Source: Marivivens geojensis (GTDB lineage: Bacteria > Pseudomonadota > Alphaproteobacteria > Rhodobacterales > Rhodobacteraceae). From it: DNA of 64,000 nt. The stretch lies in contig NZ_JALKCU010000005.1 in NCBI RefSeq assembly GCF_023540835.1, positions 1 to 64,000 of the forward strand, given 5' to 3'. The translations under genes and the position numbers were made by a program. This document shows, one piece after another, positions 1 through 64,000 of the stretch. The notes beneath the pieces are model-generated. The model saw only the letters and a list, made by a program, of their open reading frames with translations, ran no database searches and was not told the origin of the DNA. Every line of letters starts with the position of its first letter. The stretch's first letter is position 1.

Positions 1-34
1 ACTAACGCACCAGTGACTCAATAGTCACAATCGG

Positions 35-112
<78 letters not shown>

Positions 113-121
113 AAAAAATTC

Positions 122-850
122 AATTATATCAAAGTCTTAGTTCTCACTTGGGCGGTTCTTGCGTTTCGATCGCATGAAGCATTGTCGCGTTCGTTGCCAC
201 GTTTGAGCATAGCTAGGGTCTGGTCGTAGTCATAACAATGGATGTGATTATGCTCCCATGCCATTGGGCCTAAATGTGTGCAGGGTCAGTGATAGGTACC
301 GTCCAATTGAGACCATCCCCCCCCGTACCTCGAAAGGCCGGTTCTAAAGACCCCACCGGAGGGGTACCCCCCTATTTACCTAGATGGGACCCGAAATGCC
401 TACACAAACTATTCCAGACGAACGATGCGCACACGGCCGCCTTCATAACTGGTGACGTTCTCATAAGCACTGGCGGCAGTACAGGATCAAGCATGCACCC
501 TTCATCCAACTCTTAAGTTCGCGCAGTTCTTTGAGTTAAGCCTCGCGCTTGGCGTGGTTATCGTAATCTCTGCAAAGAGTGGCGGCCCTGCGGGGGTTCT
601 TATTGACCATACCTAATTTTTAGTTGGATCATTCTCACTCTACCACGTCCGTTAGTGCTTAGGTGGCTAACGGCCCATTGCCGACCCTGGGATCGAGTGA
701 CACCGCCGCGGCGCAGCTTCACCATACCAGCCATTCGCTCTTGGCGCGGCCAATTGGGGACGGAAGGCGCGGCGCAGGCCAGCTTGAAGTTCACTACGAA
801 TGCTCGGTGCGATCACCCACCATGATCTTCCACCCGAGTTTATCGTGCGC
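122..850. other. Stretch without a recognisable gene
   Basis: No open frame here has a plausible start, codon pattern or recognisable domain. The short frames on both strands overlap each other and look like chance. The region begins directly after the attachment repeat and leads into a decayed transporter-gene fragment, so it is probably eroded DNA at the left edge of the element. Confidence 0.5.
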
Positions 851-1090
851 TCAAACGAGTCCGACTTCCTCGGGGGCAACTGCTACGGACTTCATGATCG
901 CATGCACCTCAAGGCCGCGTCTCAGCTCCAACGCCTCGGCCTTGCGCGCCTCATCGAGTGCCGCGAGTGGTTCGTCGGCGAGGATCAGGTGCGGACCCCT
1001 TTTTTGGAGTTTGGTGCCCCGTATCGGTCGAGATGCGGTAGCCTTGGACCGGAAGATCGCACGCCCGGCAATCGGATCATCACTCGTTAG
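851..1090 (-). pseudogene. Remnant of a ModC-like ABC transporter ATPase
   Basis: Read leftward, the frame contains a run matching the Walker B and D-loop of molybdate-type ABC ATPases (LILADEPLAALDEARKAEAL, about 926-990), preceded by a GRAIFRSK-like stretch resembling the GRALL segment that normally comes just before Walker B. No Walker A, signature motif or H-loop can be followed in the same frame, and the sequence between the recognisable pieces does not align. I read it as a short, frameshifted relic of a modC-type gene. No other mod gene is next to it. Identification rests on one motif. Confidence 0.45.
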
Positions 1091-1195
1091 CCTACGGCCA
1101 AAGCCCTCGAACTCATGCGCACAGGATGGTCCCGGATGCGGTTGATCCATGTCAACGACAGTGCGGCACCTGCCGATTAACCCAAATGAAACAAA

Positions 1196-1214
1196 AGGGG
1201 GCGGCTTCGCCCCC
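1196..1214 (-). terminator. GC-rich hairpin followed by T-run on the minus strand
   Basis: GGGGGCG at 1197-1203 pairs with CGCCCCC at 1208-1214 around a GCTT loop. On the minus strand the stem is followed by TTTTGTTT, as in an intrinsic terminator for leftward transcription. On the plus strand no T-run follows. No leftward gene survives to its right, so it may be a leftover. Confidence 0.35.
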
Positions 1215-1241
1215 CCCCTCTGATGGCAAAGGAACCGAACC

Positions 1242-1733
1242 ATGATTGATAAAACCGGATATTCCGCCACACAGATCGGCCTGCACTGGATCGTGGCCTT
1301 GCTTGTGGCCGGACAATACATCTTCAAGGACAGTATCGCATCGGCGTGGGACGCCTATACGCGAGGGCAGGAAGTCGCCTTTTCGCCGCTGATCCTCGCC
1401 CATGTGGCGGGGGGTATCCTGATCCTCGCCTTTGTCCTCTGGCGGCTGGTGCTGAGGCTGACCCGCGGCGTTCCGCCCGCGCCGGAAAACGAGCCTACGC
1501 CGCTCAAGACGCTGAGCCATGTCGCGCATTGGGGCTTTTACGCGATCCTCGCTGCCATGTCCGTCAGTGGCGGGTTGATGTGGTTCGGCGACGTGCAGGC
1601 CGCGGCCCAAGCCCATAACGTGCTCAAAGTCATGCTGCTGGCGCTGATTGTGTTGCATGTGGTGGCGATCCCGTTCCACAAGCTCGTCCTCAAGAACAAC
1701 GTGATGCAGCGGATGATCCGGCCCGCGCGCTGA
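1242..1733 (+). CDS. Cytochrome b561-like membrane protein
   Basis: A 163-residue protein with about four hydrophobic segments (around residues 13-30, 48-68, 90-110 and 127-145) and histidines placed in them, as in the cytochrome b561 family that carries two b-type haems and passes electrons across the inner membrane. Visible candidates are the His of LHWI (about 14), of LAHV (about 52), of HWGF (about 94) and of LHVV. AAGGAA lies just upstream of the ATG. It is followed 60 bp later by an ABC exporter operon on the same strand and could be co-transcribed with it. GC content is clearly higher than in the later cargo. Haem content and partner are inferred. Confidence 0.8.
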   Translation: MIDKTGYSATQIGLHWIVALLVAGQYIFKDSIASAWDAYTRGQEVAFSPLILAHVAGGILILAFVLWRLVLRLTRGVPPAPENEPTPLKTLSHVAHWGFYAILAAMSVSGGLMWFGDVQAAAQAHNVLKVMLLALIVLHVVAIPFHKLVLKNNVMQRMIRPAR

Positions 1734-1793
1734 GACGACCAGTAAGGGGCGGCGCTGCCTCCCCCTCACACTACCACGAACAGGAAGACGGGC

Positions 1794-3011
1794 ATGACCC
1801 AGACCGACCACCCCGACCTGCCCCTCGACCTGCACCGCCCCGAGGCCCCCAAGCCCCGGCGCAGGCTCTTTCGCAAACGCTACCTCCTGATCCTGCTGGT
1901 GCCCCTGTTCATGTTCTCGGGGGCGGTGATCGGCATGTACTACCAGCCACCGGGGCTGCAGAATTTCTACGCGCTGACCGGGCTGCAACCGGGGGACGGG
2001 GCCGAGAACCCCATTGCGCTGCCGCCCGAGATCGACGTTCCCGAGGAAATCGTGGAAACCCTTCTGCCATCGGACGTTCTGGGGCTTGCCCGGATCATGC
2101 CGCAGGGCGATGTGGCCATCGTGGCGGCCCCTTATGGCGCGGGCGATGCGCGTGTGGCCGAGATCCTTGTGGCCATCGGGGACAATGTGGCGCGCGGTGC
2201 TGTGCTGGCGCGCCTCGACAATGCTCAGGCGCTGGAAGGCGCCGTCCTGCAGGCCGAGGCCAATCTTGCCGTGCGGCAGGCGACCCTGATGCAGACCCGC
2301 GCCGCCATCGAGGCCAGCCGCGCTGAGGCCCAGGCAAGCCTCGATCAGGCCCGCGCCAGTGCTTCCGAGGCCGCCGCCAGCCTCGAGCGGACCGCGGCGC
2401 TGACGGAGCGGGGCATCGCCACGACCGCGACGCTCGAGACCGCGCAATCCCGCGCTGCAGAGGCGGCGCAGGCCGTGGCCCGTACCGAGGCGACGCTTGC
2501 CCGCTTCGCGGCACTGGCCATCGACGATCAGCCCGATGTCGTGGTGGCCGCGCGCAACGTCACCGCAGCCGAGGCGGAACTAGACCGTGCCCGGATGGAT
2601 CTGGGCCGGGCCGAAGTGCGCGCGCCGATCGACGGCACGATCCTCGACATTCATGCCACCCCCGGCCAGCGCCCCCCGAACGAGGGGATCATGGAAATGG
2701 GCGCGACCGGCCAGATGATGGCCGAGGTCGAGATCTGGCAGGACCGCATCGCCCATGTCGCGCCCGGCCAGCCGGTCGAGATCGTGGCCGATGCGCTGGG
2801 TCGGTCGCTGTCCGGGACGGTCGAAAGCATCGGACTGACGGTCGGTCGGCAGGGGCTGATTTCCGACGATGCGGCAGCGAATTCGGATGCCCGCGTGATC
2901 CGGGTTCTGGTCGCGCTCGATGCCGCATCCTCGGAAGTTGCCGCGCGCTACACCAATCTGGAGGCGGTGGCGCGGATCGACACGGGCGCCGCCGCACGGG
3001 TCGGGCAATGA
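1794..3011 (+). CDS. Membrane fusion protein of a DevBCA-type ABC exporter
   Basis: A 405-residue HlyD/DevB-family adaptor. It has one N-terminal membrane segment (about 25-47, LLILLVPLFMFSGAVIGMY), a lipoyl-like half (VAIGDNVARGAVLARLD), a long Ala-rich coiled-coil hairpin (about 150-245), the second lipoyl half (VRAPIDGTILDI) and a C-terminal beta-barrel region. Such adaptors link an inner-membrane ABC transporter to an outer-membrane tunnel. AGGAAG precedes the ATG. The stop overlaps the next start by 4 nt (ATGA), so translation is coupled to the permease gene. No TolC-like gene is nearby. The exported compound is unknown; in cyanobacteria the homologous system exports glycolipid. Confidence 0.85.
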   Translation: MTQTDHPDLPLDLHRPEAPKPRRRLFRKRYLLILLVPLFMFSGAVIGMYYQPPGLQNFYALTGLQPGDGAENPIALPPEIDVPEEIVETLLPSDVLGLARIMPQGDVAIVAAPYGAGDARVAEILVAIGDNVARGAVLARLDNAQALEGAVLQAEANLAVRQATLMQTRAAIEASRAEAQASLDQARASASEAAASLERTAALTERGIATTATLETAQSRAAEAAQAVARTEATLARFAALAIDDQPDVVVAARNVTAAEAELDRARMDLGRAEVRAPIDGTILDIHATPGQRPPNEGIMEMGATGQMMAEVEIWQDRIAHVAPGQPVEIVADALGRSLSGTVESIGLTVGRQGLISDDAAANSDARVIRVLVALDAASSEVAARYTNLEAVARIDTGAAARVGQ

Positions 3012-4180
3012 CGCGGCTCTTGCAACGCCTGATGGGGCGGCTGCCCATCGGCTGGCTGCAACTGACCCACAAACGGGGCCGTTTCGCCGCCGCGCTGGCC
3101 GGTGTGGCCTTCGCGAATGTTCTGGTCTTCGTGCAGCTCGGGCTGATGAACTCCTTGGCGGCTGCGACGCTGAAACCCTACGAGTTCTTTCAGGCAGATA
3201 TCATGATCTCGGCCTCGGACGCGAACGCGCTGGCCGAGGGGGGCAATGTCGCACGGCAATGGCTGTTGCAGGCGTTGGCCGATCCCGATGTGGTCGAGGG
3301 CATGGGCCTTTTCGTGGGCAATGTGCCCTGGGATCGGGGCGGCAACAGCATCTCGTTCACCACATTCGGCATCGACCCGAGCCAGCCCGGCTTTGTCGCG
3401 CAAGGCGTCAGTGACGGCCTGCATCTTCTGGAAGTGCAGGACGCCGTGATCCTTGACCGGCTGGCGCGTGGATTGCCGGTGGAGGAAGCTGCGGGCATCC
3501 GCCCCCAGACGCCGCTACGCTTCGAGGCGCAGGATCGAACGCTTTCGGCCATGGGCACCTTCGTGGGTGGGGGCGGGTTCGGGGGCGACGGCTTCATGCT
3601 GACGTCGGACCAGACGTTTCTGTCGCTCTTTCCCTCGCGCAGTTCCGCCGCGCCTGACCACATCCTGTTGCGCCTGCGGCCCGGGGCCGAAGTGGCGGCG
3701 ACGGTCACGAGATTGCGTGCGCTGATCTCGGACCAATCCCTGCGCATCCGCAGCTACGAGGACGCCGCCCTGGAAGACCTGACCTATCAGCAGACGCAGC
3801 GCCCGACCGGCGTGATTTTCGGCTTTGGCGTCTTGATCGGGGTGCTGGTGGGTCTGGTGATCGTCTATCAGGTCCTGTCGGCGGATGTGGCCGATCACCT
3901 GCGCGAATATGCGACCTTCAAGGCGATGGGCTACGGCCCGCGCTTCTTCCTCGGCATCGTGCTCGAGGAGGCGCTGGTGCTGGGGCTCTTCGGCTTCGTG
4001 CCGGGGGTCTTGATCGGCGCGGGCATCCTGGCGCTGATGGGGGCTGTCACGACGCTGCCGTTGGGCATGACGCCTGACATGGCCGTGACGGTGTTCGTGG
4101 GGACGGTGGTCTTTTCGGCGCTGTCCGGGGTCATCGCCACGCGGCGTCTGGCGGCGGCAGATCCCGCCGATCTGTTCTGA
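3008..4180 (+). CDS. DevC-type ABC exporter permease (FtsX-like)
   Basis: A 390-residue permease with an N-terminal membrane helix (about 28-48), a large periplasmic domain (about 60-265) and three C-terminal helices (about 270-295, 320-345, 355-375). This is the layout of the MacB/FtsX-like DevC family. The N-terminal part with the conserved-looking LQLTHKRGRFAAALAGVAFA stretch is typical of DevC. It is the middle gene of adaptor-permease-ATPase and overlaps the adaptor by 4 nt. The family uses ATP hydrolysis in the cytoplasm to drive mechanical export of periplasmic or membrane lipids, peptides or drugs; which of these applies here is not visible. Confidence 0.84.
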   Translation: MTRLLQRLMGRLPIGWLQLTHKRGRFAAALAGVAFANVLVFVQLGLMNSLAAATLKPYEFFQADIMISASDANALAEGGNVARQWLLQALADPDVVEGMGLFVGNVPWDRGGNSISFTTFGIDPSQPGFVAQGVSDGLHLLEVQDAVILDRLARGLPVEEAAGIRPQTPLRFEAQDRTLSAMGTFVGGGGFGGDGFMLTSDQTFLSLFPSRSSAAPDHILLRLRPGAEVAATVTRLRALISDQSLRIRSYEDAALEDLTYQQTQRPTGVIFGFGVLIGVLVGLVIVYQVLSADVADHLREYATFKAMGYGPRFFLGIVLEEALVLGLFGFVPGVLIGAGILALMGAVTTLPLGMTPDMAVTVFVGTVVFSALSGVIATRRLAAADPADLF

Positions 4181-4190
4181 GGGGGCGGGG

Positions 4191-4892
4191 ATGACGGAGG
4201 ACAGCATCGTCGAGGTGCGCGGCCTGAACCATTGGTTCGGCACGGGCGACGCCAGAAAACAGGCGATGTTCGACATCGACCTGACCCTGGAGCGGGGCAG
4301 CTTCACCGTGTTGATGGGGCCGTCAGGGTCGGGCAAAACGACGCTTCTGACGCTTGTCGGCTGCCTGCGCGCGGTGCAGGAAGGGTCCGTCCGGCTGCTG
4401 GGGCACGAATTGCACGGCGCCGGGGCGGCAGAACTGACAAGCTTGCGCCAAAGGCTGGGCTTCATCTTTCAGGCGCATAACCTGCATGAAAGCCTGACAG
4501 CGTCGCAAAACGTCATCATGGGCGTGCAGGTGCGCCCGGGCGTGCCTGATGCGCTGGCCGAGGCTGCCGCGGCCCGTGCGCTTGACCTTGTCGGCCTTTC
4601 GGACCGGATGGACTATCTGCCCGCCAACCTGTCGGGGGGGCAGAAGCAACGTGTGGCCGTCGCCCGCGCGCTGGTCGGAAATCCGGCGCTGGTGCTGGCC
4701 GATGAGCCCACCGCCGCGCTCGACAAGGACAGCGCGGCCGAAGTGGTCGACCTCCTGAAACGGATGGGGGCCACGCGCGGCACCACCACGCTTCTTGTCA
4801 CCCATGACAACCGCATCCTGGATCGCGCCGATCGAATCCTGACGCTGGAGGACGGGCGTATCGTCAAGCGCGAGGGAGCGCAGGGTCGATAG
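4191..4892 (+). CDS. DevA-type ABC exporter ATP-binding protein
   Basis: A 233-residue ABC ATPase with Walker A GPSGSGKTT (about 43-51), the Q-loop FQAHNL, signature LSGGQKQR, Walker B LVLADEPTAALD and the switch histidine in LVTHD. It belongs to the MacB/LolD/DevA branch, which pairs with FtsX-like permeases, and it follows the DevC-like permease by 10 nt with GGGGCGGGG in front of its ATG. It should power the exporter formed with the two preceding genes. The set has the same high-GC codon use throughout, which differs from the genes after 5300. Confidence 0.88.
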   Translation: MTEDSIVEVRGLNHWFGTGDARKQAMFDIDLTLERGSFTVLMGPSGSGKTTLLTLVGCLRAVQEGSVRLLGHELHGAGAAELTSLRQRLGFIFQAHNLHESLTASQNVIMGVQVRPGVPDALAEAAAARALDLVGLSDRMDYLPANLSGGQKQRVAVARALVGNPALVLADEPTAALDKDSAAEVVDLLKRMGATRGTTTLLVTHDNRILDRADRILTLEDGRIVKREGAQGR

Positions 4893-5363
4893 TCCCACCG
4901 AGGGCAGGAACCTACGGTGCGAAGCTCATGTCGCGGAAACATTCAACAGAGGTGTCCCCGTTTCACCGCCATCAGTTTCATCCGCGATTGCCCGTCAAGA
5001 GACCTGAGGGTGAGAGCAAATGAGGCGAATAGACTGAGCGAAGACGGGTTGACGCGGGTGTTGGGCGGCTGGCGGCCCATTGAGGTCATTCAGCACATGC
5101 GCGGCGAAGTTCCACTTTCCTTCTTCGGCCCAATGCTGCCGTGAAGCCCATGGCCGACCGCCGCGGAGCAGCTTCCCCCAGTGCAGTCATTTGAGGCCTG
5201 GTGCGGTACGACTTTGCACATGGGAGTAAATTCCCGTTCCAAAATAGCCGTTCAGGACCATCCTCGAGATTTGCAGGGACGACCAGTTGTCCCAATAACG
5301 TGATCAGCGCCACGTCCCATTGACCTGGGTCGACAATCAGGGTCATAGTTGGTGGCCTGATAA
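4893..5363. other. Intergenic stretch, no confident gene
   Basis: Short frames exist on both strands but none has a domain, a good ribosome site or steady codon use. The segment around 5090-5200 looks like an eroded insertion-type or repetitive sequence, but I cannot place it in a family. It marks the change from the high-GC exporter block to the lower-GC metal/redox block. Confidence 0.4.
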
Positions 5364-5690
5364 TTGGAACTCGTTTTGCGAATTATCTTTGCCATTTTCT
5401 TGCTGTTCACCTCGGCCGCGCTCGTTTTGCCGAGCTTGGGTCAGGCGTATACTGGGCATGATATGGCAATTAATGATTGTGATGGATGTCTTAACAATTC
5501 GCACGGCATGGGTGATGGGGCGGAGCATGGGATGGCCTGTATGACGGGCCACTGTTGTTTGTTCAGCGTGCTTATTCCCAGTGTGGAAAGTTGGTCGGCG
5601 GAACCGATAGCGCAGGCTCATCCGGTGCAGCTGGGACGCACTTGGCAGAGCCTTCGTCCGCAATCAGATCTTCCACCTCCACGCGTGTGA
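5364..5690 (+). CDS. Small secreted or anchored Cys/His/Met-rich protein
   Basis: A 108-residue frame opening with a hydrophobic signal or anchor (about residues 3-22). The mature part is rich in metal-binding residues: GHDM, CDGC, HGMGDGAEHGMAC and GHCC, all within about 45 residues. I do not recognise a family with certainty; it resembles the small periplasmic proteins with metal-ligand clusters found in copper and nickel regions. The start is a TTG, with GGTGG upstream, and a nearby TTG at 5376 is also possible. A cytochrome c gene follows 80 bp later. A role in binding a transition metal is inferred from composition only. Confidence 0.55.
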   Translation: MELVLRIIFAIFLLFTSAALVLPSLGQAYTGHDMAINDCDGCLNNSHGMGDGAEHGMACMTGHCCLFSVLIPSVESWSAEPIAQAHPVQLGRTWQSLRPQSDLPPPRV

Positions 5691-5770
5691 TTAACTAAAA
5701 TTAGATGGAACCATTCCGGTTCCAAGGCTTTTCAACCCTGCATAATGGCAGGGCTATTCAGGACATGATC

Positions 5771-6208
5771 ATGAAAAAACTACTCGTTGTGGGAGCTGCC
5801 ATCGCAGCCCTTTGTGTCGCTGCGTATGTGGCAATCCCCGAAACACCAGTCCCCTCGACGTCTGAAAAGACACTCCCTCCCGAAGGTGCTCCGCTCGCCA
5901 GTATTGTGGTGCCCGATCAATTGTCAGCACAGGCGCAGCTCGGGAAAACGGCCTATGACGCTGTTTGTGCCACCTGTCACGGCAGCAATGCGACGGGCAA
6001 GATGGGCTTTGGGCCGCCGTTGATCCACCCCATTTATGAACCCAATCACCACGGCGATATGGCGTTTATGATGGCGGTTCAGAACGGAGTGCAAGCGCAC
6101 CATTGGCCCTTTGGGAACATGCCACCGCAAGCGGGCGTGACGAACAGCGATGTGAATACAATCGTCGCCTATGTCCGTGAATTGCAGCGCGCTAACGGTA
6201 TCAACTGA
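5771..6208 (+). CDS. Class I c-type cytochrome, periplasmic
   Basis: A 145-residue protein with an N-terminal signal or membrane anchor (about 3-22), a haem c site CATCH (about 70), and a likely axial Met in FGNMPPQ. It fits single-haem electron carriers of the kind that serve copper- or sulfur-linked oxidation. AGGA at 5760-5763 is placed correctly for the ATG at 5771; an in-frame ATG at 5765 is too close to it and further upstream starts lack a site. It sits between the Cys/His-rich small protein and the metal exporter unit. The Met- and His-rich stretch HPIYEPNHHGDMAFMM may also bind metal. Confidence 0.85.
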   Translation: MKKLLVVGAAIAALCVAAYVAIPETPVPSTSEKTLPPEGAPLASIVVPDQLSAQAQLGKTAYDAVCATCHGSNATGKMGFGPPLIHPIYEPNHHGDMAFMMAVQNGVQAHHWPFGNMPPQAGVTNSDVNTIVAYVRELQRANGIN

Positions 6209-6258
6209 GGACGAAAATGATCTGCCAGAGCGTTTGACCTTCAAGTGCTCTGGTGGCC

Positions 6259-7566
6259 CTACGCTCCACGCGGCCAATGGCGATGAAGGTCGTCGATGAT
6301 CAAGGGGTGAGAATGGATTTTGCCGTGATCCCGAAGATGCGGGTGATCCGGTGGCAAGTCGCTGTGGTCGTGCTCGATGATTTGCGGGTCATCTGCGGGC
6401 CAAAGGATCATCGCGCTGATGAGGCCGAAGGCAGCGAAAGCACCCATGAGTATGAATGTGACGTCCAGGCCAAAACCTGCACCGAACCGTCCGGCGAGCG
6501 GATAGGTGATCAGCCAGCAAGCATGGCTCAATGCAAATTGCGCGGCAAAGATTGCGGGGCGGTCCTCGGTTTGAGCACTTTTGCGGAGCAACCGACCAGA
6601 TGGCGTTTGGGTCAGGCTGTATCCAAAGCCAAGCAACAGCCAGACACCGATCAGCATCGGTAGCGATGTCACCCAATAGCCAAGGGGTGTTCCGAACGTC
6701 AGGAGAACAGCGCCGATTAGCATAGGTGGACGATCCTCTATTTTGTCGAGGACGCGCGGCAGAAGAAGGGCAGCGATCATTGATCCGCCCCCAAAGGCTG
6801 CTAGCGCAAGGGCCACTTCTGGTTCGCCAAGGCCGAAACGGCTTTTGACGATGACGATCGTGTTCACGATTACCATCGCGCCGGCGGCAGCGACCGTGAG
6901 GTTCAAAGCCAGCAGTCCTCGAAGGCGTGGAGTGGCAAGATAAATACGAATGCCTCTGGTCGTTCTATCCCAAATTCCGCGCCGCGTGCCGGCCTTTGCC
7001 GAAGGCAACGTCACAGTCAGGACCAGAAATGCAGAAACCGCAAATCCGATCACTGTTCCGCCGAATAGGACAGGAAAGCTGACGATGGTGAGGAGAGCAG
7101 CAGCCAACATGGGCGACAAGAGGCTCTCTAGATCATAGGCCAATCGAGAGAGAGACAGCGCACGCGTATACTCAGCCTCATCTGGGAGAACATCGGGAAT
7201 GGTTGCTTGAAAGGTCGGCGTAAAGCCTGCCGATGCGGCCTGAAGGAAGAAGATCAGAATATAGACCTGCCAAACCTCGGTGACGAACGGCAGGAACAGC
7301 GCAATCGCCGCCCTAATCAGATCAAGCGAGACGAGCATTGCACGGCGCGGGACACGATCTGCCAGGGCCGATGCAACAGGGGCCAAGGTTACATAGGCGA
7401 TCATCTTGATCGCAAGCGCCGTACCAAGGACCAACCCAGCATCGTCCCCAGCTAGGTTCCACGCCAATAGCCCTAGTGCGACTGTCGCCAGCCCCGTGCC
7501 GATCAAGGCGATCACTTGAGCCGCGAATAGGTGCCGATAGGTTCGATTGCTAAGTATCGCGAGCAT
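6259..7566 (-). CDS. MFS exporter with His-rich tail (NreB-like, nickel/cobalt efflux)
   Basis: A 435-residue major-facilitator protein with twelve predicted membrane segments and the family's DRxxRR-like loop (ADRVPRRAM, about 68-76) between helices 2 and 3. The last 40 residues are a cytoplasmic tail full of histidine and aspartate (EHDHSDLPPDHPHLRDHGKI and on), the feature that distinguishes NreB-type nickel-resistance exporters. It lies 6 bp downstream of an RcnR-like metal-sensing repressor in one operon. Export of nickel or cobalt is inferred from that pairing; zinc or another ion cannot be excluded. Confidence 0.8.
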   Translation of the reverse strand: MLAILSNRTYRHLFAAQVIALIGTGLATVALGLLAWNLAGDDAGLVLGTALAIKMIAYVTLAPVASALADRVPRRAMLVSLDLIRAAIALFLPFVTEVWQVYILIFFLQAASAGFTPTFQATIPDVLPDEAEYTRALSLSRLAYDLESLLSPMLAAALLTIVSFPVLFGGTVIGFAVSAFLVLTVTLPSAKAGTRRGIWDRTTRGIRIYLATPRLRGLLALNLTVAAAGAMVIVNTIVIVKSRFGLGEPEVALALAAFGGGSMIAALLLPRVLDKIEDRPPMLIGAVLLTFGTPLGYWVTSLPMLIGVWLLLGFGYSLTQTPSGRLLRKSAQTEDRPAIFAAQFALSHACWLITYPLAGRFGAGFGLDVTFILMGAFAAFGLISAMILWPADDPQIIEHDHSDLPPDHPHLRDHGKIHSHPLIIDDLHRHWPRGA

Positions 7567-7572
7567 GTCGAC

Positions 7573-7824
7573 CTACAAAAGTTTTGAAAGGGCGCGCATT
7601 TCTGACAGATCTTGACCATCCGTCAGACAATGATCGATGTGGTCGTAAATCAGGGTGCGTTTTGCAGCGGTCACAGCCCTCTCAACGGCTTGCAACTGCA
7701 CCGCAATATCCGAACAGGACTTACCCTCTTCGATCATCTCAATGACATGACGGAGGTGACCATTCGCCCGCTTAAGGCGTTTGATCAGGGCCGGGTGAGA
7801 GTCGTGTGAATGTGTGTCTGACAT
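7573..7824 (-). CDS. RcnR/CsoR-family nickel/cobalt-responsive repressor
   Basis: An 83-residue all-helical protein of the CsoR/RcnR/FrmR family. The nickel/cobalt ligands known for RcnR are present: an N-terminal His (SDTHSH), the Cys of GKSCSD (about 37), and the HIDHC group (about 62-66, giving two His). Such repressors bind G/C-tract palindromes and release them on metal binding. A near-perfect site lies 11-29 bp upstream of the start. The gene leads the exporter operon, so it should repress itself, the exporter and probably the divergent HupE operon. DmeR of rhizobia is a close analogue in gene arrangement. Confidence 0.88.
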   Translation of the reverse strand: MSDTHSHDSHPALIKRLKRANGHLRHVIEMIEEGKSCSDIAVQLQAVERAVTAAKRTLIYDHIDHCLTDGQDLSEMRALSKLL

Positions 7825-7834
7825 GGGTTGATCC

Positions 7835-7853
7835 TATCCCCCATGGGGGGATA
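7835..7853. promoter_or_regulatory. Operator of the RcnR-like repressor
   Basis: TATCCCCCATGGGGGGATA is a near-perfect palindrome (C5/G6 tracts flanked by TAT/ATA). RcnR-family repressors are known to recognise a G/C tract with AT-rich flanks. It sits between the divergent repressor-exporter and HupE operons, 11 bp from the repressor start and 34 bp from the other, so one bound repressor tetramer could control both. Confidence 0.8.
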
Positions 7854-7886
7854 AAACAATCAGACAAATAGGAGGGTCCTGTTTCT

Positions 7887-8192
7887 GTGAAACGCGTGTT
7901 CGGGTGTCTATTGTTGATCTTTGCACTGCTGGCGACGCCAGTGGGGGTGGTGATGACGCATGGACCTGATGCCGCGATAGATCTGGTCGACCTTGCGGAC
8001 CACGGACATAGCCACGACACAGATCATCCATCAGACCACGATCCTTTTGATCATGAACATCACGCCGAGGCAGCGATGACCTTTCACGACGTCGGGGTGA
8101 TGCAGATCGTGCAGAGCCATGCGACCAATGTCGTCCTCGTCATGCGATCCTCCGTCGTAGATGATTTCCATCGACCTCCGCGCCGCATCTGA
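7887..8192 (+). CDS. Small exported His/Asp-rich protein
   Basis: A 101-residue protein starting at GTG with GGAGGG at 7871-7876. An N-terminal signal peptide (about 1-24, ending near VVMTHG) is followed by a metal-ligand-rich segment: DHGHSHDTDHPSDHDPFDHE, about 38-57. I know no functional name. It is the first gene to the right of the repressor operator and precedes HupE, so a periplasmic nickel or cobalt buffer or scavenger is a reasonable inference. The C-terminal third is not His-rich and may fold separately. Confidence 0.7.
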   Translation: MKRVFGCLLLIFALLATPVGVVMTHGPDAAIDLVDLADHGHSHDTDHPSDHDPFDHEHHAEAAMTFHDVGVMQIVQSHATNVVLVMRSSVVDDFHRPPRRI

Positions 8193-8250
8193 CCGCTCAG
8201 AATTGGCGCAGATAAGGTGCGCCTGACGTAGTCAGACAAAGGACATCACA

Positions 8251-8976
8251 ATGACCACTGCTACTGCCGGAGCAAATAGACCGGCCACCTACCGATGGGC
8301 GATTGCCCTCATCTTATCCCTAGGCATCTCGGTCCTTTGGGCCGATATGGGGTTCGCCCATGCCGTTACACTCGGCGACAAGGGCTATATACAAGAAATC
8401 ACTGGGGCAAAGATCATCCCCTTTATGTATCTCGGCGCCAAACACATGGTGACGGGATACGATCACATCCTCTTTCTCCTTGGGGTGATCTTTTTCCTCT
8501 ACGGGATGAAAGAGATTGGCATTTACGTGACCCTTTTCGCGATCGGACACTCCACGACCATGCTCGCAGGGGTTTGGTTCAATTTTGGCATCAACAGCTA
8601 TATCATCGATGCCATCATCGGGTTCTCGGTTGCTTACAAAGCTCTCGATAACCTCGGTGCATTTCGTGCATGGTTCGGCGTTCAACCCAATACCAAAATC
8701 GCGACGCTGCTCTTTGGGTTTCTACATGGCTTCGGCTTGTCATCGAAAATCCTCGACTACAACATTGCAGAAGACGGCCTTCTACCGAACCTTTTGGCGT
8801 TCAACGTTGGCGTAGAGGTCGGTCAGTTACTGGCACTTTCAGCCATCTTGGTGTTCATGGCCCGCTGGCGCGCTACGCCTGCCTTCGCACGGCAAGCCTA
8901 TGCCGTGAACGTTCTCATGATGATCGCTGGTTTTACCCTGATGGGGTTCCAAGTCACCGGCTGGATTGTCGCTTGA
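8251..8976 (+). CDS. HupE/UreJ-family nickel/cobalt permease
   Basis: A 241-residue protein with an N-terminal signal or helix and about six further membrane segments. Family motifs are present: LGAKHMVTGYDHILFLLG (about 61-78, with the H and the DH pair thought to bind nickel), the GHS of AIGHSTTM, the HGFG of FLHGFGLSS and FNVGVEVGQ. HupE/UreJ proteins are secondary nickel or cobalt transporters usually tied to hydrogenase or urease; neither enzyme is present here. AAGGA precedes the ATG. Being divergent from an exporter under a shared operator suggests metal homeostasis rather than supply to a local enzyme. Confidence 0.87.
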   Translation: MTTATAGANRPATYRWAIALILSLGISVLWADMGFAHAVTLGDKGYIQEITGAKIIPFMYLGAKHMVTGYDHILFLLGVIFFLYGMKEIGIYVTLFAIGHSTTMLAGVWFNFGINSYIIDAIIGFSVAYKALDNLGAFRAWFGVQPNTKIATLLFGFLHGFGLSSKILDYNIAEDGLLPNLLAFNVGVEVGQLLALSAILVFMARWRATPAFARQAYAVNVLMMIAGFTLMGFQVTGWIVA

Positions 8977-8982
8977 AGTTGA

Positions 8983-9669
8983 ATGGATAAGACAATGCAA
9001 AATAACCAATACGATCAACACGGTCACGTGCGCGGCGTTAAGACTTCTGGTGCTGGCCTCATACGTGCAACGCTAGGCTCCACTGTCGCGGCCGGTGCAA
9101 TCCTCACTCTGTTCTGGTTGCCTGCAGAATACGGTATCGACCTTACAGGTCTAGGCCGCCCCATGGGATTAACCGAAATGGGCGAGATCAAGCAGGGCCT
9201 TTATGCCGAAGTCGCCGCAGAGGCAGCATCCGCCCCACAACTCCTCGCACGCCTCGACGCGATTGAGGCTCAGCTGGCGATGCTCGTTGCCAAAGGTGTC
9301 ACTGTCACACCGCCCGCTGTCGAGGAAATACCCGTAGAGGTGCCGCAAGCCGAAGTTACCACCTGGCGCGATACATGGAGTTTCACATTGCAACCGGGCG
9401 ACGGTATCGAAGCAAAGCTCAGGATGACCAAAGGCCAAGAGGCTATCTTTGAGTGGACCGCCAATGGAAGCGTCCTGAACTACGATATGCACGGCGATGG
9501 CGACGGTTCGATCAGCTACGAACAGGGCCGCGGTGAACCGTCCCAAGAGGGAACTCTCACCGCCGCCTTTGATGGAACCCACGGCTGGTATTGGCGCAAT
9601 CGCACAGACAATCCTGTCACCTTCACTCTCAACGTCCGAGGGGACTATGATCGCCTCCTGACACCTTGA
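8983..9669 (+). CDS. Membrane-anchored protein of unknown function, HupE partner
   Basis: A 228-residue protein that starts 7 bp after the HupE gene. It has a His-containing cytoplasmic N-terminus (YDQHGHVRG), one membrane helix (about 29-47), a short coiled region (about 75-100) and a C-terminal beta-rich domain (about 125-225, with EWTANGSVLNYDMHGDGDGS and GWYWRNR). I recognise it as the membrane-anchor type of protein often found next to hupE, but its function has not been stated in any family I can name. It probably sits in the periplasm, attached to the inner membrane. An alternative start is the ATG at 8995. Confidence 0.72.
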   Translation: MDKTMQNNQYDQHGHVRGVKTSGAGLIRATLGSTVAAGAILTLFWLPAEYGIDLTGLGRPMGLTEMGEIKQGLYAEVAAEAASAPQLLARLDAIEAQLAMLVAKGVTVTPPAVEEIPVEVPQAEVTTWRDTWSFTLQPGDGIEAKLRMTKGQEAIFEWTANGSVLNYDMHGDGDGSISYEQGRGEPSQEGTLTAAFDGTHGWYWRNRTDNPVTFTLNVRGDYDRLLTP

Positions 9670-9782
9670 TATACCTTTTAATAGCGAAAGCGGTCATTGG
9701 CTCTGATTGCAGCGAATGACCGCAATCCGCCCTATCATGTCGTAGGGTTAAGCCATTTTGCAAACCCGACTTACACTGCATT

Positions 9783-10082
9783 TTAAGTGATCATGCCGAG
9801 GCTTTTCATCGTTTGCTCCACTAGCCGCAGTTCTCTCAATTTCGCGTCACGGTTTTTTCGTATCTCGCGCGTCTCGCGACCATGGACCGTTTTAGCCGCG
9901 GCACAGCGATTTCGGCCGTATGCAGTTTTTGGCCCGGTAGATGCGCCGCCGTGCATTCTACAGACATCCTTTCCGCGCATTGCAGCCTTTCGACACTGTT
10001 CTCCGCTACGTTTGGAGCGTGCATTACAGCGAGGAGCAAGGATGCGACCGAACAGTGTGATGTTGAGTGCATCGGTTCTCAC
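9783..10082 (-). CDS. Small HGGxSTGP-motif protein
   Basis: A 99-residue basic protein with the layout CNARSKRSGEQCRKAAMRG, then CRMHGGASTGPKTAYGR. Short proteins with a Cys-Cys-Cys-His knuckle followed by HGGxSTGPxT are common on alphaproteobacterial mobile elements and prophages. Their role is not known; the motif looks like a small zinc-binding nucleic-acid-binding fold. It lies between the metal cargo and the replication module of element A, in the same direction as the primase and integrase, which supports it as part of the element backbone. Nothing else can be said about function. Confidence 0.65.
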   Translation of the reverse strand: MRTDALNITLFGRILAPRCNARSKRSGEQCRKAAMRGKDVCRMHGGASTGPKTAYGRNRCAAAKTVHGRETREIRKNRDAKLRELRLVEQTMKSLGMIT

Positions 10083-10097
10083 GGGCGTTCCTCCCAG

Positions 10098-10343
10098 TCA
10101 GTAATTTTCCGAGGTGTCGGCTGCATCGTCTATGATCGAATATGGCCTTTGTTCCGCAATTCTGGCGCTGAGCTCGAGTGTATGCAGATGCATTTCTTGG
10201 TAATGCCGTAGGTTCAACTCCGGATCGCCAAGTTGGCATGCAAAGTACCCTTCCGTTGATGCGGCGATTTTTTTTATGGCCGAGATGATGCCGGCAGCTT
10301 GATCGCTATGTTCGCTATGAATGCGGATCGAGATGGTAGTCAT
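10098..10343 (-). CDS. Hypothetical 81-residue protein
   Basis: The ATG at 10343 has a good ribosome site (GGGAGA, 8 bp upstream), so I chose it over the earlier in-frame start at 10499, whose extra N-terminus is Cys/Arg-rich and unlike a protein. The product (MTTISIRIHSEHSDQAAGII...) is soluble, acidic towards its end and of no family I recognise. It follows the primase gene in the same direction, across a palindrome-rich gap, and 16 bp before the HGGxSTGP gene. Confidence 0.6.
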   Translation of the reverse strand: MTTISIRIHSEHSDQAAGIISAIKKIAASTEGYFACQLGDPELNLRHYQEMHLHTLELSARIAEQRPYSIIDDAADTSENY

Positions 10344-10490
10344 TAGCTGTTCTCCCGTTTTCAATAGGGTTGAGATTGTAGGGGGGCGAGATGTGCGTCG
10401 GCATGGAAGGTAGCATTGCCGACAGGTACAAGCGCTATGGATCGGTCTTTCCGCAGGACCCGTTGGATCGCTGCTGCGTTCACAGTGAGA

Positions 10491-10596
10491 GTTGGACACG
10501 TTGGACGGGATTATTCCATTTTGTGTAAACTTCGCTGTATGAAAATCTATATATAGACTTTACACAAAACCCGTTTTTTCCGTCCAACTTGTCCAA
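10491..10596. repeat. Nested inverted repeats, candidate replication origin of element A
   Basis: Three palindromes are nested about one centre. The outer arms are TTGGACACGTTGGACGG (10492-10508) and CCGTCCAACTTGTCCAA (10580-10596), 16 of 17 complementary. The middle arms are TTTTGTGTAAA (10519-10529) and TTTACACAAAA (10559-10569), perfect. The core is TCTATATATAGA (10546-10557), perfect. The outer arms also hold TTGGAC units twice each, like iterons. The segment abuts the 3' end of the primase-helicase gene. It could be an origin, a terminator pair or an operator; the origin reading is inference. Confidence 0.55.
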
Positions 10597-10603
10597 ATCC
10601 ACC

Positions 10604-13027
10604 CTAGTCCGCGGACATCGACGGCAACTCCACGCCTGTGTAATAGCGAACCGAGCCACTTTTTCGCTGTCCGATGCCTCGTTCGGAAAGCTGCTCGTTT
10701 AGAACGCGCTTGGTGACCGGCCTGAGGCCGTTGGAGTCACACCAGATTTTATAGCGTAAGTAGAGTTCGGATTGCTTTGTTTCAGCGGTTGGGCTCAGAT
10801 TGGTTCGATCTGACAGAAACTCGCCCAGTAGGTCGCTGTCTGATCTATAGTTCGCCACTTCGGCTTTCATGACAGGACTGTGCCGTAAGCCATCTTTCAG
10901 GTAGCGCTTTGCACCTGCGACCATCCAGGCAAGGATGCCATCGGCCTCGGCCAAGAGCTTCGCTTCTAGCCCCGTGTCCTGCTCCTCTAGGGTAAAAGTC
11001 CGGTTGAATGGGACAATCACCATGCGACGCCATATCCCATTATCTGTGCCCTTAATGATGGGGCGATGATTGGTGCGCACCCAGGGGGTAAATCGCGGCA
11101 GGAAGGTGAAATGTTCCTTATATAGGTACCGAGCCGAAATGGGCTCACGACCAGCAAGCTGTTTGGTGATGTTTTCGTCTAACATCATGCCGCCGGGAAG
11201 TTCGTTGATCGATACCAAACGCGCACCGTGGAGCATTGCCAAGTCCGATCGGGCACTATGATCGTCGTTTCGCCTCGATGCCAGTAGTGAAGAGGGTGCG
11301 ACTGTCGAGTGCGCCCCCATGATCGCAGATACGATATTCCCAAAGATTGATTTACCGTTTGCCCCCTTGCCGATGCAAAATACGATAACCTCTTCGTCAG
11401 TGCGCCCGGTCAAAGTGAGGCCTAACAATCGGTGAATTGCGTCGATCGTTATGCCGTCGCCGAGGAAAACATCGTTCAGAAACCGCGTGAATGTAGGGCA
11501 AGCCGCCCCCGGTACATAATCATGCGCGATGTACTTCGTGATGTAGAGTGAGGGTTCATTCGTGCGCAGTGTGCCTGTCCGTAGGTCTACTATCCCGTTT
11601 CGAACGCCGACAAGGTCCGCATGAGCGTCTAATTCCTCGGGTAGAATGCTCATCTTTGGTTCGGACTTGGCCAGTTCAAGCATAGCTTTGATCCGCGCTT
11701 CGGTCTGGAGCGCTGCCATCATCGAAATAACGCTTTTCCATGCGTCAGGGTTGGTCGCACCGTTTTGCATGGCTAGGCGATGGAGTTCTAAGACGGTCTC
11801 TTTCGCCGCCTCGATGTGTTCACCCAACTCGCACCATAGCCATTTTTGGTCATCTTTTGACCATCGTAACCACTTACCAATCGAAACAACAAAGACCATC
11901 GCGCCAGCATAACGATCCCTGAAGAACCGTGCGCCAATGAGGTCGCCCCTTAGGCTCCAGTCCGGTTGTGCCGAATTCGCAATATTCGTCGTTGCTGTTA
12001 TGGACCGACCGGGGGCTATTACACCTGCGCAGCTACGCTGAATTGTACTGGCCCTGTAATCTTGTCGATCTTGCCACTTAGTTCTTTGCGCGAGCCCGGA
12101 CTGTTCAAAGACCGCTTCAACAAAGGCTTGCAGGTCGACCTCGTCTTGATAGTCATTTGCGGCCCAGTAAGCTAAGCGGCGTGCCAAGTGATAGTCGGCT
12201 TCCGATTGTGACGAGAACGGGTTGGCATTTGTCAGTGGGTCTTCATAGTCCTGCCATCGGCCCTGCCAAAGTTCGGGTTCGAAGTTTTTGAAGTACGCCA
12301 CGGCTTCGTCCACCTTGCGGTTTTCGGGGCGTAAGCCATCCGTCGCTATTTTGCCGGGCGTTGCCTTCGACCTGTCTAGCTGATCCAGCCCGGCCGAAAA
12401 CGCGTTGAGAATTTCTTGCGCTGTGTAGCGGGGACCATGCTCGATTATTTTGACAAGCGGGAAGGAGCCCGGGTCAGTGGCGTATGTCTCATTGCCATCG
12501 GTTTTCGTGAACAGTTTCATATGCCGAAAGCCAGGTAGGCGGAGCAAACGTGTAACGTCAACAGCCGCCTTATCCGCGCCAAATCGAACGAGGCCTCGGT
12601 TTAAACCGCCAGTCTGATCAGAATCGAGTTTTTCACCTCCAGAAAGAAGCCAGTACCAATGTTGCTTGGCGCCAACGCTACTTTGGACAACGATAGTAGG
12701 AGTTAGGATTGCGCGCAGGTTCTGCAGCTGCTCTTCCGTTGCATGATCCAAGTCGGCGTGGACTCCTCGAACCCTATTAAGGTTCTCTATTTTGCGCTGC
12801 CCTGTGAACTCATTGACGGCGATGTAGATTGCCGCCCCTTCAGCGTTCAGCGTTTCAAGTTGAGGAAGCAGCTGTTCCACCTGTGCGCTCGACAGGACTG
12901 TGAAGCGCTTACTTAAGGGATCGGACTTTGGCTTGTCCTTCTTGTCCGTGTAGGTCTCGATGTTAAAGCGAGCTTCGGACGAGGGGTCGAGCAGGTCTAA
13001 GAATTCGATTGCGGGGTGTGCCATCAT
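10604..13027 (-). CDS. P4/D5-type primase-helicase
   Basis: An 807-residue replication protein. The first third resembles a RepB/archaeo-eukaryotic-type primase (GVHADLDHAT with the paired Asp, about residue 85, then QHWYWLLSGG and RLLRLPGFRHMK). The last half is an SF3 D5-like helicase with Walker A GKGANGKS (about 550), a Walker B/sensor region (SINELPGG) and WVRTNHRP. It would prime and unwind DNA during element replication. The ATG at 13027 overlaps the stop of the AlpA gene (ATGA) and has GGGGAGG upstream, so I chose it over a longer frame from 13093. The gene group is typical of satellites and integrative elements. Confidence 0.88.
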   Translation of the reverse strand: MMAHPAIEFLDLLDPSSEARFNIETYTDKKDKPKSDPLSKRFTVLSSAQVEQLLPQLETLNAEGAAIYIAVNEFTGQRKIENLNRVRGVHADLDHATEEQLQNLRAILTPTIVVQSSVGAKQHWYWLLSGGEKLDSDQTGGLNRGLVRFGADKAAVDVTRLLRLPGFRHMKLFTKTDGNETYATDPGSFPLVKIIEHGPRYTAQEILNAFSAGLDQLDRSKATPGKIATDGLRPENRKVDEAVAYFKNFEPELWQGRWQDYEDPLTNANPFSSQSEADYHLARRLAYWAANDYQDEVDLQAFVEAVFEQSGLAQRTKWQDRQDYRASTIQRSCAGVIAPGRSITATTNIANSAQPDWSLRGDLIGARFFRDRYAGAMVFVVSIGKWLRWSKDDQKWLWCELGEHIEAAKETVLELHRLAMQNGATNPDAWKSVISMMAALQTEARIKAMLELAKSEPKMSILPEELDAHADLVGVRNGIVDLRTGTLRTNEPSLYITKYIAHDYVPGAACPTFTRFLNDVFLGDGITIDAIHRLLGLTLTGRTDEEVIVFCIGKGANGKSIFGNIVSAIMGAHSTVAPSSLLASRRNDDHSARSDLAMLHGARLVSINELPGGMMLDENITKQLAGREPISARYLYKEHFTFLPRFTPWVRTNHRPIIKGTDNGIWRRMVIVPFNRTFTLEEQDTGLEAKLLAEADGILAWMVAGAKRYLKDGLRHSPVMKAEVANYRSDSDLLGEFLSDRTNLSPTAETKQSELYLRYKIWCDSNGLRPVTKRVLNEQLSERGIGQRKSGSVRYYTGVELPSMSAD

Positions 13028-13236
13028 GCCACCTCCCCATTGCGCGCATTCATGCGCGCTTCGATCCAGTCGTCGATTTCTGCGCGAACCCATGCAACAC
13101 GGTTTGCACCGATGCGAATGCGTTTGGGGAAGCAGCCTTGCGCCTCTAGGCGGCGCAGTTGGTTCTGGCTGTAAGGGATGCGCTGAGCGATCTCGTCGGC
13201 GACGATAAGCTCCGGTTTAGTGTTCTGGGTGCCCAT
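13024..13236 (-). CDS. AlpA-family excisionase-like regulator
   Basis: A 70-residue winged-helix protein (IAQRIPYSQNQLRRLEAQGC, FPKRIRIGANRVAW, EIDDWIEAR) of the AlpA/MerR-like family. AlpA activates the integrase gene in the P4-like element CP4-57 and similar proteins act as excisionases. The ATG at 13236 has GGAGG 8 bp upstream; the longer frame from 13359 has no such site. It overlaps the primase start by 4 nt and lies between the integrase pair and the primase, which is the expected order. Confidence 0.88.
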   Translation of the reverse strand: MGTQNTKPELIVADEIAQRIPYSQNQLRRLEAQGCFPKRIRIGANRVAWVRAEIDDWIEARMNARNGEVA

Positions 13237-13318
13237 GATGGCCCTCCGTGCTGAGTGAAAGTTTCTCAGTGGTGGGCTGAACTGTTCCCTACATGTGATG
13301 GGGGGTACGTAGGGGAAA

Positions 13319-13915
13319 TCAGGCGAAGTCGTTAAGCGTACGATACCCATGACGCTCAATCAGGTCGCGCACTAGTCGCATGTGAACGCTCAGTGGGGAG
13401 CCCGATTTGGCAATCTCTGCATCGTGCCGGTTGTTATGGTTTTCAACTAATTTCCGTAGCTTAGCTTTTGTTCCGGCGCCGATCGCCGTGCGAGCTTCGC
13501 TTACAAGCTGATCGCGTTGTTCTGGAAACTCCTCCCATAATGCAACGGCTGCTGCTCGCAGGAATGCTTGATCCACGGAGACTTTCGGCCCTTGCCGTCT
13601 GCGGCCCCCGAAATCCATGTCGCGTTTGCCGCCGTGAACGGACTCGACGAGGGCTTTGAATATCTCAATGCCACCCAGTGCGCTGTCGCCGCGTTCAATC
13701 GCCTCTAGCGTTTCAAGGGCTGTTTTTGTTGCCGAGAATTTATGAGGTTCTGATAATGGGTCGACCAGTTCTAGGTTGCGCCGTGCTGACGCGAGAAGGG
13801 CGCAATATCCCTCATTTTTTAATGTATTTTGGGGCCCCAGTTGGGCCTGCAGCTTAGCGGCATGAAGCAGCGCTGTGCCAGCGCGGTCCAGTGGATTTTT
13901 GCCTTCTTCACTCAT
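13319..13915 (-). CDS. Hypothetical protein of the integrase operon
   Basis: A 198-residue soluble, charged, mostly helical protein with no membrane segment and no motif I recognise (a Gly/Arg patch FGGRRRQGPKVSV sits near residue 105). Its start overlaps the integrase stop by 4 nt (ATGA), so the two are translationally coupled, and an AlpA-like gene follows 83 bp later. The position suggests a backbone function of element A, such as control of excision or replication, but that is only context. Confidence 0.65.
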   Translation of the reverse strand: MSEEGKNPLDRAGTALLHAAKLQAQLGPQNTLKNEGYCALLASARRNLELVDPLSEPHKFSATKTALETLEAIERGDSALGGIEIFKALVESVHGGKRDMDFGGRRRQGPKVSVDQAFLRAAAVALWEEFPEQRDQLVSEARTAIGAGTKAKLRKLVENHNNRHDAEIAKSGSPLSVHMRLVRDLIERHGYRTLNDFA

Positions 13916-15156
13916 TGCTCTACCCCCTTAACGATCTCGGTTAAGTCAGATGTCCACGCTGCCATAGCGGCGCGCTTCTCGGTCAAGTAGTCATATCGGT
14001 CGTAATGAATCGAACCCACGTCCGTCATTGCGTGGCCTTGTAGCCTGTTCCGCATCTCTAGAGAGATGCCCATAGACCCCGATAGGGTTTTAAAGGTCCG
14101 CCGAATATCACGAGGCGAAAAGCTCACCATGCCGCTCGCGGCCACATACTTGCGCACGGCATTTGTGAGAACATCGTAACGTCGTGGTGTCGCCCCTCCT
14201 TGGGCGGGGAAGAGGTATGTATCGTGCCCCGTCTCGCGCTTGATTTCGTCCAGCAGCTGCAGGTGAAAATCTGTAAGGGGAACAATGTGTGGCTCTGAGG
14301 TCTTGCCCCGCGTCTTCCTGCGCTCCCCGGGGATGATCCACACCATCTGGCCCAAATCGAACTCGGCCCATGTTGCGTGCAGAACCTCTTCGACCCGCTG
14401 CCCGGTTGCCAAAAGAAACTTGAGGGCCAGCAGCATCGGCGCTGTGAGGTTGTCGGAGTGCCAGACCTGCCGCACCTCGTCGCGAGACAAAGCCCGCATG
14501 CCGCGTGGCTTTCTGCTAACCGTCTTTTTGACCGTCGCTACCGGGTTGTGTTGCAGATTAAACTTGGCGGCTTGTCCTCGCCAGCGCGTCATGGACTCAG
14601 CATTTAGGCCCAATTCAAAGGCGGCACGAAGATAGGCTCGCACATTATCGCAGTGAACCAGTGCGCCCCGCTGTGCAATCGGCGTTAGGGTGTCAAGAAC
14701 GTCCTCTTTAGTAATCTGGTGGGCAGGCCGCTCTAGAAGGGCGGAAGGAATATTCTTCTCCTTGATCCGTTTCACCTCTACCGCCGCGCGTTTTCCGTCT
14801 ATTTCGAGGTCGGCCACGTAAAGATCGATTAAGTCGCCCAACGTGCCGAGTGCTCGTTGTTCCAGCCTAGCATCGATGGCTCGCTTCTTCTCGACGGCTG
14901 GGTCTTGTCCCTCATTAACCTTCTCGCGCAGGGCCCCGGCTTTGAGGCGGGCTTCCTTCAGTGACAGGGCTGGGAACTGGCCGATGGCAACCTGCTTGCG
15001 CTTCCCGTCCTCAGGTGAGGTGTACGACAAGAAGAAGGTCTTCTTGCCTGATGGGGCGACTGCCACGCCGAAACCTCTGCAAACCACGTTTGCATCGCGC
15101 AGGCGGTACACGGACGGTTTCGGTTTTGCGTCTCGTATTGTGCGATCGGTCAGCAT
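13912..15156 (-). CDS. P4-type tyrosine integrase of element A
   Basis: A 414-residue integrase: N-terminal DUF4102 arm-binding domain (LTDRTIRDAKP, then GKKTFFLSYTSPEDGKRKQV), a central core-binding domain (about 95-200) and the catalytic domain. Catalytic residues visible are Arg in TGQRVEEVL, the RDIRRT motif (second Arg), His in LQGHAMTD and the Tyr nucleophile in HYDRYDYL. The family inserts DNA into tRNA 3' ends. The gene begins 170 bp left of the 46-bp tRNA repeat at 15326, so it should act on the tRNA-fMet site. Unusually it lies next to the distal repeat, not next to the intact tRNA. Confidence 0.93.
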   Translation of the reverse strand: MLTDRTIRDAKPKPSVYRLRDANVVCRGFGVAVAPSGKKTFFLSYTSPEDGKRKQVAIGQFPALSLKEARLKAGALREKVNEGQDPAVEKKRAIDARLEQRALGTLGDLIDLYVADLEIDGKRAAVEVKRIKEKNIPSALLERPAHQITKEDVLDTLTPIAQRGALVHCDNVRAYLRAAFELGLNAESMTRWRGQAAKFNLQHNPVATVKKTVSRKPRGMRALSRDEVRQVWHSDNLTAPMLLALKFLLATGQRVEEVLHATWAEFDLGQMVWIIPGERRKTRGKTSEPHIVPLTDFHLQLLDEIKRETGHDTYLFPAQGGATPRRYDVLTNAVRKYVAASGMVSFSPRDIRRTFKTLSGSMGISLEMRNRLQGHAMTDVGSIHYDRYDYLTEKRAAMAAWTSDLTEIVKGVEQ

Positions 15157-15325
15157 CGTATAATTGCCACGTTAATTGCCGCGTTAAATATGATGCTTGA
15201 TGGTAGCTGCTGAGCGCTCTTGGTGCAATGGTTCAGTAAAAATTTGTTTAAATACAATAGTATAATGTCATAATTTGCTAAGATTTGCTACTCGATGATA
15301 CAATTTGATAAGCATCACCTCCTCA

Positions 15326-15371
15326 CTCATAACCTGAAGGTCGTAGGTTCAAATCCTACCCCCGCAACCAA
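15326..15371 (+). repeat. attR: displaced tRNA-fMet 3' end between elements A and B
   Basis: This is an exact copy of 67-112. Only the anticodon loop to CCA portion is present and the sequence to its left (CAGGCT replaced by CCTCACT) cannot form the 5' half, so it is not a tRNA gene. It separates the tyrosine integrase (left) from the serine recombinase (right). The recombinase gene's stop codon and last codons lie inside it. Confidence 0.9.
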
Positions 15372-17018
15372 CGTAACCGACCCTCCTGCGATAATGGACT
15401 GGCGTTTACCTCTATCTCCCTCACTTAATTGAAGAATTCCGGCCAAATCGCCGACCAATTCCATCTGATGCCCACCTCGCGCATCGGCATCCGGAACCAT
15501 CCTCACTTCTGAAATGAGCCCGCGCAGGATCTCAATCGCCTCTGCCCGTAAATGGTCTTCGCGGAGTGCGACGCTCAGGGAGTGAATGTGCTCTCTGAAG
15601 CGGGTGCTCATGCTCGGATGGAGCCGCAATGTTGGAGCAGGGGGCTCTGAGGCGAGTTCCCGTTCGAGGGCCTCTTTGGCGGCTTCATGTTCTGTGAGCT
15701 TCGCGATCATGGAGGGGTGATACATCCCCTCTTCGACGGCTTTTGTGATTTGGTCGATCGCCGATTGCGTTTTTGCGAGTTTGCGTTCGGCTTTCTCCCG
15801 TTCGGCTGAAACATTGGCTGCATAGCTATTGTAGGATTTGCGGTATTGGTCGGCGAAGGCGCTGACCATTTTGGGGGACCATAGCCGGTCCCGCAGGCCT
15901 GTGATCACACGATCTTCGAGGTCTTCTCGTAGGATGGTCGCACGATTGGTACAGATCGCCTCACCTTTGTTGCGGGCGGCGGCGCAGCCGTAGCGGGTCT
16001 TATTGATGAGCGTATAGCTCGATCCATAGCAGCCACACTTCACCAATCCGGAAAACAGATAGACGGGTCGACGGGCACGTTCGGGCCGTAGACCTGCGGT
16101 GAGACAGCCTGCGGGGTTAATCTTGACGCGGATGGCCTTTTGACGGGCTTTGACTGCGTCCCAGAGATCGTCATTGATGATCCGGAGCTCTGGGACGTTT
16201 GTGTATTGCCATTGATCGGACGGGTTCAGGCGCGCATGACGTTTGCCTGTTTCCGGGTTCTTCGGATAGGTTTGGCGGTTCCAGACCAATCGACCAATGT
16301 AGAGTTCATTATTAAGGATGCCTGTTCCGCGTTTTGCGTTGCCTGCGATGGTGGAGGGGTTCCATTCTCCGCTACCCTTTCCGCTGATAGGACCTGCGAT
16401 ACCTTCGTTGTTCAGCGCTTTGGCAATGGCTTGAGCGGAGGTTCCTTTGGCGTAGTCTGTGAAGATGCGACGGATGACAGCGGCTTCGTCTCGATGGATG
16501 GAGCGATCCCCCGTGGTGACGGTTCCATCGGGGAGGAGTTCACGGATGACGCGATAGCCATAGGAGATCCCGCCTGCGGATTTACCTTGATGGATACGGC
16601 CTTCCAATCCGCGATGGGTCTTTTGCGCGAGGTCTTTGAGGTAGAGGGCGGACATCGTCCCTTTGAGGCCGATGTGGAGTTCGCTGATCTCACCTTCGGC
16701 GACTGTGAAGATTGGGATGCCAAGGAAGGTCATTGTTTTGGCAAAGCCTGCGATATGTTCGAGATCCCGCGAGAGGCGGTCGAGGCTTTCTGAAATGACG
16801 ATATCGAACTGGCCTGCTTTGGCCTCCGCCAGAAGCTCCTGAAACTGAGGACGATGTTGCGTGGCGCCGGAGATCGCGCGGTCGGCAAAGGTTCGAACAA
16901 TGGTCCAACCTTTGCTCTGCGCCAATTGGCGGCACACGCGAAACTGGTCCTCGATTGAGGCATCGCGTTGCTGGTCACTGGAAAAGCGGGCGTAGATAGC
17001 GGCACGGTATGCGGGCAT
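15327..17018 (-). CDS. Large serine recombinase of element B
   Basis: A 563-residue serine integrase: resolvase domain with nucleophile Ser in YARFSSDQQ (about 13), SESLDRLSRD and the EGEISELHIGLKGT stretch, a recombinase domain (about 165-280), a zinc ribbon (KCGC ... CTNR, about 337-370) and a coiled coil (about 400-450). Such enzymes recombine attP and attB without other element genes. Its final residues, VAGVGFEPTTFRL, and its stop codon are antisense tRNA-fMet sequence in the 15326-15371 repeat, so its attachment site overlaps its own 3' end. A small gene lies 30 bp upstream. Confidence 0.93.
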   Translation of the reverse strand: MPAYRAAIYARFSSDQQRDASIEDQFRVCRQLAQSKGWTIVRTFADRAISGATQHRPQFQELLAEAKAGQFDIVISESLDRLSRDLEHIAGFAKTMTFLGIPIFTVAEGEISELHIGLKGTMSALYLKDLAQKTHRGLEGRIHQGKSAGGISYGYRVIRELLPDGTVTTGDRSIHRDEAAVIRRIFTDYAKGTSAQAIAKALNNEGIAGPISGKGSGEWNPSTIAGNAKRGTGILNNELYIGRLVWNRQTYPKNPETGKRHARLNPSDQWQYTNVPELRIINDDLWDAVKARQKAIRVKINPAGCLTAGLRPERARRPVYLFSGLVKCGCYGSSYTLINKTRYGCAAARNKGEAICTNRATILREDLEDRVITGLRDRLWSPKMVSAFADQYRKSYNSYAANVSAEREKAERKLAKTQSAIDQITKAVEEGMYHPSMIAKLTEHEAAKEALERELASEPPAPTLRLHPSMSTRFREHIHSLSVALREDHLRAEAIEILRGLISEVRMVPDADARGGHQMELVGDLAGILQLSEGDRGKRQSIIAGGSVTLVAGVGFEPTTFRL

Positions 17019-17048
17019 AGCGTTACATCCTTCTGGAAGGGAATAGCG

Positions 17049-17279
17049 TCATTGATCGTCACCGCCTTTAAGTGAGGCGGTATAATCTACCCATGCAGCG
17101 TGTTTGGCCAAGAGCCTGACAGTCGCTTCAATCAAAGGATGATCATCCGGCCGTGAAATGACAAGAGGGGCGGATGAGGAAATTTTGCCATCCCCGTCCA
17201 ATTTTGATCTCTTGTCCTTGTGTTCCAAAGCGTCTCTCCTGTGGTCCGATGCCTTCAGGATAGGGACGCTCCAATGCAT
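17049..17279 (-). CDS. Small hypothetical protein upstream of the recombinase
   Basis: A 76-residue frame ending 30 bp before the recombinase start and in the same direction. The C-terminal part (SRPDDHPLIEATVRLLAKHA, then AWVDYTASLKGG) looks like a short helix of the kind seen in small proteins encoded next to large serine recombinases in alphaproteobacteria. The rest is charged and probably disordered. I used the ATG at 17279; a TTG at 17294 and internal starts are possible. Function unknown, perhaps a recombination directionality or accessory factor by position only. Confidence 0.5.
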   Translation of the reverse strand: MHWSVPILKASDHRRDALEHKDKRSKLDGDGKISSSAPLVISRPDDHPLIEATVRLLAKHAAWVDYTASLKGGDDQ

Positions 17280-17937
17280 GGGAACCCCGCTCAAGCTCTC
17301 TCTCTGCGCAATATTGTGGATACCTCCCCCAAAATCCGGAAAACTCTTTGCGAACCGCGAAAAATCTTAAAGTGTTGAGTTGGTGGGTGATGCGGTGACC
17401 GTCGGAGACGATGGAGACGTCGCCCAAGACGGCGCGCCCGAGACACCGTAAACCGCGAAATTTACGGAATTTATCCAAGCGAAACGATCGAGGAAGGGAC
17501 CGGAGTAGGGGGAGACAGAGAGAAACCTAAACACGGGATATCAGTATACTCCCGCGACCCTGACCCAATCTCGAAGCAGAAGCCATTTCCCATTGGATGT
17601 TGTGCTGAAAGGTGAGCATGTGGCCGGTGCGGATGAGAGGTATCGCTGGGTGATTTGCTATTTATAGTTGATCGATCTTTCTGGAGGCTGATAAGGGAAG
17701 CTCAATGAATTGAATGAAGACAAAGTGTTGATATTTTTAATAATTCAACACTTTGCATTGGATTTTTTGATACGGAGAAGTTACTGTAATTAAACCCGAG
17801 GTTGATATTTTTTCTTGTCCCTGTGAGCTGTCTGAGTCTTGCACTTAACGTAGTCGTTGGGAATAGTGTCCGTTAACGTAGAAGAGATTTGGTATTTTTA
17901 TCGTGTTTATCTTTTATTTGAAGGGGAGTCTTCTTTG
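17280..17937. other. AT-rich intergenic control region
   Basis: Divergent gap between the recombinase block and the restriction-modification gene. It becomes strongly AT-rich after 17640. No gene is supported. It holds the inverted repeat at 17721-17755 and two copies of GTTGATATTTTT (about 17727 and 17802), which may be binding sites for a controller of the restriction gene. Confidence 0.5.
17721..17755. promoter_or_regulatory. 11-bp perfect inverted repeat upstream of the restriction gene
   Basis: CAAAGTGTTGA (17721-17731) and TCAACACTTTG (17745-17755) are perfect complements with a 13-nt AT-only spacer. It lies 183 bp before the ATG of the type IIG gene. The spacer and lack of a tight T-run favour an operator over a terminator, but either is possible. 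Confidence 0.5.
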
Positions 17938-20900
17938 ATGGCCGATATTCAAAATTCATTTATTTCTAAGTCATTTCTACGTTCCGTTTGGGCCCATGAA
18001 TATGAAACCTTCAAAGATAGCTTGGAAGAGGCCGAGCTTCTCGAAAGGTTAAAACGCTGGGCAGCGCGCGGGGTCCAGAAAGAAACGACTGCCCAATCTG
18101 CATTGCTGCAAGAATTCTTCTCAGCGACGTGGGGATATGTTCACGCAGGGCAAGCGGGCGGTGAGGAGAATTACTCCCTTTATCCTGCATTTCCGGTTGC
18201 TGGTGCAGGTCAGCGTGGCGGGACAGGCGAGGCTGACGCCGCTCTGGGGCATTTCACGCCGAATGAGGCAATCCCAATTCCGCAGGTTCTGGTCGAGTTC
18301 AAGGACATCAAGAGCGACCTTGATGCTCCGCAAAAGCGCAAGGGCAATACCCGCTCGCCAGTGAAGCAGGGCCTCGATTATCTCTATGCCGCTCGGAAGG
18401 GCATGTTCGGATATGAACCGATCATTCCGACCTGGGCCATTGTCACAGATATGAATGAGTTCCGGCTATATTGGTCGGATCGCGGCGAGCGGCAATTCGT
18501 CAGCTTCGCAATTGAAAGCAAGAACCTGTTCCAGAACGCCACGCTTCTGGATGAAGGCGAAGCAGGCCGTTTCGACCGCTTCCTGTTCTCGCGCCTGTTC
18601 CACCGCGACCAGCTCATCGTGCGTGGCACCAGCGGGCGGCCCGAACTCCTGTCTCTGATCCAGCGCCAGCGGTTCAAGCAAAGCGAGCTGGAAAACCGCT
18701 TCTATCAAGAATACCGCGCCTTCCGCGAACACCTCTACCGCACCCTCCTTGCCCACAACGGGCCAGAAACCGACCGCTTCCCCGGCACCAAGGGGCGTCT
18801 GGTGCGGCTGGCCCAGAAAATCCTCGACCGCGCGATCTTCGTCTTCTTCTGCGAAGACATGGGCCGCGCCCTCAGCTTCCCACCCCAACTGCTCCGCGAT
18901 TACCTGATCCGACAGGCCGACGATCAGTTCTTCGATCCGAACGGCACGGAAATCTGGCAATGGCTGCGGCGGCTGTTCTCGGCCATGAACTCCGGCGCAA
19001 CCTCGTTTGGGGACCATCAGATCAACCAGTTCAACGGCGGGCTGTTCGCGCCTGATCCGGAACTGGAAAAGCTGCACATTCCAAACAGCGTCTTCTGCGA
19101 ACGCGGGCAGGGCCAGAACGAGGCCAGCCTGAAACGTAACGAAACGACTCTGCTCTATCTCTCGGCCAACTACAACTATGCCTCCGGCTGGGCCGAAGGC
19201 ATCGGCGGCGATCACGCACCTTCAGCCAAGCGCGACCCCGAGCGGAACATCGGCCTCTACACCCTTGGCCGCATCTTTGAACAGTCGATCACCGAACTGG
19301 AAATCCTCGAAGCCGAGGAGGATGGTCGCGTCTCGCTGAACAAGGAAAGCAAGCGCAAGCGTGACGGGGTCTATTACACGCCCGAGTGGGTGGTGGAGCG
19401 GATCGTGGACGAGACCGTTGGCCGCCGTCTTGCCGACCTCAAGGCGCAATGCGGCTGGCCGTCCGAGAAACAGGACAAGCTCCCAACTGCGGAAGCCATT
19501 GACGCCTACGAGGCCGAGTTGCGCGACATCCGCATCGTGGACCCCGCCTGCGGGTCAGGCGCGTTCCTCATCACAACGCTCGCCTACCTGCTGGACGAAT
19601 GGAAGGCCGTGCGCAGCATCCGCCGCCAGATCGGCCAGACCATGGCCGAAGAAGATTGGACCGACGACGCGATCCGCGACATCCTGCGCCGCAACCTCTA
19701 CGGCGTGGACATCAACCCCGCCTCGGTCGAGATCACGAAACTTGCCCTTTGGCTGCACACCGCACGATCCAACAAGCCGCTGTCCTCGCTCGATGACCAT
19801 ATCCGCGATGGCAACAGCTTGATCGGACCGGAGTTCTTCACGGGCCTCGCCCCTTACACCGCCGAGCAGCAAGAGCGGATCAACGCCTTCGACTGGCATT
19901 CCGCTTTCCCCGGCGTTTTCGAGCGGGGCGGCTTTGACTGCGTAGTTGGCAACCCGCCCTATGTGAAGCTCCAGAATTTCCGCAAGGTCCATGCCGATAT
20001 GGCGGCCTTCCTCACCCGCGATCCGGCGCAGGGCGGGGCCTATGCCAGTACCTAGACCGGCAACTTCGACCTCTACCTTCCCTTTGTCGAAAAAGGCATC
20101 CAGCTTTTAAACGACAACGGGCGGCTGGGCTACATCGCCCCTTCGGTATGGCAGATGAACGAATACGGCGCAGGGCTGCGCGGCTTTGTCGAACAGGGCC
20201 GTCACCTTTGGGGCTGGATTGACTTTGGTTCCTACCAGATTTTCGACGAGGCGACGGTCTACACCGCCCTCATGTTCTTCTCGAAGCAGCCCAACACCCA
20301 TGTTGCCGTGGTGAAGGCACCGAACGGCGTGGTGGCCGAAAGCCCGTGGGAGGCGCAGGACATCCACCTTCCCTATGCCCGCCTGTCCTTTGGGGATCGC
20401 TGGCTATTAGTGACGGGCAAAGAACGCGACCTGATCGACAAGCTGGGCAAGACCGGGCGGCGGCTGGACGACCCTGCTGTATCGCGCAACATCTTTGTCG
20501 GCATCCAGACCAGCGCCGATCACATTTATCATCTGAAACGCCTCGGACCGAACCGATACGAGGAGAAGCCGCCGAAAGGCGAAAAGCGCGGTCGCGTGGT
20601 CGAGATCGAAGACGAAATCATGAAGCCTCTGGTCTCGGGGGTTGATGCAAAGAGGTATCAGACACCGGAGACGAATACCTTCCTGCTGTTCCCCTATTCA
20701 GTTTCGGAAGGCCGCGCTTCGCTAATCCCTGCAGCGCGGATGGCGACGGAGTTTCCCGATGCATGGGCATATCTGCAAGGTCATGAGGAAACTCTGCGCG
20801 CCCGCGAAGGCGGAAAGTTCAACAACGATGACTGGTATCAATTCGGGCGTTCTCAGAACATTGGAAAGCAGAACGTTGAGAAGATCATCGTTCCGCGTCT

Positions 20901-21774
20901 TGTTATGAGCATAGCCTGCGCAGTTGATCCTCATGGCCAATACTACCTCGACAACGTGGACGTTGGCGGGGTCGGCGCTGCGCGAAATGTCTCGCCGTGG
21001 TTTTTGGCCGCCGTGATGAACGCACAGGCTGCTGATTTTGCCTTCCGTCGAATATCTAAACCGTTCCGGGGCGACTTCCGGTCTGCCAACAAGCAGTTCA
21101 TCGCGCCGCTGCCGATCCCCAAGGCCCCGCCCGAGGATCAGGCCGCACTCGCGCAGGATGCCGAACGACTGCAAGTGCTGCACGATCAGCGCAGGCAGGC
21201 ACTGGCCGACATCGCGGGTCGCATGGGCGCTGTCCGCATCCGCCCGCGCCCCGTCGAGTGGCTGTTCCCCGGCCTGTCTGATCTGGACGAGTTGAAAGAC
21301 CAAGCCCCTAAACGCCTGATCGGCACCGACCGCCGCGCATGGGCCAAGGAGCGTCTGGCCAAGGAAATCGAAGCCTGCCACGCCACCCTATGTGAGCACT
21401 TGAGGCCCGGCGTCCCCCTTGCCGCAGAACTGGTGCGCGGCGAATTGCGCTTCCTGATCGACGGCATCCCCGCCATCACCGGCATCTTCCCCCCACCCGC
21501 AGAGGCCCCCTTCCTGCTGGCGCAATGGTCGGTCATGGCCAGCCGAACCGAGGTGACGGACAAGACCACAGGGGCAAAGCTGGCCGACATGCTGCGAAAG
21601 GTTAGCCCCAGCGCCGAAGCCCACATCATGGCCGAGGTGATCCGCCTGCAAACCAGCATCGCCGCCGACGAGGCCGAGATCGCCACGCTGGAGGGGCGGA
21701 TCAACCAGACGATCTATCGCCTCCACAAACTGACCCGTGAAGAAATCGCCCTGATCGAAAGCGCGGCGCGGTGA
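17938..21774 (+). pseudogene. Type IIG restriction-modification enzyme, split by an amber codon
   Basis: One continuous 1278-codon frame interrupted only by TAG at 20053-20055 (codon 706). N-terminal PD-ExK-like nuclease signature (EADAAL ... VLVEFKDIK, about 98-120); adenine-methyltransferase motif I DPACGSGAFL (about 534) and motif IV NPPY (about 671); the part after the stop carries the remaining methylase fold, a TaqI-like specificity region and a coiled coil. The expected sequence at the stop is STQTGNFDLYLPF, so a CAG to TAG change is likely. The ATG at 17938 has GGGGAG upstream. The first ATG after the stop is at 20155. The nuclease half could still be made without the specificity domain. 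Confidence 0.88.
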
Positions 21775-21799
21775 TGGTATTGACGATTATGAGGTTTGC

Positions 21800-22675
21800 A
21801 TGAAACGAGAGCCGATCCGGATCACCTACAAGCTCAAGTTTGAAGGCGGCGATGCCGACCGGCACCAGCTGGAAGCCTATCCCGCCGCCCAGTCGTTGGA
21901 GGGGATCATCTGGGCGCTGTCGATCACGCTCAACTATGGCGTAACTGGTAAAATCCGCCAGCGCGGCGACCTGTCCGGAGCGTGCAAAGTCTATATCTCT
22001 CCGCCTAAGCGCGGGAGCGTCCTCTATGAATTGAACATTCTTGTTCAAGACAACGCATTCATCGCGCTCATTTTGGGTGGCTGGGCGGTCAATACTGCCA
22101 CGCCGTATATCAACGCCCTTATCGGCCATGTTTTCAATTCTGCGCTAGGCGTGGCCAGCGAAATTCCTGTGAGAGCGCGAAAATACCTCAATAAACTGAA
22201 TGAAGATGACCTGCAAAAGGTTGTGCATCGTATCGAGCCGCCACTGACCCGTGGACACGCGGCAATTGGAAAGACCGCCGCGACCGTGTCGCTTCGGGCC
22301 AAGAACACCGATCTGGTCGTGATGGATGAGGACACCAAGTCGTATCTCGAAGCGCGCCTCAAAGACGAGTTCTATTACCTCGACGCCAATGTGACCTCAT
22401 TCAACGTCCTCACAGGCAACGGGCGGCTTTATCACCCTGACGAAGACAGAACTGTGGCTTTCAGCCTGAGCGCCGATCCGTTTGCCGGGACCAAGAACAT
22501 CCTGATCGAAAGCATGAAGCATTATTCGGCGGGGCGCTGTGGCATCGTGCGTATGACCACTCAGCGCGTTGAGACGAAAGAGGGCCGGTTGAAGAAACTG
22601 ATGGTGGCCTCAGCCGAAGAAATCCCGCAGTCCGATTGGGAAGATGGCGTTGACCCGCTTCGCTCGAAGCGGTGA
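21800..22675 (+). CDS. Hypothetical companion of the restriction gene
   Basis: A 291-residue protein starting 25 bp after the restriction-modification frame on the same strand. The N-terminal 85 residues are beta-rich (IRITYKLKFEGGDADRHQLE, CKVYISPPKRGSVLYEL). Then comes a weakly hydrophobic segment (about 89-115, AFIALILGGWAVNTATPY) that could sit in or on a membrane, and a C-terminal beta-rich half. I recognise no enzyme motif. The tight spacing suggests it belongs to the same defence unit. A role as effector or sensor is possible but unsupported by any motif. Confidence 0.68.
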   Translation: MKREPIRITYKLKFEGGDADRHQLEAYPAAQSLEGIIWALSITLNYGVTGKIRQRGDLSGACKVYISPPKRGSVLYELNILVQDNAFIALILGGWAVNTATPYINALIGHVFNSALGVASEIPVRARKYLNKLNEDDLQKVVHRIEPPLTRGHAAIGKTAATVSLRAKNTDLVVMDEDTKSYLEARLKDEFYYLDANVTSFNVLTGNGRLYHPDEDRTVAFSLSADPFAGTKNILIESMKHYSAGRCGIVRMTTQRVETKEGRLKKLMVASAEEIPQSDWEDGVDPLRSKR

Positions 22676-22887
22676 TTGTGCAAGGTAGAATGGATATTTT
22701 ATAGTATTAATTTCAGATAGTTAAAATTGGCATGAAGCTATTTTCACTATGATCGTCAGGCTTTTGTCATATAAGTTATATTTATGGAAATAGAGTAGTC
22801 GCCTTGGTTATGAGACGGCTTTGGTGTCAAAATTTTGCACTTAAAATCTGGTAGTTGAAAAGCTGATCCATGAAGGTTTTTTCTACT

Positions 22888-23109
22888 TCACTCGTCCTCA
22901 GTCCTGTCCGCAGTTTGGCGCGACAGTTCACGCTCTGCGTCCTCAATGACCTTGAGGTCAGCGCCTGAGTGGATCGCGTCGCTGTCGTCATCAGGGTACC
23001 ATCCGCCGAGCATGACCTCGATGCGGCGACCCTCAACCTGAACGGTGTAGGGGCGACTGCCTCGCTTCAGTGGCTTGCCTGTTACCGGATGTATCCGTGT
23101 TTCATTCAT
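22888..23109 (-). CDS. MqsA-like N-terminal domain protein lacking the HTH
   Basis: A 73-residue protein beginning at ATG 23109 (IHPVTGKPLKRGSRPYTVQV, then IEVMLGGWYPDDDSDAIHSG and ADLKV). The pattern HP.TGK...RG.R...V.Y.G....PGWY.D...IH.G.D.KV is the one I know from the N-terminal half of MqsA-type antitoxins that carry a C-terminal XRE helix-turn-helix. Here the protein stops where that HTH would begin. It is the last gene of a three-gene leftward operon. The family link is by recalled pattern only; it may be a free-standing variant or a truncation. Confidence 0.5.
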   Translation of the reverse strand: MNETRIHPVTGKPLKRGSRPYTVQVEGRRIEVMLGGWYPDDDSDAIHSGADLKVIEDAERELSRQTADRTEDE

Positions 23110-23144
23110 CGCTATGATCCAAAAAATGCCGATAAAAACATGGT

Positions 23145-23585
23145 CTATTTTCGCATTTGGACCTTTTCGATCCGCGAAATGATATCGGTGCGGCAAAGGT
23201 CGTGAGCGGTTTGCTGGAGTAATAGTGTCACGCTATCAAAAAACTCCGGTAGGGCAACAATATCGAGTGTCGATATGGCGTCGTTTTGCGAGCGGCTGGA
23301 GGATGGAGGTTTCATGTCTCCGAGGCGATACCAACGGGACAATGTGCGTGCATGGCTCAGGTCAGGTGCGATAAAGAGCGCTATTGAGGAACGAAAAGGC
23401 CCGGCGGGCAGGAGCGGATGGCCCTGAGCGACGCCTTGGAAATGGGGGAAGCCTTGATTGGCAAGAATCCAATCCGATAAGAGGGGCGCTTCGTTCAATT
23501 CGCTGTCCGTTGCACCCCTGTAAATGGCCTCAATAGAGGTCGCAAATTTATCTAAAACCGTAACCGTTGGAGTTAGTTCCATCAT
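23145..23585 (-). CDS. DUF6634-like protein
   Basis: A 146-residue protein (from the ATG at 23585) with the layout I associate with DUF6634 of Rhodobacterales: EAPLLSDWILANQGF, then a GHPLLPAGPFRSS stretch, then DLSHARTLSRWYRLGD. Function is not known for that family. It starts 8 bp after the upstream gene's stop and is followed by the MqsA-like gene, so the three probably form one transcript. A second ATG three bases later (23582) is also possible. Confidence 0.62.
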   Translation of the reverse strand: MMELTPTVTVLDKFATSIEAIYRGATDSELNEAPLLSDWILANQGFPHFQGVAQGHPLLPAGPFRSSIALFIAPDLSHARTLSRWYRLGDMKPPSSSRSQNDAISTLDIVALPEFFDSVTLLLQQTAHDLCRTDIISRIEKVQMRK

Positions 23586-23592
23586 CGTATCC

Positions 23593-24246
23593 TCAGAACT
23601 TATGGTAATTTCGAATGATCTTTGCGCCGGTGCGTGGGGCATGTGCTGCCGACCAGCAGTCCTGAATCTCCAGCCATGCGTTCTCGGATGCAGGGTCGCG
23701 GATACCCGCTAGGGCAGGGGTTTGTTGTTCACCGGCCTCACTAACGACGGAATAGAGAAAATCGAAGTCGCGTATGTCGACCGCGGATTGGAATGTCTGG
23801 ACCGTGGCTACAAAGCCTGCGCCCAGATCCATTACGATGTAATGCCCGATGGCGTGGCAAAGAAGGTGGTGGGGGTCGATGCGTGCGCGTTTAGACGGGG
23901 TGATTGACCCTTTCGGTGATGCCTGGTCGAGATAGGATCGTCCGTCGGGCGTGAGATCAATGACCTCGACATCCAAAGATGTGCCGTCGGCCAATTGAAC
24001 CTTTTCAGGACGAAACCGTGCGAAGCCACGACCGACGAGGCACATGGCAGAGCGATAATCAGTGGCCCCATTCAATTCGATTTCGAGGATGGAACGTAGG
24101 AATGGATTACGAAGGAGGCCTCTCAGCCGAACTTCGGTGAAGGGATGAAGGCGTAACCCGCCGAAACTGCGGAGAGCAAAATCAAGGACGGATAGATCGT
24201 GCTGGACCAAGAAGTCAGGTGCCAGATGGGTAGGGAGAGGCTGCAT
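23593..24246 (-). CDS. Hypothetical 217-residue protein, first gene of a three-gene operon
   Basis: A soluble protein without recognisable domain. It has a central Ser/Thr-Lys-Arg stretch (SPKGSITPSKRARIDPHHLL) and a His/Cys-rich helix (LLCHAIGHYIVMDLGAGFVA, about 128-147). Its start lies 14 bp from a palindrome and 73 bp from a divergent XRE regulator. The gene could be regulated by that protein. The operon continues with a DUF6634-like and an MqsA-like gene; whether they form a toxin-antitoxin or defence unit cannot be told from the sequence. Confidence 0.65.
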   Translation of the reverse strand: MQPLPTHLAPDFLVQHDLSVLDFALRSFGGLRLHPFTEVRLRGLLRNPFLRSILEIELNGATDYRSAMCLVGRGFARFRPEKVQLADGTSLDVEVIDLTPDGRSYLDQASPKGSITPSKRARIDPHHLLCHAIGHYIVMDLGAGFVATVQTFQSAVDIRDFDFLYSVVSEAGEQQTPALAGIRDPASENAWLEIQDCWSAAHAPRTGAKIIRNYHKF

Positions 24247-24259
24247 GGGGTATCCGTCT

Positions 24260-24282
24260 GATTATCTGAATTTTAGATAATC
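24260..24282. promoter_or_regulatory. Palindrome between the unknown operon and the XRE regulator
   Basis: GATTATCT (24260-24267) and AGATAATC (24275-24282) are perfect 8-bp arms with a 7-nt spacer. The site is in a 73-bp divergent promoter gap, 38 bp from the regulator start. It is the most likely operator of that small HTH protein. Confidence 0.65.
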
Positions 24283-24319
24283 TGAAAAATAGATTGTTGT
24301 CACCCAAAAAGTGGTGACG

Positions 24320-24577
24320 ATGACAAAAACAATTTACACCGAGGCTCAGGCAGCTCTCTGCGAGGCCATCACCGTGGCACGTAAAAATGCGGGTCTTTCG
24401 CAGATGGAGATGGCCGCAAAGCTGAACTGTCATCAGTCGATGATCGCACGGGTGGAAAGCGGTCAACGGCGTATCGACGTGATCGAATTGATCATCATCG
24501 CGAGAGCCATTGGTGTTGACCCTTATGAGATCATCGGCGGTCTTTGGGATAAGGTTCCTGAGGGGCAGGGGCTATAG
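24320..24577 (+). CDS. XRE-family helix-turn-helix regulator
   Basis: An 85-residue protein made almost wholly of an XRE/Cro-type HTH: TVARKNAGLSQMEMAAKLNC, HQSMIARVESGQRRID, then a helix LIIIARAIGVDPYEII. I used the ATG at 24320, with GGTG in front; GTG at 24311 is an alternative. It faces a leftward operon of unknown genes across a palindrome it probably binds. In plasmids and integrative elements such stand-alone regulators often control mobilisation or maintenance genes; the relaxase gene follows 300 bp later on the same strand. Confidence 0.85.
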   Translation: MTKTIYTEAQAALCEAITVARKNAGLSQMEMAAKLNCHQSMIARVESGQRRIDVIELIIIARAIGVDPYEIIGGLWDKVPEGQGL

Positions 24578-24601
24578 TCGTTCTGACTTCATGGCATTAC
24601 G

Positions 24602-24740
24602 GCCCTCGATAGAGGGCTCCTGTGCGGGGGTTTTGAAAGGGGCGCGGCGCCCCTTCAGCTGGGGGTTTCGAAAGGGGGATGCGCGGCTTCTCCCCTTCGC
24701 CGGAGAGCCATAACTCGAGCGTAGCGAAGAGTTTATGGCT
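24602..24740. other. Hairpin cluster upstream of the relaxase, candidate oriT
   Basis: Three inverted repeats in 139 bp: GCCCTC/GAGGGC around GATA (24602-24617), the 19-bp palindrome AAGGGGCGCGGCGCCCCTT (24637-24655), and AGCCATAACTC (24706-24716) with GAGTTTATGGCT (24729-24740), which pair with one bulge around a 12-nt loop. MobV relaxases are known to nick next to an inverted repeat just upstream of their own gene, and the third repeat is the best fit. The first hairpin may instead end the XRE transcript. Confidence 0.5.
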
Positions 24741-24880
24741 AGTAGGTTATGATCCGCCTTTTGATCCGACCCATTTGGGGGAGGTGCGGCGGGTCCTGAT
24801 CCGGCGACCGCGTTCGAATATTGTGGATTGCGTGATGGTGCGGCTTTGGGTTTTCCCTTTTAGGGGCGATCATTGCCTCT

Positions 24881-26254
24881 ATGAAAGACACATACGCACC
24901 CCCTGTCGACCCTAAAGATGCCAACCCAAGGGCTATCTCTGTCCGCCTCAAAGGTCTGAGCCAGTCAAAGGTCTATGGTCAACGCAACCACGATCATCGC
25001 AAGGGCCCTCAGCCCAAATATGTCGACATGGGGCGGGCGCATCTGAACCGCACCATCGTTTCCCCGCGTCCGGTCGCAGTGATCAAAGATGAGGTCAAGG
25101 CGCTGCGTCAGGGTCGTCTGCGTGAGATAAAATCTACGGCCTGCATCGTAACGTCCGGCATCATCACCTTCGGCCACGTCGCAGCACAATGGTTCGAAGA
25201 TCTGTCGATCGACGATCAGAACGCGACCTTCTTGGCGGTCGCATCTGACATCGCCGCGCGGCTTAACACGAGAGTCGAAGGGTTGGTGGTGCACTGCGAT
25301 GAAGCAACCATTCACGCGCATTTTGAACTGCGGGGGTACAGCAACGCGGGAGAACCGCTGTCGAAGGTGACGAAGCCGACGATCATGTCTGAGGTGCAAG
25401 ACATCGCCGCTGCGGCTGCGCAGCGGTATTGCCCGCTCATTGAGCGGGGGAACAAAAAATATGTGCGGCTCGCGGCGGGGGCCGACTACGCCGATACGGT
25501 CAATAAGAGTGTGAAGCAGCTCCATCGAGAGCTGCCTCAGGATCTGGAACATTTGAAACAGAAGGTCACTGCCACCGCAGTGGAAATTGAAGACCTTGAG
25601 GCATCGGCCGCGAAGACGCGGCGGCTTCTCAAGGCGTTGGAAGGAGAGCGTGCGCTCTCTGAAAGGGAACTCAAACGGGCAGCCATCTACAAGAGGCGGC
25701 TGGAAGAAAAAGAGGCGGCGTTGTCTGCGCTGGACGCGCAGTTGATCCAGCAAAGGCTGGACCAGCACGCCGCACAAGAAGCGATCCAATTGAGCCGGCA
25801 AAGCCTGGCTGAAGAGAGGATCGCTCACTCCCATAAAGAAGAAAGGCTCAAGCGTGGTGCCGAAATGATCGACCGCCAAGCGCGGGCGGTGAAGGCTCAG
25901 GCCGAAGAGGTCCTAAAGAGAAAAGAAGCCGTGGAGAAGAAGGAAGAAGTGGCGGACCGCATGATCGGAGCACTGGAAGCTGCGGTTGATGGTTTGAGCA
26001 ATGATGCGATCCGCTTCGACCTCGAAGAACAGCGGCTGAAGGTTGATGACCTGACACCGTTCAAGAACCTACCTGACGGGTTCAAGCAGCGCTTCTCTCA
26101 CGCCGTGTCGTCACTGGCAGAGGTCATCGCTGTGACCCGTCGAAAGGCGCGGTGGGTCGATCATATGATGGGGAAGGTGCGCGGGTTCTTCGACCGTGAA
26201 GATGTGAAGAAGGAGGCAAAGGGGGTGGTTGATGAGTGGGAGAAGGGGAGGTGA
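24881..26254 (+). CDS. MobV (Pre/Mob)-family relaxase
   Basis: A 457-residue protein. The N-terminal 215 residues match the Mob/Pre relaxase domain: an early SVRLKGLSQSKVYGQRNHDH segment and the metal-binding motif HCDEATIHAHFELRG (about 138-152). From about 215 to 370 it is a long charged coiled coil, as usual in this family, with a basic C-terminus. MobV relaxases nick oriT and pilot single-stranded DNA during mobilisation through a helper's conjugation pore. No conjugation genes are present, so element B should be mobilisable, not self-transmissible. Inverted repeats lie upstream at 24602-24740. Confidence 0.85.
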   Translation: MKDTYAPPVDPKDANPRAISVRLKGLSQSKVYGQRNHDHRKGPQPKYVDMGRAHLNRTIVSPRPVAVIKDEVKALRQGRLREIKSTACIVTSGIITFGHVAAQWFEDLSIDDQNATFLAVASDIAARLNTRVEGLVVHCDEATIHAHFELRGYSNAGEPLSKVTKPTIMSEVQDIAAAAAQRYCPLIERGNKKYVRLAAGADYADTVNKSVKQLHRELPQDLEHLKQKVTATAVEIEDLEASAAKTRRLLKALEGERALSERELKRAAIYKRRLEEKEAALSALDAQLIQQRLDQHAAQEAIQLSRQSLAEERIAHSHKEERLKRGAEMIDRQARAVKAQAEEVLKRKEAVEKKEEVADRMIGALEAAVDGLSNDAIRFDLEEQRLKVDDLTPFKNLPDGFKQRFSHAVSSLAEVIAVTRRKARWVDHMMGKVRGFFDREDVKKEAKGVVDEWEKGR

Positions 26255-26647
26255 AGTAGACCTCGGGGGAGTAGTGATCTCTCGGTGAAAAAGAGCGGAA
26301 TGCCGTCATACGCGGCACCTTGAACGAACGGCACGGATGCGCAGATAGCGACCTTGGCAAAGTCGAGGCCGCCGAAACCCGACCATGGCACGACCGGCCC
26401 GAACCGGTCATTCGACCGTTGCCTATGCTGCTCAATCACATTTCGCTAAGCCGCCCTTCGATAGAGGCCACAGAATACATCCGCCATAGGTGGTGGCTGA
26501 ATTTCTGAAACAATCGCGTACAGCCCGGCTCGACGATTTTCACAGCGGTGGCGGAAATACCGTCCCGCCGGCAGAGCAGTTAGGCCGTTTGTACCGTTCC
26601 AATTCGAACCGCAATAAAGCTCAACCCATTACCGCACCAACGCGGGG
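26255..26647. other. Gap without a supported gene
   Basis: The 393 bp between the relaxase and the leftward helicase gene hold only short overlapping frames with no recognisable domain. A short repeat GAGGT/ACCTC straddles the relaxase stop. The remainder may be debris from an earlier insertion; nothing definite is visible. Confidence 0.45.
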
Positions 26648-28438
26648 TCAGAGAATCTGGTCATAGCCAAAGTTGCACGCGAGCAGGATATCGGTGGGCT
26701 GGTAGAGTTCATTCTGTCTTCGCCGCCTTCCCGCTTCCGAGATGAGGTGTAGGTTCTTCTTCGCACGGGAACAAATAACGTAGAGGAGCTTGTTTGCAGC
26801 CGCGACCTTGTCTTCCTCGTTGAAGTGCGGGACCATGCCTTCCAGCAGGCCGAACGCGATCACTGCCTCGAATTCGGCCCCCTTTACACCGTGGATCGTT
26901 GAAACGGTAACCCCAGTCTTTTCATCGAAAACTTTCCGGAACATGGCGACCTCCGCGATCGCGGTAGCACCGTCCTCGACGAGCCGGTCCAGCCTTCGCT
27001 TCGATCCTTCGACGAACGCCTCATAATGTTCAGTTAGCATTGGGGAGCTGTTGCGATCGATGCCGAGGGCGGCAAAAAGTGCATCGAAGCATTCGAGCAG
27101 ATACTTCAGACCGTCAGTTTCGGCGGAGGAGATGGCATTCGAAGTGCGGAGCAGGCTTTTCCTCGTCATCGCAGCAGTGTTGACGCCGGCCAAGTCGAGC
27201 GCAGCGATGACTTCACCGGCCCAGCGGCTGCGCCGGATGTAGAGTTGCGGCGAAGCCTCAGTCAGGATGATCCGAGAGAGCTTGTACCAGAAATTGTCGA
27301 TATCGCGGGCAAAGGGCACCATTCCGGGGCCAGAAAAGCTGTAATCTGGCAACGCGGCCACAAGCTGGCGCGTCATGCCTGCAAGCGGTAACCATTGCGG
27401 CCCTACGATGCAAACCTCGCCTGGCATGATCCCCAAGGTCTCGACGTTGTAGCGTATCAGCCGCACGACCTCGTCAACAAGCTCAGAGTGATGAGTCGCA
27501 AAATCGTAGGAGATCGCGCTCTTGTAGGCTTTGTACTTTCCGCCCGCGCTGATCTTCGAGGTGAGCTGGTTGTAGTTCTCGAAGTAGGTGACGATGCGAT
27601 CGGACGAGCGGTAGTTCACCGATAGGTCCATCTCGGTAAAACTGACTCCGCTGAGAGCGGAGAATTCGGCAGGCGTGATCGCATAGCCGCCGAGCGAGCC
27701 ATATATCGCCTGATTGGGATCGCCGACGATGAAGGCATTTGCCTTGCCATTCGATGCCTTTAGGATAGCGCCGATTATCGCGTACTGAATCTCTTTGGTA
27801 TCTTGATATTCATCGACCAGAACCGTTGCGAAGATCGATCCAAGCAAAATCCCGATCGAGGGAATATCGCGAACCAGCTGAAAAGCGTAGTCGAGGATCA
27901 TTTCGAAATCGACCTGTCGATTAGCGCGTAGCTCTGCCCAATATTGCTGAAGCAGTGCCTCGACCTTCGCACGCTTCCAGTCAGGGCAAGAGATGACATA
28001 GCCAGCGGACGTGAAATGATGGCCGCAGTCGAAGATGCGCAAGCCTCCACCATGCTGACGGCATAGCAGATCGAGGGCGCGCTCGGTGTCATGCGCGTTG
28101 ATCACTCGAAATCCATGTTTCAGCTCGGGGTGATAGATGGCGTAGGGGCGCAAGATCCATTCGAGGCAAAAGGAATGGATCGTACCGATCCAGAGCTGGC
28201 TGGTCTCGACGCCGAGCTGTTCGATCCGTTCTTGAATTTCATCGGCGGCGCGATGGGTGTAGGTGATTGCGACCACACGCTGCTTATCGGAGGTGAGCAA
28301 AGACAGTTCGCGCGCGATCTTGTAAATCAGCGTACGGGTTTTGCCGCTCCCTGGACAAGCGCTGAGGAACACGCTGCCGGGCTGCTCGATCGCCTTGACC
28401 TGGTCCGCATTCAGGTCGTCCGCATTCCATACGAACAT
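26648..28438 (-). CDS. gajB: UvrD-like helicase, Gabija GajB-like
   Basis: A 596-residue SF1 helicase: Q-like start LNADQVKAIEQP, Walker A ACPGSGKTRT (about 27-36), ITYTHRAADEI (Ia), GTIHSF, Walker B VLVDEYQDTKEIQ (about 208), GDPNQAIYGSLGG (III), SVNYRSS (IV), TVSTIHGVKGAEF (V) and LLYVICSRAKKNL (VI, about 553). Gabija pairs an OLD-type nuclease (GajA) with a UvrD-like helicase (GajB) to block phage; here the helicase start and the OLD gene's stop share one base, in the GajA-GajB order. It is longer than the roughly 500-residue reference GajB. Assignment is by domain pair and order. Confidence 0.8.
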   Translation of the reverse strand: MFVWNADDLNADQVKAIEQPGSVFLSACPGSGKTRTLIYKIARELSLLTSDKQRVVAITYTHRAADEIQERIEQLGVETSQLWIGTIHSFCLEWILRPYAIYHPELKHGFRVINAHDTERALDLLCRQHGGGLRIFDCGHHFTSAGYVISCPDWKRAKVEALLQQYWAELRANRQVDFEMILDYAFQLVRDIPSIGILLGSIFATVLVDEYQDTKEIQYAIIGAILKASNGKANAFIVGDPNQAIYGSLGGYAITPAEFSALSGVSFTEMDLSVNYRSSDRIVTYFENYNQLTSKISAGGKYKAYKSAISYDFATHHSELVDEVVRLIRYNVETLGIMPGEVCIVGPQWLPLAGMTRQLVAALPDYSFSGPGMVPFARDIDNFWYKLSRIILTEASPQLYIRRSRWAGEVIAALDLAGVNTAAMTRKSLLRTSNAISSAETDGLKYLLECFDALFAALGIDRNSSPMLTEHYEAFVEGSKRRLDRLVEDGATAIAEVAMFRKVFDEKTGVTVSTIHGVKGAEFEAVIAFGLLEGMVPHFNEEDKVAAANKLLYVICSRAKKNLHLISEAGRRRRQNELYQPTDILLACNFGYDQIL

Positions 28439-30573
28439 CAGAGTGTCGCTAGGATGGTGTTGATGCGGTCACCGGGAAATGTTTTGAGCATCTCGGCACG
28501 CACCGTATCAAAATCGATCTCGCCGCGGCGAAAGCGCCCGACATGGTCGCGCATGGCGTCAATTTGCCACTGGGAAACCAGCCCGGAATCAAGCTGCACC
28601 TTCAGCCGATGCGCGAAAATGCTTGCCAGCGTTTCGACGGAGATCGGTCGGTGTGCGCTGAACAGGGCGGACAGCAGATAATCGGGAAGGTGGACATCTG
28701 GGGTGATGGCCTTACCGAGAATGATAACGAACCAGCCCTTGCCGACATGCTTGGCTATCGTGAGCACGCGCGTACCGTAGCGGGCAATGTCGCCGGATTC
28801 GAGGTCCGCCTTGGCCTGGGCGATAGTTGCGGCGTCGCTGTAGACGTCGTTGAGGATGGACACGACGGCATCGCTGTTGCCAGCCAGGATAAAGTCGACC
28901 TCGAAGGTATGCTGCGCAAAATGGGCAGTCAGCCAAGCATTACCGTGACAGAAGGTACTGAGCCGGCTGAACCGAGCCGCGCCGGATGTTTGCGAACCAA
29001 GTGCCTTCTTTTTCGCCTTGATCTCGGCATCGCTATCGAGGGGATCAGGCGTCAGGTCAATGAATGCGCGATCAAGGTCAGTGATGATCGCGCAGTTCTT
29101 GCGGATGCGCAGGTCGTGGAATAGCACCCCAACATTCTCGAAGCCGGTGCTGCGGATATTGATCAGGCTGATGCCGAGCTCATCTAGACTGAGCCCGAAC
29201 ACCTGCTTGACCAGGATCGGGACTAGAATCTCCTCGGTATCACCTTCGACCAGCAGCACGCTCCTCGCGAAAAGCAAATTGCTGCGCACAGCGTCGAGAT
29301 AACGCTGGATATTGCCGATCTGGCTAGGATCTAGGCCGGCTGCGGGCTGAAAGACTTCACAGACGCCTTCATTGCGCCCGAGGATGTTTATGTTTTCGAC
29401 GTTGCTGACTTCTGAAATGTGTGTCGAATGCGTCGAGTAAATGATTTGCGTGTCGTCATAGTTCAGGCGATCAAACAGAGTCTTCTGAATATGGGTGTGG
29501 ATGTGTGCCTCTGGTTCTTCGATGATGAGGAAATTGGCGAAGGTCTGCTTGACCTTCTGATATTTGAATTCGAGCAGCTTGAGCGTCAAATAGATGAGGT
29601 TCGCGCCACCGAGACTCAGCTCATGAATCCCACCCTCATAGCCGACCTCGGACTCGCCGACAAAAAGCTTTAGCGACTGGAACAGGCGATCAGCTTCATC
29701 GGACAGGTCAGACCTGATCGATAGAGATTTCGGCGAATAGGTTTCGCCAGCCGCGTCGGTGATGGTGTCACGGATATCCGTGCGGATGGCACGTACATCG
29801 TCAAGACCTTCTATCGCATTGTTAAGATTGGACACCAAATCACTGATCGGGGCGAAGGCTGTGGGGTTGATCTCACCGCTCTTCCCTTTGAGCAGCGTCA
29901 GCAGAGGATTTGTACGGTTGTTTTGGAACTCGGCCACGACATCGCGGAGCGCTTGGACGAAGGTGAAGCCTATTTCGCGCGAGATAGAGAACATACCGGG
30001 GACGATCCCGCCGATATCCGGAGGGGTGAGTTCGGTCGGAAAGGTGACCGTGTCAAAGTCGCCAACAAGTGATCTGTATGTATTTGGGTCGCCAAAATCG
30101 GCGCTGCTCCTTCCGGTAAAGATCGTCTCGTAATCCGAAATGCTCATCTCGCTGCGAAGTGCCGCCAAGCCTGCATGATCTCCGGCAACGAGCTCACCGA
30201 GCTTCTGCCGAATTACAGCCTTTGGACGAAAAATCAGATTGTATGTCGCCCGATCGACAGTAGCGGCGGTGATGTTGCCGGCTCCGTGCAAGAACAACGA
30301 CTGGACCGTCTCGTCCTGCGAGACATCGGTAAATTCGAGGCTGATGATTATCCAGTGCCCGCGCCACTCACCGATGCCGCGATGGAAGTCGCGTTCGTCA
30401 AGGCGGTGGGCCATGCGGAGCAAATTATCGTCAAGCAGCAGCCGGATCGCGCGAAACAAATTCGTCTTGCCCGACCCGTTCTCGCCTATGATTGTGTTTA
30501 CGCCTCTTTCGAACTTCACGGTCGCGCGGGCAAAGTTTCGGTAATTGACCAGCTGAAGTCTTGATATATGCAT
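28438..30573 (-). CDS. gajA: OLD-family ATPase/TOPRIM nuclease, Gabija GajA-like
   Basis: A 711-residue protein. The ABC/SMC-like ATPase half has Walker A GENGSGKTN (30-38), signature LSLGGANLIYLTLKLLEF (about 325) and Walker B FLIIEEPEAHIHTHIQ (about 353), followed by the STHS switch. The TOPRIM half has VLLVEGDTEEILVPIL (about 441) and the acidic CAIITDLDRAF (about 495). This is the domain order of OLD nucleases and GajA. Reference GajA has about 580 residues; the extra length lies after the TOPRIM core. The next gene is a UvrD-like helicase, starting one base before this stop. A free OLD nuclease pair of another type is the alternative. Confidence 0.82.
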   Translation of the reverse strand: MHISRLQLVNYRNFARATVKFERGVNTIIGENGSGKTNLFRAIRLLLDDNLLRMAHRLDERDFHRGIGEWRGHWIIISLEFTDVSQDETVQSLFLHGAGNITAATVDRATYNLIFRPKAVIRQKLGELVAGDHAGLAALRSEMSISDYETIFTGRSSADFGDPNTYRSLVGDFDTVTFPTELTPPDIGGIVPGMFSISREIGFTFVQALRDVVAEFQNNRTNPLLTLLKGKSGEINPTAFAPISDLVSNLNNAIEGLDDVRAIRTDIRDTITDAAGETYSPKSLSIRSDLSDEADRLFQSLKLFVGESEVGYEGGIHELSLGGANLIYLTLKLLEFKYQKVKQTFANFLIIEEPEAHIHTHIQKTLFDRLNYDDTQIIYSTHSTHISEVSNVENINILGRNEGVCEVFQPAAGLDPSQIGNIQRYLDAVRSNLLFARSVLLVEGDTEEILVPILVKQVFGLSLDELGISLINIRSTGFENVGVLFHDLRIRKNCAIITDLDRAFIDLTPDPLDSDAEIKAKKKALGSQTSGAARFSRLSTFCHGNAWLTAHFAQHTFEVDFILAGNSDAVVSILNDVYSDAATIAQAKADLESGDIARYGTRVLTIAKHVGKGWFVIILGKAITPDVHLPDYLLSALFSAHRPISVETLASIFAHRLKVQLDSGLVSQWQIDAMRDHVGRFRRGEIDFDTVRAEMLKTFPGDRINTILATL

Positions 30574-31306
30574 GCATCCCCCGGACTGAAATTTATGTTG
30601 TGACTAGGTGCAATCGGAAAAGTTGTTGGTCGACGGTATTGGCGAAAGATGCTGATAACAGGTTGCGCTCGCAGCCCCACCTTAAGGTAGATATGTTGTC
30701 GTAAGATACACTATATGATTGTTAAGGCGAGAAATAGACAGCAAATTGGGGCTGCCGTCGGGAGTGTTTAGCGGGATGTGTAGGACCCGAAAGCCCTTCA
30801 TAGGTCAATCCTCCACCGCCCCTGTGAAGTCGGCAAATTCCGATAGACGACCCTAAGCGGGGAGGCTGAAGGTTGTTCTCTGCACCCGAAGTGAATGTCC
30901 GCTACGCAACTACTTCTGCGACTGCAATGCTGCGGTACAGTCAGTCCGATTACCGCCCGAACCTGAAGGCGCGGGCATTCGATGCAGTTGCAGAATGAAT
31001 GTCTTGAACGGGCTGGGAGCGGTCATTTCTCTCATCGTGATCAAGAGGCAGCTATAGGCCGCAACATCTCATTGTAGAACTGCTTCACACAGGGCATGAT
31101 AGTGCAGGTAGGTTACAAAGCGTGCGAACCCCCGCAACCAAAAAAAATTCTGCAAAAATATCATCAACCGGTAACCCCAAATAAGGGAACCGTGGCGTTG
31201 GGAAAGAAACACCCATAACCATTGTACCGGCACTGCTCACTGTCGACTTACACATTTGTCTATTGCGGTTTCCAATTCGATCCGGCTTGTGCCTTTTGGG
31301 ATGGAG
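30574..31306. other. Right end of element B, no gene seen
   Basis: About 730 bp upstream of the Gabija-like operon without a credible coding frame. The first part must hold that operon's leftward promoter. At 31108-31150 it contains a degraded copy of the tRNA-fMet 3' end, marked separately, after which chromosomal sequence with IS debris begins. Confidence 0.55.
31108..31150 (+). repeat. Degenerate third copy of the tRNA-fMet 3' end (right end of element B)
   Basis: GTAGGTT (31108-31114) is followed after 14 nt by a 22-bp stretch at 31129-31150 identical to positions 100-121: the last acceptor-stem bases, CCA, the A8 run and TTC. The T-arm between them is not conserved. It fits the far attachment site of an element that entered at the tRNA end, most simply element B, since serine recombinases need little core identity. 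Confidence 0.65.
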
Positions 31307-32314
31307 TGACCTTCCACTGAACTTTCATCCAGCCGCGACCGGGGTCAGGTAGTCTAATGCCGAATACGGGCGTTCGGTGTTGTAGTCGGCGGCCCAAGCG
31401 GTGATGCCGGCGCGTGTGTGGGCCAGGTTGCGAAACATGGTCTCGTCGAGCAATTCATCCCGCTTCCGTCCGTTGAAGCTTTCCACGAAGCCATTGTGCA
31501 TCGGCTTGCTCGGCGTGACATAGTGCCATTCACCCCTTTTCTGGGAACACCACCGCAGGATGGCGTTCTAAGTCAGGTCTGTCCCATTGTCAGAGACAAT
31601 CATCCCCGGCTTTCCGCGTCACTCGATCCGAGCCGTCAGCCCGCGCGCCACCCGACGTCCCGAGATCTAGGTGTCCGGGATCGCCGCCATGCACTCACGC
31701 GTGACGTAGTAGGTCACGTTGAGCACCGTCAACTCTTCGTCGCGGTTGAGCCGATAGATCCTGTTGATCCCTGAAGGCTCTCACTCGCGGCGCAGTAGCA
31801 CGAAGAGCCGCCGGTAGCCGACCGCCGATTCATTAGCCAGCTCCCGCAACCGACCACGCAGCTCTGTATTAGGCGCACGCTGCGACTGGTAGCGGACCAT
31901 CTTGCGATCCGGCACGCCGGCCGTTCTGAGAGCCCGAAACGGGCCTTCAGATACGCGACCGTTTCGCGCCTCACGGCAGGCGTCACCATTTTTTTTGAAA
32001 CCAGTTCCTTCATCGCGGCAAGATCAAGCCTTTGCTCGGTCAGCAGCGTCTTGAGCTTCTCATTTTCACCCTTCGGCGCCTTCAGCCGCTTGGCATCCGA
32101 CACCGTCATGTCACCGTACTTGGCCCCCCAGTTATAGAAGGTGCCTTCAAACATGCTGTGCTTGCGGCACAGGTCCGCGTACGTCGCACCCGCCTCGTGT
32201 TCCGTCAGGAACCCGATGATCTGTTCGTCCGTGAAACTCGTTCGCTTCATGGTCCGTCCTCAAGTTGGGCCGGACTCTAATCGACGCTGGAGGAAAAAAT
32301 TCCGTGGGAGGTCA
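31307..32314 (-). mobile_element. Decayed IS3-family insertion sequence
   Basis: The ends form imperfect inverted repeats: TGACCTTCCACTGAACTTT (from 31307) and, read from 32314 leftward, TGACCTCCCACGGAATTTT. Total length is about 1.0 kb, shorter than the usual 1.2 kb because the middle of orfB is missing. The transposase reading frames are broken (next entry), so it cannot move by itself. It sits between the end of element B and a truncated signalling gene. Confidence 0.82.
31328..32250 (-). pseudogene. IS3-family transposase (orfA + broken orfB)
   Basis: OrfA begins at ATG 32250 with the HTH region MKRTSFTDEQIIGFLTEHEA, YADLCRKHSMFEGTFYNWGA. OrfB pieces follow in another frame: GINRIYRLNRDEEL, then after an internal deletion VTRECMAAIPDT, MIVSDNG (second catalytic Asp region), [19 protein letters not shown] (catalytic Glu region) and [20 protein letters not shown] to the end. 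At least three in-frame stops (near DT, IE and DLT) and loss of the stretch with the first Asp make it inactive. Confidence 0.85.
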
Positions 32315-32755
32315 CTTTCAATCCAATGGGTTGAGGAAATTGAACCTCATTCCGAATGCACCGGTGAGAACTCAGAACCGCTTCGTAAGGGGTTCGGTTC
32401 GATTGTTATTCAATCGACCATCCAATTGCAGCTCCGCGGAAAACTCGAACGCACGCTAACGGCCCAAGGAATTCTATACGGATGTTCAGTTCAAGGTCCG
32501 TTTACGGCGGTCGATGAGACGTTGGATAGTCTCAGTGAAGAACGCCCTGACGTTGGTCTGCTTGATATCAATCTCTACCAAGAGTTTTCTTATCCTGTGG
32601 CCGAGCGTTTGAATGAAATGGGCATCCCATTCGCGTTTTTCACCGCTTACGATGATAACACGCTTCCAGACGTATTCGTCGGTCGACCGATCATCCCGAA
32701 AAATGATCGGCGTGATGATATCGTGGCTAAAGTCAAAGGCCTTCTGAGGGCCTGA
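32315..32755 (+). pseudogene. 3' remnant of a HWE-type histidine kinase/receiver gene
   Basis: The frame runs out of the IS end into a stretch matching the last part of a HWE-family kinase ATPase domain (KGFGSIVIQSTIQLQLRGKL). It then joins directly to the second half of a receiver domain: GPFTAVDETLDSL, the phospho-Asp strand VGLLDINL, FAFFTAYD and PIIPKN. The receiver's first strands and the kinase's front are missing, so there has been an internal deletion as well as truncation by the IS. No start codon belongs to it. Not likely to be functional. Confidence 0.72.
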
Positions 32756-32831
32756 ACTCAATTGTTGTTCTTTTAACTTGCTCAAGTTTTCTTACAGTTG
32801 GACTGTGGTCGCAGACTAAAAGGAAACAGCC

Positions 32832-34514
32832 ATGACCATTGTTGAGACATCAATTCGCGGCCTTGCCCAAATGCTGGATGAGGGCGAGGTGACGGCTGTT
32901 TCGCTGGTCAAAGAGTGTTTGGACCGTATTCAACGCTATGATCGGTCTGGGCCTTGTTTGAATGCTGTGCCTGTTTTGAATCCTACTGCGATGGAAGAGG
33001 CGAAAGCGTCGGACGCGAGGCGGGCAAAGGGGCATGCATTGGGGCGTTTAGATGGTATTCCCTACACAGCGAAGAACAGCTATCGGGCCAAGGGTCTAAC
33101 GGTCGCCAGCGGATCGCCGGCTTTTGCGGATTTGGTCGCGTCAGACGACGCATTCGCAATTGAACGATTACGCGAGGCGGGGGCGATCTTGATCGGGTTG
33201 ACGAACATGCCGCCGATGGCGAATGGCGGTATGCAGCGGGGCCTCTATGGACGGGCAGAAAGTCCCTATAACCGGAATTACCTGACTGCTGCCTTTGCCT
33301 CTGGTTCGTCGAACGGATCGGGTACTGCGACGGCTTCGAGCTTTGCGGCCTTTGGTTTGGGCGAAGAAACGTGGAGCAGCGGACGCGCACCTGCCGCGAA
33401 TAACGGGTTATGCGCCTATACGCCCAGCCGCGGGGTGATCAGTGTGCGCGGGAACTGGCCTCTCGTTCCGACGATGGATGTCGTGGTACCGCATACGCGG
33501 AGCATGGCGGATATGCTCGATATATTGGATGTCATTGTGGCAGATGATCCGAATACACGGGGCGACCTGTGGCGATCCCAGCCGTGGGTTCACATTCCCA
33601 AGGCATCGGACCATCGGCCAGTGTCATATGCTGACCTGACGAAGGGGGCATCGCTGCAGGGGAAACGTTTTGCCGTGCCTGCGATGTATATCAATCAGGA
33701 CGCCGAGGCTGGATCGAACTCCAAAGGCGGGATCGGCGGACCGACAGGTCAAAAGATCGAGACGCGGGCGTCGATGATCGATCTATTCAACGCGGCGCGC
33801 AGAGTGATTGAAGCCGCAGGCGGGGCCGTTGTTGTGACGGACTTTCCTGTTGTCACAAATTACGAGAGCGACAGGGTAGGGGCGCCATCGATCAAAACGA
33901 GGAACCTGGTCACGCCAGAGTACCTGAGACGTGAGATCATGGATCTCTCGGTTTGGGCGTGGGATGATTTCTTGCGATCGAATAATGACCCAAAGTTAAA
34001 CCGTTTGGCCCAAGTCGACGGCGCCCAGATTTTTCCCCAACCGAAAGGTGCGCTCCCTGATCGATATGTCGGGTTTGACGATGATATCGCCACCTATCCC
34101 GAACACGCGCGGGCACATCCGGTCGAGAGTTTCTTGGACATTCCAGAGCTTGAGGACGGATTCAGGGGGCTTGAGGAGACACGGAAGATCGACCTAGAGG
34201 ACTGGATGGACCGTCAAAACCTAGATGCGGTCATTTTCCCCGCGGTGGCCGATATTGGACCTGCGGATGCCGACGTGAATCCGGTCTCTGCTGATCTGGC
34301 ATGGCGCAATGGGGTCTGGGTCGCCAATGGGAATCTCGCGATCCGTCACTTGGGGATCCCGACGGTAACGGTGCCGATGGGGATGCTTGCGGATATCGGT
34401 ATGCCCGCTGGCCTGACATTCGCGGGGCGAGGATGGGATGATGTGAACCTATTGCAACTGGCTTCCGCGTTTGAACGGACGGGGCAATATCGCGTGCCTC
34501 CTACGCTCGATTGA
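32832..34514 (+). CDS. Amidase-signature-family hydrolase
   Basis: A 560-residue amidase. The catalytic Lys is in PYTAKNS (about 80), the first Ser is in the Gly/Ser loop SGSSNGSGTATASS (about 157-170), and the nucleophile is likely the Ser of GEETWSSGRAPA (about 183). The family hydrolyses linear amides to acid and ammonia or amine. AAGGAAAC lies before the ATG. A C-terminal FPAVADIGPADADVN region matches family ends. It opens a region of nitrogen-compound genes. Its last 14 bases overlap a convergent nitrilase-family gene. Substrate unknown. Confidence 0.85.
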   Translation: MTIVETSIRGLAQMLDEGEVTAVSLVKECLDRIQRYDRSGPCLNAVPVLNPTAMEEAKASDARRAKGHALGRLDGIPYTAKNSYRAKGLTVASGSPAFADLVASDDAFAIERLREAGAILIGLTNMPPMANGGMQRGLYGRAESPYNRNYLTAAFASGSSNGSGTATASSFAAFGLGEETWSSGRAPAANNGLCAYTPSRGVISVRGNWPLVPTMDVVVPHTRSMADMLDILDVIVADDPNTRGDLWRSQPWVHIPKASDHRPVSYADLTKGASLQGKRFAVPAMYINQDAEAGSNSKGGIGGPTGQKIETRASMIDLFNAARRVIEAAGGAVVVTDFPVVTNYESDRVGAPSIKTRNLVTPEYLRREIMDLSVWAWDDFLRSNNDPKLNRLAQVDGAQIFPQPKGALPDRYVGFDDDIATYPEHARAHPVESFLDIPELEDGFRGLEETRKIDLEDWMDRQNLDAVIFPAVADIGPADADVNPVSADLAWRNGVWVANGNLAIRHLGIPTVTVPMGMLADIGMPAGLTFAGRGWDDVNLLQLASAFERTGQYRVPPTLD

Positions 34515-35265
34515 TGTCGCGGTAGTCTTGATGTTGGGTTGAGAGAGGCTGCGCGACCTGCGCGAGATCAGCGATGAGAAGCGAAGGACAGCGGCCCGCT
34601 TGGGCAATGACAGCTCCGTTGCCATCGACGATCACGGACTTGCCGCCGTAGGTGACGTTCCCTTCGGACCCGCAGTAGTTGGCGTATGCAATCACCATCC
34701 CGTTTTCAGCCGCCCGTGCAGGTACCAGCAGGTCAGGGACATTATCAAAGTCGATCGGGTTCGCAGTAGGGATTATCAGGAGGTCCGCACCAAGTTCGCG
34801 GAGCGCCCACGTATGCTGCGCAAATTCGATGTCATAGCAAATCAGCAGGCCAACCTTTGTGCCTGCAACGTCAAAGGTGCAATAACTGTCACCGAACTCA
34901 AACACCGACTTTTCAATAGCACCGAACAGCTGAATTTTACGGTAATGCCCGATCTTTGCGCCGCTCGCGTCATAGGCTGACGCGGTGTTGAAAACCTTCT
35001 CTCCGTCCTTCTCTGCCCAACCGATGACGAGGCCACAAGAGTGCGTCGCGGCAAGTGACGCAAACCGTTGTTCCCATTCGCCACCAGAGGGCTGTGCAAG
35101 CGCGCGGTGAAGGTCGGGTTGATTGTAGCCAGGGATGAAAAGCTCGGGGAAAACGACAATATCTGTGCCAACCGATGACGCTGCTTTGAGCGTATCCTCA
35201 ATCACAGCAAAGGCATGTTCACTTTCTTTGCCGACCGCATGGCCCTGATAAACGCCGATTTTCAC
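34501..35265 (-). CDS. Carbon-nitrogen hydrolase (nitrilase superfamily)
   Basis: A 254-residue enzyme with the Glu-Lys-Cys triad of the superfamily: Glu in VVFPELFIPGYN (about 41), Lys in GHYRKIQLFG (about 109) and Cys in LLICYDIEFAQ (about 143). The length suits the amidase, N-carbamoylase or omega-amidase branches; no amine N-terminal extension is present. It starts 13 bp after the flavin monooxygenase gene on the same strand, so the two should be one operon, and it converges on the amidase. Expected role: hydrolysis of an amide, carbamoyl or nitrile group in a catabolic route. Confidence 0.87.
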   Translation of the reverse strand: MKIGVYQGHAVGKESEHAFAVIEDTLKAASSVGTDIVVFPELFIPGYNQPDLHRALAQPSGGEWEQRFASLAATHSCGLVIGWAEKDGEKVFNTASAYDASGAKIGHYRKIQLFGAIEKSVFEFGDSYCTFDVAGTKVGLLICYDIEFAQHTWALRELGADLLIIPTANPIDFDNVPDLLVPARAAENGMVIAYANYCGSEGNVTYGGKSVIVDGNGAVIAQAGRCPSLLIADLAQVAQPLSTQHQDYRDINRA

Positions 35266-35278
35266 CGATCATGTCCCT

Positions 35279-36535
35279 CTACGATATGACTTCGGCCTCG
35301 CCATGATAGCCTGAATAGTTGTGCTGGATCTGAATTTGGTCTGCGACGAACTTTGCATCATGCCACGCGCCCCAGATAAAAGCAGACCCCCGCCGAGTGA
35401 GCCATGGAAGCCCAAGGAAATAAACCCCTCTTTCTTTGCTCACACCGCGCTGATGGATCGGGCGGCCCCGTTCATCAAACGTGTCGGCCTCTAACCACGA
35501 ATAATCCAGTGCATACCCAGTGGCCCAAAGAATGGTTGTGATCCCTTGTTCAGCAAGGTTCAGGTCAAGGATTGGGTTCACCATGCACTCTGGATCAGGC
35601 GGGATGATCTTGGCCTCGGGCTCTTCGGGAAGGTCCAAACCGTTCGCTGCGATAAAGGCGTCTGCTTCTTCGAGGACAGACAGGTAGTTTGCATCGCCAC
35701 GGTTCACATTGTGGACGAGGTCATTTTCAAACTGAACGGTGCCGTTGGAATACCCTTTGGTCATGCCAACGAGGGTGAGGCCCTCATGTGCAAGCCTACG
35801 GAAATCCACGGTCTTGCCCCCCTCGGCGCCGCTGACTGCGATGGTGACGTGTTCTGTGCCCGGGTTCGGGGTATCAGCGTTCCATTTGTTCAGAACGCCG
35901 AGCCACCATACGAAATCGCGGTTCCGATACCGACGCGGAGGGCGATCATGTGCGCCGACGGACAAATAGACCTTACGGCCCGCTTTGCGCAGTTCTTCGG
36001 CGATTTGAGTGCCTGACGACCCAGCGCCAACAACCAGAACGGCCCCCTCGGGCAATTGTTCTGGATTGTGGTAGCTGTTGGAGTGCATCTGAAAGACCGA
36101 CGCATCCGTGGGCACCATGGGCGGAATGATCGGTTTTTGGAATGGGCCTGTGGCTGCAATGATGTGTCGCGCCTCAATCTGGCCCTCAGAGGTTTCAACT
36201 ATAAAACTAGAGCCGCCTTTGACTTTGCGTACCCGTTTCACTTCGACGCCCGTGCGGATCGGTGCGCCTATTTTTTCAGCGTAAGCCACCATGTAGTCCG
36301 CGACGTCCTCTTTGCCGGGGAAGGCATCGGGATGGCAGTTGAATTCGAGGTTTGGAAAACGGTCATGCCATGCTGGGCCATTCATCACGAGAGAGTCCCA
36401 GCGTTCCGACCGCCACCGTTCTGCAATGCGGTGTCTTTCAAGGACCACATGTTCAATACCGTTGCTTGTAAGGTGTTCGCTTGCCGCGATGCCAGCCTGT
36501 CCGCCGCCAACCACAACCGTATCGATAACTTCCAT
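35279..36535 (-). CDS. Flavin-containing monooxygenase-like protein (CzcO type)
   Basis: A 418-residue flavoprotein with the FAD-binding fingerprint VVGGGQAGIAAS (about 8-19), the central NADPH site VLVVGAGSSGTQIAEEL (about 166-182) and an FMO-like ATG stretch (AATGPFQKP, LWATGYALDYSW). AGGAGAACACAG precedes the ATG. Family members oxidise N or S atoms or perform Baeyer-Villiger reactions. It is divergent from the Rieske oxygenase gene across a 177-bp gap, which should hold both promoters. Likely partner of the following nitrilase-family gene. Confidence 0.86.
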   Translation of the reverse strand: MEVIDTVVVGGGQAGIAASEHLTSNGIEHVVLERHRIAERWRSERWDSLVMNGPAWHDRFPNLEFNCHPDAFPGKEDVADYMVAYAEKIGAPIRTGVEVKRVRKVKGGSSFIVETSEGQIEARHIIAATGPFQKPIIPPMVPTDASVFQMHSNSYHNPEQLPEGAVLVVGAGSSGTQIAEELRKAGRKVYLSVGAHDRPPRRYRNRDFVWWLGVLNKWNADTPNPGTEHVTIAVSGAEGGKTVDFRRLAHEGLTLVGMTKGYSNGTVQFENDLVHNVNRGDANYLSVLEEADAFIAANGLDLPEEPEAKIIPPDPECMVNPILDLNLAEQGITTILWATGYALDYSWLEADTFDERGRPIHQRGVSKERGVYFLGLPWLTRRGSAFIWGAWHDAKFVADQIQIQHNYSGYHGEAEVIS

Positions 36536-36712
36536 CTGTGTTCTCCTATTCGTTGCCCTGACCCTAGGGGTAGGATTTGGCGAACTAAAAACATGTTTTC
36601 ATGAAGCTTTGCTTTTGATCGGACTAATGCCGCTTAGAGGAAGGCTAAGCGCTGGTAAGGTAGTCCATTTCTTTTACTTGCCGATGCAGAGGCGCATGTT
36701 TGTCTGGTATCA

Positions 36713-37885
36713 ATGAATGAGGTCCCAGCCGTGGCAAAAGACAGTCAATTGGATCCAGTTGAGGAACTTCGGCAGTCCGTATCCGTGCCGTTCGAAAACG
36801 CACGTGCTATGCCAACGTCTGTCTATACTTCCGACGCCTTCCTAGCCGAAGAGCTGACACACATCTTTCGCAAGGACTGGTATTGTTTGGGCCGTGCATC
36901 GGCGCTGGGCAATGCGGGGGATTATGCGACCTGTGAATTAGCTGGACAGCAAATTGTTGTCATTCGTGACCGTGATGGTGACCTAAAGGCGCTGTCGAAT
37001 GTGTGTTTGCACCGTATGTCGACGCTCCTTGAGGGGCGCGGGAATGCAAAGCTGATCGTATGTCCTTATCATGCGTGGACCTACAATCTGGACGGCAAAC
37101 TGCGGGGCGCGCCTGCGATGACCCTGAATGAAGGGTTCTGCAAAGACGCATATGCCTTGCCAAAGGTCCGATGTGAGGAATGGAACGGTTGGGTATTCGT
37201 AAACCTCGACCCTGATGCGGCCCCAGTGGCTGAGGCACTGTCAGACCTCGACACGATGATCGCAGGCTACAACATGGAAGCCTACACAGAGGCCTTCTAT
37301 GAAGAGCACGTCTGGGATACCAACTGGAAAGTCCTCGCTGAGAACTTCATGGAGAGCTACCACCTGCCTGTCTGTCATGCAGGCACGATTGGGGGACTGT
37401 CCAAGCTAGAGGATATGATCTGCCCGCCAGGATTGCCCGCGTTCAACTACCATACGATCCTCAAGGATGAATCCCTGACCATCGCAATGGCGCATCCGTC
37501 GAATGACCGTCTCAAAGGCGAAGAACGTCGGACGACGTATCTCTTGGCTATTTATCCCAGCCTGCTGATCACCCTAACGCCGGGGTATTTCTGGTATCTC
37601 TCGCTTCACCCCAAAGGGCCGGGGCAAGTGCATATCCGTTTTGGCGGGGGCATGTCGGACGACTTTAAGGACGATCCATCCGTTCATGATCACTTTGCCG
37701 CACTGAAGGCATTGTTGGATGCCGTGAATATTGAGGATCGCGGTTGCACCGAAAAGGTCTATCGTGGCTTGTGTTCAGACCTCGCCCGTCCGGGGCACCT
37801 GAGCCACCTAGAGCGACCAAACTACGATTTTGCTACTTATCTAATGTCCCGTATCGAAACGGGTCGGGCATCGAGTGGAGACTGA
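36713..37885 (+). CDS. Rieske non-haem iron oxygenase, alpha subunit
   Basis: A 390-residue oxygenase. The Rieske [2Fe-2S] ligands are CLHR (about 97-100) and CPYH (about 117-120). The mononuclear iron site is in ENFMESYHLPVCH (about 214-226), and the bridging Asp lies in VLAENFM. No ferredoxin or reductase gene is adjacent, so electrons come from elsewhere. Members of this branch hydroxylate rings or N-demethylate compounds such as proline betaine, carnitine or stachydrine. It heads a tight operon with RidA and DUF1028. No ribosome site is clear at the ATG, so the start may lie further in. Confidence 0.9.
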   Translation: MNEVPAVAKDSQLDPVEELRQSVSVPFENARAMPTSVYTSDAFLAEELTHIFRKDWYCLGRASALGNAGDYATCELAGQQIVVIRDRDGDLKALSNVCLHRMSTLLEGRGNAKLIVCPYHAWTYNLDGKLRGAPAMTLNEGFCKDAYALPKVRCEEWNGWVFVNLDPDAAPVAEALSDLDTMIAGYNMEAYTEAFYEEHVWDTNWKVLAENFMESYHLPVCHAGTIGGLSKLEDMICPPGLPAFNYHTILKDESLTIAMAHPSNDRLKGEERRTTYLLAIYPSLLITLTPGYFWYLSLHPKGPGQVHIRFGGGMSDDFKDDPSVHDHFAALKALLDAVNIEDRGCTEKVYRGLCSDLARPGHLSHLERPNYDFATYLMSRIETGRASSGD

Positions 37886-37886
37886 A

Positions 37887-38312
37887 ATGGCCCATACGCG
37901 TATTCGCAAATTCAACACCAAAGAAACCTATCCCGAGCAGAACCTCGATAATGACCTGTGCCAAGCGGTCGTAACGCGTGGCGGACGGACCGTTTGGATG
38001 CGCGGTCAATGTCCGCAGAACCTCGATGATGCAAAGAATATCGAAAGCCACGATCCGGTAGAGCAAACCCATAAGGTGATGCAGAACATCAAGCAGCTGA
38101 TCGAAGAAGCGGGCGGCACGATGGAGCATCTGGTAAAAGTGGTTGTTTATATCACCGATGTCCGCCACCGCGAGGCAGTCTATCGTACGATGGGCGAATA
38201 TATTCGCGGGGTGTTTCCTGTCTCAACGGGACTTGTCGTAACGGCCTTGGCGCGGCCTGATTGGCTCGTTGAAATTGATGCAACCGCCGTTATTCCGGAT
38301 GACGAGGCATGA
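37887..38312 (+). CDS. RidA-family protein
   Basis: A 141-residue RidA/YjgF protein with the conserved ending region (LVKVVVYITDVRHREAV, then FPVSTGLVVTALARPDWLVE). The Arg of RidA's imine-deaminase site corresponds to the Arg in ALARPDW; the final Glu is LVEIDATAV. RidA hydrolyses reactive imines from amino-acid or amine oxidation. The ATG at 37887 follows the oxygenase stop by 1 bp and has GGAG in front. A longer start at 37875 lies inside the upstream gene. It could clear an imine made by the oxidative enzymes nearby. Confidence 0.88.
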   Translation: MAHTRIRKFNTKETYPEQNLDNDLCQAVVTRGGRTVWMRGQCPQNLDDAKNIESHDPVEQTHKVMQNIKQLIEEAGGTMEHLVKVVVYITDVRHREAVYRTMGEYIRGVFPVSTGLVVTALARPDWLVEIDATAVIPDDEA

Positions 38313-38983
38313 CATTCTCACTCGTTGCTCGCTGCGCTGAGACGGGAATGTTCGGCGTCGCCATTTCGTCTTCGTCTCCCGCCGTCGCAGCCCGTTGTTC
38401 CTACGCACAAGCTGGCGTTGGTGCTGTGGCGTCACAGAACGTGACTGACCCGACACTGGGGCCGCTGGGTTTGGAATTGATGGAGCAGGGGCTTTCTGCG
38501 CCAGACGCGCTCGAACGTATCCGCCAGAAGGGTGCGTTCATCGAATACCGGCAAGTTCTCATGGTCGATGCGATGGGACGCACGGCGATCCATTCTGGCC
38601 CCAATGCGCTGGGCATCTGGTCCGAAGCGCAGGCCGAAAATGTGGCCTCTGGTGGTAATCTTTTGGCGGACAGTGGTGTGCCTCAGGCAATTGTCGAAGG
38701 TTTCCTTGTCGCAAAAGGACATCTCGGGGATCGGTTGATCGCTGCGATGCGGGCTGGCCTTGCTGCGGGAGGCGAAGCTGGTCCGGTCCATTCCGCAGGC
38801 ATGAAGATCGTCGATAAGGTGTCTTGGCCAGTGGCGGACCTTAGGTGCGATTGGACCGAAGATTGCCCGATTGAGGCCATTGCGACGACGTGGGACATTT
38901 ATAAACCGCAACTCGACGCCTATATCCAACGCGCTATCGACCCACGTGAGGCGCCATCATACGGTGTGCCTGGCGACGAATAA
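38309..38983 (+). CDS. DUF1028 family protein
   Basis: A 224-residue protein with the DUF1028 layout: SLVARCAETGMFGVAISSSS at the start, SQNVTDPTLGPLGLELMEQG, and an Ntn-hydrolase-like fold. Function is not firmly known; homologues occur beside RidA and amine-catabolic genes and are thought to be hydrolases. It overlaps RidA by 4 nt (ATGA), so the two are translated together. The gene ends 114 bp before a LysR regulator on the same strand. Confidence 0.88.
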   Translation: MTFSLVARCAETGMFGVAISSSSPAVAARCSYAQAGVGAVASQNVTDPTLGPLGLELMEQGLSAPDALERIRQKGAFIEYRQVLMVDAMGRTAIHSGPNALGIWSEAQAENVASGGNLLADSGVPQAIVEGFLVAKGHLGDRLIAAMRAGLAAGGEAGPVHSAGMKIVDKVSWPVADLRCDWTEDCPIEAIATTWDIYKPQLDAYIQRAIDPREAPSYGVPGDE

Positions 38984-39097
38984 GCGGCTTAAATAACGGG
39001 CAGTTGGCCAGATTACGAAGGCTCGGCAGTGTTCTTCCTTGAAAACCAAGGGGATCACGGTCAATGCTTGTGCGTCTGGGTCAGGCAAGGAATTAAA

Positions 39098-40033
39098 ATG
39101 TTGAGGTATACCCTTCGGCAGATCGAGTATTTCGTCGCTGTCGGAGAAGCAGGAAGCATCGCGCGGGCCTCTGAACGTATCAACGTTTCATCGCCGTCTA
39201 TCTCTGCTGCGATCACACAGCTAGAAGCCGAATTCGGCTTACCGTTGTTTGTGCGACAGCATGCGCAGGGCCTCTCTCTGACCCAAGCGGGACGCCAGAT
39301 GATGGATCAAGCCCGCATCGTTCTGCGCGAGGCGGGCGCGCTCATGGACATTGCGGGAGATATCGCGGGGTCCGTTCGAGGGCCGTTGACGGTTGGATGT
39401 CTGGTGACCTTTGCGCAGCTGGTTCTCCCATCCCTTCGCCGCGGGTTCGAAGCGACCTATGATGACGTGAAAATGCGTCAGCACGAAATGAACCAAGTCG
39501 AGCTGTTTAGTGCGCTGCGTCGATCTGAGATTGATGTGGCCCTGACCTATGACCTCGGCCTGCCTGCTGACTTACAATTCACACCACTTTTGAAATTGCC
39601 GCCTATCGCACTGATGGGGGAGAACCATCCCTTGGTCGGGCAAGACAGCGTCAGCATCGACGACCTGCTGAAGCACCCCATGGTGCTGCTCGATCTGCCC
39701 CTGAGTTCGGACTATTTCCTGTCGTTCTTTGATGAGATTGGGGAAAAGCCAGTGATCGCCGAACGCACACGCGACATGGCTGTGATGCGGTCCATGGTGG
39801 GGAACGGCTTTGGATATTCCATCGCAAACGTCCGCCCGCTCAGCCATACCTCGCCAGATGGAAACTACGTGAAATGCGTGCCTATCACGGGGCCTGTGCG
39901 TCCGATGCGGATGGGGCTTTTGACCGCGCAGGATGTTCACCGCTCTAACGCTGTGCGCGCTTTCATTGAATACGCCATCGGAATGGTGCGCGATGGTCGG
40001 TTGTCGCAAATCGGCGGATTGCCTCTGGTGTGA
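39098..40033 (+). CDS. LysR-family transcriptional regulator
   Basis: A 311-residue LysR protein: N-terminal winged HTH (YTLRQIEYFVAVGEAGSIAR, then SISAAITQLEAEFGLPLFVR) and a two-lobed effector domain (PLTVGCLVTFAQLVLPSLRR). The ATG at 39098 has AAGGA 6 bp upstream; the frame extends to 39029 but those residues do not fit the family. It is between the Rieske/RidA/DUF1028 operon and the flavoprotein gene, both on the same strand, and is the natural candidate for controlling this cluster. Its inducer is unknown. Confidence 0.9.
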   Translation: MLRYTLRQIEYFVAVGEAGSIARASERINVSSPSISAAITQLEAEFGLPLFVRQHAQGLSLTQAGRQMMDQARIVLREAGALMDIAGDIAGSVRGPLTVGCLVTFAQLVLPSLRRGFEATYDDVKMRQHEMNQVELFSALRRSEIDVALTYDLGLPADLQFTPLLKLPPIALMGENHPLVGQDSVSIDDLLKHPMVLLDLPLSSDYFLSFFDEIGEKPVIAERTRDMAVMRSMVGNGFGYSIANVRPLSHTSPDGNYVKCVPITGPVRPMRMGLLTAQDVHRSNAVRAFIEYAIGMVRDGRLSQIGGLPLV

Positions 40034-40118
40034 AGTCTTAGCGGCTGCCTAACCAATGATTTCGCAGCGCGGACTTGGTCAGCGCGGGCTGTTTGTTACG
40101 ATCCGTCCATAGTCCGAA

Positions 40119-42200
40119 ATGGAGCTGAAATTGCGCGATCCCCGTTACGATATTCTCTTTGAACCTCTGACAATCGGACCTGTTACGGCCAAAAACAGGT
40201 TCTATCAGGTGCCGCATTGTAACGGCGGGGGCTATCGCGACCCCTCTGCGGCAGCGGCAATGCGGGGCGTCAAATCCGAGGGCGGCTGGGGCGTCATTTT
40301 CACTGAACAGACCGAGATGCACCATACTTCGGAAATCACACCCTTCATCGAGTTACGTCTGTGGGAGGACAAGGACATCCCGATGTTGGCCCGAATGGCC
40401 GACAAAATGAAAGAGCACGGCGCGCTCGCAGGCATTCAGTTGGCTTATTCTGGGATCAATGGGCCGAACCTTTATACCAAAGAGGTTCCTCTGGCCGTAT
40501 CCGCTGGTCCGATACGCACCTTCACGAACGATCCTGTTCAAGCTCGCTCGCTCTACAAGGATGAGATCAAAGATCTGCGCCGTTGGTTTGTAAATGCCGC
40601 TAAACGTGCCAAGATCGCGGGTTTCGATCTGATCTGCCTCTACGGTGCGCATGGGTTCGGGATTTTCCAACACTTCCTCAGCCGCGCGACCAATATGCGG
40701 AACGACGAATACGGTGGTAGCCTAGAAAACCGCTCTCGTTTTGCACGGGAGGTCATCGCCGACATGCGGGATGCGGTTGGTGATACAATGGGCATCACGC
40801 TGCGTGTTTCGCTCGATGAAACGATTGGTGATCTTGGGTTTTCAAACGCTGAGGTACGGGACTTTGTTGAGATGAACAAAGACCTGCCCGACCTTTGGGA
40901 TTTGGCCCATGGTACGTGGGAAGACTGCTCTGGACCGTCGCGGTTCAAAGAAGAAGCGGCGCAAGAAGTTTTGGTTAAGGGTATCAGAGAGTTGTCATCC
41001 AAACCTGTTGTTGGAGTAGGGCGGTTCACATCACCAGACGTGATGGCGCGGATGATCAAATCGGGGATTCTTGATGCGATTGGCTGCGCGCGTCCATCAA
41101 TCGCTGATCCGTTTCTGCCGAACAAGATCATGGAAGGGCGTATCGAAGACATTCGCGAATGTATTGGCTGCAATATTTGCATCACGGGCGATATGACCAT
41201 GTCGATCAGCCGCTGCACGCAGAACCCGACTTTCATGGAGGAATGGCGCAAAGGCTGGCACCCAGAGCGGATGAACGCGAAAGGCGACAGCCAATCCGTT
41301 CTCGTCGTCGGTGCGGGACCTGCGGGGCTAGAGGCGACGCGCGCATTGGCTGAACGCGGCTATGATGTGGCCCTCGCTGAGGCTGGAACGGTTCTGGGCG
41401 GCCGCGTGGCCAAGGAACGTTTGCTGCCGGGATTGTCCGCATGGGGACGTGTTGCGGATTATCGGGAATATCAAATCAGTCAAAAGCCCAACGTCGAAAC
41501 CTATTTTGATAGCGCTCTTGATGCCGATAGCATCCTAGAGTTCGGGTTTGAAAACGTCTGCATCGCCACGGGAAGCACATGGCGCCGTGATGGGGTCAGT
41601 CGCCAGCATGTCGTGCCGTTTGCGATCGACGCCGCGATGCCGATCTATACGCCTGACGATATTATGGCGGGCACTCTCCCCAGCGGTAAGGTCGTGATCT
41701 ACGATGATGATCACTACTACATGGGCGGCGTCATTGCAGAGCTTTTGCGGTCCAAAGGCTGCGATGTCACCATCGTGACCCCTTCGGCCTATTTGTCGGA
41801 TTGGACGGTGAACACATTGGAACAACACTCTATCCATCGCCGTCTCGCGAATATGGGTGTTCAGATTATTCTGAACCGTGGTGTCGTCGGGATCACCTCG
41901 GGCACGGTTCAGACGAATTGCACCTACACCGATCAGATCACAGAAATCGACGCAAAAGCGGTCGTAATCGTCGCCTCTCGGACCTCAAATGATCAACTGT
42001 TCCGTGATCTTATGGCTCGAAAATCGGAATGGGCGGACGCAGGGATTAAGACCGTAAAGATCATCGGGGACGCCGAGGCACCGGGGCCGATCGCGTGGTC
42101 GACCTATGCGGGGCACCGCTATGCACGTGAGTTGGATAGCGAAGATATTGGCGACGCTTTGCCGTTCCGCCGCGAGGTAACTGCATTGGGTGATTTGTGA
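40119..42200 (+). CDS. Trimethylamine-dehydrogenase-like flavoprotein (FMN/4Fe-4S/FAD)
   Basis: A 693-residue enzyme in three parts: an old-yellow-enzyme FMN barrel (about 10-345; RVSLDETIGDLGF, VVGVGRFTSPD), a 4Fe-4S Cys cluster CIGCNICITG ... SRCTQNP (about 346-368), and a dinucleotide-binding half beginning VLVVGAGPAGLEATRALAER (about 394). This is the layout of trimethylamine/dimethylamine dehydrogenase, 2,4-dienoyl-CoA reductase and N-methylproline demethylases. Given the nearby Rieske oxygenase and polyamine-type transporter, an N-demethylating role is plausible. The next gene's GTG overlaps its stop. Confidence 0.88.
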   Translation: MELKLRDPRYDILFEPLTIGPVTAKNRFYQVPHCNGGGYRDPSAAAAMRGVKSEGGWGVIFTEQTEMHHTSEITPFIELRLWEDKDIPMLARMADKMKEHGALAGIQLAYSGINGPNLYTKEVPLAVSAGPIRTFTNDPVQARSLYKDEIKDLRRWFVNAAKRAKIAGFDLICLYGAHGFGIFQHFLSRATNMRNDEYGGSLENRSRFAREVIADMRDAVGDTMGITLRVSLDETIGDLGFSNAEVRDFVEMNKDLPDLWDLAHGTWEDCSGPSRFKEEAAQEVLVKGIRELSSKPVVGVGRFTSPDVMARMIKSGILDAIGCARPSIADPFLPNKIMEGRIEDIRECIGCNICITGDMTMSISRCTQNPTFMEEWRKGWHPERMNAKGDSQSVLVVGAGPAGLEATRALAERGYDVALAEAGTVLGGRVAKERLLPGLSAWGRVADYREYQISQKPNVETYFDSALDADSILEFGFENVCIATGSTWRRDGVSRQHVVPFAIDAAMPIYTPDDIMAGTLPSGKVVIYDDDHYYMGGVIAELLRSKGCDVTIVTPSAYLSDWTVNTLEQHSIHRRLANMGVQIILNRGVVGITSGTVQTNCTYTDQITEIDAKAVVIVASRTSNDQLFRDLMARKSEWADAGIKTVKIIGDAEAPGPIAWSTYAGHRYARELDSEDIGDALPFRREVTALGDL

Positions 42201-43330
42201 GCCGAACCGTTGACATCCTAAGAGAGTTGGTTGCGTTCGACACGGTGAGCGCAAAGTCCAATTTGGCGTGCATTGATTGGATCGAAAGTCACCTCACCGC
42301 GCTCGGGTTCCGTGTGACGCGGATCATGGATCCAGATGACCCTAAGGCGGGGCTATATGCTGAGATAGGTCCAAACGGTGACGGCGTTGTTTTGTCCGCC
42401 CATACCGATGTTGTGCCTGTGGATGGGCAGAACTGGACCCGCCCTCCGTTTGAACTGACCGAAGAGGACGGGCGGCTCTATGGGCGCGGCACTACGGATA
42501 TGAAGGGGTTCCTCGCCTCTGTTTTGGCGTTTTCTGAGGTGGCCGCTAGCTCCGATCTAAAGGCCCCAATCAAGCTTGTGATCTCATATGACGAGGAAAT
42601 CGGCTGCGTTGGGATGGCGCGTATGATCGAAACGCTGCGCCCTTTGATAGGGACGCCGCGGATTTGTATTGTGGGTGAACCGACCTCGCTCGATGTGGCG
42701 ATCGGGCACAAAGGTAAAAAGAGTTACCGCGCCATTTGCCTTGGTACGTCGGGCCATTCCGCGCTTGCACCGAAGTTTGTTAATGCAATCTATGTGGCGA
42801 CTGATCTTATCGCGGGTCTTCGATCCTTGCAGGCGAAATTCGCTGGGGCTGGGGTCGTGGACGATGACTACACTGTTCCATATTCGACCGTTCATGTCGG
42901 CAAGTTCATGGGTGGCACAGCGCTGAATATCGTGCCAGATGTGGCTGAACTGTTATTTGAAATCAGATATTTGGCGGCGGATCGTATTGATGATTTCGAG
43001 GCCGAAGTGGCGGCGCTTGCTGCTCAGGTCGAACAGGATCATTGCGGTGCGGTGATCGAAATTGATAGTTTGACATCTTATCCGGGGCTGGATGTTAAGC
43101 CCGATGCGGATTGCGTGAAATTCGTGCAGCGGATCAGCGGTAAGAACGGCATCACAAAAGTGGCTTATGGGACGGAGGCTGGATTTTTCGATGCCATCGG
43201 TATCCCAACAGTGGTGTGCGGCCCTGGATCAATGGAAGGGCAAGGACATAAAGCGGACGAATATATCCTGAAGTCCGAGCTAGAGGCCTGCGATGCGATG
43301 TTGATGCGATTGTTAGATGATCTGATTTAG
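42197..43330 (+). CDS. M20 peptidase, acetylornithine deacetylase (ArgE)-like
   Basis: A 377-residue M20 metalloenzyme. Metal ligands are visible in VLSAHTDVVPVDG (His, about 68), GTTDMKGF (Asp), SYDEEIGCVG (catalytic Glu-Glu, about 133) and a C-terminal GHKADEY. ArgE-like members cleave N-acyl groups from amino acids. The start is GTG at 42197, overlapping the stop of the flavoprotein gene, which argues for coupled expression and a step in the same route. Because it is in a catabolic operon, it is more likely to act on an acylated or cyclised intermediate than on acetylornithine. Confidence 0.88.
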   Translation: MSRTVDILRELVAFDTVSAKSNLACIDWIESHLTALGFRVTRIMDPDDPKAGLYAEIGPNGDGVVLSAHTDVVPVDGQNWTRPPFELTEEDGRLYGRGTTDMKGFLASVLAFSEVAASSDLKAPIKLVISYDEEIGCVGMARMIETLRPLIGTPRICIVGEPTSLDVAIGHKGKKSYRAICLGTSGHSALAPKFVNAIYVATDLIAGLRSLQAKFAGAGVVDDDYTVPYSTVHVGKFMGGTALNIVPDVAELLFEIRYLAADRIDDFEAEVAALAAQVEQDHCGAVIEIDSLTSYPGLDVKPDADCVKFVQRISGKNGITKVAYGTEAGFFDAIGIPTVVCGPGSMEGQGHKADEYILKSELEACDAMLMRLLDDLI

Positions 43331-43529
43331 GTTCTTGGCCTGCGCAAAAATTGAGCGACGAGCCCAATTAAATATCTCGGCCACTCAATGGCCGTTTTGG
43401 TTTTGATCAAATCCTCAGAAACTACATATCTTAGTCTAAACCTAATGACTGCTGTGGCACACCGTTATTAGGGAAACTGGGAATCCCTCCATAGTCTGAC
43501 AGTACTGAGCAGGACCAAATAGGGGGGCC

Positions 43530-44627
43530 GTGCAATTGCATTCTGATCGACCAATTGCCGTCGATGTTCGCGACGCCGTTAAAGTGTATGGGGACTTTAC
43601 TGCGCTTAAGCGTGTTTCGCTTTCTATCCATGATAATGAATTCTTTACGCTGCTGGGTCCGTCAGGCTGCGGCAAGACCACGCTCTTACGAATGATCGCT
43701 GGTTTTGAGGATGTGACCGAAGGGTCCATCGCGCTGTTCGGTGAACCGATTGCCGCGCTGCCACCGCACAAACGACCCGTGAATACGGTGTTCCAGAACT
43801 ACGCACTGTTTCCACATATGACGGTGTTGGACAATGTGGGCTTTGGGCTTGAGATGCTAGGGCGGTCCAAATCCGAGGCTCGGAAACGGGCGGGTGAAGT
43901 GCTTGATATGGTTCAGTTGAGCCAGTTTTCATCGCGTAAGCCATCGCAATTGTCTGGCGGGCAGCAGCAACGTGTGGCTCTCGCACGGGCCTTGGCGCCG
44001 CAGCCGAAGGTGCTCCTCCTCGATGAGCCGTTGTCTGCGCTTGATCTGAAGCTGCGCAAAGCGATGCAGTTGGAGCTAAAGCACCTACAACGTGAAACGG
44101 GGATCACCTTTATTTTTGTCACCCACGACCAAGAAGAAGCTCTAACCATGTCAGATCGTATTGCGGTCATGTCTGCAGGTGAACTGCAACAGTTAGGCGA
44201 TGCGAGAGAGATTTATGAGCGGCCCAAAAACCGTTTCGTTGCGGATTTTATCGGGGACACGAACCTGATTGAGGTCACTGTTGATGCGGTCGCAGAAGGT
44301 CAGGCCAAATGTCATTTGGGCGGTGGACATGCCTTGATTTGTGACGCGGTCGAAGGCGTCAAAGCGGGCGATAAGGTGCATATGTCGATGCGTCCCGAAC
44401 GGCTCTTCCTCTCTGAGGAACCGATTGCCGCCGAAGGGTTCAGGGGCACTGTGCGCGAGAATATCTTTATCGGGACTGATATCACTACCATCGTGGCGCT
44501 GAACGAGGGGCCAGACTTTACCATCCGCGCCTCAAACTCGTCGCGGGGGAATTCACGCGTGTTCGACATCGGCGCAGAGGTCGTCGTCAATATGGAGCAG
44601 GGGGCAGGCCGCCTCCTGACCGACTAA
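43530..44627 (+). CDS. Spermidine/putrescine-type ABC transporter ATPase (PotA-like)
   Basis: A 365-residue ABC ATPase with Walker A GPSGCGKTT (about 48-56), Q-loop QNYALFPHMT, signature LSGGQQQR, Walker B VLLLDEPLSALD, H-loop FVTHDQ and a C-terminal TOBE domain (about 285-360), as in PotA. GTG start with AGGGGGG directly upstream. It opens a four-gene transporter operon (ATPase, two permeases, binding protein) with 1-nt overlap to the first permease. The 200-bp gap to the M20 gene means it may have its own promoter while sharing the catabolic function. Confidence 0.9.
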   Translation: MQLHSDRPIAVDVRDAVKVYGDFTALKRVSLSIHDNEFFTLLGPSGCGKTTLLRMIAGFEDVTEGSIALFGEPIAALPPHKRPVNTVFQNYALFPHMTVLDNVGFGLEMLGRSKSEARKRAGEVLDMVQLSQFSSRKPSQLSGGQQQRVALARALAPQPKVLLLDEPLSALDLKLRKAMQLELKHLQRETGITFIFVTHDQEEALTMSDRIAVMSAGELQQLGDAREIYERPKNRFVADFIGDTNLIEVTVDAVAEGQAKCHLGGGHALICDAVEGVKAGDKVHMSMRPERLFLSEEPIAAEGFRGTVRENIFIGTDITTIVALNEGPDFTIRASNSSRGNSRVFDIGAEVVVNMEQGAGRLLTD

Positions 44628-45547
44628 TGGCGGGTGGGGCAAGCACGGGTGGATCGTCGCAGAGCGAAACCTTTGCGCCTGCGCGGTATTGGCTGCTTTT
44701 GCCGTCATGGGTGACGCTGACCATCCTCGTCCTCGCGCCTGTCTCAATGATGATGGGCTATTCCTTCCTGACCAAGGAATTCCGTGGCGGCGTGATTTGG
44801 GAGTTCAGTCTGTCGGCCTACGATCAGTTCTTCTTTGATCGCGGGTTATTCGGCGATGATCCCCCCGTCCTCCAGTGGACCTACATTTCGATCTTTTGGC
44901 GTTCGATTTGGCAGGCGGGCGTGGCAACTCTAATGAGCCTCGTAATTGGGTTTCCAACAGCTTATTTCATCGCGACACGGCCAGAGAAAGAACGGGCGAT
45001 CTGGGTGTTCTTGGTCACTATTCCCTATTGGGTGAACCTCTTGATCCGCACCGTTTCGATGAAGTTTCTCCTGCGGGATCAGGGGCCGCTGAATGATCTT
45101 CTTGTCGGATCAGGCCTGTTGTCGGAACCATTGACCATCGTGAACACGAACTTTGCGGTGCAATTGGGCCTGTTCTATTCCTACCTGCCGTTCATGGTGC
45201 TGCCGATCTATGCGGCGGCTGAACGCTATAACTTTGCTCTGTCAGAGGCGGCGGCAGACCTCTACGCCACTCGTTGGACGGTGTTGCGGCGCATTCTTTT
45301 GCCCTCGGTCAAACCCGGCATCGTTGCGGGCTGCATCCTCGTCTTTGTCCCTTCGCTCGGATCGTTCCTTGCGCCTGATCTCTTGGGCGGTGCGAAGAAC
45401 TTTATGATCGGGTCCCTGATTGAAGAGCAGTTCAAAGGAAACGCGGGGAACTGGCCGTTCGGGGCTGCGGCGTCGATGATCCTTTTGACCTTGGTGATGG
45501 TCATCCTCCTGATCTCTGCGCGGCAGCAGGCGAAAGGGGGGAAATGA
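44627..45547 (+). CDS. Polyamine-type ABC permease (PotB-like)
   Basis: A 306-residue inner-membrane permease with about six membrane helices and the EAA loop ([20 protein letters not shown], about 206-225) that contacts the ATPase. The N-terminus has an extra 20 charged or Gly/Ser residues. It begins within the stop of the ATPase gene (TAATG). It should form the channel with the following PotC-like protein for uptake of a small cationic amine or related molecule. Confidence 0.9.
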
Positions 45548-45548
45548 T

Positions 45549-46358
45549 ATGGCAATGAAAAGCTACGATCTACGCCAGTATCCCAGCTTCAAGGCGATCA
45601 CGATTTTCTGCCTGTTTATCCTCTACGCGCCATTGTTGGTGGTGACGGTCTATAGCTTCAATGACTCCGTCTCGATCACCAACTGGGAAGGCGTTTCCCT
45701 GCGCTGGTATGCAGAGGTCTTTACCGGTGCGGAGAGCGAGAAATTCAAAATAGCAGCGCGGAACAGTTTCGTCATCGCGTTGATCGCGGCGAGTGCATCG
45801 ACGGTGATGGCAACCTTTGCGGCGACCGCGATCCTTCGTGGGGGACGGTTCAAGCTACGGACCGCGTCGTTTGGATTGATCTCGTTGCCGCTCATGGTGC
45901 CAGAGATCGTGACGGCTGTCGCAACGCTGATCTTTTTCAACGCAATCGGTGTCGACCGTGGTTTGATCACGATCCTCTTGGCCCACATAGCCTTCTGTAT
46001 TCCGTTCGCCTACTTGCCGATCTCGGCGCGGATGCAAGGGATCGAGGCGACCTACGAACAAGCCGCGATGGACCTTTACGCGACCCGCGCCAAGGCGTTC
46101 ACCCGTGTGCTTCTCCCGCTGATGATGCCGGGGATCATATCGGGCTGGTTGCTCGCGTTCATCGTATCGCTCGACGATTTCATCATCACCAATTTCGTAA
46201 AAGGCGCAGGGGTTGAAACCCTGCCAACAGCGATCTTCGGATCGGTGAAACAGGGCATAAAGCCCAACATCATGGCTATTTCCACGATGCTCCTTGGGGT
46301 GTCGGTGGTGATGGTCACGCTCTCTTGGCTCATTAGCCGAAGGGACAACAATAAATGA
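45549..46358 (+). CDS. Polyamine-type ABC permease (PotC-like)
   Basis: A 269-residue permease with about six helices and the EAA loop [20 protein letters not shown]. It starts 1 bp after the PotB-like stop and its own stop runs into the binding-protein gene. With the PotB-like subunit it makes the transmembrane pathway. The [16 protein letters not shown] segment near the end is typical of PotC. Confidence 0.9.
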
Positions 46359-46375
46359 ACAACATGGAGGTTGTT

Positions 46376-47413
46376 ATGAAGTCCATCATCAAATCGACAG
46401 TGGCGGCTGCAGCGCTGACTGTCACTGCAGGGGCTGCGCTGGCTGAGGGGCAGCTGGTGATCTACCACTGGTTTGAATACATTCCACAAGAGCTTCTCGA
46501 TAAATTCGCCGCTGAGAATGACGTCGAGATCATCATGGACACCTACGACAGCAATGAGGCGCTTCTTGCGGCGCTCAAGGCGGGCGCGATGGGTACCTAT
46601 GACGTAGCTGTGCCGGGTGATTACATGGTGCAGATCATGGCGGGCGAGGGGTTGCTCGATACTGTTGCCGACGGGGAATTGGCGAATAAGGGGAATATCC
46701 AGCCCCAGTGGGCGAACCCGAGCTTTGATCCTGGTCGTATGCATTCAATCCCGTATCAGTGGGGATCGACCTCGTTTGCGGTGAACCGCGATGTTTATGC
46801 GGGCGATATCAACACCACGTCGATCCTCTTTGATCCTCCCGCAGAGTTGTCGGGCAAAATCAACATGCTCGACAGTCAGGGCGAAGTGATGGCGATGGCG
46901 GCACTTCACCTCGGTATTCCGCAATGTTCGAGCGACCGTGACCAACTCAAGGCGCTTAACGACATGCTGCAATCCGCCAAAGCGCATTGGGCGTCCTTCA
47001 ACTCTGACACCGCAAAGGAAGTGCTGGTGTCGGGGGACGCGGCAGTTGGCCAGATTTACGACGGCTTCGGCGCGAAAGCCCGCGAAGAGGGTGCTCCGAT
47101 CGAATACGCTTTCCCGCGTGAAGGCTATGTCGTCTGGATGGACAACGTGGTTCTGCTGAAAGACGCGCCGAACCGTGCCAACGCGATCAAATTTATGGAT
47201 TTCCTACTAGAGCCTGAGAACATCGCGGCGGTGTCGAACTACGCCCGTTACGTCGCGGGGGTAGATGGTGTCGCACCATACCTTGACCCAACGCTTGCCA
47301 GCCAACCTGAATCCAACCCGCCCGCAGACGCTGGCCCGGGTGTATTCATTGAGGTCTGCGATCAGCAGGTTCAGGAAATCTACGACCGTATCTGGACTGA
47401 CCTGAAAAACTAA
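46376..47413 (+). CDS. Periplasmic substrate-binding protein (PotD/PotF-like)
   Basis: A 345-residue binding protein with a signal peptide (MKSIIKSTVAAAALTVTAGA, cleavage near ALA-EG). The mature start LVIYHWFEYIPQELLDKFAA and the stretches YDVAVPGDYMVQIM, SIPYQWGSTSFAVNRD and LLEPENIAAVSNYARY are typical of the PotD family. I chose the ATG at 46376, which has GGAGG 5 bp upstream, over the one at 46355 inside the permease gene. It determines transporter specificity; the family binds polyamines but also other cationic or zwitterionic amines. A terminator follows. Confidence 0.9.
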   Translation: MKSIIKSTVAAAALTVTAGAALAEGQLVIYHWFEYIPQELLDKFAAENDVEIIMDTYDSNEALLAALKAGAMGTYDVAVPGDYMVQIMAGEGLLDTVADGELANKGNIQPQWANPSFDPGRMHSIPYQWGSTSFAVNRDVYAGDINTTSILFDPPAELSGKINMLDSQGEVMAMAALHLGIPQCSSDRDQLKALNDMLQSAKAHWASFNSDTAKEVLVSGDAAVGQIYDGFGAKAREEGAPIEYAFPREGYVVWMDNVVLLKDAPNRANAIKFMDFLLEPENIAAVSNYARYVAGVDGVAPYLDPTLASQPESNPPADAGPGVFIEVCDQQVQEIYDRIWTDLKN

Positions 47414-47421
47414 ACCATTAG

Positions 47422-47452
47422 GCCCTCTGATATAGCTATCAGGGGGCTTATT
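47422..47452 (+). terminator. Rho-independent terminator after the transporter operon
   Basis: GCCCTCTGATA (47422-47432) pairs with TATCAGGGGGC (47437-47447), 11 bp with one T:G pair, around a TAGC loop, then TTATTGT. It starts 9 bp after the binding-protein stop. Confidence 0.75.
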
Positions 47453-47546
47453 GTATCAGGCCTGCGGAAAACCTGCGATTTTGCTCCCTCAAAGGTTGGA
47501 CCTCTGGTCGCTTTCGTGCATCATTACTGAAAAAAGATGTGAGGTT

Positions 47547-47837
47547 ATGATGCGCAGTACTATTGTAAAAATCGTCGTCGGGCTTTGTGTCCTTGCTGGC
47601 TGTTCCTCGGTCGTGGGGAGCCGTGCTGTGGTAAACGGTGTTGGTGCCAACGATATGCTCAAGCTGCGGGCAGGGCCGGGGTTGGGGTATGAAATCATTA
47701 TGGGTCTGCCTGACGGAACTGTCCTCAATCAGCATGAGTGCGTGACCGAAGTGGGACAGCGTTGGTGCCATGTGTCCCTCGCGTCTGGGATCGGTGTGTC
47801 GGGTTATGTCTCTGCTGACTACCTGAATACCTATTGA
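47547..47837 (+). CDS. SH3-domain lipoprotein
   Basis: A 96-residue protein with a lipoprotein signal (lipobox LAGC, about residues 16-19 after the ATG) and a bacterial SH3 domain (NDMLKLRAGPGLGYEIIMGL ... WCHVSLASGIGVSGYVSADY). Such domains bind cell-wall peptides or act as periplasmic scaffolds. The ATG at 47547 has GAGG close in front; the next ATG at 47550 is also possible. The frame is open to 47451 but that part is not preceded by a start signal. Confidence 0.83.
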   Translation: MMRSTIVKIVVGLCVLAGCSSVVGSRAVVNGVGANDMLKLRAGPGLGYEIIMGLPDGTVLNQHECVTEVGQRWCHVSLASGIGVSGYVSADYLNTY

Positions 47838-47905
47838 TCGTTATCTGCTTTCACATTGGCGCCAGAGGCTTTACGCAGCCCTAGGATTTAATTTCGGGGG
47901 CGGCC

Positions 47906-48454
47906 ATGGCGCAGAAAGCTACCATCTACAAAGTCGAACTCTCTGTCTCTGACATGGATCGTCACTATTACGAGACGCATAAACTTACCATTGCCAAACA
48001 CCCGTCTGAAACGGATGAGCGGATGATGGTGCGTCTCTTGGCTTTTGCTCTGAACGCGCATGAGCAGTTAGAGATGACCAAGGGGATTTCGACCGATGAT
48101 GAACCCGATATCTGGCAAAAGAGCCTGAGTGATGAACTGGAGCTTTGGATCGCCCTTGGTTTGCCGAGCGATAAGGTCGTGCGCCAATCCTGTGCAAAAG
48201 CACAAAAGGTTGTGATCTACACCTACGGCGGTCGCACAGCGGATGTCTGGTGGGATAAGATCCAAAACAGCACCAGCCGGTTTGATAACCTTCAGGTCAT
48301 ATCGTTGTCTGAACAAGCGACGAGCGAACTTGCAGGGCTCGCGGATCGGTCGATGAAACTTCAGGTGAATATCCAAGACGGTGATGTAATGGTCAGCGTT
48401 GGGGACCAGATCGTCTACGTCACACCGACGACCCTGAAATCAGCGCTGAACTGA
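47906..48454 (+). CDS. YaeQ family protein
   Basis: A 182-residue protein matching YaeQ throughout: AQKATIYKVELSVSDMDRHY at the start, ETHKLTIAKHPSETDERMMV, then DEPDIWQKSLSDELELWIAL. The fold is a PD-(D/E)XK-nuclease-like one but activity has not been shown; an old link to RfaH is disputed. Stand-alone gene with GGGGGCGG before the ATG. Ordinary core gene. Confidence 0.93.
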   Translation: MAQKATIYKVELSVSDMDRHYYETHKLTIAKHPSETDERMMVRLLAFALNAHEQLEMTKGISTDDEPDIWQKSLSDELELWIALGLPSDKVVRQSCAKAQKVVIYTYGGRTADVWWDKIQNSTSRFDNLQVISLSEQATSELAGLADRSMKLQVNIQDGDVMVSVGDQIVYVTPTTLKSALN

Positions 48455-48560
48455 CCCGCGGTACGAGATGCCACAGTTGCCCTTAGGGCATCCTCTATGG
48501 CAGGTTGCCGACAAATTGGTGCATTCGTCGCAGTCGCCTATCTTGCATCTGCGATTTGAT

Positions 48561-48580
48561 TTGTATACAATTGTGCACAA
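48561..48580. promoter_or_regulatory. Two adjacent 10-bp palindromes upstream of acnB
   Basis: TTGTATACAA (48561-48570) and TTGTGCACAA (48571-48580) are perfect palindromes abutting each other, 70 bp before the aconitase start. TTGTnnACAA-type sites are typical of GntR-family (FadR-like) repressors, so this is a likely operator or double operator. No candidate regulator lies in the window. Confidence 0.6.
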
Positions 48581-48649
48581 TACGGCGCGGCATCGGTTTT
48601 TCACCGTCGCGCTGACATGAATATAGATAATCTTCCACCGGAGATACCA

Positions 48650-51436
48650 ATGAGCCTCTATGCCAGCTACCTCGAAGAGATCGAAGCCCGCAAAGCGCAG
48701 GGGCTTAGCCCCAAGCCTATCGATGATGGCGCTCTGACTGCTGAAATCATTGAGCAGATCAAGGACGTCAACAACGCGCACCGCGCCGATTCCTTGAAAT
48801 ACTTCATCTACAACACGCTCCCCGGCACCACGAGTGCCGCTGGCGTTAAGGCTGAGTTCCTCAAAGAAATCATCCTTGGTCAGGCAACCGTGGCTGAGAT
48901 CGACACGGCATTTGCGTTCGAACTGCTGTCGCACATGAAGGGCGGACCCTCGGTTAAGGTTCTGCTCGACCTCGCGCTGGGCGATGATCTGGCGATTGCT
49001 GAATCCGCAGCGGAAGTTCTCAAAACCCAAGTGTTCCTCTACGAAGCTGACACGGATCGTTTGAAAGAGGCTCATGCGGCCGGCAACGCTGTTGCGACCG
49101 ACATTCTGCAAAGCTACGCAAACGCTGAGTTCTTCACCCGTCTGCCTGAGATCGAAGAAGAAATCGAAGTCGTGACCTTTGTCGCAGCTGAAGGCGACAT
49201 CTCGACCGACCTTCTGTCGCCGGGTAACCAAGCACACTCGCGCGCTGACCGTGAACTGCACGGCAAATGCATGTGCGATGAAGCTGCACAGAAACACATC
49301 GAAGAGCTTAAACTCCAGCACCCTGGCAAGCGCGTCATGATGATCGCTGAAAAGGGCACGATGGGCGTGGGATCGTCGCGCATGTCTGGCGTGAACAACG
49401 TCGCTCTGTGGACTGGTAAGCAAGCATCGCCTTACGTCCCGTTCGTGAACATCGCACCTGTTGTGGCTGGCACCAACGGCATCTCGCCGATCTTCTTGAC
49501 GACGGTCGGCGTGACCGGCGGTATCGGCCTAGACCTTAAGAACTGGGTTAAAAAGCTGGACGAAGACGGTAAACCGATCCTCGGCAACGACGGCAACCCG
49601 CTGCTCGAGCAGAAGTATTCGGTCGAAACTGGTAAGGTCCTCAAGATCAACACCAAGAAAAAGAAACTCTACGACGAAAACGGCGAAGAGTTGGTTGATC
49701 TGTCCTCTTCCTTCACCCCGCAAAAAGTAGAGTTCATGAAAGCTGGCGGCTCTTACGCCATCGTTTTCGGCAAGAAACTCCAAACTGTTGCTGCTGACAT
49801 CCTCGGCGTTGAAGCTCCTGTTGTCTTTGCGCCGTCCAAAGAAATCAGCCACGAAGGTCAGGGCCTCACTGCTGTTGAGAAAATCTTCAACGCGAACGCT
49901 GTTGGCGTCACGCCGGGCAAGGTTCTCCACGCTGGTTCCGATGTTCGCGTGAAGGTCAACATCGTTGGTTCGCAAGACACAACTGGCCCGATGACTGCTC
50001 AGGAACTCGAAGCGATGGCCGCAACCGTGATCTCGCCAAATGTCGACGGCGCGTATCAGTCTGGGTGCCACACCGCATCGGTTTGGGACAAGAAGGCACA
50101 GGACAACATTCCGCGCCTGATGAGCTTCATGAACAAATTCGGTCTCGTAACCGGCCGTGACCCGAAGGGTGTTTACCACCCTATGACTGACGTTATTCAC
50201 AAGGTTCTCAACGACATCACCGTTGATGACCGTGCGATCATCATCGGCGGCGACAGCCACACGCGTATGTCCAAAGGCGTCGCATTCGGTGCGGACTCTG
50301 GCACTGTGGCTCTGGCTCTTGCAACAGGTGAGGCGTCGATGCCGATCCCAGAGTCGGTCAAAGTCACCTTCAAAGGTTCGATGGTCGAATACATGGACTT
50401 CCGTGATGTTGTTCACGCGACGCAACAGCAAATGCTCAAGCAGTGCGGCGACAACGTATTCCAAGGTCGTGTCATCGAAGTGCACATCGGTACCTTGCTC
50501 GCAGACCAAGCGTTCACCTTCACCGACTGGACTGCAGAGATGAAGGCGAAAGCCTCGATCTGTATCTCTGATGACGAGACCCTGATTGAATCGCTGGAAA
50601 TCGCGAAACACCGCATCCAGATCATGATCGACAAGGGCATGGATCAAGAGAGCGGTATGCTCGCTAACCTGATCGCAATCGCTGATAAGCGTATCGCTGA
50701 GATCCGTTCGGGCGAGAAACCGGCGCTGAAACCTGATGCGAACGCAAAATACTTCGCTGAGGTTGTTGTTGATCTCGACATCATCGACGAGCCGATGATC
50801 GCTGACCCTGATGTAAACAATGCTGATGTGTCCAAGCGCTACACCCACGACACCATTCGTCCGATCTCGTACTACGGTGCAGAGAAAAAGGTCGATCTGG
50901 GCTTTGTGGGCTCGTGCATGGTCCACAAGGGCGACATCAAGATCGTCGCTCAGATGCTGCGTAACATCGAAGAACTAAACGGCAAGGTAGAGTTCAAAGC
51001 TCCGCTCGTTGTTGCTGCTCCGACCTACAACATCATCGACGAGCTGAAGGAAGAGGGCGATTGGGAAATTCTCCAGAAGTATTCTGGCTTTGAATTCAAC
51101 GACCTCGCACCCAAAGCTAACGCACGCACTGAGTATGAGAACATCCTTTACCTCGAGCGTCCGGGTTGTAACCTCTGCATGGGTAACCAGGAAAAAGCAG
51201 CGAAAGGTGACACTGTTCTCGCGACCTCGACCCGCTTGTTCCAAGGCCGTGTTGTAGCTGACAGCGACACCAAAAAAGGTGAATCGCTGCTGGCATCGAC
51301 ACCGGTTGTTGTGCTCTCGGCGATCCTTGGACGTACGCCGACACTGGCTGAATACAAAGCAGCGGTTAAGGGTATCAACCTGACCAAATTCGTTCCGACG
51401 AAAACGCCGTTGGACGCACTCTCCGTTCACTTCTGA
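48650..51436 (+). CDS. acnB: Bifunctional aconitate hydratase 2 / 2-methylisocitrate dehydratase
   Basis: A 928-residue AcnB: N-terminal HEAT-like domain (about 1-160), swivel domain, then the catalytic domains. Cluster-binding Cys residues for the [4Fe-4S] centre are in DGAYQSGCHT (about 480) and GCNLCMGNQ (about 843-851). It converts citrate to isocitrate in the TCA cycle and 2-methylcitrate steps. The ATG at 48650 with GGAG upstream starts the standard N-terminus MSLYASYLEEIEARKA; the frame runs back to 48617. Codon use is that of a highly expressed gene. Possible GntR-type operator at 48561-48580; terminator follows. Confidence 0.97.
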   Translation: MSLYASYLEEIEARKAQGLSPKPIDDGALTAEIIEQIKDVNNAHRADSLKYFIYNTLPGTTSAAGVKAEFLKEIILGQATVAEIDTAFAFELLSHMKGGPSVKVLLDLALGDDLAIAESAAEVLKTQVFLYEADTDRLKEAHAAGNAVATDILQSYANAEFFTRLPEIEEEIEVVTFVAAEGDISTDLLSPGNQAHSRADRELHGKCMCDEAAQKHIEELKLQHPGKRVMMIAEKGTMGVGSSRMSGVNNVALWTGKQASPYVPFVNIAPVVAGTNGISPIFLTTVGVTGGIGLDLKNWVKKLDEDGKPILGNDGNPLLEQKYSVETGKVLKINTKKKKLYDENGEELVDLSSSFTPQKVEFMKAGGSYAIVFGKKLQTVAADILGVEAPVVFAPSKEISHEGQGLTAVEKIFNANAVGVTPGKVLHAGSDVRVKVNIVGSQDTTGPMTAQELEAMAATVISPNVDGAYQSGCHTASVWDKKAQDNIPRLMSFMNKFGLVTGRDPKGVYHPMTDVIHKVLNDITVDDRAIIIGGDSHTRMSKGVAFGADSGTVALALATGEASMPIPESVKVTFKGSMVEYMDFRDVVHATQQQMLKQCGDNVFQGRVIEVHIGTLLADQAFTFTDWTAEMKAKASICISDDETLIESLEIAKHRIQIMIDKGMDQESGMLANLIAIADKRIAEIRSGEKPALKPDANAKYFAEVVVDLDIIDEPMIADPDVNNADVSKRYTHDTIRPISYYGAEKKVDLGFVGSCMVHKGDIKIVAQMLRNIEELNGKVEFKAPLVVAAPTYNIIDELKEEGDWEILQKYSGFEFNDLAPKANARTEYENILYLERPGCNLCMGNQEKAAKGDTVLATSTRLFQGRVVADSDTKKGESLLASTPVVVLSAILGRTPTLAEYKAAVKGINLTKFVPTKTPLDALSVHF

Positions 51437-51457
51437 TCGGTGTAGAGTTTGAAACAG

Positions 51458-51491
51458 AAACGGCCCGCTTTTGGCGGGCCGTTTTCGTTTT
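51458..51491. terminator. Bidirectional terminator after acnB
   Basis: AAACGGCCCGC (51458-51468) pairs with GCGGGCCGTTT (51474-51484), 11 bp, loop TTTTG, then TTCGTTTTT. The A-run on the left gives a T-run for the convergent leftward gene at 51523, so it serves both. Confidence 0.9.
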
Positions 51492-51522
51492 TGGGGAGGC
51501 TGAGAGGCGAGGCTTTGGGCCT

Positions 51523-52155
51523 CTAAGCGAAATAGGTGGGGTCATCCCCGATAGCCCAAGTTTTCCGCTTTTCCATGACACGCGCAAAGAGATCGCTCGC
51601 CAAAAAGCTGTCGAGGTAAGCGCGCAGATTGGTCCAGCTTTGGGCGTCGAACCAAGCGCGGTCGATATGTGCAAACTGGCGAATGAACGGCAGGATCGCG
51701 AGGTCGGCGATGGTCATTTTATCCCCGTAGAGGAAACTTTGACCTGCAAGCTGACGATCCAAGGTCCGAAGGTGCATGGACGCGTTTTCGCGTTCGGTTT
51801 CCAAGTCCAGATTGGGATAGCGCGCTATGTATTTGGTGTGATCCAGCGCGGCCTTGAACGGTCCATCGTTCGCTTTGATCAACGCCCAACCGTCGTCGGG
51901 CATATTCATTAGCCCTTTCGGGTCGCGCTGTTGTAGTGCCCAGACCATGATGTCGAGGCTTTCATCATAGACGCTGTCAGCTGTGCGTAGGCAGGGAACG
52001 GTGCCCGATGGCGAGGTGGCCAAAAACTCCGCAGGTTTATCACGCAGCAAGATTTCGCGGATTTCGACGGTCACGCCCGCGACCAAAATCGCGAGCCGCG
52101 CCCGCATCGCGTAGGGGCAACGGCGAAAATTCCATAGGATGGGATGTTCAGTCAT
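51523..52155 (-). CDS. Glutathione S-transferase family protein
   Basis: A 210-residue GST: thioredoxin-like N-terminal domain with RRCPYAMRAR (Cys at about 13, a redox-type CPYA site), the SGTVPCL cis-Pro turn and DESLDIMVW, then a helical C-terminal domain with KMTIADLAILPF. The CPYA site resembles glutaredoxin-2-like and omega-class members, which use Cys, not Tyr or Ser. Likely thiol transfer or deglutathionylation. Convergent with acnB over the shared terminator. Confidence 0.87.
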   Translation of the reverse strand: MTEHPILWNFRRCPYAMRARLAILVAGVTVEIREILLRDKPAEFLATSPSGTVPCLRTADSVYDESLDIMVWALQQRDPKGLMNMPDDGWALIKANDGPFKAALDHTKYIARYPNLDLETERENASMHLRTLDRQLAGQSFLYGDKMTIADLAILPFIRQFAHIDRAWFDAQSWTNLRAYLDSFLASDLFARVMEKRKTWAIGDDPTYFA

Positions 52156-52253
52156 ATGGTATGTCTTCCCAGAAATCAGTTGCGCGGTCTAGGTGGTGCA
52201 TTATTCGTTTGATGTTAGTGTGGCGCAAGGACGGCCGAAGGAAAGACACGGAC

Positions 52254-53402
52254 ATGCTGAACGACGATGTTTTCGCTGAATTGATAGCATGGCGACGGGA
52301 TCTGCATCGGAAGCCCGAACTGTCGGGTCAGGAGTTGGAAACGGCTGCGACGGTCGTAGAAATGCTTTCGACCACTGCGCCTGATGAAATTATCACGGGT
52401 CTTGGCGGTCACGGCGTTGCAGGGTGTTACAGTGGCTGTGAGGCTGGGCCGACGGTCCTTTTGCGCTGCGAATTGGATGCGTTGCCGATCCAAGAACTCT
52501 CGACAGCACCGCATAGGTCGTCGCGGGATGATGTCGCTCATTTGTGCGGGCACGATGGTCATATGGCAATCATGGCCGGTGTGGCGCAATGGGTCGGTCA
52601 AAATAGACCTCAAAAAGGGCATGTGGTTTTGCTGTTCCAACCCGCAGAAGAGGACGGCTCGGGCGCGGCCAAGGTAATCGCAGACGAGAAATTTGCAGCG
52701 ATCACACCAGACATTGCGCTATCACTTCATAATATGCCCGGTATTCCCATAGGTCATGCTGCGATCGAGGTAGGACCAATGGCCTGTGCCTCGCGTGGTA
52801 TGAAGGTTGTTCTGAAGGGTCGGACGGCCCATGCCTCTCAACCAGAAACTGGGGTGTCGCCCGCGCTCGCCATTGCTGAATTGATCCCTGCGATGACCAA
52901 TTTGGCGACGGGCGGGCGACCCCAAGACGATAGTTTCACACTCGCCACCGTCACGCACGTGCGTATAGGTGAGGCGGCCTTTGGCGTCGCGCCAGCGCAC
53001 GCCGAACTTTGGGTTACGCTTCGCACGCAACAAGACGCGACCATGGATGCCTTGATGGCGCGGGCAGAGGGATTAGTGACGGCGGCTGCGTCTAAATTCG
53101 GGCTTGGTGTTGAGATCACATATCACGATGTTTTCCATCACTGTATGAACGCGCCAGAGGCTACCGCGGTTTTGGAGCAATCGATTGTCGATGAGGGGCT
53201 GACGCTCGTCAGGGGGTATTTACCGATGCGCGCGTCTGAGGATTTTGGGCGATTTGGACATGTGTCGAACGCTGCCATGTTCTTGCTTGGTGCAGGGACT
53301 GACATGCCCGCACTTCACAATCCTGACTACGATTTTCCGGACGAGCTGATCAAAACAGGTGCCAATGTCTTTATTCGTGCCCTGCAACAGTTGGCCTATT
53401 AA
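52254..53402 (+). CDS. M20 amidohydrolase (hippurate hydrolase/IAA-amino acid hydrolase type)
   Basis: A 382-residue enzyme with family motifs RRDLHRKPELSGQE (about 14), DALPIQE, HLCGHDGHMA (metal His, about 99), FQPAEEDGSGA (catalytic Glu-Glu) and SLHNMPGIP. It should hydrolyse N-acyl amino acids or hippurate-like amides. The ATG at 52254 starts the normal N-terminus; the longer frame from 52008 lies antisense to the GST gene and is not used. It ends 60 bp before a small DCC-family gene on the same strand. Confidence 0.88.
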   Translation: MLNDDVFAELIAWRRDLHRKPELSGQELETAATVVEMLSTTAPDEIITGLGGHGVAGCYSGCEAGPTVLLRCELDALPIQELSTAPHRSSRDDVAHLCGHDGHMAIMAGVAQWVGQNRPQKGHVVLLFQPAEEDGSGAAKVIADEKFAAITPDIALSLHNMPGIPIGHAAIEVGPMACASRGMKVVLKGRTAHASQPETGVSPALAIAELIPAMTNLATGGRPQDDSFTLATVTHVRIGEAAFGVAPAHAELWVTLRTQQDATMDALMARAEGLVTAAASKFGLGVEITYHDVFHHCMNAPEATAVLEQSIVDEGLTLVRGYLPMRASEDFGRFGHVSNAAMFLLGAGTDMPALHNPDYDFPDELIKTGANVFIRALQQLAY

Positions 53403-53462
53403 CGTCTTGCCTGCTGGAGTGCTGGTTCTACCTTTCGCGTAACTCATGAGGTAAGTAGACCA

Positions 53463-53822
53463 GTGATCCAGCAAGCGAAGTATGTAACTGTTTGGTATGA
53501 CAGCCAGTGCCCACTTTGTGCGCGTGAGATCGCTGTGATGCGTCGGCTGGATCGTCGAGGGGCGATTGAATTCGTCGATGCCTGTGATCCGAACACTTCA
53601 TGTCCATTGGATCGGACAGCAATTCTCGAACGGTTTCATGCGCAGGTCGGAGGGCAGTTGTATTCGGGCGCGGCTGCCTTTGCCGCCATGTGGCGTGCGA
53701 TCCCCGTTTTGCGGCCCTTGGGTGTCATCGCAGGCTGGCCACCGATGACACCACTTTTCGAAGCGCTCTACAAAGGCTTCCTTCAGATTAGACCACGATT
53801 GCAACGAGCCTTGCGGGGTTAA
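53463..53822 (+). CDS. DCC-family (DUF393) thiol-disulfide oxidoreductase-like protein
   Basis: A 119-residue protein of the DUF393/DCC family. The signature is [12 protein letters not shown] (about 12-23), close to the CxxC of thioredoxin-like folds, followed by FVDACDPN and a C-terminal hydrophobic [22 protein letters not shown] start. Activity of the family is unproven. It converges on the enoyl-CoA hydratase gene; the two stop codons overlap by 3 bp. Confidence 0.85.
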
Positions 53823-54625
53823 CTGTTCGGTCGCACCCGCGCTGCTGATTTATCCGCAAACGCCGCGAGCCGCGCACGTGCATCGGGTTGAGTGTTCACA
53901 ACGCCCGCCACCACAGCCTCCGCATAGGCGGCATCCATTGCGGACATGTTCCGCATGTGGCTCACCGCCGAGCAAATCGCAAAATTCGACAGGGGCAGGT
54001 TTTCAGCGGCCTTTTGCGCGAGCTCCAGCGCCATATCCAAGCTCGACCCATCAGTTTGGTATTGCGCGAGGCCAATATTGACGGCCTCGGTCCCTTGATA
54101 CACGCGGCCCGTAAGCATCATATCGATCATACGCGCTTTGCCGACGAGGTCGGTCACGCGAATAGTCGCGCCGCCACCAGTGAACAATCCACGCTGGCCT
54201 TCGGGAAGGGCAAAATAGGTCGTGTTGTCCATGACGCGGATATGCGCAGCGCTCGCCAATTCGAGGCCACCCCCGACGACGGCCCCTTTTAGTGCTGCGA
54301 TAATCGGCACGCCGCCATATTCCATTTTATTAAAGGCCTCATGCCAACGCAGACAGAGGTGCATGAAATCGGCGGGGCTACGATCTTCGCGATGATGTTC
54401 CACGAGGTCGAGGCCCGCGCAGAAATGATCCCCAGAACCGGCCAGAACGATGGCTCGCACGCCAGCGCGAGGGGCGGCCGTAAAGAAATCGACAAGTTCT
54501 TCAATCGTCGCACTGTCGAGAGCATTCCGCTTTGCCGCGCGGTTGAGCGTCACAAGCAGAACACCATGGTCCTGTTCCGTGATGTCGAGGTTCGCATAGC
54601 GGCTGCTGTCGATTGATGTGGTCAT
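53819..54625 (-). CDS. Enoyl-CoA hydratase/isomerase family protein
   Basis: A 268-residue crotonase. The oxyanion-hole pieces are [12 protein letters not shown] (about 60-71) and [14 protein letters not shown] (about 106-119). The usual catalytic Glu after the second loop is replaced in the stretch [14 protein letters not shown], with a Glu at PEG. The substrate is a CoA ester; the exact reaction cannot be told. ATG 54625 has AGGA 8 bp upstream; the frame runs to 54646 without a ribosome site. It is divergent from an AraC regulator that may control it. Confidence 0.87.
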
Positions 54626-54741
54626 GGGATGGTCCTGTTTGGTCATTTAGTGACACTTAACAACATGAATGTGGTCAATCTATCTCAAAAAATGACTAAT
54701 AATTTGCTGAAAGTGACAGATTGGGGCAGGGTGATGGGCAA

Positions 54742-55752
54742 ATGAAAAAGAGTGACCCCATATACCCCACCGTGTCCCGTGCGTTCATCCAAGATTGGGT
54801 CGAAGCCTTGGAGCGGTCATGTCCGTCGAACACATTGGCGAACATCCTCGATGATATTGGTCTTACTGACGGCTCAGTTAGGGTGACACACGACCAGATC
54901 GTGAGGCTCTATCAGAGGATAGCGATAGAGACGGGCGATGAGATGGTTGGCCTTTGGGGGCGCCCTGTGCGGGCCGGCGCGCTGAAACTGCTCTGCGGAT
55001 CGGTGAGGGATGCGTCCTCTATGTCAGCCGCGCTTTACCGGTTCGTTCAATATTGGAACATCATTCTGGACGATGTAAGGTTGGAGTTGTCAGATGCGAA
55101 CGGGCATGTGGCTCTTTCGATCACAGAGACCGCAGAACAGCCTGCCAACCGGTTCGGCGTGCTGCTCGTTTTAAAACTTGCGCATGGCATCGCGTCGTGG
55201 CTCGCTGGATTTGAAGTGCGTCTGAAGGAGGTGCAGTTCGGATTTGAAGCCCCTGATTTTGCATCCGATTATCCGGTTCTCTTCCCGTGCCCCGTTACAT
55301 TTTCTCATCAGAAATCGACGGTCATATTCAGCTCTGACTTGCCTGATCCGATCCTTGCGAAAAGCGATTCCGAGATGAGGGAATTCCTTGAGAGAGCGCC
55401 GCGAGATTGGATTTTCACAGCGTTGCGCGAACATGCCTTATCGCTCCGTTTGCGCGAAATGGTTTTAGCCTCGGACGGTTTTAATCTGTCATTGGTGGAT
55501 GCTGCGGGAATGATGAATGTGACGTCGCGCACCTTGATGCGGCGTTTGGATGCCGAAGGAACGACATTCCAGTTGATCAAAGACGGCGTTCGGCGTGACG
55601 TGGCGATGCGTGAATTGTCGTTAGGGGGGAAGTCGATTGAGGCTATCGCGCAGGACGTCGGGTTTGCCTCAGCTGCAAATTTTCACCGTGCTTTTCGGCG
55701 GTGGACGGGCCAAACGCCTCGGGCTTATCAGCCGCAAAAGAGCAGGAGCTAA
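54742..55752 (+). CDS. AraC-family regulator (Arabinose_bd type)
   Basis: A 336-residue regulator: a ligand-type N-terminal domain (about 15-200) and a C-terminal AraC HTH (SLVDAAGMMNVTSRTLMRRL, then SIEAIAQDVGFASAANFHRA, ending RRWTGQTPRAYQ). The ATG at 54742 has GGGGCAGGGTG upstream; a TTG at 54721 is possible. The gene is divergent from the enoyl-CoA hydratase (117-bp gap) and precedes the aminotransferase/glutamine-synthetase pair by 97 bp, so either could be its target. Confidence 0.9.
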   Translation: MKKSDPIYPTVSRAFIQDWVEALERSCPSNTLANILDDIGLTDGSVRVTHDQIVRLYQRIAIETGDEMVGLWGRPVRAGALKLLCGSVRDASSMSAALYRFVQYWNIILDDVRLELSDANGHVALSITETAEQPANRFGVLLVLKLAHGIASWLAGFEVRLKEVQFGFEAPDFASDYPVLFPCPVTFSHQKSTVIFSSDLPDPILAKSDSEMREFLERAPRDWIFTALREHALSLRLREMVLASDGFNLSLVDAAGMMNVTSRTLMRRLDAEGTTFQLIKDGVRRDVAMRELSLGGKSIEAIAQDVGFASAANFHRAFRRWTGQTPRAYQPQKSRS

Positions 55753-55848
55753 ATTTGATCATAAATTTATAACGAAGGACTTTATTGGTTCATTTTAAAC
55801 GTATATCTAGTGTCAAACTGTTTGCTCAAATCTGGCGGAGCGGAGCCC

Positions 55849-57234
55849 ATGTCACAGGTCATCGAAGAATTGGCGGGCGTCCCTTTGGATCGTTTGCGTG
55901 AAATCGCGACCCGCGAGGCCGATCGCTATGTTCAGAGCCGTCCAAAGACGCAAAAGTCTCTGAAATCAGGTTCCGTTTCTTATTTGGACAGCGTTCCGAT
56001 GCATTGGATGAAGGACTGGCCGATGCCGTTCCCGATGCTGGTGCAAAAAGCTAAAGCGGCGCAGATCACCGATTTGGACGGTCATAAGATCGACGACTTT
56101 TGCCTTGGCGATACGGGGTCAATGTTCGGGCATTCCCCCAAGCCCGTTGCGAAAGCGATCCGTAAACAGGCGAAACGCGGGCTGACTTACATGCTCCCGA
56201 CCGAGGCCGCGTTGATGGCTGGTGCGTTGTTGACAGAACGGTTTGGGGACTTTGCGTGGCAGATCGCGACCACTGCGACGGATGCGAACCGTTTTGCCTT
56301 GCGCGTGGCACGCGCGGTCACGGGGCGGCCCAAGGTTCTGGTGTTCAATGGCTGTTATCATGGCACCGTTGACGACGCGATGGTTGAACTGCGTGGTGGC
56401 AAGACAGCGACCCGCGAGGGTCTTGTGGGACAGGTGGCTGACCTCACCCAGACAGCTGTTTGTGCAGAATTCAACGATTTGGCCAGCGTGGAGGCCGCAC
56501 TGAAAACGGGCGATGTTGCGGCTATTTTGACAGAGCCGGTGATGACCAACTCTTGCATGGTGCTGCCGCACGATGGGTTTCATGTGGGACTTCGGAAGTT
56601 GGCGAACAGATATGGCGCGCTTTTGATCATCGACGAAACACACACGATTTCATCGGGGCTGGGTGGCTACACCCGCGTGCACGGGCTCGAACCTGATATC
56701 TTTGTCGTCGGGAAGTGCGTGGCGGGCGGGATGCCGACCGCAGTTTGGGGCCTCGCGCCTAAGGTTGCGAAATCCTACCTGCGGTTTTGCGCGGAAAAGC
56801 CGAGCGGCCATTCGGGGATGGGCACCACGCTCTCTGCGAACCCGATGCAATTCGCCTGTCTGACGGCTACGTTGTCCGACGTGATGACTGGCGAAAATTA
56901 CGCCCATATGGAGCGCGGCGCTGAGCGACTTGCTGATGGTTTAGCGCAAGTGATCCAGCGGCATAATGCGCCTTGGCACGTTGTCCGTGTCGGAGCGCGC
57001 GTCGAATTTATCTGCGCCAAAGGCCCTCTCAATAATGGGACAGAGGCCGCTGCTGCACATATCCATGAGGTCGAGGCCGTCGTGCATACAGCACTCTTAA
57101 ATCGTGGCTGCCTGATCGCGCCCTTCCATAATATGATGTTGGTCAGCCCTGTGACCACAAATGACCAGATTGACCGCCTCATCGCCGCGTTCGATGATGT
57201 AATGTCAGACCTCTTCGCCAAAGGAAAAACCTGA
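55849..57234 (+). CDS. Class III PLP aminotransferase
   Basis: A 461-residue fold-type I aminotransferase of the glutamate-1-semialdehyde aminomutase/omega-aminotransferase group. The PLP-phosphate region is FNGCYHGTVDDA (about 171-182), the Asp that contacts the ring nitrogen is in LLIIDETHT (about 262-270), and the Schiff-base Lys is in FVVGKCVAGGMP (about 288-299). ATG 55849 has GGAG in front. Its last base overlaps the start of a glutamine-synthetase-like gene, so they act together, most simply on amines such as putrescine or other polyamines. Confidence 0.88.
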   Translation: MSQVIEELAGVPLDRLREIATREADRYVQSRPKTQKSLKSGSVSYLDSVPMHWMKDWPMPFPMLVQKAKAAQITDLDGHKIDDFCLGDTGSMFGHSPKPVAKAIRKQAKRGLTYMLPTEAALMAGALLTERFGDFAWQIATTATDANRFALRVARAVTGRPKVLVFNGCYHGTVDDAMVELRGGKTATREGLVGQVADLTQTAVCAEFNDLASVEAALKTGDVAAILTEPVMTNSCMVLPHDGFHVGLRKLANRYGALLIIDETHTISSGLGGYTRVHGLEPDIFVVGKCVAGGMPTAVWGLAPKVAKSYLRFCAEKPSGHSGMGTTLSANPMQFACLTATLSDVMTGENYAHMERGAERLADGLAQVIQRHNAPWHVVRVGARVEFICAKGPLNNGTEAAAAHIHEVEAVVHTALLNRGCLIAPFHNMMLVSPVTTNDQIDRLIAAFDDVMSDLFAKGKT

Positions 57235-58628
57235 TGACCCAAACCTGTCCCTCTGGCGCGAGTATTGCCGAAGCCGAAGCGTTCCTCGATGCGCATCCCG
57301 AGATCGAAGCGATCGATATCGTCCTGCACGACTCCAATGGGATCGGGCGGGGTAAGATCATTCGGAGGCACGAACTGGTGTCGATTTATAAATCGGGTCG
57401 CCACATTCCGATTTCGATCCTCGGTCTCGATATCTGCGGTGAGGATGTCCATGAAACGGGTCTGATCTGGGATCAGGGTGATGGCGATCTGCGCGCGTGG
57501 CCTATTCCCGGCACGCTAAAGCCGCTCCATAACACCACACCGCCTCGGGCTGAGGTGTTCCTTTCTCTCTACGAACTCGACGGTCGCCCGATGACCTCTG
57601 ACCCGCGCCATGCTTTACAGCGGCAGGTCAATGCCTTCGCAGCTAAAGGTTTGAAACCTGCGGGCGCGTTTGAATTGGAGTTCTTCCTCCTCGACAACGA
57701 ACGTGATGCCGATGGCAAAGTGCGTCCCGCGCGTGACGTTTTGGATGGTCGAAAATCTAGCGGCAAGACCGAGGTCTATTCCGTCGATCACCTGCACGGG
57801 ATGTTGCCGCTCTTTTCTGACATTTATGCAGGCGCTGAGAAGGCAGGGATCAAAGCAGAGACCATGATTTCTGAATATGCGCCCGGTCAGTATGAACTGA
57901 CGTTGCACTACCGTGAGGACGTGATGCAGGCGGCGGATGACCTTGTGCGGCTCAAACGGATTGTGCGCCAACAAGCACGTGCGCATGGCGTGACGGCCTG
58001 TTTCATGGCGAAACCGATTGAGGATTACGCAGGCTCTGGCATGCATTTCCACGTCTCTTTGCAGGATGATGCGGGCAATAACGTCTTTGCCGAAAAAGAA
58101 GGCGAAGGCTGGACCGATACGATCCTCCACGCGATTGGTGGTTTGCGGGCGACGATGGGTGAATCCATGCTCGTCTTTGCACCGCACCTCAATTCGTGGC
58201 GTCGTTTTGCGAACCAAAGCTATGCGCCAGTATCGACTGCATGGGGGGTGAATAACCGCTCTGTCGCGCTCCGCATCCCCGAAGGCGATGTTAAGGCGCG
58301 CCGCATTGAACATCGTCCCTCGGGCGTGGATGCGAACCCATACCTTATTGGGGCGACGGTTCTGGCGGGTATTCTGTACGGGATTGAGAACCGCATTGAT
58401 CCGGGTCCAGAAACCACGGGCAACGCCTATGATGTGGACCCCGCGGGCCCGCCGATCCCGCGTGATTGGCGCAGTGCGATTGATATGGCGGTGAACTCTG
58501 ACTTCCTAAAATCGGCCTTGGGCGAAGACATGCATCGCACCTTCACGGCGGTGCGTCAGGCGGAATACGACCGCGTGGCACGCACGATCAGCAATGTGGA
58601 CTACGACCTCTATCTTTACACGATCTGA
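57234..58628 (+). CDS. Glutamine synthetase family protein (gamma-glutamylpolyamine synthetase-like)
   Basis: A 464-residue GS-fold ligase of the type III/PuuA-like group. Family stretches are GAFELEFFLLD (about 143), the EYAPGQYELTLHYRE metal/glutamate region (about 214-228), GSGMHFHVSLQD (about 263-274, His of the active site) and RIEHRPSGVDANPYL (about 361-375). Such enzymes join glutamate to an amine, as in putrescine catabolism. It overlaps the aminotransferase gene (TGATG). No gamma-glutamyl-amine oxidase or GABA genes are beside it; the exact amine is unknown. Confidence 0.9.
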   Translation: MTQTCPSGASIAEAEAFLDAHPEIEAIDIVLHDSNGIGRGKIIRRHELVSIYKSGRHIPISILGLDICGEDVHETGLIWDQGDGDLRAWPIPGTLKPLHNTTPPRAEVFLSLYELDGRPMTSDPRHALQRQVNAFAAKGLKPAGAFELEFFLLDNERDADGKVRPARDVLDGRKSSGKTEVYSVDHLHGMLPLFSDIYAGAEKAGIKAETMISEYAPGQYELTLHYREDVMQAADDLVRLKRIVRQQARAHGVTACFMAKPIEDYAGSGMHFHVSLQDDAGNNVFAEKEGEGWTDTILHAIGGLRATMGESMLVFAPHLNSWRRFANQSYAPVSTAWGVNNRSVALRIPEGDVKARRIEHRPSGVDANPYLIGATVLAGILYGIENRIDPGPETTGNAYDVDPAGPPIPRDWRSAIDMAVNSDFLKSALGEDMHRTFTAVRQAEYDRVARTISNVDYDLYLYTI

Positions 58629-58712
58629 TCGTTTTTAGGTTTCTTTGTCCTCGATCAAGGTTTATCGGACCCACGCCGCTATGTGGACCGATAGCCAGAG
58701 AGAGGACATGCC

Positions 58713-60371
58713 ATGCCCAAAGATCAGACCCAGACCCGTCGTTCAGAGCTTTTGATGCCTGCAGGCTCTCTCGAACGGTTGAAGGTTGCTGTTCTCTATG
58801 GGGCGGACGCGGTTTATCTCGGTACGCCCGATATGTCGCTGCGGACGAAATCCAAGTTTTCGCTTGAGGATGTCAAAGAGGGCGTTGCCTTTGCCCATGC
58901 GCATGGTGTGCGAGTTTACCTGACGCTCAACCTCTTTACGCACAACAAAGACGTAGAAAAGCTAGAGAGCTTTATCGAGACGCTCAAAGACATCCGTCCC
59001 GATGGCGTGATCATCGCGGATCCAGGTGTGTTTAACTACGTGCGCAAACATGCGCCTGAGCTGAACCTCCACATCTCGACACAAGCGAACGTGTGTTCAT
59101 GGCTCACGGTGGACTACTGGAAAGATATGGGTGCCGAACTGGTGGTTTTGGCTCGTGAGGTCACCTTTGCCGAGATGGAAGAAATCCGCGAAAAATGCCC
59201 TGACATCAGACTAGAGAGCTTTGTTCACGGTGCGATGTGCATGACCTATTCGGGTCGCTGCCTCTTGTCGAACTTCATGGCCGAACGTGGCGCGAACCAA
59301 GGCAACTGTGCGAACTCCTGTCGCTGGCACTATAAGGTCCACATGAAGCTCAAGGATGGCACGATCAAAGAGTTGCCGCTGACCGAAGAGAACCTCGAAC
59401 TGTTCGAATTCGTGTTGGAAGAGGGCGCGCGCCCCGGTGAATTCATGCCGATCGAAGAGGATTGGCGCGGCTCTTATATCCTGAACTCCAAGGATATGTG
59501 CCTCATGCCCAAACTCGACGACCTGCTGCGTATCGGCGTTGATAGCCTCAAGGTCGAAGGACGTAACAAAAGCCCGTATTATGTCGCCACCGTTGCCCGT
59601 GCCTATCGCCGTGCGATTGATGACTACTACGCCGATCCCGATAACTGGTCGCCAGATCAGTATATGGACGAACTCGTCGGTGCGACGAACCGTGGGTTTA
59701 CCATCGCGTTCCACGAGGGCCGCCTCCAGAACTACGCCCACAACTATGACCACACCAAGGCAATGGCTCCGTGGGAATTCGCGGGCATGATCACCGAGGT
59801 TCGCGAGGACGGTCTGGTGATGAACGTCAAGAACCGTCTCGATGGCGGCGATGTTCTGGAATTCCTGCCGCCTGATCCAAAAGCGGCACCTGTTCTCTTG
59901 CGCCTCTACGAATACGAACTCGCCAACAAACCGGGTGAAATTGCGGACTACGTCGTAGGTAGCCGTGGTGATCAGGTGTTCATCCCATTCACGGCGTTTG
60001 ACCGTGAAGACCCCGAAGCGATCCGTCGCAACTTCCCACCGTTCACCATTGTCCGCTCAGAGGCCATGCTAACCGACGACGATTGGCGGCGGTTCAAGCT
60101 CGATAAAACGGCGCAGAAAATTGAACTGGGGCAGGACGCTTACAAAGGCGCGTATCGCAATCAGGTTAAGAAGTTGCAGGACGCCATCGGCTCTGAGCAG
60201 ATGGAAAAACGGTCCAAAACCTCGCGCTCTGGTGCGGCTGGCTGCTGTGGTCGTGGTTGTAACGGGTGCCTGATGTTCTGGAACGACCCCGAATATGCAA
60301 AGGCTCGTGAGTTGCTCAAGCAAAAGAAAATGGGCGAGATGTTAGACCGCGATATGCGGGAAAAGATATAA
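58713..60371 (+). CDS. Peptidase U32-family protein (TrhP-like RNA hydroxylation enzyme)
   Basis: A 552-residue U32-family protein. The N-terminal barrel starts SELLMPAGSLERLKVAVLYG and contains the signature FVHGAMCMTYSGRCLLSNFM (about 170-189), with further Cys at GNCANSCRW that together probably hold an Fe-S cluster. A C-terminal extension carries a Cys cluster, AAGCCGRGCNGCLMFWND (about 509-526). Family members TrhP and RlhA hydroxylate tRNA or 23S rRNA using prephenate; others (UbiU/V) act in quinone synthesis. The TrhP branch is the best fit by length, but the Cys-rich tail is not part of what I recall of E. coli TrhP. Confidence 0.86.
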   Translation: MPKDQTQTRRSELLMPAGSLERLKVAVLYGADAVYLGTPDMSLRTKSKFSLEDVKEGVAFAHAHGVRVYLTLNLFTHNKDVEKLESFIETLKDIRPDGVIIADPGVFNYVRKHAPELNLHISTQANVCSWLTVDYWKDMGAELVVLAREVTFAEMEEIREKCPDIRLESFVHGAMCMTYSGRCLLSNFMAERGANQGNCANSCRWHYKVHMKLKDGTIKELPLTEENLELFEFVLEEGARPGEFMPIEEDWRGSYILNSKDMCLMPKLDDLLRIGVDSLKVEGRNKSPYYVATVARAYRRAIDDYYADPDNWSPDQYMDELVGATNRGFTIAFHEGRLQNYAHNYDHTKAMAPWEFAGMITEVREDGLVMNVKNRLDGGDVLEFLPPDPKAAPVLLRLYEYELANKPGEIADYVVGSRGDQVFIPFTAFDREDPEAIRRNFPPFTIVRSEAMLTDDDWRRFKLDKTAQKIELGQDAYKGAYRNQVKKLQDAIGSEQMEKRSKTSRSGAAGCCGRGCNGCLMFWNDPEYAKARELLKQKKMGEMLDRDMREKI

Positions 60372-60463
60372 GCTTGATTTTCCCGTTAGCCTTCAAACTT
60401 CATTAAGCACTTCTCCCTAAGGTCAGGGCCTGCACATGCGGAGACTTGGTTTGGGAAAGTGTT

Positions 60464-61150
60464 ATGAAATATGTGCCAATCGACAGTGTTTCGGTTCCGT
60501 CCTTTACTGTGAGGCAGGTGTCTAGTGCTGGGGTGCGCGTCTATCAGCGTGTCTTTAAACGGATTATTGATACGATGCTCGTCGCGGTGTCCTTGCCGAT
60601 TGTCGTGCCCGTCATTGCGGTTCTTGCACTCATTATCCGCCGCGACGGTGGTCCCGCGTTCTTTGTCCAACCTCGTGTTGGGCTAAATGGGCACGTGTTT
60701 CCCTGCTTCAAACTGCGCACGATGCATGTTGATGCAGAGGCGCGGTTGGCTGAAATGTGCGCCGCCGATCCGATCATTGCTGCGGAATGGCACCGTGACC
60801 AAAAGCTCCGCATTGATCCGCGTATCACAAAGTTCGGCTGCTTCTTGCGGCGGTCCAGCCTCGATGAATTACCACAGCTTTTCAACGTCTTGCGTGGTGA
60901 GATGAGTGTCGTTGGCCCGCGTCCCTTCCTTCCGTCGCAAGAAGACCTTTATCGTCGGGCAGGAGGTCGCGCCTATTACGCGATGCGTCCTGGCATTACG
61001 GGGTCTTGGCAGGTGGCGGGGCGTGGGGACACTCGGTTTGTTGATCGTGTCGGATTTGATGACGACTATCATTCCCGTCTCAGCCTCAAGGAGGACGTGT
61101 TGATCCTCCTTAAAACGGTCAGCGTCGTCATCAAAAGCACAGGTCGCTAA
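60464..61150 (+). CDS. Undecaprenyl-phosphate sugar transferase (ExoY/WbaP type)
   Basis: A 228-residue bacterial sugar transferase. One membrane helix (about 31-53) precedes the family motif [20 protein letters not shown] (about 66-85) and the C-terminal [25 protein letters not shown] and [14 protein letters not shown]. It transfers a sugar phosphate to undecaprenyl phosphate, the first step of an exopolysaccharide. The ATG at 60464 with GGGAAAG upstream was chosen. No other polysaccharide gene is near, so it stands alone here. Its stop overlaps the convergent metH stop by 3-4 bp. Confidence 0.93.
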
Positions 61151-64000
61151 GGATAGGTCTGGTAATTGAGGATCGGCGAAAGCCAGCGTTCAGCCTCAGC
61201 TACGCTTATACCTTTGCGGTTCGCGTAGTCCTCAACCTGATCGCGCTCAACTTTACCAACTCCGAAATAATAGCTTTCTGGATGGCCGATGTAGAGGCCT
61301 GACACAGAGGCCGCAGGCCACATCGCATAGCTTTCCGTCAGTGAAACACCCGTTGCCGTTTCCGCATCCAGCAACGACCAAAGCGTCGCTTTTTCGGTGT
61401 GATCTGGCTGCGCTGGATAACCTGGGGCAGGGCGGATGCCAGCATAGGGCTCGGCAATCAGATCGGTCGGGGCATAGGCCTCGGATGCATAGCCCCAAAG
61501 CTCGGTCCTAACATATTCATGCATCCGCTCGGCAAAGGCTTCGGCAAAGCGGTCTGCCAAAGCCTTGACCATAATTGAAGAATAGTTGTCGTGCTTGGCG
61601 TCAAACTGCGACGCGATTTCGTCCTCTTCGGGGCCAGCCGTGACGACGAATGCACCGATATAATCGTCAGATGGTGCTACAAAGTCAGAGAGCGCAACAT
61701 TGGGTCTTCCATCGCGTTTTGCCGTTTGCTGACGCAGGGTGTAGAGCGTTTGCAGAGGTTCCTCCCGTGCTTCATCGTTAAATAGCTGTATGTCGTCACC
61801 GACAGACTGCGCGGGCCAGAACCCAACGACCGCCTTTGGCGCGAACCAGCTTTCATCGATGATTTTTTCCAACATGGCCTGAGCGTCTGCGAATAGGGAC
61901 CGCGCCGCTTCACCTTGTTTTGGGTCATCCAGAATAGCCGGATATTGGCCTTTCAACTCCCACGTTTGGAAAAACGGGGTCCAGTCGATGTAGTCGGCCA
62001 ATTCAGCCAGCGACCACTGATCAAAGACGCGAGTGCCGATGAACGTCGGTGTTTTCGCTTCATACCCGCCGAAATCGATCTTCAACGCATTGTCGCGGGC
62101 TTCTTGCAATGTGATCCGCTTTTTACCGCGTTCGCCTCGGGCATGACGTTCTGCAATATCGGCGTAATCGGCGCGGGTCGCCTGTTTCACCTCAGCCGCT
62201 TTGTCCGACAGTAGAGACGACACGACGCCGACCGCGCGGCTGGCATCGGTCACATACATCGCCTGACCGCTGGTGTATTTCGGCGCGATTTTCACTGCGG
62301 TGTGAACCTTGGACGTTGTCGCGCCGCCGATCAAAAGGGGGATGTCAAAGCCTTCACGCTCCATCTCGGCGGCAACGTGGACCATCTCATCGAGCGATGG
62401 TGTGATCAGACCAGACAATCCGATCACATCGACATTCTCACGCTTTGCCGTCTCAAGGATTTTCGACGTCGGCACCATGACGCCGAGGTCGATGATTTCG
62501 TAGTTGTTACAGGCCAGCACAACACCAACGATGTTTTTGCCGATGTCATGTACATCGCCCTTTACCGTTGCCATGAGGACCTTACCTGCGGCTTCTTGTT
62601 TGCCGTTTTTTTCGGCCTCAATGTAAGGCGTCAGGACGGCGACGGCTTGTTTCATCACGCGGGCGGATTTGACTACTTGGGGAAGGAACATTTTACCTGC
62701 GCCAAAGAGGTCGCCGACGACGTTCATGCCGTCCATCAGTGGCCCCTCAATCACGTCGAGCGGGCGGGTCGCCCGTTGGCGGGCTTCCTCGGTGTCGGCC
62801 TCAATGAATTCGGTGATGCCGTTGACCAAGGCATGTTCGAGACGTTTTTCAACTGAGGCCTCGCGCCATGACATGTCCTTTTCCTTGGCCAGTGCACCAC
62901 CTTGGCCGCGATAGGTTTCGGCCAGTTCCAGCATCCGCTCTGTGGCATTAGAACGGCGGTTCAGAACCACATCCTCGCAATGCTCGCGGAGTTCTGGGTC
63001 GATCTCTGAATAAACGGCGAGCTGGCCTGCGTTCACGATCCCCATATCCATGCCGTTTTGGATTGCATGGTATAGGAACACGGCATGCATGGCTTCGCGC
63101 ACGGCCTCGTTCCCGCGGAATGAAAACGACAGGTTTGACACCCCGCCCGAGACGTGAACATTCGGGCAGGCCTCAGTGATCCGCTTGGTCGCACTGATGA
63201 AGTCGACGCCATAGTTGTCGTGCTCTTCAATGCCCGTCGCGACCGCAAAAACGTTCGGGTCAAATATGATGTCTTCGGGTGGGAAACCGATGTCTTGGGT
63301 CAGGATCCGATAGGCACGGGTGCAGATTTCAACCTTGCGATCTTCGGTATCGGCTTGGCCGCGTTCGTCAAAGGCCATGACGACGACAGCGGCACCATAT
63401 CGACGACAAAGGGTCGCCTGCTCGCGGAATTGCTCTTCGCCTTCTTTCATAGAGATCGAATTGACGATGGCCTTGCCTTGGATGCACTTCAGGCCCGCCT
63501 CGATCACCTCCCACTTCGAACTATCGACCATGATCGGCACGCGGGCGATGTCAGGCTCTGCCGCGATTAGGTTCAGGTAATCGACCATCGCTTGTTTGCT
63601 GTCGATAAGGCCCTCATCCATGTTGATGTCGATGATCTGCGCGCCATTTTCGACCTGCTGGCGGGCGACGTCCAAGGCCGCAGTGTAATCCGCAGCCGTG
63701 ATCAATTTGCGGAACTTGGCCGACCCCGTCACGTTTGTCCGTTCACCCACGTTCACAAATGGAATGTCTTTGGTTAGGGTGAATGGCTCTAGTCCAGAGA
63801 GGCGCATGAGCGGTTCAACGGTTGGGATCGCGCGGGGTGCATAGCTTTTGACGGCCTCGGCAATGGCGCGGATGTGGTCAAAGGTCGATCCACAGCACCC
63901 ACCGACAATGTTCAGCAGCCCATCCTTGGCGAAGCCTTCGATTTGGGCTGCCATCTGTGCGGGCGTCTCATCATATTCGCCGAACTCATTGGGGAGGCCA
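61147..64000 (-). CDS. metH: Cobalamin-dependent methionine synthase, 3' part (runs off window)
   Basis: 951 codons are present; the frame stays open through position 64000, so the N-terminus lies outside. Visible are the last zinc ligands of the homocysteine domain (GGCCGST), the pterin domain ([16 protein letters not shown] ... IDINMDEG), the cap, the B12 Rossmann domain with the cobalt-ligand motif [10 protein letters not shown], and the AdoMet reactivation domain (SFRGNEAVR earlier; [22 protein letters not shown] and [20 protein letters not shown] late). It transfers a methyl group from methyltetrahydrofolate to homocysteine. Ordinary length and no break seen in the visible part. Confidence 0.97.

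Follow-up and report, generated by a model that had tools for sequence, protein, structure and literature searches.

The DNA examined here is a stretch of 64,000 nucleotides from Marivivens geojensis, henceforth the window, and it contains a gene of the type IIG restriction enzyme kind whose reading frame is interrupted by one amber codon. The original prediction left three outcomes open for this gene, namely an inactivated system, a case of read-through, and a sequencing error. We asked which of these best accounts for the locus by combining analyses of the reading frame, domain composition, relatives, substitution pattern, and genome context.

A Single Amber Codon in One Long Frame

The frame extends from an ATG at 17938 to a TGA at 21772-21774 on the forward strand and comprises 1278 residues if the TAG at 20053-20055, codon 706 of 1278, is read through. 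The features of the gene are as follows.

17921-17928, + strand: probable ribosome-binding site AAGGGGAG, recognized by eye 9 bases 5' of the ATG at 17938
17938..20052, + strand: type IIG front part, 705 codons, with putative nuclease, helical region, and methylase to just past motif IV
18235..18303, + strand: candidate PD-(D/E)XK residues D100 and E120-F121-K122, invariant in all five aligned sequences
19540..19560, + strand: DPACGSG, adenine-methylase motif I, codons 535-541, located from alignments
19951..19962, + strand: NPPY, adenine-methylase motif IV, codons 672-675, located from alignments
20053..20055, + strand: amber codon TAG, codon 706, a position at which none of the nine relatives covering it has a stop
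20056..21774, + strand: type IIG back part, 572 codons plus TGA, with the methylase end and the presumed target-recognition and C-terminal region
20155..20157, + strand: ATG, codon 740, start of the 539-codon open reading frame listed 3' of the TAG

The ATG at 17938 aligns with the first methionine of four relatives; the TTG at 17857, from which the listed open reading frame starts, is simply its mechanical first start. The original prediction held that both sides of the TAG lie in one frame and named many other stops as one finding that would speak against it. Its position for the TAG is exact, and we find no other stop in the 705 codons 5' or the 572 codons 3' of it. In 1000 mononucleotide shuffles of each part, the 5' part acquired a mean of 21.8 stops (minimum 10) and the 3' part a mean of 17.6 (minimum 5), so that the stop-free frame on both sides of the TAG is not due to chance.

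Family Identity and Domain Composition

Judged by its sequence matches, the gene is one type IIG restriction-methyltransferase, as originally predicted. Residues 97-1275 of the read-through product match positions 2-1180 of the 1182 positions in PADLOC model PDLC03629 (REase_MTase_IIG) with 2235.5 bits. Each half taken alone also matches this model, the front part at positions 2-610 of 1182 (1256.1 bits) and the back part at positions 612-1180 of 1182 (953.4 bits), and the two halves thus adjoin at model positions 610 and 612. The read-through product also aligns along its length with its relatives. Two other defense systems were considered and rejected: the best NCBIfam PglX match (BREX) scores 79.9 bits against a curated cut-off of 500, and the best DrmMI match (DISARM) scores 174.1 bits compared with 2235.5 for the type IIG model.

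Matches to the Pfam models Eco57I, MmeI_Mtase, N6_Mtase, and MmeI_hel were obtained. The Eco57I domain occupies residues 586-769 and therefore spans the TAG, which lies 31 codons past NPPY; the back part alone still matches positions 108-171 of the 171 in the Eco57I profile. The original division into a front half with the methylase and a back half with the specificity domain is thus slightly off because the TAG cuts the methylase domain itself: motifs I and IV are indeed in front, but the methylase end is in the back half, together with a recognition region that is presumed. In the C-terminal region no Pfam recognition domain was matched, and the PADLOC model spans this region to residue 1275.

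The N-terminal region is a candidate nuclease fold on the basis of its sequence signature. Of 17 distant members of the family, 8 have a similar D...ExK arrangement; among the other nine, four lack that stretch and five lack the signature there. No nuclease Pfam domain matched the read-through product at an E value of 0.001. AlphaFold2 models of residues 1-471 (mean pLDDT 37.7) and 79-1278 (mean pLDDT 39.7), built from alignments of five sequences each that took in 4 of the 10 relatives, are too poor to define domains.

Relatives and the State of Codon 706

We gathered ten relatives at 54-86% identity, five from genome contigs, one from viral contigs, one from plasmids, and three from whole genomes (G302, G791, and G471). 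At an E value of 1e-100, and with the window genome counted, matches were found in 2 of 385 whole genomes in the comparison by class and in 3 of 390 in that by order. The same-genus genomes G117, G843, and G879 gave no match at this threshold, and G117 gave none at 0.001 either. A second copy of the gene was not found in the window genome, near-identical DNA was not found in Escherichia coli genomes and plasmids, and an exact 26-base pattern had no match in viral contigs; the top protein hit in phage records has 27.8% identity.

Codon 706 is covered by nine of the ten relatives, and it encodes glutamine in seven (CAG in four, CAA in three), arginine in one (CGG), and lysine in one (AAG). The change from CAG to TAG proposed in the original prediction is therefore compatible with the relatives but unproven, given that L096, the closest full-length relative (84% identity), has CAA.

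Seven of the ten relatives are uninterrupted over their matched length. L097, which lies on a 4.8 Mb contig (G302:C1), carries an independent interruption, a one-base deletion near residue 337 (near 10855-10870). In L005 from Gluconobacter the homology starts at residue 548, only 107 bases in from the edge of its 3.7 kb contig, and the frame is lost, with a short out-of-frame stretch that contains three TGA codons. In L006, a locus from a metagenome-assembled genome, the frame changes near residue 219 and homology is lost near residue 354. These last two breaks could be artifacts because the contig title of L006 gives about 4x coverage and the homology in L005 begins near a contig edge. Because the window copy was itself picked for being broken, the fair count of broken copies is two to three among the ten others.

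Age of the Stop

To place the stop in time we counted lineage-specific changes. Where the codons of L096, L002, and L091 are alike, the changes unique to the window lineage are silent and replacement in a ratio of 51:8 before the TAG and 26:7 after it. Ratios of 108.8:16.2 and 91:21 were counted for L096 and of 34:5 and 22:4 for L002, the relative from Nitratireductor arenosus. Silent changes thus prevail on both sides of the TAG in the window lineage, and therefore the stop looks young, which agrees with the recent origin suggested at the outset. These counts are small and noisy, and a short period of decay could be missed, since L091, which is uninterrupted, has a ratio of 15.5:14.5 after the same point.

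Pairwise dN/dS values for the window copy before and after the TAG are 0.090 and 0.168 against L002, 0.088 and 0.246 against L091, and 0.091 and 0.240 against L097, all with dS near 1. The more distant L004 (0.192 and 0.162) and L095 (0.135 and 0.263) have dS above 1.7, and comparison of the window copy with L096, L003, and L098 gives saturated dS in one or both halves. A contrast of the same kind is seen between relatives, with 0.043 before and 0.194 after for L002 and L091 and 0.060 before and 0.159 after for L091 and L097, indicating that the back part is generally less constrained. In the substitution pattern of the window copy we see no sign of long neutral decay.

Genomic Neighborhood

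The gene is surrounded by the following features.

10604-13093: P4-type primase
13912-15156: tyrosine integrase
15327-17018, - strand: serine recombinase with GVGFEPTTFRL at its C-terminal end
21800-22675, + strand: DUF7946/DUF7947 gene, 25 bases after the type IIG stop
24881-26254: MobV-like relaxase, a weak match below the cut-off
26648-30573, - strand: GajB/GajA pair (Gabija), aligned with PADLOC models over almost the whole model length at 820 and 1015 bits

A tail like the GVGFEPTTFRL of the serine recombinase is seen in genes whose end extends into a tRNA or an attachment site. When 15 window genes were compared with the loci of the ten relatives (3.7 to 23.9 kb each, E value 1e-5), the type IIG gene was matched, and the only other matches were weak ones to an integrase in L002 and L004 (27 and 30% identity). 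Since its neighbors are otherwise unshared, the type IIG gene appears to move by itself, on DNA that looks mobile. The DUF7946/DUF7947 gene was not found beside the type IIG genes of the relatives and is not a conserved neighbor in the DNA compared. The GajB/GajA pair lies 5 kb from the broken gene. A perfect 11-base inverted repeat, CAAAGTGTTGA/TCAACACTTTG, with a 13-base AT-rich spacer is located at 17721-17755, about 180 bases before the type IIG start; it has one copy in the window and is absent from the inverted repeats reported ahead of the type IIG gene in seven relatives, a comparison that took in 5 of the 10 repeats of L003.

Explanations for the Interrupted Gene

Taken together, these data make it probable that a solitary type IIG gene, of the kind that unites nuclease, adenine methylase, and target recognition in one chain, was lately knocked out on a mobile-looking stretch rich in defense genes by a single nonsense substitution, with marking and cutting both lost. 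Most likely this is an event of an ordinary kind, the loss of a working defense gene. Translation would stop at codon 706, within the methylase fold. The resulting chain of 705 residues would retain motifs I and IV as well as the candidate nuclease residues, but it would be without the methylase end and the presumed recognition region. Because these parts are missing, the truncated product should neither methylate nor cut specifically. According to the H. pylori report (PMC3936762), type IIG enzymes use a single recognition region for both activities, so that the truncation should remove both. Cutting and marking would be lost together because both share the missing part, and the host should therefore not be left with an unprotected nuclease. 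The position and frame of the TAG, the family of the gene, its uninterrupted relatives, and the coding-type substitution pattern on both sides are observed; the loss of activity and its harmlessness to the host are what we infer.

The main rival to a recent null allele is an error of sequencing or assembly that hides an intact and active gene. The coding constraint on both sides of one interrupted codon is what such an error would leave behind, and the source assembly is a draft of 18 contigs (3.18 Mb). That assembly is, however, rated 99.97% complete, at which level a lone substitution error should be uncommon, and no interruption is seen in GajA and GajB close by, whose nearly complete model matches speak against a region full of errors. 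We therefore regard an error as unlikely. Amber read-through or suppression, yielding a little full-length enzyme, would fit the conserved sequence on both sides of the TAG, and here we followed the suggestion in the original prediction to look for amber suppressors. Among the 48 tRNA genes matched by Rfam RF00005 in the window genome, with anticodons read by ARAGORN, none has a CUA anticodon, and the single tRNA-Gln gene seen has UUG. This answers the suggestion in part, as the scan labels no tRNA-Tyr or tRNA-Ile and some suppressors may lie beyond its reach. The same two tRNAs are missing from the scan of the same-genus genome G843 (45 matches), and neither two sequence patterns nor three stretches that were examined closed this gap; the absence of these tRNAs is probably a blind spot of the tRNA search. 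The prfA gene, encoding release factor 1, has no stop and matches its model at positions 8-358 of 361. TAG also serves as a terminator here, ending 9 of 43 long open reading frames, the type IIG one counted, in a mechanically chosen and largely nonoverlapping set of window frames of at least 150 codons. The lack of a stop at codon 706 in any of the nine covering relatives indicates that this codon is not a conserved recoding site. Neither the tRNA genes read nor the intact prfA supports read-through, which we consider highly improbable, and of the three outcomes left open inactivation is best supported.

Two further readings were weighed. The back half could be made from the ATG at 20155, which begins the 539-codon open reading frame, and assemble with the front half into a two-piece enzyme. 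A different restriction enzyme, GmrSD, offers a precedent: according to PMC12707154, an introduced stop led to two proteins by re-initiation, and their complex was active. No ribosome-binding site is seen by eye before the ATG at 20155, however, and a restart there would omit codons 706-739, including residues 707-711, which are invariant in all five aligned sequences; none of the seven uninterrupted relatives is split at codon 706, and such an enzyme is extremely improbable. Recurrent on/off switching of the type IIG family, by null mutation and reversion in populations, could be read from the two to three of ten other copies that are broken, each differently (L097, L005, and L006). Yet the breaks fall at differing places without a tie to any repeat, those possibly artifactual in L005 and L006 are among them, and 7 of the 10 relatives are uninterrupted, making such switching very unlikely. 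A wider form of this idea, in which a solitary type IIG family is repeatedly nulled by single mutations once it has arrived on mobile DNA and near-intact alleles form a silent reservoir that could be revived under phage attack as a slow, repeat-free switch, seems to us quite unlikely as well. We therefore retain a recent nonsense substitution as the preferred reading.

Significance and Comparison with Known Systems

If the gene was recently inactivated in this way, it offers a clean example of a defense gene shortly after its inactivation, on a stretch that also carries an intact-looking Gabija pair, and an automatic defense count of the window genome should not score the type IIG system as active. 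Should the breakage seen in two to three of ten relatives be general, it would help to measure how quickly type IIG genes that are mobile become inactive.

The window gene is one more case of the known restriction genes with premature stops. A study of the lifespan of restriction systems notes that REBASE contains many corrupted genes (PMC4687349). Literature searches that were not specific to the PDLC03629 subfamily brought up no paper linking amber codons to type IIG pseudogenes, and we do not claim that the case is unreported. Relative to that subfamily, with its Eco57I/MmeI-like methylase, the read-through product of the window copy matches nearly the whole model and differs in being interrupted by the TAG at codon 706. 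In Cutibacterium acnes the type IIG gene PPA1614 is likewise split by a premature stop, giving two frames in some clade IA strains and one intact frame in other strains according to PMC8989293; this is another organism, and the likeness considered here is the split by a stop. Premature stops are also described for some alleles of the Helicobacter pylori type IIG genes JHP1272 and HP1353-HP1354 (PMC3936762), in which frameshifts occur at homopolymer repeats, whereas the stop in the window gene is of the substitution type.
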